From positions 1 through 24,718 of IMG/VR virus record IMGVR_UViG_3300022693_000903: DNA of 24,718 bases; one strand, given 5' to 3'. Shown here in pieces: positions 1-24,718 of this stretch. Origin of the DNA: a virus. How positions within the stretch are numbered: the stretch's first letter is position 1; every line of letters starts with the position of its first letter. Below the pieces are notes generated by a model, which worked only from the letters and a program-made list of their open reading frames with translations, did no database searches and was not told the origin of the DNA. A program made the translations under genes and the position numbers.

Positions 1-40
1 GGTGGCTTTTTTAATGCTCAAAAATATTTATATTTGCTGT

Positions 41-220
41 ATGCCAAGAAATGAAGAGCTTCAGCAGGAAAAGCGCCAGTCTATTTTAAATTTCTTTCGT
101 GAGTTAGATGCTGCGGAAGAGTTTGGCGTTAAAAAATACACGACTTCTTACTGTATGGCAAAGACCGCCCGACGTTTCTTTTTATCTTCTCGAAGTATAG
201 AGCGTTATATCTATGGCTAG
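41..220 (+). CDS. Small basic protein, putative HTH-like
   Basis: This 59-aa charged protein starts at the ATG at 41. The frame is open upstream to the window edge, but the residues before Met are hydrophobic and do not look conserved. The C-terminal part (FFLSSRSIERYIYG) has the spacing of a small helix-turn-helix recognition segment, with Ser-Ile-Glu-Arg followed by a terminal Gly. Similar short proteins are common in Bacteroidota phages and mobile elements, but I do not know a proven role. It is the only rightward gene left of the head module and converges with the next gene, their stop codons overlapping in CTAG (217-220). It is probably the last gene of the early or middle region that lies outside the window. 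A DNA-binding role is inference. Confidence 0.5.
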   Translation: MPRNEELQQEKRQSILNFFRELDAAEEFGVKKYTTSYCMAKTARRFFLSSRSIERYIYG

Positions 221-762
221 TTAATTTTATCGTATAGGCAGCTTCCCTCTTCTGCATTCGGTGGCATTGCGTTGCCCACTTCAACCTCCATTTCTTCAAA
301 TTTAGTAGGTATGGTTAAGATGGTTGCAGAATCATCATTTACCGTACATTCATAACGCTGTACATAGAGAAGGTTTGCGGTTCCTGTTTCTACCGGGTTA
401 AACCCCGTTCGTTTCATATTGTAAAAGGTTTGCCCTTCAGTAGCGTGAAAACAAGCATTTATTTTGGTTAATAAATCTAAAAAAGCCAACGCGGTACTTT
501 GCTTTTTACTACCTCTAGAGCTATCTGCAAAAGTTTCATAATACAAGTAAACCTCAACTTGCATTCTTAATTGTTGGATCCGGTCGCCCTGGTCTTCGGT
601 ATTCAAAATGCGGTAAGCAAAAAATGTTGCGGGAGCTTTAAAAAAATGTTCTTCCGCTAGAAAACCAATTTGCTCGCTCCAAAGATCAACGTGTTTAATT
701 TCGGGAATATAATCGGTAATTCTTTGCTCGTGTTCGAGGTATAATTCTTTTAAATGTTTCAT
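217..762 (-). CDS. Putative head-tail connector or tail terminator
   Basis: This 181-aa soluble protein is the last gene of the leftward head operon, starting 1 base after the gpG-like gene. I do not recognise a named motif. It has no signal peptide or membrane segment, and it has mixed alpha/beta composition with a central stretch (about residues 60-130) rich in aromatic and charged residues. In Mu-like phages the gene after gpG/DUF1320 is usually the small tail-terminator or neck protein (Mu gp37 type, about 180 aa), and size and position fit that. The function is inferred from synteny only. The ATG at 760-762 is well placed, directly behind the preceding stop. Confidence 0.5.
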   Translation of the reverse strand: MKHLKELYLEHEQRITDYIPEIKHVDLWSEQIGFLAEEHFFKAPATFFAYRILNTEDQGDRIQQLRMQVEVYLYYETFADSSRGSKKQSTALAFLDLLTKINACFHATEGQTFYNMKRTGFNPVETGTANLLYVQRYECTVNDDSATILTIPTKFEEMEVEVGNAMPPNAEEGSCLYDKIN

Positions 763-763
763 C

Positions 764-1288
764 TTAAATAGTGTTTAAATGCTGTTTAAATCGCTGTGTT
801 ATGGTTTTAAAGAATAAATCTTCAATATGCGCATTGAAGTTTTCGGAATGCCCCATAAATTGTCGTTTAGGGATTTTAATTTTAAAAGCCTGTTTTTTAG
901 TTAAAGCCATTGCCCTGTACTTTTCATCTTCTGTTTTGTAATACATCAACCAAAAGTATTTACGCATTCTGGGCGTAACTCTTACGTTAATTATACCGCC
1001 TTCATTATGTATTTGTGCATATTTTGCACTAGCTGAAACCACCACACGATCCGGGTTACTTTCAGTCACTTTAACCGAATCGCGTAACATTCCCGATTTA
1101 ACCAAAACCGCCCGACCGGGATCCGCGTTATCTTTCCGCTTTTCCCAAGGGGTTAAGCTTTTATCGGTAAAGCCCTGCTTTTCAAAATTACCCATTACAA
1201 AGTTGATCATTTCGACCTCGGCAATGGTTTGGGCATCTTTAATCAATTGCTCACCTATTTTCTGAAAATCGGGTATTTTGTTGGACAT
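764..1288 (-). CDS. Phage virion morphogenesis protein, Mu gpG-like
   Basis: This is a 174-aa protein of the phage virion morphogenesis (gpG) family, which acts in head completion or tail attachment. Visible hallmarks in order are an N-terminal helix, the segment TPWEKRKDNADPGRAVLVKSG, then LRDSVKV and a YAQIHNEGG motif. The PW..R..L..SG.L..S......YA..HN.GG pattern is characteristic of the family. I chose the ATG at 1286-1288. The longer open frame to 1342 would run through a GC-rich hairpin and a promoter-like element and adds 18 non-conserved residues. It follows the MuF gene on the same strand after a 69-base gap that holds the hairpin. Confidence 0.8.
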   Translation of the reverse strand: MSNKIPDFQKIGEQLIKDAQTIAEVEMINFVMGNFEKQGFTDKSLTPWEKRKDNADPGRAVLVKSGMLRDSVKVTESNPDRVVVSASAKYAQIHNEGGIINVRVTPRMRKYFWLMYYKTEDEKYRAMALTKKQAFKIKIPKRQFMGHSENFNAHIEDLFFKTITQRFKQHLNTI

Positions 1289-1308
1289 ACTATATTTTTG
1301 TATCTTTG
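1277..1308 (+). promoter_or_regulatory. Bacteroidota-type promoter, antisense to the head operon
   Basis: TTTG (1277-1280) is followed after 20 bases by TATCTTTG (1301-1308), which fits the Bacteroidota -33 TTTG and -7 TAnnTTTG consensus with its 19-21 spacing. It faces rightward, opposite to the surrounding genes, and points straight into a hairpin plus T7 tract. Either it drives a very short RNA or the match is chance; AT-rich sequence of this length could give a match by luck. Confidence 0.45.
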
Positions 1309-1314
1309 TAAAAC

Positions 1315-1359
1315 AAATGGGGGCGCGAGGCGAAAGCATCAAGCCCCCTCCCTTTTTTT
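1315..1359 (+). ncRNA. Candidate ~45-nt antisense RNA
   Basis: A consensus-like promoter ends at 1308 and a hairpin with a T7 tract ends at 1359. Any transcript would be about 45 nt, would contain little more than the hairpin, and would be complementary to the junction between the MuF and gpG genes. No reading frame of note fits in it. This is inference from signal placement only; RNA sequencing would be needed. Confidence 0.25.
1319..1359 (+). terminator. GC-rich hairpin with T7 tract
   Basis: GGGGGC (1319-1324) and GCCCCC (1343-1348) form a perfect 6-bp GC stem around an 18-base loop. TCCC and seven T (1353-1359) follow. On the plus strand this is a good intrinsic terminator about 10 bases after the expected start of the promoter at 1277-1308. 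On the minus strand it lies between MuF and gpG, where the following bases are only weakly U-rich. Confidence 0.5.
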
Positions 1360-2692
1360 AGTCCTTTAGGAACTCCTCTAAATCTTTGTAATCACGTTTT
1401 AAAATTTTTGCCCTGGTAATCTCGAGAGCTTTTTCTTTTAAAGTGAAAAATATGCTTGCTATTTTTTTTCCGCGCTCCGGACTTATCTTGTTATTTAATT
1501 GCTGTTTAAAGCTGTTTAAATCAATCTTTTTAATGCCGTCAAGGTTGAACACTATCGAGTAGTTGCCATTTTCCCCCATCTGCTTTTTAGCGCTCTTAAA
1601 AGCGTTGGTAATGCCATTATTAGAAGTAAGGTTTTTCAAGTCGGCCACCTTTCCGTTTACTTCCAGTTCCGGATTCTTTTTACCTTTTAAAATACTGGAG
1701 TTAACGTGTGGCCTAATTTTTACTTTCGCTTTTAGGCTATTGACCAAGATTTTAGAGTTTGCCAAATTCTGATCAATATCTTTTGGGTCTGCCCAAACCG
1801 AGCTTTGTATGTTCCCGGAACCCTTTTTAAAGATTTCCTCGTACATCGGTTCCAAGAGCTTCAACTCTTCAAAACCTTTTCTAATTTTGGAGACTTCTGC
1901 CTCCGGAAAAAGAAAATAGGGATGATCTTCATTAAAGGTTCGGCCATCCTTTCCTACATTATTTTCAAAACCCGGTGTTGGCTCAGCTTTCGGAGTTCCT
2001 TTAGTAGCAGGTTTGGAAGTTTGAACTACATAGCATCTACAATTAAAACCATTAGGCGGATACCATTTATCCCAAAACTTATCATCAATCGGTTTGATCA
2101 CATCATCAATATTGGCGTGATCTTCTCTTACACGATTATCTTTGGCGGTTTTATATTGTAAGTTAGGATAAACGCCTTTTTGGTCTTCATATTTAGCCCA
2201 TTTCTCGGCCATAGCGCCGGCACGTTGTGCGCTGTTGTATTCCGTCTGTAAATAGTGCCGGTTATACTGCTCGTTAAGTTTTAAGGCCTCTTTTTGAAAT
2301 TCTGAAAATGGTCGTGGTTCCCCGTCATCGCCTTGCAATAAAAAGTTAAGCTTGGCTAGTTCCTGATAAGTTTTTGCTCCGGAAAAACGGAAAAGGTTTT
2401 GGCGAAGCTCCAGTTTTCTTTTAGCATTACTATTATAATTATAAAAGCTTTTTCCATAACCTTTTCCGGTAGCTTCTTTCAAGTCCTCAAAAGTTTGTTT
2501 TACTAGATCGGTATTTAGATCTGCAGGTTTTATTTTACCCTTGTGCAGATCTTTCGCTATTCTTTTGATCAGCTTGGTGTAGCTGCTTAGATCTAGAGCT
2601 TCAAAACTTAACCCTTCTTCAATTTTTTTAGCGTAAAAAGATTGTATCTCTTTAGAGATATGAGCGTCGAAACTGGCTATTGATTGGGCTTT
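1358..2692 (-). CDS. MuF-type minor head protein with C-terminal nuclease-like domain (frameshifted from portal)
   Basis: This is a Mu gpF/SPP1 gp7-family head morphogenesis protein. Family marks are D-x-RVREDH-x-N-x-DD and PPNGFNCRCYV, at residues about 115-152 counted from a TTG at 2482. The conserved N-terminal part (FDAHISKEIQSFYAKK) lies upstream of that TTG. The frame is open back to 2736 but has no ATG, GTG or TTG there. It enters exactly at an A10 run in the end of the portal gene, where A AAA AAG permits a -1 shift, so the likely product is a portal-MuF fusion of about 850 aa. The last ~135 residues hold KNPELEVNGKVADLK and a following helix with Lys-Lys-Gln, resembling CdiA-type tRNA nuclease toxins. 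An assembly error in the A10 run is the main alternative. Confidence 0.75.
   Translation of the reverse strand, partial: KAQSIASFDAHISKEIQSFYAKKIEEGLSFEALDLSSYTKLIKRIAKDLHKGKIKPADLNTDLVKQTFEDLKEATGKGYGKSFYNYNSNAKRKLELRQNLFRFSGAKTYQELAKLNFLLQGDDGEPRPFSEFQKEALKLNEQYNRHYLQTEYNSAQRAGAMAEKWAKYEDQKGVYPNLQYKTAKDNRVREDHANIDDVIKPIDDKFWDKWYPPNGFNCRCYVVQTSKPATKGTPKAEPTPGFENNVGKDGRTFNEDHPYFLFPEAEVSKIRKGFEELKLLEPMYEEIFKKGSGNIQSSVWADPKDIDQNLANSKILVNSLKAKVKIRPHVNSSILKGKKNPELEVNGKVADLKNLTSNNGITNAFKSAKKQMGENGNYSIVFNLDGIKKIDLNSFKQQLNNKISPERGKKIASIFFTLKEKALEITRAKILKRDYKDLEEFLKD
2645..2660 (-). other. Perfect 16-bp palindrome downstream of portal slippery site
   Basis: TATCTCT (2645-2651) and AGAGATA (2654-2660) pair perfectly around two T. 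In the transcript of the leftward operon this hairpin begins about 28 nt after the slippery heptamer. That is farther than the usual 5-9 nt for a frameshift stimulator, so a role is uncertain. Confidence 0.3.
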
Positions 2693-3906
2693 TTTTTTTC
2701 GTCCTTTGTGGACGTTGGAATGGTGGTAGCTTGCTTAAATTCTGAAATTGGGATCCCGGTTTGCTCGGTCAAATATTTAATATCTACTTGATACCCTGCA
2801 TTAGAAAGTTTAACCACGGTTTCAATAAGTTCTTCAGGTGTGAGTTCCTTACTTTCGTCCCAATCAAACTTATAATTTGAAATACCCTTATAAACCGGGC
2901 TTATCTCTTCTAAACGCCACAGCAGTTCATCATTGATGATATATGAAATATCGGTTTTATCGGCCGCGTGGCGATCGTCGGCCACGTCTTGCATTACCTG
3001 CAGGCTACCATAAGTACCCGATTTATCGTTTGAGTTGGTGGTACCGTCTTGACCTAAAATTCCTTTGCTCATTTCCGAGTTCATACGCATAATAAGCTCG
3101 TCAAATATAGCCTTAGCGTTACCGCCTTGAACGTTCATCGTTTCGATCTTTTCATTGCCTTGTAAAACCGCCCAATGATTATTGATCATAGAGGCCATCA
3201 TATCGGCAAGCTCTTTATGGCGATCGGGGTTGTAACTATCAGTAGTTACCCAACGTGGCGATATACCATATTTTTCAGAAAATTCAACCCAAGCAGCTTT
3301 AGCAAACTTCTTAGCCAATGCGTCCGGAGCAACATCTTCTAGGATACCCAAATCGTTATTGGTACCAATTTGAATATAATAAGGTTCATAGCTACCTTCT
3401 TTGTATGGATAGCCTTTTTCATCGCCAACCTCTTTGGTAATAATCCCTTCAGTAAAAAGTATATTTTCTGAAGGGATATAATTTGCGGCTTTAAGTTCAA
3501 GCGTGTCCGGATCTAAATCCCAAAGTTCAATAACCGATGATCCCCAAAACTTAGCCTTCATTGAATGATAAAGAAAACGGTTAAACCATTGCGCCGTAAA
3601 TAGCTCGTGCATACTGGTATTTTCGTTTCCATTTTTATCGGTGATCTTAAATTTAGATCCCATAATTTTTAAGACCCTTGTTTGTATATCAGACTTAAGG
3701 TGTAAATCTCTTGTAATGGAACGGTAAACCTCCATCAATGGCGCACGATTAGGATTTTCAGCCAATGAAGCTAATTGAACCGCATCACGCCAAGTTTTGA
3801 TACTTTGTACGCTTAGCGATTGACTTTTTGGAAGTATAATGTTAGAAGGCCTGTTTTGCCTTGTGTGGTTATATTGCTTGCCTATACGGCTATTTTGTCC
3901 TGCCAT
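2677..3906 (-). CDS. Portal protein, DUF935 (Mu gp29-like)
   Basis: This 409-aa protein is of the DUF935 portal family, which forms the dodecameric DNA channel at the head vertex and docks the terminase. The N-terminal part has the expected long helical region (RDLHLKSDIQTRVLKIMG). The later GILGQDGTTNSNDKSGTYGS region followed by VMQDV matches the conserved glycine-rich turn before the stem helices. The C-terminus ends in a Lys-rich stretch over an A10 run (2690-2699). The zero-frame product stops six codons later, while a -1 shift leads into MuF. Residues 309-319 (ADDRHAADKTD) are encoded by a 34-bp sequence repeated in inverted orientation at 10339-10372. It starts 3 bases from the DUF1320 stop. 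Confidence 0.9.
   Translation of the reverse strand: MAGQNSRIGKQYNHTRQNRPSNIILPKSQSLSVQSIKTWRDAVQLASLAENPNRAPLMEVYRSITRDLHLKSDIQTRVLKIMGSKFKITDKNGNENTSMHELFTAQWFNRFLYHSMKAKFWGSSVIELWDLDPDTLELKAANYIPSENILFTEGIITKEVGDEKGYPYKEGSYEPYYIQIGTNNDLGILEDVAPDALAKKFAKAAWVEFSEKYGISPRWVTTDSYNPDRHKELADMMASMINNHWAVLQGNEKIETMNVQGGNAKAIFDELIMRMNSEMSKGILGQDGTTNSNDKSGTYGSLQVMQDVADDRHAADKTDISYIINDELLWRLEEISPVYKGISNYKFDWDESKELTPEELIETVVKLSNAGYQVDIKYLTEQTGIPISEFKQATTIPTSTKDEKKKPNQ
2689..2695 (-). promoter_or_regulatory. Slippery heptamer A AAA AAG, portal to MuF
   Basis: Read on the minus strand in the portal frame, the codons are GAA AAA AAA AAG CCC. A AAA AAG is the classic dnaX-type -1 slippery heptamer in the correct phase. 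Slipping by one base gives AAA AAA then GCC, which is the MuF frame. The MuF N-terminus has no usual start codon of its own. Confidence 0.5.
2949..2982. repeat. 34-bp perfect inverted repeat, copy 1
   Basis: These 34 bases inside the portal gene are identical, in reverse complement, to 10339-10372. Both copies encode the same 11 residues (ADDRHAADKTD) in the same frame. The match stops abruptly on both sides. It contains the palindromes CGATCG and CGGCCG. Confidence 0.9.
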
Positions 3907-3909
3907 AGC

Positions 3910-4335
3910 TTAATAATTGTATAAATCTTGATTGGTTGAGTTTCCCCAGTTCACGAGTTTTTGCTCTACTTCTTCAGGTAATGGTAGTTCGGGATTTTCT
4001 TTACCGTCTCTAACGTCGTTTAGCCATTCTTTAACCTCGTCATATTCCTTAACAAAATCGCTTGGCACTTTACGAGCCGCATTCCTTCTTACTAATCTAT
4101 AAGTAACAATTCCTGTTACCGCCCAAAGGATAAGATCACGTCCCTCATAGGGAGCGTCTGAAAATATAATACCTACATCAAAGCGTTTACGCAGCTTACT
4201 TTTTACCAAGGCAATAGCCTGTTTTTCTATGGCCTCGGTAGCTTCAATATCTTCTTGTTCGCTCTCATCAATAAATTGCTCAAAAACCCTAGTTTCGAGG
4301 TCATCTTTAGTTATAAATTGAAATATAATAGCCAT
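3910..4335 (-). CDS. DUF1320 protein (Mu gp36-like)
   Basis: This 141-aa protein resembles the DUF1320/gp36 family of Mu-like phages, thought to act at the head-tail connector. Features are an N-terminal FITKDDLETRV segment, an acidic stretch, an A..KSKLRKRFDV helix, then RDLILWAVTGIVTYRLVRRNA, a helix typical of the family. Its ATG shares one base with the stop of the large terminase gene (ATTA on the plus strand at 4334-4337), indicating translational coupling. In Mu this gene lies after the major head gene; here it sits between terminase and portal. Assignment rests on pattern and context. Confidence 0.75.
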   Translation of the reverse strand: MAIIFQFITKDDLETRVFEQFIDESEQEDIEATEAIEKQAIALVKSKLRKRFDVGIIFSDAPYEGRDLILWAVTGIVTYRLVRRNAARKVPSDFVKEYDEVKEWLNDVRDGKENPELPLPEEVEQKLVNWGNSTNQDLYNY

Positions 4336-5846
4336 TAGTATAAATGTTTTCGTTCTACACGACCGGTGGATATAGTTCCCGGTCGTCTGCTATAAATATG
4401 TTTGCTTAAAAACCCGATGGCACATTCATCGGCATCGGGTGCATCATCGTGACCTTTATAATTGGGTTCAATACCTAAAAGTTGAGCTTTAGCAATTTGA
4501 GTATCTCGATGTGCCTTTTTCTTTTCATTCCAATAAACCCGACCATTTTGGTAATAAGGGTGGATGGAGAGAATACGATCATATTTTTTTGTTCGTGGAT
4601 TTTGAACTTTAGTTAGCCGTAATTCTATTTGATAAGTATCTTCAATTTCGCGAATGGTGCGTTCAACTTCATCATTCCAAAACTGCGCTTCAAATTGCCA
4701 GTGAACATAAACGGAATTAGGTAAGCTCATTTGAAACTGGCACATCCATTCTAAGGCGGCTCTCATTTTACTTTTACGTACAAAGCTGTCGATGTAGTAA
4801 AACTGCTTTTCCTTAAGTCCCCAAACTCTTACGGCATTATAATCTGCAGTAGCAGTTCCGGCATAGGCAATATCCCAATGGCCTACAATAATTTCAAAAT
4901 GATCAATACGCGGAAGTTTTGCCCACTGAATATGTTCTTCTTTAAAAATTTTCCCTTCTACGTGAGGCTCTTGGTTATATTCAGCTTGAGCAGCCAAAAC
5001 CCCGATTTCTTCCTCAACGATTTTAAAATAATGATCACTATATTTTTCCGGCCAACTTGGTTTATAGGTAACAGGATCATAAGCTTTAATATGATGCACA
5101 AACCATTCGGGATGACGCTCCTGTAATTTCTTTTGAATCATTACCGGGGCAAAAGCATTATTAGCCTGTACAAACCTTCTGGTTTCGCCATCCATTGTTG
5201 GTAGGAGGTGTTTTTCTACCCATTCTACAACCTCATCTTGTCGGCGTTCGTTCTTAACACTCTGTGCGGTTTCGCAATCATCCATCACGATGTAATTAGG
5301 GCGTAAGTTTTTAACACGTAAACCGCGGCAGCTTTGCCCCATACCAATAGCTTGACCGATAAAACCGTTAGAGGTCATATAAAAGCCGTCTTCCCAACTA
5401 CCTAGATTTTTTTGTTCCCCGTGGTCACCAATAATTTGAGCGTTATTTTCCCATTCAAGACGTAAATCTTCTAAAAGCTGCTTAGCTTTATCGTAAGAAT
5501 TACCTACGATAACCATATACACTTTTTCGCCTTTAAGCCATAGCCAAAAAGGAATAAGAATATCACAGAGTACAGATTTTGCCAAACCGCGACCCCATTC
5601 GGCAAAGGCTTTTGCCGTTAAGTTTTTGGAAAGATATTTAGCAAGTTCAATATGAAACTTTGCTGAGGGGCTATCTGCATAATGAGGAAAGTAACGTTGT
5701 ACGCATTTGGCAAAATCTTTTTTACATATTTCAATAGCGGCTTTGCGTTCTTGCTTAGTCTCATTAGGATTAATGTGACCTGAAGAACGTATTAACTTGA
5801 TTTTTTCAAGTATGCGCTTTTGTGCTATTTTATCTTGCTGCTTCAA
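4335..5846 (-). CDS. Terminase large subunit (Mu gp28-like)
   Basis: This 503-aa packaging motor has an N-terminal ATPase and C-terminal nuclease. Residues 84-91 (WGRGLAKS) are the Walker A loop, with Arg-Gly-Leu-Ala-Lys-Ser as in terminases, and IVMDDCE (about 186-192) is Walker B with the catalytic acid. GHWDIAYAG (mid C-terminus) and DDAPDADECAIG (near the end) carry the nuclease aspartates. The frame has no ATG until residue 111. A stop lies upstream at 5859-5861, so the likely start is the TTG at 5846, overlapping the preceding gene by 17 bases, which suggests coupled translation. It drives DNA packaging together with the small subunit and portal. Confidence 0.9.
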   Translation of the reverse strand: MKQQDKIAQKRILEKIKLIRSSGHINPNETKQERKAAIEICKKDFAKCVQRYFPHYADSPSAKFHIELAKYLSKNLTAKAFAEWGRGLAKSVLCDILIPFWLWLKGEKVYMVIVGNSYDKAKQLLEDLRLEWENNAQIIGDHGEQKNLGSWEDGFYMTSNGFIGQAIGMGQSCRGLRVKNLRPNYIVMDDCETAQSVKNERRQDEVVEWVEKHLLPTMDGETRRFVQANNAFAPVMIQKKLQERHPEWFVHHIKAYDPVTYKPSWPEKYSDHYFKIVEEEIGVLAAQAEYNQEPHVEGKIFKEEHIQWAKLPRIDHFEIIVGHWDIAYAGTATADYNAVRVWGLKEKQFYYIDSFVRKSKMRAALEWMCQFQMSLPNSVYVHWQFEAQFWNDEVERTIREIEDTYQIELRLTKVQNPRTKKYDRILSIHPYYQNGRVYWNEKKKAHRDTQIAKAQLLGIEPNYKGHDDAPDADECAIGFLSKHIYSRRPGTISTGRVERKHLY

Positions 5847-6084
5847 CCTCGCTTTTTTTTATAATGCGGTTTTCTTTAGTATGATTTACTTGGTTTTGAT
5901 TAAAGTCGTAAAAGAGATTAGTGACAACCTTAACTTTATATCTCTCGTGGTCAATTTTTCGGCTTCTAACAATTTGCCCAATTTCATAACCACAACCTTT
6001 TTTTAATAAGTATGCACCAATTTGCAATTGCCATTGGTTCTTTTTGGCACGGTTCCACAAAAGATTTAAAATGAGTTTAAACAT
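5830..6084 (-). CDS. Small unknown protein between terminase subunits
   Basis: This 84-aa basic protein sits between the small and large terminase genes: 4 bases after the former's stop and overlapping the latter by 17 bases. It has a hydrophobic N-terminal stretch (about residues 1-10), then a basic segment with KKGCGYEIGQIVRSRKI and KVKVV-type beta strands. No family is recognised. The compact, strongly basic composition would suit nucleic-acid binding or a terminase accessory role, but that is a guess from context. Confidence 0.6.
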   Translation of the reverse strand: MFKLILNLLWNRAKKNQWQLQIGAYLLKKGCGYEIGQIVRSRKIDHERYKVKVVTNLFYDFNQNQVNHTKENRIIKKSEVEAAR

Positions 6085-6088
6085 AATT

Positions 6089-6598
6089 TTATCGGTATTT
6101 AAGCGCTATTGAATTAATATGCTCTTCAAAAAAGTCTAAGACACTTTCCTGCATTTTGCCGGGAAGTTTTTCGAGCATAGCACCCATAATTTGTTCGGTA
6201 ACGTTGATGTAAACATTGTAGGGAATGCGATGCTCCTTCTCGAAATTGTCTTTTGTTTTGTTCAGCTTGGCGATCGCATCGATAATGCCCACTTTTTCTT
6301 TAGCGCGATCCTTTTTGGCCTCCCTAATTTCTTTATCGGTCAGTCCACTATAATCGTCATCTTCCGTTTCGATCTTAATGGCTCTTTCGGCATAAATATT
6401 AATAAGCTCATTAATATTTTCAATGCCCGATTGCAGGTTGGCCATTTTAGCGTTACGGCGTTCTTTCCAACCATATTCATCAACCCAACGGCCGATCGTC
6501 TTTTCGGTTACGCCAACCATTTTAGCAGTTTCCTTTGCCGTCTTCTTTTGATTGATGTAAAGGCTTTCGGCAAGCCTTCTTTCTTTGTCTTTTGCCAT
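6089..6598 (-). CDS. Terminase small subunit (Mu gp27-like)
   Basis: This 169-aa protein has an N-terminal helix-turn-helix. Residues about 15-45 read KTAKETAKMVGVTEKTIGRW, then VDEYGWKERR, the DUF1804/terminase small subunit pattern with the typical Gly-Trp after the recognition helix. A long charged helical region follows. It should bind phage DNA and deliver it to the large subunit. I chose the ATG at 6596-6598. The open frame extends to 6748, but those extra 50 residues run through a 59-bp hairpin and look non-coding. It is the first gene of the leftward head operon. Confidence 0.8.
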   Translation of the reverse strand: MAKDKERRLAESLYINQKKTAKETAKMVGVTEKTIGRWVDEYGWKERRNAKMANLQSGIENINELINIYAERAIKIETEDDDYSGLTDKEIREAKKDRAKEKVGIIDAIAKLNKTKDNFEKEHRIPYNVYINVTEQIMGAMLEKLPGKMQESVLDFFEEHINSIALKYR

Positions 6599-6786
6599 TT
6601 CAATACAATGATTACAGGCACAAAGTTGAGATAACAAAGGCGTTAAAGTGGTTTTCAATTTCCAAAGTGCGTGTCTGTATTCCGCAAAGTGCGGACTGTA
6701 TACACGCACTTTGGAAAAGCAATTTCTTATCCGGTGTGTTTTGGGCAAAATTTGTCAACCAATTGCAGTAACAAACGCAGACGATT
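6599..6786. promoter_or_regulatory. Divergent intergenic control region
   Basis: This 188-bp region separates the leftward head operon from the rightward protease-capsid-tail operon, so it must carry or receive the promoters for both. I found no good TAnnTTTG element in it on either strand, which would fit promoters that depend on a phage late activator (compare Mu gpC). Its main feature is the hairpin at 6659-6717. Confidence 0.6.
6659..6717. repeat. 59-bp hairpin with 16-bp perfect arms
   Basis: The arms 6659-6674 and 6702-6717 are perfect inverted repeats (TTTCCAAAGTGCGTGT and its complement). Inside, TCCGC (6681-6685) and GCGGA (6691-6695) form a second stem around AAAGT. Between the stems lies CTGTAT on both sides as a direct repeat. 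The AAAGTGC word occurs in the left arm, the centre and, inverted, the right arm. The symmetry centred on 6688 suits a dimeric regulator serving two divergent operons, or an extruded or RNA hairpin. Confidence 0.75.
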
Positions 6787-7956
6787 TTGAACAACGAACA
6801 TTTAAATCAATTAGTAATTACGGCCATCGCAGCACAAAGTATTGAAGCTTTGGCCGCACAATTCCCTTTAAGTATTACCGCTGAAGAAAAAAACGATAAG
6901 GCAGTAATAAGAATTAGCGGTGCTATCTATGAGTGGAACAATTCTGCTAATTGGTTCCGCAGGCAAATTGAAAGCTTCAACGAAAAAGGTATTACCGAAG
7001 CCAGTTTACATATTAACACTCCGGGAGGAGATGTTTTTCAGGCAGCTGAAATTCATAACGAGATAAAAGCATTTGAAGGAAAAATTATTGGCTATGGAGG
7101 CGCAATGGTTGCCAGTGCCGGTACTTATATCCGCTTAGGTTGTGATGAATTTTATATGGTGGCCAACGGTAAATGGATGTACCATAAGCCTAGCGGTGTT
7201 ATGCGTGGGAATGAGGACGACTTGGAAAGCGAATTAAAACTTTTGAAAGCAATTACCACAGACTATCGTGAGGGCTACGCGAATTTAACGGGGATTAGTG
7301 AGGAACAGATCGAAAAGAATTGGTCAAAAGGAGATGTGTGGCTAAGTGCTAAAGAAGCAAAAGAAGAAGGTTGGATTACCGGAATATCTGCATTTAAGGC
7401 AAAAATCACTGAAAAAGAAACCGCAATGTTTACGGCTTGCGGAATGCCGGATCCACCTAAACCTACCAAGAAAAAACCAAAATTAAATATCAAAACAGAA
7501 ATGGATTTAAAAGCGACCGCCCTAAGATTGGGCTTAGAAGAGAATGCCACAGAGGCGGAAGTGAACGCTGAAATGGCCAAGTTAAGAGCTAAAGCTAGTA
7601 GAGTTGATCAGTTAGAATTAGAGGCTACTCAAAAAGCCGAAAACGATCGTAAACAAAAGATAGCCGATATAAAGGCTCAGGCCATTAAGGACAAGAAAAT
7701 GACTGCAAAAACAGCAGATTCGATGGACAAATGGGCGGAAACCGATTTTGAAGGGTGGAAAGCACACGTTGAAAGTTCACCGACTCTTCAAAAGTTATCG
7801 GAAACAGTAACAGGTAGTGCCGGGAAAGGAACAACTGCGGGTTTAAAAGATAAAAAATTCGAGGATTTGAGCGACAAGGAACTTACCGCTTTACAAGAGG
7901 AAGATCCAGAAGCTTTTCAGGCTAAATATGACGCCTATTTAAATAGTGATAACTAA
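6787..7956 (+). CDS. ClpP-like head maturation protease with C-terminal scaffold region
   Basis: This 389-aa protein pairs a ClpP/S14-type serine protease with a scaffold-like tail, comparable to Mu gpI with nested gpZ. LHINTPGGDVF (about 74-84) is the oxyanion/substrate segment, GYGGAMVASAGTY holds the nucleophile Ser at about 110, and MYHKPSG the catalytic His at about 133. From about residue 239 the sequence becomes charged, Ala/Lys/Glu-rich and helical to the end. No ATG precedes the domain; an upstream stop lies at 6769-6771. The TTG at 6787 is the likely start, an unusual choice. The protein should process scaffold and possibly capsid during prohead assembly. Confidence 0.85.
   Translation: MNNEHLNQLVITAIAAQSIEALAAQFPLSITAEEKNDKAVIRISGAIYEWNNSANWFRRQIESFNEKGITEASLHINTPGGDVFQAAEIHNEIKAFEGKIIGYGGAMVASAGTYIRLGCDEFYMVANGKWMYHKPSGVMRGNEDDLESELKLLKAITTDYREGYANLTGISEEQIEKNWSKGDVWLSAKEAKEEGWITGISAFKAKITEKETAMFTACGMPDPPKPTKKKPKLNIKTEMDLKATALRLGLEENATEAEVNAEMAKLRAKASRVDQLELEATQKAENDRKQKIADIKAQAIKDKKMTAKTADSMDKWAETDFEGWKAHVESSPTLQKLSETVTGSAGKGTTAGLKDKKFEDLSDKELTALQEEDPEAFQAKYDAYLNSDN
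7501..7956 (+). CDS. Possible nested scaffold protein start within the protease gene
   Basis: An in-frame ATG at 7501 begins the helical, highly charged C-terminal region (MDLKATALRLGLEEN...), giving a 151-aa product. In Mu and lambda the scaffold is made from an internal in-frame start within the protease gene. The boundary here falls right after a Lys/Pro-rich linker (about residues 225-238). I see no ribosome-binding site, but such sites are uncommon in Bacteroidota. This is analogy, not proof. Confidence 0.35.
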   Translation: MDLKATALRLGLEENATEAEVNAEMAKLRAKASRVDQLELEATQKAENDRKQKIADIKAQAIKDKKMTAKTADSMDKWAETDFEGWKAHVESSPTLQKLSETVTGSAGKGTTAGLKDKKFEDLSDKELTALQEEDPEAFQAKYDAYLNSDN

Positions 7957-7975
7957 AAACCATAGATAAAAATTG

Positions 7976-8006
7976 ATTGCCCGGTCGAAAAATACGATCG
8001 GGCAAT
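7976..8006 (+). promoter_or_regulatory. 12-bp hairpin before the capsid gene
   Basis: ATTGCCCGGTCG (7976-7987) pairs with CGATCGGGCAAT (7995-8006) with one G-T wobble around a 7-base A-rich loop. No T tract follows, so a strong terminator is unlikely. It could be a processing or stabilising element that raises capsid mRNA over protease mRNA. Confidence 0.5.
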
Positions 8007-8036
8007 GATTAAAGTAATTACCTAAATATTCAGAAA

Positions 8037-9038
8037 ATGAAAAAATTTTTAAAAGTAGTAATGGCCTTAGGCCTTATTTTGGTAGCCTTTCAAACAGGCC
8101 TTGCCAAAGAAAACAACGAAGTAACTGTGGCGGCAGTAGCCGTAACCAACGGCGATTTATTAAATACGTTAAACGAAAAGTTTATTATTAAGAAATTCCG
8201 TCACGTTGGTACTTGGATTCAGGAAGTTCAGTCTAAAAATAATTGGGTTAATATGGACTCAATTCGTATTCCTAAAAGAAAAGGAGATAATGCACCGGTC
8301 GTATTAATTAATAATAATGTTTATCCTATAAACTCTAGCAGCCGTGAGGATGATAAAGTTGTTGTTTCACTCAATAAATATGATACAGAAAACCGTGAAG
8401 TTTCAAGAGATGAACTTTATGCTATTGCTTATGATAAAGAAGGTGATGTAAACCTTGAGCTAAAAGAAGAATTAGAGGAGCAAACTACTAATCACGCTCT
8501 ACATTCAATTTCTCCATCAAGCAATAATGCAGATGCACCAGTTTTGGAAACAACAGGGGATAATGACGGTACAGGAAGGTTAAGGCTTACCAAAAATGAT
8601 GTTATAAAATTTAAGGGTGAACTTGATAAACGAAAAGTTCCAGCAGCAGGAAGAGTTATGGTGCTTTCAACCGTACATGCAAATGATCTTTTATTAGAAG
8701 ATAGCGTATTTGAAAAGGGGTACCATAATCGAGTCAACGGTGCGATCTCTATTAATTATTATGGCTTTAAAATTTATGAAGAAGTTTATACGCCAACCTA
8801 CGGCCAAGTCTCAAAAGAAAAATTAGCCTTCGGCTCTGCGGAAGCTGGTCGCAACTCCACCATCATTTTTCATAAAAAATCTACAGTTAAGGCAACTGGA
8901 ACAGTTGAGCGATTTTCGGCAGATGCTAAAATCAATCCTAAATACAGAAAAACGGAAGTAGGTTATAGACTTTGGTTTGGATGTTTTGCTATCCAAGACC
9001 AAGGGCAGGGAGCAATCATCGACGGCGCAGCAGCGTAA
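8037..9038 (+). CDS. Major capsid protein with signal-peptide-like N-terminus
   Basis: This 333-aa protein lies directly after the head protease, the usual capsid position. The body (LNEKFIIKKFRHVGTW, then VVLINNNVYPI and SLNKYDTENREVSRDELYAI) follows the pattern of Bacteroidota Mu-like capsid proteins: a Phe-Arg-His-x-Gly-Thr-Trp segment, 'NNxxYPI', and YDTEN before an acidic helix. The first ~24 residues (MKKFLKVVMALGLILVAFQT, GLA, KE) look like a Sec signal peptide. Capsids are not exported, so this segment may be a delta-domain-like piece removed by the ClpP-like protease, or may target proheads to the membrane. The annotation as capsid rests on pattern and synteny. Confidence 0.85.
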   Translation: MKKFLKVVMALGLILVAFQTGLAKENNEVTVAAVAVTNGDLLNTLNEKFIIKKFRHVGTWIQEVQSKNNWVNMDSIRIPKRKGDNAPVVLINNNVYPINSSSREDDKVVVSLNKYDTENREVSRDELYAIAYDKEGDVNLELKEELEEQTTNHALHSISPSSNNADAPVLETTGDNDGTGRLRLTKNDVIKFKGELDKRKVPAAGRVMVLSTVHANDLLLEDSVFEKGYHNRVNGAISINYYGFKIYEEVYTPTYGQVSKEKLAFGSAEAGRNSTIIFHKKSTVKATGTVERFSADAKINPKYRKTEVGYRLWFGCFAIQDQGQGAIIDGAAA

Positions 9039-9058
9039 TTAATTTGAATTTAACCAAG

Positions 9059-9086
9059 GCGGGCTAACCTAACGCAGGAAGCCCGC
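9059..9086 (+). other. GC-rich hairpin after the capsid gene
   Basis: GCGGGCT (9059-9065) and AGCCCGC (9080-9086) form a 7-bp stem with a 14-base loop. A second palindrome, CCCTTAAGGG (9088-9097), follows at once. There is no T tract; A-rich sequence follows. It may protect the capsid mRNA 3' end or attenuate read-through into lysis genes. Confidence 0.45.
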
Positions 9087-9113
9087 TCCCTTAAGGGGGA
9101 AAATAAAGATGTT

Positions 9114-9491
9114 ATGGAACTAACTAAAAATTTTGATACACACGAATTTGAAAGTAAGGACGGTTTATCTACACCTAAAAACCTTATGCCTAATATTCAG
9201 GAATTAGCGGATAATTTACAAGTGTTGAGGGATAATTTTGGATTACCTATAAGTATTAATAGTGGCTATAGAAGTCCTAGCCATAACAGAAGTATTGGAG
9301 GGGTTAAAAATAGTCAACACGTACAAGGTAAAGCGGCCGATATTACAGTTCCGGGAAAATCTCCAAAAGAAGTCCACCAAGCTATTGAACGCTTAATTGC
9401 TGAGGGCAAAATGAAGCAAGGCGGATTAGGGCTTTATTCAACTTTTGTTCATTATGATATAAGAGGAACTAAAGCTCGTTGGAACGGATGA
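9114..9491 (+). CDS. Peptidase M15 endolysin
   Basis: This 125-aa zinc peptidase of the M15 (D-Ala-D-Ala carboxypeptidase/L-Ala-D-Glu endopeptidase) type should cut peptidoglycan cross-bridges during lysis. SGYRSPSHNRSIGG is the substrate-side motif, SQHVQGKAADI gives the zinc ligands His69 and Asp76 (SxHxxGxAxD), and FVHYDIRG supplies His113. Full length for the single-domain M15_3 class, with no signal peptide, so it would need a holin or similar to leave the cytoplasm. Its stop overlaps the next ATG in ATGA (9488-9491), coupling it to the spanin-like gene. Confidence 0.9.
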   Translation: MELTKNFDTHEFESKDGLSTPKNLMPNIQELADNLQVLRDNFGLPISINSGYRSPSHNRSIGGVKNSQHVQGKAADITVPGKSPKEVHQAIERLIAEGKMKQGGLGLYSTFVHYDIRGTKARWNG

Positions 9492-9973
9492 AAAAGCTTT
9501 TCTACATAACTCTATTGTTACTGATTTTAAGTATTTGTATCAGCTGCGGATCTAAAAAAAAAGTATCCAATACGACCACCGTTAAAGATTCGATAAGCAC
9601 GGTAACTAAAATAGTGCCTCGTGATACACTTATTAATCTTCCCGGCGATTCGCTAAATGTAAAAATACCTTTCTATAAGTTAACGGAAAAGCCAACACTT
9701 TTCAGTTCAGAAAAAGGAAACTTACAAGGAAGCGTTAGCCGTACTGGAGACACCTTAGTTATAGATTGTTTTACCGATGAACTCCAATTGCAATTGGAGA
9801 TCTTAGATAAAATCATAGAAAGCAATAGAACCCTTAGCACTACAACAAATACTACAGAGGTAATACCGGAAAAATATGTGCCCTGGTGGATCAAGGCCTT
9901 GGCATTTCTTGGCGGTTTGGTAGTGATATACATTTTAGGCCTTTTGGGAGGCAAATTCATAAAACCATTTTAA
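9488..9973 (+). CDS. Putative unimolecular spanin (u-spanin)
   Basis: This 161-aa protein starts at the ATG at 9488 rather than the TTG at 9479. It opens with KK, a hydrophobic stretch and ISCGSKKK, a lipoprotein signal whose Cys at about residue 20 would be lipidated. A charged periplasmic-type middle follows, and a C-terminal membrane segment (residues about 137-156, VPWWIKALAFLGGLVVIYIL). A lipoprotein anchor at one end and a transmembrane helix at the other is the arrangement of u-spanins such as T1 gp11, which bridge and fuse the two membranes at the last step of lysis. Position right after the endolysin supports this. The lipobox is imperfect (Cys at -3). Confidence 0.65.
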   Translation: MKKLFYITLLLLILSICISCGSKKKVSNTTTVKDSISTVTKIVPRDTLINLPGDSLNVKIPFYKLTEKPTLFSSEKGNLQGSVSRTGDTLVIDCFTDELQLQLEILDKIIESNRTLSTTTNTTEVIPEKYVPWWIKALAFLGGLVVIYILGLLGGKFIKPF

Positions 9974-9975
9974 AG

Positions 9976-10377
9976 ATGAAAACATTATCTAAAGCGGAAC
10001 TAAAGGCCAAAGCCGCTAAAATCTTTGGCGAGAATACAGGATCAGTAATCTATGCCGTATCTGACGGCCAAATGTTTTTTAATAAAAACCGTGCGGAACT
10101 TCACGCAAATAGTGGTAAGGAAAAACTTGCCGTTTATGATTTTGCAAGGCAAGATGTAGAAGATAGTAAATCCACAACTAAAGAAGAGGATGGATATTCA
10201 GTAGACGAGCTTAAAGAATTAGTTGTTCAAACTTCAGACTTTGCTCAATTGGACAAATTGTTAGAGGATGAAAAAGCGGGTAAAAACCGTAAGACCGCAA
10301 TAGCCGCTATTGAGGCAAGAATCAAAGAGCTTAAAGAAGCCGACGATCGCCACGCGGCCGATAAAACCGATAAATAA
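9976..10377 (+). CDS. Unknown protein before the sheath gene, with portal-derived tail
   Basis: This 133-aa hydrophilic protein is of unrecognised family. Residues 1-60 contain KAAKIFGENTGSVIYAVSDG and beta-strand-like FFNKNRAELHA, and residues 70-120 form a charged helical region resembling a linker plus helical hairpin. The last residues (122-132, ADDRHAADKTD) are identical, down to every synonymous base, to residues 309-319 of the portal protein, and the stop follows two codons later. The segment looks copied from the portal. The sheath gene's ATG overlaps the stop by one base (TAATG). It may be a head or tail completion protein, but I have no direct evidence. Confidence 0.7.
   Translation: MKTLSKAELKAKAAKIFGENTGSVIYAVSDGQMFFNKNRAELHANSGKEKLAVYDFARQDVEDSKSTTKEEDGYSVDELKELVVQTSDFAQLDKLLEDEKAGKNRKTAIAAIEARIKELKEADDRHAADKTDK
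10339..10372. repeat. 34-bp perfect inverted repeat, copy 2
   Basis: This is the exact reverse complement of 2949-2982, at the 3' end of the gene before the sheath, encoding the same 11 residues in frame. The flanking bases differ immediately on both sides. Confidence 0.9.
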
Positions 10378-11579
10378 TGAGTTTTGAAGGTGTAATATTC
10401 AATAAAGGCCAGTACGGTCTTAATCGTCAAAACGCAAGTACCGATGGCGTGATGGCTTTAGTGGTTTTTTCCCCGGAAGCGGAAAACGAAAACTTTAATA
10501 AAGTTCTTGAGACCATTCAAGCCATAGACTTAAACGGTGCGGGTTTTGATGAAAGTTATGATGCAAACAATAACATTCTTTTACGTCATCACGTAGAAGA
10601 GTTTTACAGGCTGGCACCGTTAGGAACTTTAAAGCTTATTGTAACCGATAAGGCAACTGCAGCTGCATTTTTTGCAAGTGATGAAGCTAAGGCAATTTTT
10701 AGAACGCATAGCGATGTGAAGCGCGTAGGCTTTGTTTATAACGATAATGTAGTTGATTTAGATCTAACGGAAGAGGCAAACGCTTGTCAAGCGTTTATGG
10801 ATGCACTTGAAGAGGATCATATCCTTATGGATGGAATGTATCTCGAAGGTAGAAATATTGGAACTGGAGGGACAAATATGCGTGAGCTTACTGCCGGTAA
10901 AGTTTCTACCGTTATAGGGCAAGATCCAAACGTTGCATCGATCGCTGCGTCTTATGCAAATTATGCGGCCATCGGTTCGGTATTAGGAATGCGCGCCATC
11001 AGAAAGGTAAACGAGAACCTTGGTAGTGTAGATGTGATCAATAAACCGGATGATAAAAAAGGCAATGAAAACTATTCGTTAACCGATGAAGTTAACGGGC
11101 AATGGCTTGAGGCTAATTTATCAGATGGAACTCCGGTAAGTTCTTTAACAAGAGCTGAGCGGAAACAATTAACCGATACCGGTTATATCTATGCCGGTAA
11201 CTTTCAAGGTTATGCAGGTTATTATTTGAACGGTGAGCCCACTTCAATTGAAGCGGCTTCAGATTTCGCCACCGGAGAAAACAACGGTATTTGGAATAAA
11301 GCAGCTCGCGGAGTTCGACAGGCTTTAATCCCTAAAGTACGCGGTTGGTTTAAGCGTAACGCTGAAACTGGAGAATTAAGCGCAACGGCAACCACCAATT
11401 TAGAGAATATTGCCAGTAAGCCTTTAAATCAAATGGTTGGTGATGAAGAAATAAGCGGTTATCAATTAAGAATACCAACCGGGCAATCGCCAAACGATCA
11501 AACACCACTATTGGTTTATATCACTGTGAGAGTGGGGGCAATTATCCACGAATTTACAGTAGACCTATCACTTAACTAA
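10377..11579 (+). CDS. Tail sheath protein, DUF2586 type
   Basis: This 400-aa protein of the DUF2586 family forms the contractile sheath. It has the expected features in order. An N-terminal strand region is followed by the Rossmann-like part with VVDLDLTEEANACQAFMDAL. Then come ASYANYAAIGSVLGMRAIRKVNENLG and a TGYIYAGNFQGYAGYYLNGEPT segment matching the sheath core (GxYxxNDxT-like). The conserved C-terminal domain after VRQALIPKVRGWF ends in beta strands (ITVRVGAIIHEF). It shows that the phage is a myovirus. The tail tube gene follows 8 bases later. Confidence 0.88.
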   Translation: MSFEGVIFNKGQYGLNRQNASTDGVMALVVFSPEAENENFNKVLETIQAIDLNGAGFDESYDANNNILLRHHVEEFYRLAPLGTLKLIVTDKATAAAFFASDEAKAIFRTHSDVKRVGFVYNDNVVDLDLTEEANACQAFMDALEEDHILMDGMYLEGRNIGTGGTNMRELTAGKVSTVIGQDPNVASIAASYANYAAIGSVLGMRAIRKVNENLGSVDVINKPDDKKGNENYSLTDEVNGQWLEANLSDGTPVSSLTRAERKQLTDTGYIYAGNFQGYAGYYLNGEPTSIEAASDFATGENNGIWNKAARGVRQALIPKVRGWFKRNAETGELSATATTNLENIASKPLNQMVGDEEISGYQLRIPTGQSPNDQTPLLVYITVRVGAIIHEFTVDLSLN

Positions 11580-11587
11580 ATAAGAAC

Positions 11588-12028
11588 ATGGCAGGACAAG
11601 CAACAAATTTAATTAATGCCTTCGGTAAAATGGCCGGGTGGAACTCGGTCACGATGAACCTTTTTGGGCGTGATGTAGAAGGGATTTCAGAACTGGCTTA
11701 TGACGACAACGTAAACAAAGAAAATGTTTATGGCGCGGGCAAAATGCCTATTGGTTTTGGCGAGGGAAACTATGAACCGGTCTTTACCCTAAAACTCTAT
11801 AAGGAAGAAGTAATCGCTATCCTTGATAGCTTACCTCCGGGTAAACGAATTCAAGATGCAGAGCCTACCGATGTAACGGTAACTTATGAGTACAAAGGCA
11901 GGATTTATAAAGATATTATTCGCAATGTTCAAATTATGCGAATTGGAAGTTCGGTAAGTCAAGGAGATACAACCGTAGATCAAACCACAGAAGTGATGTG
12001 TAGCCACATCGATTGGAACGTACAATAA
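11588..12028 (+). CDS. Tail tube protein
   Basis: This 146-aa protein sits directly behind the sheath gene, the invariant place of the tube gene in contractile tails. It is rich in beta strands. WNSVTMNLFGRDVEGISELAY at the start and LKLYKEEVIAILDSLPPGKRI in the middle resemble Mu-like/Bacteroidota tube proteins, and the C-terminus (VSQGDTTVDQTTEV) ends in the strands of the tube fold. It polymerises around the tape measure and guides DNA at injection. Confidence 0.8.
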   Translation: MAGQATNLINAFGKMAGWNSVTMNLFGRDVEGISELAYDDNVNKENVYGAGKMPIGFGEGNYEPVFTLKLYKEEVIAILDSLPPGKRIQDAEPTDVTVTYEYKGRIYKDIIRNVQIMRIGSSVSQGDTTVDQTTEVMCSHIDWNVQ

Positions 12029-12036
12029 TTCAAATT

Positions 12037-12387
12037 ATGAATACAGAAAATCAAGAAGATAAAAAACCTATTGGCCACGTTGATCAATCCCAAATTGATG
12101 CTTGGAAAAACCAGTATAAAACCCGTAAGATCAATTTCATTATTACGGAAGACCAAGACGGCAATAAGCATATAACTTATTTGAAGCAGCCGGAAATGGG
12201 ACTTTTGACAATGTTAAAAGCTAAGGCAAAAAAAGATCAGGAGTTTGAAGCTTTATCTACCATCTTAAATACGCTTAGAATTGGCGGATCTGATGAAGTA
12301 CTGGAAGACTATCATATGAAGTTTGGAGCCATGCAAAGTGTGGGAGAACTTCTAAGAGCGGTAAAAGGTACGTTGGGAAAGTTGTAA
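12037..12387 (+). CDS. Tail assembly chaperone, short (gpG-like) form
   Basis: This 116-aa protein lies between tail tube and tape measure, the place of the lambda G/GT or Mu gp41/42 chaperones. The sequence is helical and charged, and the stop lies just after the slippery heptamer. I chose the ATG at 12037; the open frame to 12013 starts with a TTG inside the preceding gene. The zero-frame product ends GTLGKL, with GGA AAG as the slipping codons. About half of its surface is Lys/Glu, in line with a chaperone that coats the tape measure. Confidence 0.8.
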   Translation: MNTENQEDKKPIGHVDQSQIDAWKNQYKTRKINFIITEDQDGNKHITYLKQPEMGLLTMLKAKAKKDQEFEALSTILNTLRIGGSDEVLEDYHMKFGAMQSVGELLRAVKGTLGKL

Positions 12388-12408
12388 CCGATGAGGTAAT
12401 CTCATCGG
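12375..12408 (+). promoter_or_regulatory. Programmed -1 frameshift signal (G GGA AAG plus hairpin)
   Basis: GGGAAAG (12375-12381) is in the correct phase as G GGA AAG, the same heptamer used by lambda gene G. A six-base spacer (12382-12387) contains the zero-frame TAA. It is followed by an 8-bp perfect stem, CCGATGAG (12388-12395) with CTCATCGG (12401-12408), around GTAAT. All parts fit a textbook bacterial -1 site. Confidence 0.9.
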
Positions 12409-12593
12409 ATAAGGAAAAAGATCATATAGAAAAAGGCAACGCTTTAATACGGCATATTTTTCAAATCGAACCAGAAGTTTTGCCCGTCGAAAGATGGGCA
12501 AAACTATATAACGAAGCAATTTGGCTAAAAGATATGGAGTCCAAAAGATTGGCAGACGTATTAACAGCAGTATTAGGCGGCAAGAAAAAGTAA
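12381..12593 (+). CDS. Tail assembly chaperone, frameshift (T) extension
   Basis: After the -1 shift the frame continues for about 70 residues (VVTDEVISSDKEKD... to ...LTAVLGGKKK) and stops at 12591-12593, directly before the tape measure ATG. The extension has no useful start of its own: its only ATG is at 12534, 19 codons before the stop. It is therefore made only as part of a fusion of about 185 aa, the GT-equivalent. The region is helical with a W-AKLYNEA-W segment that resembles chaperone T domains. It would recruit the tube protein to the tape-measure complex. Confidence 0.8.
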   Translation, partial: VVTDEVISSDKEKDHIEKGNALIRHIFQIEPEVLPVERWAKLYNEAIWLKDMESKRLADVLTAVLGGKKK

Positions 12594-14582
12594 ATGGCAA
12601 AGCACGAAACATCGTGGATACTTGAATTAGTAGACAATATTACCAAACCGTTGCGAAATATTACCGGTGTAACCGATGAGACCCGCAATACGGTAGATAA
12701 GGTAACTGCGTCTATTGGTGACCTCGATGAAGAGACCAGGGCTTTTGCTGAACGTTCTTTGAAATCTCATCGCGAGCTTTCTGAAGAAATTCAGAAAGAA
12801 CAAAATGAAATAAAAAAGCTTACCAATTGGTTAGAAGATCTAGGTGACCAAATAGATCCCTTAAAAAAAGCGCAGATAGACTTTGATATTAAGCAGGCGC
12901 AAACCAAAGCAAGAAGGTACCAGGAACAATTAGTCGAGATTGAACACGAACTCAAGCAAATTGAGAATGCTCCCGACAAAAAGAAAATGGAAGCTAATTG
13001 GGGGGCAGCCGTAGTAGTGGCAAATCAAACTGCAGAACTGGTAGAAAAAGCTTTGGGAACTTTTGATTTTGCAGTGGGAATAGAAGCCACGAGAACTCAA
13101 ATACAACGCTTAACCGGGGAAAGTGGAGATCGTCTAGATGAACTTACCGCAAAAGCGCATCGGTTAGGAAAGGTTTATAAAGAAGACCCTGCCGAAATTG
13201 CCAAGGCTGCTAATGTAATGACGCAGCAAATAGGAGGCTCTTTTGATGAGAATTTTGCACTGATTGAAGCCGGTTATCAAAAAGGGGCAAACCTTAATGG
13301 TGACTTTTTAGACCAGTTAAAAGAATATCCAACCTTTATCAAGCAAGTTGGTTTATCGGCTTCCGAAATGGTGGCCATAACGGCTCAAGCAAATAAAGAG
13401 GGCGTTTTTTCAGATAAAGCTTTAGACTCCATTAAAGAGGCAAACCTTTCTTTGCGTGAGATGGGACAACCCCAAATAGATGCGTTAAAAGGAATCGGTT
13501 TAGAAGCTAAAGATCTAGCCGATAAAACTGCATTTGAAGCTGTCCAAATGATCTCTAGGTCAATGGACGGGGCGACCGATCAAGCTAAGCAATTAGTTTT
13601 AGCAGATATTTTTAAGGGTGCAGGCGAAGACGCCGGGCTTGGTTGGGTTGAAGGTCTCGGTAGTATTGACATGGATATCAATAAGATTGAAAGCGTTCAA
13701 GAAGCCGGTGCGGGTATTCGCGGTTGGCTTGCCGGGCTTGAAAGTAGCTTTGCCAATACCTTCGGTAGTATCGTTACCAATGCCAACGAACTTAGCGGTG
13801 TAACTACAATGATTGCCTCTATGATTCCGATCATTCAAACCCTTTCTAAAGTTACTTGGGTACAAAATGCGGCCACTAAGGCGATGACCGCCGTGCAATG
13901 GCTTTGGAACGTGGCTTTAAATGCTAATCCGATTGGTTTAGTTATAGCCGGTGTTGCTGCTTTGGTGGGTGTTGTTACTTGGGCTTGGTCAGAATTTGAG
14001 GGCTTCCGAAAAATTGTAATGGGTGTTTGGGAAGTGATGAAGCTCTTTGCCGTGGTCATAAAAGACTTAGTCATTCAAAGGTTAAAAGATATGCTTTCGG
14101 GTATCACCGGTTTAGGTTCTGCCCTAATGAAATTCTTTAAAGGAGATTGGGAAGGAGCTTGGGAAGCCGGTAAGCAAGCCGTAACCGATTTATCAGGTAT
14201 TGAAGCGGGAACAGAAGCATTAGGAAAGCTTTCTACAGGAATTGCCGATGCTTATGCGACCGGAGCAGAAAAAGGCGCTGAAAGTTGGGCGGCCGATCAA
14301 GAAAAAGAAAAGCAAACTACCGGTGATTATGACTTTTCAAATATTGCCGGGACTGAAGCTCCAACACTTGATGGCTTAAATAAGATAAATACACCGAGTG
14401 GTTCCGGGTTAGGTTCGGGTGGTGCCAGTGCACCAAAAATGTTGAATGTTACCCTAAACGTCAATAATAATTTTGATGTAAAAGATGGTGCAGATTTCAT
14501 AAATAAACGTGATGAGATTTTAGACTATATCGTGGGCAGGATGAATGACACACTTAAAGATGCATTAATAGCAGCTACATAA
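12594..14582 (+). CDS. Tail tape measure protein
   Basis: This 662-aa protein is the longest in the window. Residues about 50-130 form a strong coiled coil rich in Glu, Lys and Gln. A TP901-like core follows (GIEATRTQIQRLTGES, then VMTQQIGGSFDENFALIEAG), and hydrophobic helices sit around residues 440-510 (NPIGLVIAGVAALVGVVTWAW and ELMKLF-like helices). These probably cross the host membrane at injection. A Gly/Ser-rich linker (about 595-615) precedes the C-terminal strands and helix. By the usual 1.5 angstrom per residue, the tail would be near 100 nm. It starts immediately after the chaperone stop (TAAATG). Confidence 0.9.
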   Translation: MAKHETSWILELVDNITKPLRNITGVTDETRNTVDKVTASIGDLDEETRAFAERSLKSHRELSEEIQKEQNEIKKLTNWLEDLGDQIDPLKKAQIDFDIKQAQTKARRYQEQLVEIEHELKQIENAPDKKKMEANWGAAVVVANQTAELVEKALGTFDFAVGIEATRTQIQRLTGESGDRLDELTAKAHRLGKVYKEDPAEIAKAANVMTQQIGGSFDENFALIEAGYQKGANLNGDFLDQLKEYPTFIKQVGLSASEMVAITAQANKEGVFSDKALDSIKEANLSLREMGQPQIDALKGIGLEAKDLADKTAFEAVQMISRSMDGATDQAKQLVLADIFKGAGEDAGLGWVEGLGSIDMDINKIESVQEAGAGIRGWLAGLESSFANTFGSIVTNANELSGVTTMIASMIPIIQTLSKVTWVQNAATKAMTAVQWLWNVALNANPIGLVIAGVAALVGVVTWAWSEFEGFRKIVMGVWEVMKLFAVVIKDLVIQRLKDMLSGITGLGSALMKFFKGDWEGAWEAGKQAVTDLSGIEAGTEALGKLSTGIADAYATGAEKGAESWAADQEKEKQTTGDYDFSNIAGTEAPTLDGLNKINTPSGSGLGSGGASAPKMLNVTLNVNNNFDVKDGADFINKRDEILDYIVGRMNDTLKDALIAAT

Positions 14583-15229
14583 TGGAAATGAATTATAACA
14601 TATCACAATTATTTGCGGAAAGCTTTGGACTTAAAGTTAACCAAGGTTATTCCCCTGAAATTGGTTCGGGAAAAGCAAATGATCCTAAAGGAATTTATGA
14701 GGGGATTAGTTTGACTAATTCATTGGAGGAGGCCGAGCGATTAAGCTTTTTAGGTACTCCAATTTTGTTTCCCATTTCTTTTTCTGCAGGTACCTATAAG
14801 AAGTATGATGATAATGGAGTGATCACAAATGAAATTATGCCGGAGTTCACTTTACCAAATACTTGCGTCCTCGACTTTAATAGGCCGAAAATTATTGCTA
14901 AAACCACTATGAGTAGTGGTTACGGAGAAGTAAAAGAAATATTTGGATTTAGGGATTGGCAAATAAATATCAAAGGCTTTTTTATTCCAGATCCTCAACA
15001 GCCTCAAGGTTTATTTTCTCCATACGAACAGGAAAATAGAATGAATGATTGGTATGAATTAGTTAGTTCTATTGGTATTCAAAATGTATTAATGTATAAC
15101 CGCAATATTTTAAATATCACTATAGAAGATTTTAGGGTACAAGGAGAACGCGGTAAACCTAATATGAGACCTTTTACGATTACGGCCACTAGTGATGATC
15201 CTATAGAATTTCAAATTACAAGAAAATGA
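14582..15229 (+). CDS. Baseplate/tail protein, DUF6046-like
   Basis: This 215-aa protein lies between tape measure and hub, a position taken in other myoviruses by the LysM-type baseplate protein (gp53, Mu gp43). The sequence has beta-rich blocks: LSFLGTPILFPISF, then GFRDWQINIKGFFIPD and NILNITIEDFRVQGERGKPN. The latter resembles the DUF6046 pattern of Bacteroidota phages, where a central 'GSxKExI...DY.I.I.G' block is followed by a strand with 'N..PF.......DD'. It probably joins the tape measure to the hub. The ATG shares a base with the preceding stop. Confidence 0.6.
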   Translation: MEMNYNISQLFAESFGLKVNQGYSPEIGSGKANDPKGIYEGISLTNSLEEAERLSFLGTPILFPISFSAGTYKKYDDNGVITNEIMPEFTLPNTCVLDFNRPKIIAKTTMSSGYGEVKEIFGFRDWQINIKGFFIPDPQQPQGLFSPYEQENRMNDWYELVSSIGIQNVLMYNRNILNITIEDFRVQGERGKPNMRPFTITATSDDPIEFQITRK

Positions 15230-16197
15230 CGTTAGCAATGATAGTTAAGCTGGTTTTTCCGGCTACCGAAAATAGAGATTATGCAATCACGATTAGAAGG
15301 GTTGAAGGCATCACTATTGAAAGTAGTTGGGAACTTTTAACCGATACGGCAACAATTACTATTGCTAGAAATGTACGATTTTTTAATAAACGTGAAGTTA
15401 GAGAGGTATTTCGTAATGGTGATCCGGTTGAGATTTGGATGGGTTACGATAAAGAAGAAAACTTAATTAAAGAATTTGAAGGATACATTACTTCAGTCTC
15501 TGCAGATATACCTATCGAAATTAAGTGTGAAGATAAAATGTTTGAGTTGAAAAAGCATAACGTGAATTATGCGATGAAAACAACTCATCTTAAAGATTTA
15601 ATAGCTGCTATTATTCCGGAGGGAATTAATACCGACGTAGCAGATATGGAGATTTCAAAAGAACGCTTTCCAAACACGACTACGGCAAAGGTTCTGGAGA
15701 AGCTTCAGGAGAGTAATATTTATTCCTACTTCAAAGGTCAAACGTTGGTAGTAGGTAAAATTTATAGTGACGATGAGGAAAGTCCGGTTGTTTTCAACTT
15801 CGCTAAAAACGTGGTTGATAATAACCTTCAATATAAATTAAAGGAAGATGTAATGGTTCTTATAAAAGCAACTTCAACACTTCCTAAAGGGCAAAAGATT
15901 TCGGCTGAATTTGGTGATAAAGGAGGTGTACAACAAAGCCTAAGTTATTATAACATCAATAGTAAAGACGCGCTTTTGATATTGTGTAAAGAAGATTACG
16001 AAAAGTTTAAAGTTGATGGATATAAGGGAGATATGACCATTTTCGGAATACCATCGATGCAGCACGGAATGAAGGCTGAGGTGATTAGTGATATTTATCC
16101 GGATCGAAATGGAACTTATTGGATCAAAAGCATAAGTAAATCTTTCAATAGAAATGGTTACCGGCAAACTTTAAACCTTGATCAAAGAGCAGCATAA
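15226..16197 (+). CDS. Baseplate hub protein (gpD/Mu gp44/T4 gp27-like)
   Basis: This 323-aa protein is of the late-control gpD/gp44 type. ESSWELLTDTATITIARNV and GDPVEIWMGYDKEENLIKEFEGYI are the first beta-barrel strands. The middle has the CEDKMFELKK block, and the C-terminus carries ISDIYPDRNGTYWIKSISKS, typical of hub barrels ('r.g.y.v..v'). A trimer of this protein caps the tube and holds the spike. Its ATG overlaps the previous TGA (ATGA), and the next gene overlaps its stop by one base. Confidence 0.75.
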   Translation: MTLAMIVKLVFPATENRDYAITIRRVEGITIESSWELLTDTATITIARNVRFFNKREVREVFRNGDPVEIWMGYDKEENLIKEFEGYITSVSADIPIEIKCEDKMFELKKHNVNYAMKTTHLKDLIAAIIPEGINTDVADMEISKERFPNTTTAKVLEKLQESNIYSYFKGQTLVVGKIYSDDEESPVVFNFAKNVVDNNLQYKLKEDVMVLIKATSTLPKGQKISAEFGDKGGVQQSLSYYNINSKDALLILCKEDYEKFKVDGYKGDMTIFGIPSMQHGMKAEVISDIYPDRNGTYWIKSISKSFNRNGYRQTLNLDQRAA

Positions 16198-16664
16198 TGG
16201 AAAAGCTAAAAGAATTCAAATCGCTTTTACAGAAAAAAGCCAAAGATCAAGTGCCAATACAGACCGAATGGGTAGCGGTAAAGTCTGTTAATTGGGAAGA
16301 GAAAACAATGGTCGGTACCGGCTTAGAAAATGGGTTGGATTATGAGGATGTTCTTTTAGGCCTTGGTTCATTTTACCGCAAACCTAAAGTTGGTACCATG
16401 GCTATTATTGGCACCATCAATAATAGTGCTGCAGCTTTTATGATCGATTGCGAAGAAACCGAAGAACTCGCATGGAAAAATGAGGAAAGTGAGTATAGAA
16501 TTACACCGGAAGGTTTTGAAGTAAAAAAAGGTAATGAAAGCCTTAAAAAAATCTTGAATGATTTTATCGATGAGGTCAACAAGATCGTAGTCATTCAGGG
16601 AACCACAATAAACCAAGTGGCGGTCGAAGAAATTAAACAACGTTTAAATACTGTTTTAATATAG
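16197..16664 (+). CDS. Putative baseplate spike/central OB-fold protein (gpV/gp45-like)
   Basis: This 155-aa protein follows the hub gene. Residues about 20-80 have alternating strands and glycines (WVAVKSVNWEEKTMVGTG, then VLLGLGSFYRKPKVGTMAIIG), as in the OB-fold of gpV/gp45 spike proteins. YRITPEGFEVKKG follows, resembling the start of a short beta-helix. A helical tail (LNDFIDEVNKIVV) ends the protein. It lacks a long spike repeat, so the needle tip may be a separate protein. Assignment by position and fold pattern. Confidence 0.6.
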   Translation: MEKLKEFKSLLQKKAKDQVPIQTEWVAVKSVNWEEKTMVGTGLENGLDYEDVLLGLGSFYRKPKVGTMAIIGTINNSAAAFMIDCEETEELAWKNEESEYRITPEGFEVKKGNESLKKILNDFIDEVNKIVVIQGTTINQVAVEEIKQRLNTVLI

Positions 16665-16669
16665 TTTAA

Positions 16670-16873
16670 ATGGCAATTACAGAACAACAATTAGCAATAA
16701 AAATTGAAGAGGCTTACGATGCCGTTTCTGGAGATTCTAATGTGAATCCGGAAGAAGCAAGAAAGCAAGTAGCGGAAGATCTTGCCGCGGCGATTGCACA
16801 ATTTGTAATTGGTAGACAAACCACCGGCGTAAGTTCTGATGGTGCAACCGTAAATACCACGATCAATGGCTAA
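16670..16873 (+). CDS. Small baseplate-region protein, unknown
   Basis: This 67-aa protein starts 5 bases after the spike gene and overlaps the next gene by 8 bases. It is helical and Ala/Glu-rich (EEARKQVAEDLAAAIAQFVIG), with a Gly/Thr-rich end (TTGVSSDGATVNTTING) that would suit a beta tip. I do not recognise it. Tight packing inside the baseplate block argues for a structural role, perhaps a spike tip or small wedge part. Confidence 0.65.
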   Translation: MAITEQQLAIKIEEAYDAVSGDSNVNPEEARKQVAEDLAAAIAQFVIGRQTTGVSSDGATVNTTING

Positions 16874-17135
16874 AGATATTGTACTGGATGAAAATAACGA
16901 CCTAAAAATTGTTGCTGGAGATTTTCTTACTGGAGAAACTGAAATGCAGGAAGTAGGTTTAATCCTTCAAAGCTACCAGGGCGAATGGAAAGAGAATCCA
17001 ATGATAGGATGCAATTTGGTCAAAGAAATTAGAGGGAATATCAACCCAATAAAAAGGGAGCGTGATATACGCGTGCAAATGCGACTAGACGGTAAAAGCT
17101 ATGATAAGATTAAGCAAAATATAACAATGAAATGA
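16866..17135 (+). CDS. Baseplate wedge protein, gp25/gpW-like
   Basis: This 89-aa protein opens MAKDIVLDENNDLKIVAGDF and continues with QEVGLILQSYQGEWKENPMIGCNL. The pattern of Asp-rich start, helix, then GEW and a small Gly turn is that of gp25/gpW (Mu gp46) and DUF2634 wedge proteins, which fasten the sheath to the baseplate. The end, IRVQMRLDGKSYDKIKQNI, fits the last strand and helix. The next gene overlaps its stop (ATGA). No PAAR-like or LysM features. Confidence 0.6.
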   Translation: MAKDIVLDENNDLKIVAGDFLTGETEMQEVGLILQSYQGEWKENPMIGCNLVKEIRGNINPIKRERDIRVQMRLDGKSYDKIKQNITMK

Positions 17136-17491
17136 TACAATTATTAATGAACAATTTAATGCCAATTCTTTCCCTTTTTTTTGGTACTGGAGGATTTATA
17201 GCGTGGTTCTTTGAAAGAAGAAAAAGAAAGGCACAAGCCATTTCCATTGAAACGCAAAACGAGAGTCAAGAAATTGCTAATGATAAATCTTTAATAGCTC
17301 TCTATAAAGAGGCTTTGGATGATCTTAACGGTAGATATGAGCGTAAGTTTAAAGAGATTACCGATATGTATGAGCGAAAAATTAAGCTTTTGGAAGATGA
17401 AATAAATCTACATAAAAGAATTATCGCCAACCTAAGAAAAGAAAACTCGGACTTACGTGGACGTATAAAAGAGCTTGAAGCTAAAAAATAA
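17132..17491 (+). CDS. Membrane protein with long coiled coil
   Basis: This 119-aa protein has one N-terminal membrane segment (residues about 5-27, LMNNLMPILSLFFGTGGFIAWF), followed by a basic stop-transfer (ERRKRK) and an 80-residue coiled coil rich in Lys and Glu to the end. It is not a typical baseplate protein. Possibilities are a holin-like membrane protein, of which no other is evident in the window, a tail-tip membrane piece, or a superinfection-exclusion protein. It is packed between baseplate genes by stop-start overlaps on both sides. Function is unproven. Confidence 0.65.
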   Translation: MIQLLMNNLMPILSLFFGTGGFIAWFFERRKRKAQAISIETQNESQEIANDKSLIALYKEALDDLNGRYERKFKEITDMYERKIKLLEDEINLHKRIIANLRKENSDLRGRIKELEAKK

Positions 17492-17778
17492 TGAACACCA
17501 TAACCGTCATCAAACACCAGTCGCTCTTCGATATATCCATACAAGCTTATGGAACGATTGAAGGTATCTTTTCGCTTTGTCTGGAAAATGATGTTGCGAT
17601 CACCGATGAGCTTGAACCCGGTCGGGTTCTCAACGTGCCGGAATATGACGGAGCTAACACCGAAATTGTAGAATACTACAAAGCAAGAAATATAAAACCG
17701 GCCACCGGAATCACGCAGCAAGAATCGGAAACCACCATACCTGAAGAAGGTTGTAACTATTGTAAACTATTTGAATAA
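17491..17778 (+). CDS. LysM-like tail protein (gpX-type)
   Basis: This 95-aa protein has a LysM-like domain at residues 3-50: ITVIKHQSLFDISIQAYGTIEG, then IFSLCLENDVAITDELEPGRVLNVP. This is the usual strand-helix-helix-strand order, with 'D...q.yG....i......N' and a final 'L.pG..L.vP'. Such short LysM proteins (P2 gpX, Mu gp43 N-terminus) bind the hub or peptidoglycan. The C-terminal tail has two Cys in CNYCKLFE. It starts one base inside the previous stop (TAATG) and ends the same way. Confidence 0.75.
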   Translation: MNTITVIKHQSLFDISIQAYGTIEGIFSLCLENDVAITDELEPGRVLNVPEYDGANTEIVEYYKARNIKPATGITQQESETTIPEEGCNYCKLFE

Positions 17779-18842
17779 TGGCAATACAAAGCATTGAAAT
17801 TTTAAAAGGATATATGACTTGTGAAGACCCAGCGGTTCGTAACAAGTATTATAATTTATTGGATAGCTTTTGGCATAAAACCAATGGCGATCTATTACTG
17901 AAGATTACAGAAACTTCAACCTACATTCAGTTAGATTTTACAAATGGTAAAACCGTTTCAATCCCTAAAATGCCCGATAGTGTGGCTATTAGTTTTGTTA
18001 CCGGTCTTCAAGATGCTTTAGGCGGAAAAGTCGATAAAGAACTTGGTAAAGGGCTTTCTACAAATGATTTTACCGATGAGCTTTTACAAAAGCTTAACGG
18101 ACTTGGAAATTATGTACACCCGGAATATCACCAAATTAGTGAGGTTCAAAACTTGCAGGAAGCTTTAGACGGTAAAGTCGATAAAGAACCGGGTAAAGAA
18201 TTATCTAGTAACGATTTTACCAATGCTTTAAAAGCAGCGGTAGAACAATACCAAAGAAGTTTGCAGGAGCAAATTATTAATAGCGGTGGTAATTACAACG
18301 GTATTGAAGTTACTGCCGGTACGCTCATTTTCACAAACGAGAATGCACAAGCGATTGTCAACGGCTTTAAAGGTGGTTTTCCTGAAATTACACTCATTAA
18401 CCGATCTGCTAGTTTTCTTACTCGTATAAATTCTAATAGTAGTAGTGTTGATGCAGATGCGATCCCTATTGATTTACCTAACGGAATGGCACAGATCGGC
18501 GTTAGAGGTACGGTAAAATTTAAGCTTTCGCCAAGTCTTGATAAATATGAAATGGTCAATGCTTTTGGTATTCCTTACGCACCTGAGCATTTAGGCATTA
18601 CCGAAACGCAGGTGATTGTTGTTAATCCCGATGGCTCTACCGAGGTGATGGAACTGGAAGAAATGGAGGTTTATCGAAATGCACAAACCACACCGATGAG
18701 CAAAGCAGAACTTAATACCGATTACGCCGATGTTCCTCAAGGCTTTATGGTGAATTGTGTAGAAATTAATACGATTTACAAAAAAGCCGATAACTCGGCC
18801 ACCGGTGAGTGGGAGAGCATCACCACAAAATCAGTTAGCTAA
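17778..18842 (+). CDS. Tail fibre protein with GKVDKE repeats
   Basis: This 354-aa fibre-like protein shows two copies of a repeat in residues 75-155: LQDALGGKVDKELGKGLSTNDF and LQEALDGKVDKEPGKELSSNDF, divided by YVHPEYHQISEVQN. 'KVDKE.GKGLS.NDFT' is a known repeat of phage and prophage fibre shafts. The N-terminal 70 residues probably bind the baseplate, and the C-terminal half is beta-rich, with ITETQVIVVNPDGSTEV-like strands. It probably forms a trimeric shaft to which the next protein attaches as tip. The next gene starts immediately after its stop (TAAATG). Confidence 0.75.
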   Translation: MAIQSIEILKGYMTCEDPAVRNKYYNLLDSFWHKTNGDLLLKITETSTYIQLDFTNGKTVSIPKMPDSVAISFVTGLQDALGGKVDKELGKGLSTNDFTDELLQKLNGLGNYVHPEYHQISEVQNLQEALDGKVDKEPGKELSSNDFTNALKAAVEQYQRSLQEQIINSGGNYNGIEVTAGTLIFTNENAQAIVNGFKGGFPEITLINRSASFLTRINSNSSSVDADAIPIDLPNGMAQIGVRGTVKFKLSPSLDKYEMVNAFGIPYAPEHLGITETQVIVVNPDGSTEVMELEEMEVYRNAQTTPMSKAELNTDYADVPQGFMVNCVEINTIYKKADNSATGEWESITTKSVS

Positions 18843-20108
18843 ATGCCAATTGTTAAAAGAAATAACAAGATTATGAAACGTGGCGGTAAGGTTCTTAACC
18901 GCTACATCAAAACGCTTACTTTTCAGGTGGAGGGCAGTTATTTTCCGTTAAATCCGTATAATACTTCAGTTCAACAAATACACCCAACATGCACTTTTAT
19001 GTTTTATTCCTCGGTGCCTAATACAGTAACTATAAATTTCGGTGATGGCGTTGTAGTCGTGAAAGAATTTATTGAAGAAACACCCGGTATATATGTTTTC
19101 GGATGGCGTGGAGAAAATAGTTATTATAACTCTCAGCCCTATGATGATGAGATTCATATATTTCAAGATGATACTACACAAGCTCGAAATATTTCTTTTG
19201 AGTTTGAAAACATTTTAGCAATTTATGAGAATCCTCTAAATTTTTGTGGAATAATTAAAACTCCACCGGAATGGGAATATACATCCCTTACTGAGTTAAA
19301 TATACTAAATACGTTAACAATAGAAGATATAGAGAGGGTGCCTTCTACTGTAACTAATAGATTAAGATTGCAAAACGCATTTTCCCAAAAGAAAACACAG
19401 ATACCCGACCAATGGTTTTCAGCAACAAATGTGAGATTCTTATACTTTGCGAATTCTTTTGATTTTTCAGATAGTTTAGCTTCAAACCTATACAAAATCA
19501 ATCAATTTCCGCTTGCAGAAATTATAGATTTTAATAGTTGCAATCTGAATAATTTACCTGATTCTATTAATGATCTTCATTATCTAGATCAGCTTAAAAT
19601 AGAAAGTAATGATTTTACTTCCATTCCTAAACTATCAAATCCTTCAGTAAAAAGGGTTGATATGTTTGGTAATAATCAAATTTCTAATCCTGTTATTCCT
19701 AATTGGAACGGTAACCTATATTTAGAAACTTTGAATTGGAATTTTACCCCTATCAACTCTCTAGATTTTTCAACTATTCCGCAAAACTGGAATGGAATGA
19801 AAAATTTAAAAACTATTAGATTAAATTTTAGTACCGATATACAGTTTAATAATTATATATCTAACCTTTACCAATTATGCACCGAAAATGCATTTATTGA
19901 TCCTTCTAGCCAAGAAGCTATCGATAGCGGATGGCCAAATCAATTTAGAGTATTGAATTGGGGAGATTCAAGCCTGACGGTAGACAACACAGTAGAACCC
20001 GCACCCGGTTTTCAAGCAGGAATTAGTAATGGAAGTCCGCAGCATAATGGCCATAAGGTTTATGCAATGCTTGTCAACTATGCTCACAATATTCAATTTA
20101 ATAACTAA
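18843..20108 (+). CDS. Leucine-rich-repeat protein, candidate receptor-binding tip
   Basis: This 421-aa protein has an N-terminal basic start, a PKD-like beta domain at about residues 48-115 (TCTFMFYSS-like start, VTINFGDGVVVVKEF), and a leucine-rich-repeat array at about 222-330. Repeats read IIDFNSCNLNNLPDSI, LDQLKIESNDFTSIP, VKRVDMFGNNQ and LKTIRLNFS. Base composition is more AT-rich than the neighbours (for example TTTTAATAGTTG stretches), which suggests a later addition. It lies in the fibre block and probably sits at the distal tip, where LRRs could bind a host surface protein or glycan. That role is inference; LRRs also occur in Bacteroidota surface proteins. Confidence 0.7.
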   Translation: MPIVKRNNKIMKRGGKVLNRYIKTLTFQVEGSYFPLNPYNTSVQQIHPTCTFMFYSSVPNTVTINFGDGVVVVKEFIEETPGIYVFGWRGENSYYNSQPYDDEIHIFQDDTTQARNISFEFENILAIYENPLNFCGIIKTPPEWEYTSLTELNILNTLTIEDIERVPSTVTNRLRLQNAFSQKKTQIPDQWFSATNVRFLYFANSFDFSDSLASNLYKINQFPLAEIIDFNSCNLNNLPDSINDLHYLDQLKIESNDFTSIPKLSNPSVKRVDMFGNNQISNPVIPNWNGNLYLETLNWNFTPINSLDFSTIPQNWNGMKNLKTIRLNFSTDIQFNNYISNLYQLCTENAFIDPSSQEAIDSGWPNQFRVLNWGDSSLTVDNTVEPAPGFQAGISNGSPQHNGHKVYAMLVNYAHNIQFNN

Positions 20109-20119
20109 AATAAAAAACG

Positions 20120-20311
20120 ATGAACGATAGAATTTTATTTGAATGGAACAACGATCAAGGTAAAGTAATATCTGTGGTGCAAGCTCCGCCATTTGTAAAT
20201 GTTTCAGGTTTATATAACAAATGTTTTTCCACTATTGCACAAGCGAAGACAATGATGCAAGCGATTGGCATCGATTATACCGCAATTGAAGATTACGAAA
20301 ATAACTTATAA
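20120..20311 (+). CDS. Small unknown protein in fibre block
   Basis: This 63-aa acidic protein lies between the LRR protein and baseplate J. It contains ILFEWNNDQGKVISVVQAPPF, then a helix (CFSTIAQAKTMMQAIGI) and an acidic end. No family recognised. Its stop overlaps the next ATG by one base. It might be a fibre chaperone, but there is no direct evidence. Confidence 0.6.
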   Translation: MNDRILFEWNNDQGKVISVVQAPPFVNVSGLYNKCFSTIAQAKTMMQAIGIDYTAIEDYENNL

Positions 20312-21162
20312 TGGCAGTACCAACGATAGCCCAGATAAAAGCACAAATACTGGCAGAAAAAGCCAACCAAGACGAATTACAAGGTTTAGACAGTACTTCC
20401 AACGCAGGTATTTTTAACCTTTTCGCCTATTGTGCGGCTTCGGTAATTTGGATTCAATACATGATGTTCGACACCTACCAAATCGAACTCGACCAAAAAA
20501 TAAGAGAGCAAAAAAAGTATTCTTTGCTTTGGTTTCGTGAACGAGCTTTGGCGTATAGACACGGCGAAGGCTTGGTAGAAGAAACAGACGAGTACGCCAC
20601 AGAAATAGATGAAAATACCAACCTACCGGTAAAGCGTGCAGCGGTCATTGAGTTAGAGCTTAACAATAGAAAACATTTGTTTATCAAAGTGGCCACCGAA
20701 GACGAAAATGAAGAGCTTGCGCCAGTAAGTGAAGCCGTAAGAACCGGGATAGAGCAATATTTTGCGATCATCAAACCCGCAGGAACTAAGATCATTGTCT
20801 TTACCGGCGAACCAGACGATTTAAAACTTAAAGTAAGGTTCTTTTACGACCCATTAATTTTTGACGAAAACGGCGCACGTATAGACGGTTCAGACAACAC
20901 CCCGGTACAAGACACGATAAGAAATTATTTAAAAGAATTGAAATTTAACGGTGAGTTTACTTTGGCGGCCTTGGAAGATCTTTTACAAAGTGTAGACGGT
21001 TGTGCAGATCGTGAGGCTTATATCGATGAAGCTTCGGCCAATTATCTTAATCCGCCGGACTACCAAGAAATCACTAGTAGCTATGTGGCCAATAGCGGTT
21101 ATATGCAAGTTACCGAAGAAAATTTAGATATTGAATTTATTGCGAAAACCGTGCAGTTATGA
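20311..21162 (+). CDS. Baseplate J-like wedge protein
   Basis: This 283-aa protein resembles the baseplate J family (P2 gpJ, Mu gp47). It has an N-terminal helix (TIAQIKAQILAEKANQ), aromatic-rich helices about residues 40-85 and VFTGEPDDLKLKVRFFYDP, a beta strand typical of the C-terminal domain. It then has IRNYLKELKFNGEFTLAALEDL, which matches the 'i..yi..l..g..~..s.l...i......v' pattern of J proteins. It lies just before the gpI-position gene, as in P2/Mu. It should form the wedge arms of the baseplate. The next ATG overlaps its TGA. Confidence 0.75.
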   Translation: MAVPTIAQIKAQILAEKANQDELQGLDSTSNAGIFNLFAYCAASVIWIQYMMFDTYQIELDQKIREQKKYSLLWFRERALAYRHGEGLVEETDEYATEIDENTNLPVKRAAVIELELNNRKHLFIKVATEDENEELAPVSEAVRTGIEQYFAIIKPAGTKIIVFTGEPDDLKLKVRFFYDPLIFDENGARIDGSDNTPVQDTIRNYLKELKFNGEFTLAALEDLLQSVDGCADREAYIDEASANYLNPPDYQEITSSYVANSGYMQVTEENLDIEFIAKTVQL

Positions 21163-21674
21163 TATTTAATAACGTCTATAATCTCAACTGGAATAGCATT
21201 GGCGTAGAGCTTTTGCCAAGAGTATTGCGCCAAGCAAAATGGGCGGCTTGGCTTTTGGCTGTTTTCAAACCTAATTCTAATCTACATACTCAGTTTATTA
21301 ACTATCGCAGAAAAAGCAATTATAAGATCGATCACACGCCACAAGTCTTTTCGATGGAAAACGTACTTAACGATGCTTTCGACCAAGGACAGCGGCGTAT
21401 TTACATCACCGATGGCGTTTATCTTTCAGCCTTGTATTTCTACAACCCGGAAGAAAACAACCCGGTGCATTTTTACAACCCGGAAGAACCGGAAGATCAT
21501 CCCCGGTTTTATGATCCGCAGGAGCTCGAGCAACTCGATGTTGATTTTGTGGTTGTATTGCCTTTAGAGTTTGAAAATGTATATACGGAAGACAGTCCGC
21601 AAATGTTACGTTTACGATCGTTGGTAGATACTTATCGATTGCCAGACAAAACCTATCAAATACAATTTAATTAA
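21159..21674 (+). CDS. Putative baseplate protein in gpI/gp48 position
   Basis: This 171-aa protein follows baseplate J, where gpI (Mu gp48) is usually found. The first 65 residues have WNSIGVELLPRVLRQ and then WLLAVF, similar in spirit to wedge or fibre-attachment proteins. The middle holds a triple repeat: FYNPEENNPVH, FYNPEEPEDHPR and FYDPQE (about residues 92-121). I cannot confirm gpI homology. It is followed after 2 bases by the collar/fibre gene. Confidence 0.55.
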   Translation: MIFNNVYNLNWNSIGVELLPRVLRQAKWAAWLLAVFKPNSNLHTQFINYRRKSNYKIDHTPQVFSMENVLNDAFDQGQRRIYITDGVYLSALYFYNPEENNPVHFYNPEEPEDHPRFYDPQELEQLDVDFVVVLPLEFENVYTEDSPQMLRLRSLVDTYRLPDKTYQIQFN

Positions 21675-21676
21675 TT

Positions 21677-22537
21677 ATGAAAAAGATACACGTAGAAGGC
21701 GGAGGCTTTCCGGGAACTTCAAAAACTTGGCGTTTTATCGCTGAAATGATTCAGCAAAATGCAGACTTAGCCACTGGTATTGCCGGTAATAATGTAATTG
21801 TTTCCGGTTGTGAAGTCGTGAACGATATTGCCGCCGATGGTATTATTATTATCAATGGCGAAATGTTTCCTTTTGTTGGCGGGAACGTAAGTGATAATCC
21901 CTATATAACCATTACTGAAAATATTGAAACTACACAGTATTTAAAAGATGATGACGGTGACGGGCAAGGTGATAATATAGATACTTATTTTGATCGTGTG
22001 GCGGTTTTAACTAATGTTCAGCAGGATAACACTAGCTTTTCAAGTTTAACCCGGTTGAAATCTTTAAAAGAAGTTTCAAAACGCATTCCGCCGATGACTT
22101 CCATTGTGATGTATTACGGTTCAATAGCAAATATTCCCGAAGGTTGGCAATTATGTAACGGTACAAATGGAACACCCGACCTATCCGGAAAGTTTATTGT
22201 GGGTTACGATTCAACTGTTGATGATTACAACGCAATAGGCAATACCGGCGGCGAAAAGAAACATACCTTAACAGTTGATGAGATGCCGCAGCATAATCAT
22301 AACGGTAATACATCAAGTAATGGCAATCACCGGCACGGTTTTGAACTGAACAATAACAACAATGGTGAAGGGTTGCCAGCTTTAGAAAAAGGTAACTCAT
22401 ATCAAGGAACTAATTTTAACACAGAGTACGCCGGTTCTCACAACCACAGCTTTACAACAAATAACCGGGGAGGCGGTCAATCGCACGAGAACCGTCCGCC
22501 TTATTTTACATTGGCTTATATCACTTATGTAGGATAG
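21677..22537 (+). CDS. Tail collar-domain protein with HxH motifs (short fibre tip)
   Basis: This 286-aa protein has a phage tail collar domain at about residues 135-175 (YYGSIANIPEGWQLCNGTNG, TPDLSGKFIVG). The following segment has three His-x-His motifs, HNHNG (about 206-210), HRHGF (218-222) and HNHSF (256-260). It ends in GGGQSHENRPPYFTLAYITY, the usual end of this family. In T4 gp12 and related tips, HxH motifs from three chains bind metal in the fibre core. It is the last gene of the tail operon and is followed by a terminator. Confidence 0.9.
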   Translation: MKKIHVEGGGFPGTSKTWRFIAEMIQQNADLATGIAGNNVIVSGCEVVNDIAADGIIIINGEMFPFVGGNVSDNPYITITENIETTQYLKDDDGDGQGDNIDTYFDRVAVLTNVQQDNTSFSSLTRLKSLKEVSKRIPPMTSIVMYYGSIANIPEGWQLCNGTNGTPDLSGKFIVGYDSTVDDYNAIGNTGGEKKHTLTVDEMPQHNHNGNTSSNGNHRHGFELNNNNNGEGLPALEKGNSYQGTNFNTEYAGSHNHSFTTNNRGGGQSHENRPPYFTLAYITYVG

Positions 22538-22542
22538 AACTC

Positions 22543-22563
22543 ATTCCCTTGGAGGTCGGGAAT
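22543..22563 (+). other. Small hairpin after the tail operon
   Basis: ATTCCC (22543-22548) and GGGAAT (22558-22563) pair perfectly around a 9-base loop that contains GGAGG. That word can also pair with CCTCC at 22573-22577, so alternative structures are possible. Confidence 0.4.
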
Positions 22564-22611
22564 AAAAAATGCCCTCCGCTTTAAAAAATCTCTGACCACT
22601 TTTCAAATACG

Positions 22612-22665
22612 AACCCGAAAGCTCTACGGAGGACACAAAGTCTTCTTAGAGTTTTCGGGTTTTTT
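22612..22665 (+). terminator. Long intrinsic terminator after the tail genes
   Basis: CCCGAAAGCTCT (22614-22625) pairs with AGAGTTTTCGGG (22648-22659) with a single G-U wobble. The stem is extended by AA/TT at its base and by GAGGAC/GTCTTC (22629-22634/22640-22645) at its top. Six T (22660-22665) follow. An outer stem TCTCTGACC (22589-22597) with GGTCAGAGA (22674-22682) encloses everything. It should stop tail transcription before the modification cassette or serve as attenuator for it. Confidence 0.85.
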
Positions 22666-22708
22666 CGTTAAGCGGTCAGAGACAACAAAAATAATTAAAT
22701 AAATAAGT

Positions 22709-22840
22709 ATGGCAACAAAAGAAGTAACCTACAAAGAGCAATTTGGAGTAATTGTTATTTGTGACAGTGAAAAACATCAAGAGAATGTTTTTAAAGATTT
22801 AAAAAAGAAAGGATTAAAATTAAAAGTAGTAACAGTATGA
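22709..22840 (+). CDS. 43-aa protein of the modification cassette
   Basis: This short gene begins at the ATG at 22709 and ends in ATGA (22837-22840), overlapping the ATPase start, so the two are surely translated together. The 43 residues contain a central strand (FGVIVICDS), a charged helix (EKHQENVFKDLKKKG) and a final strand (LKLKVVTV), a beta-alpha-beta mini-fold. It has no Cys pair or DNA-binding motif. No family is recognised. Being first in the cassette, it could be a subunit or regulator of the ATPase-acetyltransferase. Confidence 0.65.
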   Translation: MATKEVTYKEQFGVIVICDSEKHQENVFKDLKKKGLKLKVVTV

Positions 22841-23532
22841 TAGATTTAAAAATTGAGCATCGATCAAGTGATTTTGATAGTTATCGAGCCAACAGAGTAA
22901 AAAGTATGTTTAATGCCGAAAGTGGCTGCAATTGGGAAAAAGATATTAAGATTGATTTATCGGAAGAATGGGGACTCGGACTTATTGTTGGTTCATCAGG
23001 TTCCGGTAAATCTTCTCTTGGTAAATTATTTTTTGAAAAGGATAAAACTTATGACCCCTATGAAAATTGGGATCCTAATAAGCCTATTATCGATTGTATA
23101 TCACCTGAGAAAGAATTTAATCAAATAACTGGTGCCCTAGCCGGTGTAGGTTTAGGAACCGTTCCCGCTTGGCTTAGACCTTTTAAGGCTCTTAGTAATG
23201 GTCAGCAATTTAGAGCCGGTTTAGCGAGAGTGATTTGTGAAGCTCCCGAGGAAGTCGTAATTGATGAATTTACAAGTGTAGTTGATCGACAAATCGCAAA
23301 AGTTGGAGCTCTAGCTTTTGGTAAAGCTTGGAGAAGAAATAAAGGAAAAAAAGCAGTCTTATTAAGTTGCCATTACGATGTGATAGAATGGTTACAGCCT
23401 GATTGGGTTTATAATATAGATACTGGGGAATTAAAAAAAAAAGCGAAATCGGATCAAGGCCAAAATTCAAGCTTGATATTTGGAAGGTCAACGGAACTTA
23501 TTGGAACAAATTTAAAGAGCATTATTATTTAG
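22837..23532 (+). CDS. Soluble ABC-type ATPase (ATPase part of an ATPase-GNAT protein)
   Basis: This is a cytosolic ABC ATPase. Walker A is GSSGSGKS (52-59), the signature LSNGQ (119-123), Walker B VVIDE (140-144) with the catalytic Glu, and the H-loop His179. No membrane partner lies nearby, so it is not a transporter. The family closest in architecture is COG2401, described as an ABC ATPase fused to a predicted acetyltransferase. The zero frame runs out into 29 residues that look non-coding (AKSDQGQNSSL...), while the -1 frame after an A10 run (23433-23442) continues as a GNAT domain. The likely full product is a fusion of about 375 residues. Function is unknown; I infer a modification or repair-linked role. 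Confidence 0.85.
   Translation: MIDLKIEHRSSDFDSYRANRVKSMFNAESGCNWEKDIKIDLSEEWGLGLIVGSSGSGKSSLGKLFFEKDKTYDPYENWDPNKPIIDCISPEKEFNQITGALAGVGLGTVPAWLRPFKALSNGQQFRAGLARVICEAPEEVVIDEFTSVVDRQIAKVGALAFGKAWRRNKGKKAVLLSCHYDVIEWLQPDWVYNIDTGELKKKAKSDQGQNSSLIFGRSTELIGTNLKSIII
23433..23442 (+). promoter_or_regulatory. A10 run, slippery site between ATPase and GNAT
   Basis: In the ATPase frame the codons are TTA AAA AAA AAA GCG, so A AAA AAA is available for a -1 shift, and the A10 itself could permit RNA polymerase slippage. After the shift the frame reads AAA AGC GAA and continues through the GNAT domain. A near-palindrome centred on AAGCTT (23460-23483) follows 17 bases later but is a weak hairpin. An undercalled A (A11) would also join the frames. 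Confidence 0.5.
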
Positions 23533-23960
23533 ACCTACCAAGACCGGTTGCGGCTGAATATTACGTAGGAACTGTAAATGGTGAGTTGGTCTGTCATTTA
23601 GCAGTATCACCTTTATTTACGGCAAGAGCATATAGAGCAACACGTTTAGTAGTTATGCCGGAATGGCAAGGCGCGGGAGTTGGAATAAAATTTTTAAATG
23701 AAGTTTGCCAAAGGCAATTGGACGGTTTAGGTAGAAAGGGACATAAATTCGGGACATTTTTCCACACTACCCATCCACAGCTATGTAATGCTTTGAGAAA
23801 TCAAAAGAATTGGATTTTCACAAAGTCAAGCTTATGCGGATCCAATAAAAAGCGAAGTAAAGAAAGTATTTTAAAAACAGGTAAGGGAATAATAAAAGGC
23901 GCAGGGTATGGCGGTCACTTTAGAGCCATACAAGCGTTTAAATATATTGGAAATGAATAA
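23442..23960 (+). CDS. GNAT-type acyltransferase domain, Mom-like by context
   Basis: This is the -1 frame continuation of the ATPase gene, about 172 residues. It begins RPKFKLDIWKVNGTYWNKF, passes YYVGTVNGELVCHLAVS and carries RLVVMPEWQGAGVGIKFLN, the GNAT motif A with its Gln/Arg-x-x-Gly-x-Gly acyl-CoA loop. FFHTTHPQLCNALRNQKNW follows as the usual later GNAT strand and helix. The only usual start before the acyl-CoA loop is an in-frame TTG at 23586, which would delete the N-terminal strands. Mu Mom is also GNAT-like and also lies at the phage right end. Homology to Mom itself is unproven. The last 8 bases overlap the formyltransferase start (ATGAATAA). Confidence 0.7.
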   Translation, partial: SEIGSRPKFKLDIWKVNGTYWNKFKEHYYLDLPRPVAAEYYVGTVNGELVCHLAVSPLFTARAYRATRLVVMPEWQGAGVGIKFLNEVCQRQLDGLGRKGHKFGTFFHTTHPQLCNALRNQKNWIFTKSSLCGSNKKRSKESILKTGKGIIKGAGYGGHFRAIQAFKYIGNE

Positions 23961-24621
23961 AATTAAAGTATTTATAAGTGGACAGAAATATTTTGGAATG
24001 GAAATATTTGATTTGTGTCACAAATTAAAATTTATTGAAATTGTAGGTGTATGCGCTCCTTTGGGGGATAAGTATATAGGAAGAAAGGCTTCTCGTTATG
24101 GAATACCCATTATTCCTGCGGGTAGCCTTAATGCCGATACCATGCCGGAAGGTGTTGACTTAGGTATTACGGCGCATTCATTTGATTATATCGGCAAAAA
24201 AACTAGGTATAAAGCTAAACTTGGGTGGATAGGTTATCACCCAAGTCTTTTGCCCAGGCATAGGGGTAGATCTTCAATTGAATGGGCGATACGGATGAAA
24301 GATGCAATCACCGGAGGTACAATATTTTGGTTGAATGCAGGAATAGATAGAGGAGATATAGCCTACAGGGATTGGTGTTTTATAAATCCTAAATACTTCA
24401 TTTTAGAGCCTAAGAGAGCCGCAAAGTTATTATGGGAGGATAAGTTACAAAAGATAGGGCTTAAGTTATTTGAGCTTGCTTTAAATGATATTTCTAATGG
24501 TATTATCAAGAAATCGCCACAAGAAAATCTATATAGTACATTTGAACCTAGTACTGAGGTCAAAGATATATTCAAGCCGGATCTTTTAATGCTAGAGAAA
24601 AACGCAAGCCCCAGTACTTAG
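23953..24621 (+). CDS. Formyltransferase-like enzyme (Fmt/PurN fold)
   Basis: This 222-aa protein has the formyltransferase N-terminal fold. GYHPSLLPRHRG (94-105) is the signature loop with the catalytic His96, and GGTIFWLNAGIDRGDI (121-136) contains Asp132. The Asn that precedes the His by two in PurN, Fmt and ArnA (N-x-H) is replaced by Gly94, so the chemistry or substrate may differ. The length equals the catalytic domain alone, without the tRNA-binding C-terminal domain of Fmt. I chose the ATG at 23953, not the upstream 23908, because it gives the expected beta1 start (IKVFISG). It is the last gene of the cassette and may work on a base or sugar made by the upstream proteins. Confidence 0.85.
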   Translation: MNKIKVFISGQKYFGMEIFDLCHKLKFIEIVGVCAPLGDKYIGRKASRYGIPIIPAGSLNADTMPEGVDLGITAHSFDYIGKKTRYKAKLGWIGYHPSLLPRHRGRSSIEWAIRMKDAITGGTIFWLNAGIDRGDIAYRDWCFINPKYFILEPKRAAKLLWEDKLQKIGLKLFELALNDISNGIIKKSPQENLYSTFEPSTEVKDIFKPDLLMLEKNASPST

Positions 24622-24625
24622 AAAA

Positions 24626-24642
24626 GGTCTCGATATGAGACC
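24626..24642 (+). other. Small hairpin after the cassette
   Basis: GGTCTC (24626-24631) and GAGACC (24637-24642) form a perfect 6-bp stem around GATAT directly behind the last stop. No T tract follows, so it is at best a weak terminator. Confidence 0.4.
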
Positions 24643-24672
24643 ATTTAAACTCTGATTAAATAGTATTTAAAT

Positions 24673-24708
24673 GTACTTTTCGTTTTAAATTTTGGTATTT
24701 TTCGTTTT
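24673..24708. repeat. 22-bp-spaced direct repeats, probable phage right-end sites
   Basis: GTACTTTTCGTTTT (24673-24686) and GTATTTTTCGTTTT (24695-24708) match in 13 of 14 positions and are exactly 22 bp apart. Two roughly 22-bp transposase-binding sites in tandem next to the right end is the Mu arrangement (R1, R2). The exact end is not visible, since no TG..CA boundary or host duplication can be shown inside the window. Confidence 0.55.
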
Positions 24709-24718
24709 GCCGATTATA

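Follow-up and report, generated by a model that had tools for sequence, protein, structure and literature searches.

Introduction

In phages, the known cases of programmed frameshifting are mostly tail chaperones and transposases; in dnaX, a −1 shift takes place at a heptamer of the A_AAA_AAG type. At the +1 site of prfB, the consensus CTT_TGA_C is preceded by an SD (PMC3711429). Proteins in which an ABC ATPase is joined to a GNAT acyltransferase have been predicted to acylate a DNA base, an example being that of Tenacibaculum phage pT24 (Iyer et al., PMC7824862). Another phage protein of GNAT fold is Mom of phage Mu, which occupies a slot at the right end of the phage genome, is preceded by a short overlapping gene, and works without an ATPase or a formyltransferase.

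The DNA analysed here (the window, a stretch of 24,718 nt of viral DNA) belongs to a Mu-like phage that carries at its right end genes for a 43-aa protein, an ABC ATPase-GNAT protein and a formyltransferase-like (FT) protein. pT24 was matched by both the ABC and the GNAT parts of the window, which are therefore of the same protein family (phrog_11143, described as COG2401-like in an earlier sequence-only reading of the window), and the acylated base predicted by Iyer et al. agrees with the scheme proposed below. The sequence-only reading had presented the cassette as a candidate new one. Novelty holds for its recoding, of which the available part of PMC7824862 makes no mention, and for the FT and the 43-aa/ParB-like partner, which are added here, but not for the ABC-GNAT protein, whose predicted action on a DNA base is already in that source. 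No report of frameshifting in ABC-GNAT or FT-GNAT cassettes was found in the literature searched. The new and surprising part is the conserved two-product recoding by two opposite mechanisms, the ABC-GNAT family itself having been predicted before.

Organization of the cassette at the phage right end

The features of the region are the following:

22612–22661, plus strand: inverted repeat with 20-nt arms and a 10-nt loop, then a T run; resembles an intrinsic terminator and lies between the tail genes and the cassette
22709–22840, plus strand: ORF of the 43-aa protein (phrog_28816), a putative free-standing C-terminal domain of the partner protein
22837–23532, plus strand: ABC ATPase with 0-frame tail, 231 aa, the short product; tail predicted to be disordered
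23433–23442, plus strand: A10 run with A_AAA_AAA heptamers in −1 phase, candidate −1 frameshift site
23443–23532, plus strand: dual-coded overlap of the 0-frame tail and the start of the −1-frame GNAT, both frames predicted to be read
23530–23532, plus strand: 0-frame stop TAG, arising from the Leu codon of HYYL in the GNAT frame
23433–23960, plus strand: GNAT acyltransferase domain in the −1 frame; phrog_11143 spans the ABC and GNAT parts
23953–24621, plus strand: formyltransferase-fold protein, FDH-hydrolase-like (Pfam Formyl_trans_N, 5e-15)
24626–24642, no strand assigned: short GC stem 3' of the cassette, terminator-like on the minus strand in a scan
24672–24718, no strand assigned: right-end repeats and Mu-like phage terminus, TGTACTTTTCGTTTT...TTTCGTTTTGCCGATTATA

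The 43-aa and ABC ORFs overlap by 4 nt; the most likely FT start, the ATG at 23953, gives an 8-nt overlap with the GNAT stop. All the parts that the sequence-only reading had placed at 22709–24621 were present there, and the terminator that it had put ahead of them corresponds to the strong, terminator-like inverted repeat and its T run. The last letters of the window are TTTCGTTTTGCCGATTATA, and complete Porphyromonas Mu-like phage records share a terminal TCGTTTTGCCGATTATA; since the window ends as these records do, the cassette is the last element before the right end of the phage. The host of the phage is probably a member of the Bacteroidota.

The Walker A, LSNGQ signature, Walker B DE and H-switch motifs of the ABC part are intact, and all are conserved in relatives. 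Its neighbours are tail genes, the 43-aa gene and FT, and no membrane partner or transmembrane domain was found near it, in keeping with the earlier description of an ATPase with all catalytic motifs and no transporter partner. The GNAT fold of the −1-frame domain was confirmed by fold comparison, and phrog_11143 (357 aa) covers ABC and GNAT as one protein. An anti-phage defence system was considered and set aside, the PADLOC matches being to a generic ATPase only.

Distribution of the cassette and its ParB-like partner

Phage records were searched by tblastn, which located the cassette in phages of Porphyromonas, Pseudomonas (Komp_PAO1_1) and Gordonia; scans of viral contigs and of species genomes yielded 80 loci each. 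Throughout the set, the 43-aa ORF, ABC, GNAT and FT occurred together and in the same order in 155 of 163 ABC-bearing loci from many phyla, a recurrence that is, on these counts, far beyond chance. The search for the trio in other phages suggested by the sequence-only reading was thus rewarded, and the homologues, being found in phages, were not confined to metabolic operons. FT was absent only where the contig ends, except for L163 and pT24; distant members of the family also lack it. In pT24 (L169, 4776–5948), an in-frame TAA splits the GNAT part.

The motif of the 43-aa protein forms the C-terminal end of proteins of 170–270 aa in L020–L081 and in the Gordonia locus L084, and a longer partner protein, mostly of 170–270 aa, precedes ABC-GNAT in other loci. 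A ParB_N domain was detected in the partners of L020, L050 and L081. As judged from this shared motif, the 43-aa protein corresponds to the C-terminal domain of such a ParB_N-containing partner, occurring by itself. In Microbacterium phage Antuna (L167, 3469–4621), a ParB_N protein lies directly before a Mom-like gene, and ParB-like partners would thus be common to two unrelated GNAT modification systems, the Mom-like one of Antuna and ABC-GNAT.

A −1 frame break between the ABC and GNAT parts

The ABC frame of the window stops at 23532, and GNAT is read in the −1 frame from the A10 run. Because the two parts lie in different frames, the ABC-GNAT of the window can be a single protein only through a change of frame, the long product then being 22837–23442 joined to the −1-frame GNAT. 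The earlier statement that the ATPase leads into a GNAT domain was right as to both domains, which fall under one profile, but missed the difference of frame and with it the programmed frameshift.

Of the 163 loci, 95 place GNAT in the −1 frame, and A_AAA_AAR was found in the correct phase at the junction of every one of these. In this class the A run ranges from 6 (then G) to 11, with A6G as the only form in two loci and A7 in 23. All loci of the −1 class have the 0-frame stop at one aligned position, where it arises from the GNAT-frame Leu codon of HYYL; this position is kept even where the next residue differs and the stop is another codon. The same frame break is present in complete and isolate genomes, such as that of Chryseobacterium sp. 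ZHDP1, and the distant relatives in Lactococcus P335 and Streptococcus Javan420 are of a −1 type with a C-rich linker. No conserved or stable RNA fold was found downstream of the shift sites. Two loci, L010 and L102, keep the A run with GNAT in frame and look like recent one-base changes of class; the related loci L077 and L079 look broken.

These data bear on two ways of dispensing with a frameshift. Homopolymers are error-prone and the two broken loci exist, so the break might be a sequencing error or a dead gene; recurrence in 95 loci, complete and isolate genomes included, with both frames under selection, refutes this at the level of the family and leaves it scarcely tenable. Re-initiation yielding GNAT as a separate protein, for which the annotation of Lactococcus P335 as two ORFs could be cited, is very improbable and was rejected, as a start codon able to give intact GNAT alone, ahead of its conserved N-terminal part, is missing from 78 of the 95 loci, and ABC and GNAT are fused in frame in about 60 others. 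In the window itself, the GNAT frame contains no ATG, GTG or TTG before the TTG at 23586, which follows HYYL.

In-frame fusions carry a prfB-like +1 site

ABC and GNAT are fused in frame in about 60 of the 163 loci. These were first taken as a presumed no-selection control for the 0-frame tail of the −1 class; the finding that they also keep an alternative frame open led to the recognition of a +1 class. Among unique in-frame linkers, 41 of 42 have CTT as the P-site Leu codon (8.8 expected), and 33 of 37 have CGG or AGG as the A-site Arg codon (12.4 expected). The codons that follow CTT are CGG, TGG, AGG, CGA or CAA; UGA is absent from the A site of these in-frame sites, which has a sense codon instead. 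An SD-like motif was found upstream in 22 of 62 in-frame loci versus a background of 1.5%, AGGGGG or GGGAGG often lying three bases 5' of the shift site, and it was absent from the Bacteroidales linkers of this class. The linkers of Pseudoalteromonas SL25 (AGG GGG AGT CTT AGG C) and Leptospira LE3 (AGG AGG TTG CTT TGG C) illustrate the arrangement, and a +1 slip at the CTT site enters exactly the open tail. By their codon pattern, the in-frame linkers have the layout of the prfB +1 site with a sense codon replacing UGA.

The two classes thus resemble dnaX in the A_AAA_AAG-like heptamer of one and prfB in the SD and CTT_NNN_C of the other (PMC3711429). In contrast to dnaX and prfB, both shift directions occur here within a single gene family, whose default frame is swapped between them; the A site of the +1 class has sense codons, and there is no clear stem-loop.

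The alternative-frame tail is conserved in both classes

A tail of about 30 codons in the alternative frame is present in both classes and ends at the same codon. Expectations were derived by synonymous resampling with the codon usage of each gene. In the −1 class the alternative frame was open in 94 of 94 loci and stopped at the same codon in 94 of 94, against 29 and 39 expected; for the in-frame class both counts were 64 of 64, against 36.8 and 23.3. Similarity of the tail peptide between loci exceeded what the GNAT frame requires, with z values of 11.0 and 8.6 and no stops, which are upper bounds because related sequences share codons by descent; control windows from the same genes, equally related, gave z values of 0.3–4.3 and stops in many loci. 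The distant phages P335, LE3, SL25 and Jace also keep the two-frame arrangement. AlphaFold gave the tail a pLDDT of 41–52, and it is probably disordered on its own.

The recoding comparison took in about 170 relatives. In the tree, the −1 class forms one Bacteroidota-rich clade, members of the in-frame class are distributed over Pseudomonadota, Planctomycetota, Verrucomicrobiota, Bacillota, Bacteroidales and Gordonia phages, and about three changes of class are needed. From these patterns of conservation, the gene very probably makes two proteins, ABC with the tail and ABC-GNAT, throughout the family, and we infer that the frame is shifted in the cell. The shift in the window could instead occur in transcription, by slippage on the A run, since the A9–A11 of the window and many relatives is long enough for RNA polymerase to slip. 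We consider this unlikely: same-class relatives have only A7 or A6G, which are too short for efficient transcript slippage, and the CTT-CGG/TGG sites of the other class would be read by ribosomes only.

The slot is shared with Mom and DNA methylases

Porphyromonas phage006a and phage013a share 91% identity along 7.7 kb of sequence that reaches to the end of the last tail gene. Past this point, one of them carries the cassette and the other a Mom homologue (289 aa, phrog_1384, E = 2e-40), and the right end is again common to both. The parallel with the location of mom drawn in the sequence-only reading is therefore strongly supported, Mom and the cassette being interchanged in one slot of sister phages. 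Relatives of the tail genes of the window have in this slot a D12 adenine methylase, a C5 cytosine methylase, or a DNA methyltransferase with a thymidylate-synthase-like protein. The likeness to Mom extends to the GNAT fold and the short overlapping gene in front, but not to the profiles: the comparison of GNAT with Mom, proposed as a check by the earlier reading, returned an hhalign probability of 0.4%, and by fold a protein named Mom appeared only at rank 49, so that GNAT was rejected as a relative of Mom.

Thymidylate-synthase-like proteins fill the right-end slot in the related Mu-like phages L258 (10358–11822), L263 (6050–7577), L264 (11955–12641) and L265 (13394–14032), and in L258 and L263 a DNA methyltransferase lies just 5' of that gene; the two may possibly form a further base-modification pair. 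In Aeromonas phage PX29 (NC_023688), an ABC relative and a Mom homologue were both matched, so ABC-GNAT and Mom are not strict alternatives.

By analogy with the genes that share its slot, the cassette would act on DNA, a target well supported by position. The idea that it instead acylates a host molecule, be it a protein, a tRNA or a cell-surface sugar, draws on the nearest PDB folds to GNAT, which are protein N-acetyltransferases, and on phage GNATs such as Rac, which modify host RNA polymerase (PMC7824862). It is rather improbable given that sister phages have Mom and DNA methylases in the same place, that the partner is ParB-like, and that the same source independently predicts ABC-GNAT to modify DNA.

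The formyltransferase-like protein resembles a thiol-formylating domain

GNATs take their acyl group from acyl-CoA, and amine formyltransferases have an Asn two residues before the catalytic His. In profile comparison, the best match of FT was the N-terminal domain of 10-formyl-THF dehydrogenase (FDH; 6.7e-43), followed by Fmt (5.8e-27), PurN (7.6e-16) and HoxX (2.4e-13). In the window FT, the His (24238–24240) and Asp (24346–24348) are kept and the Asn of N-x-H is replaced by Gly (24232–24234), in line with the altered active site of which the sequence-only reading had spoken. Throughout the phage FT family this Asn is replaced, by Gly in most members and by other residues in the rest, so that the catalytic Asn-x-His plus Asp set of PurN and Fmt is incomplete, whereas His, Ser and Asp are invariant and match the triad of FDH. 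FDH transfers formyl to a phosphopantetheine thiol by means of a His-Ser-Asp triad (PMC6802093), and HypX has been proposed to make formyl-CoA (PMC8748788). The triad alone does not discriminate, as Fmt and PurN share His and Asp; what discriminates is the profile ranking together with the missing Asn, which is absent from both FDH and the phage FT. Unlike ALDH1L1 (FDH) and HypX/HoxX, the phage FT has no carrier or dehydrogenase domain and adjoins a GNAT.

As GNATs use acyl-CoA and FT is nearest to a thiol-formylating domain, the simplest reading is that FT supplies formyl-CoA to GNAT, and formyl would then be the group transferred. We know of no GNAT that uses formyl-CoA as a donor. Since distant members lack FT, formyl cannot be universal, and another acyl-CoA would serve there. 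The sequence-only reading had suggested stepwise decoration, in which GNAT would add an aminoacyl or similar group to the base and FT would formylate its free amine. The position of FT directly 3' of GNAT and its more distant relationship to the amine-formylating Fmt, PurN and ArnA speak for such a sequence of steps. It is nonetheless improbable, and less likely than supply of a formyl donor, because FT lacks the Asn used by amine formylators and is much nearer to FDH, whose acceptor is a thiol.

A scheme for the cassette

The reading that best accounts for these results, to which we give a probability of roughly 60%, is that the cassette fills a DNA-modification slot of Mu-like phages with an ABC-GNAT system in which one gene yields two proteins by programmed frameshifting, and which acylates a DNA base using formyl-CoA from FT as the donor. 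The products would be the ABC ATPase bearing a short tail and the same ATPase fused to GNAT; ABC subunits would form dimers that grip or scan phage DNA at the expense of ATP, with the 43-aa protein, as a ParB-partner domain, helping ABC on DNA. GNAT, present on a fraction of the subunits, would acylate the exocyclic amine of a base. FT would most likely move formyl from 10-formyl-THF to the phosphopantetheine thiol of CoA, and GNAT would use the resulting formyl-CoA. Comparison establishes the cassette and its conservation, the dual coding, the shift sites and the slot common to Mom and methylases; DNA as the target, formyl as the group and the role of the short form are inferred. More tentatively, the whole could represent an ancient phage DNA-modification family whose two-protein output is preserved in every lineage by recoding, with switches between a prfB-like +1 site and, when the default frame is swapped, a −1 site at A_AAA_AAR; the mark of the FT-bearing clade would be a base formylated from formyl-CoA.

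Programmed frameshifting thus appears to be built into a family of DNA-modification enzymes across several phyla, and opposite shifts that keep the same pair of products suggest that an ATPase without acyltransferase has a needed role. Such genes are easily misdescribed: by ORF finding, GNAT appears detached from the ATPase in the −1 class, and in the in-frame class the short form goes unseen. The formyl-CoA proposal, if true, gives a concrete mass, +28 Da, for an uncharacterised predicted DNA modification.

Elsewhere in the window, the portal, terminase, neck and head-morphogenesis genes (217–6748) are on the minus strand, forming an inverted head module, and the protease, capsid and tail genes are on the plus strand, opposite to it. 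Among the tail genes, a 421-aa protein with leucine-rich-looking repeats (18843–20108) is possibly a receptor-binding or fibre protein.
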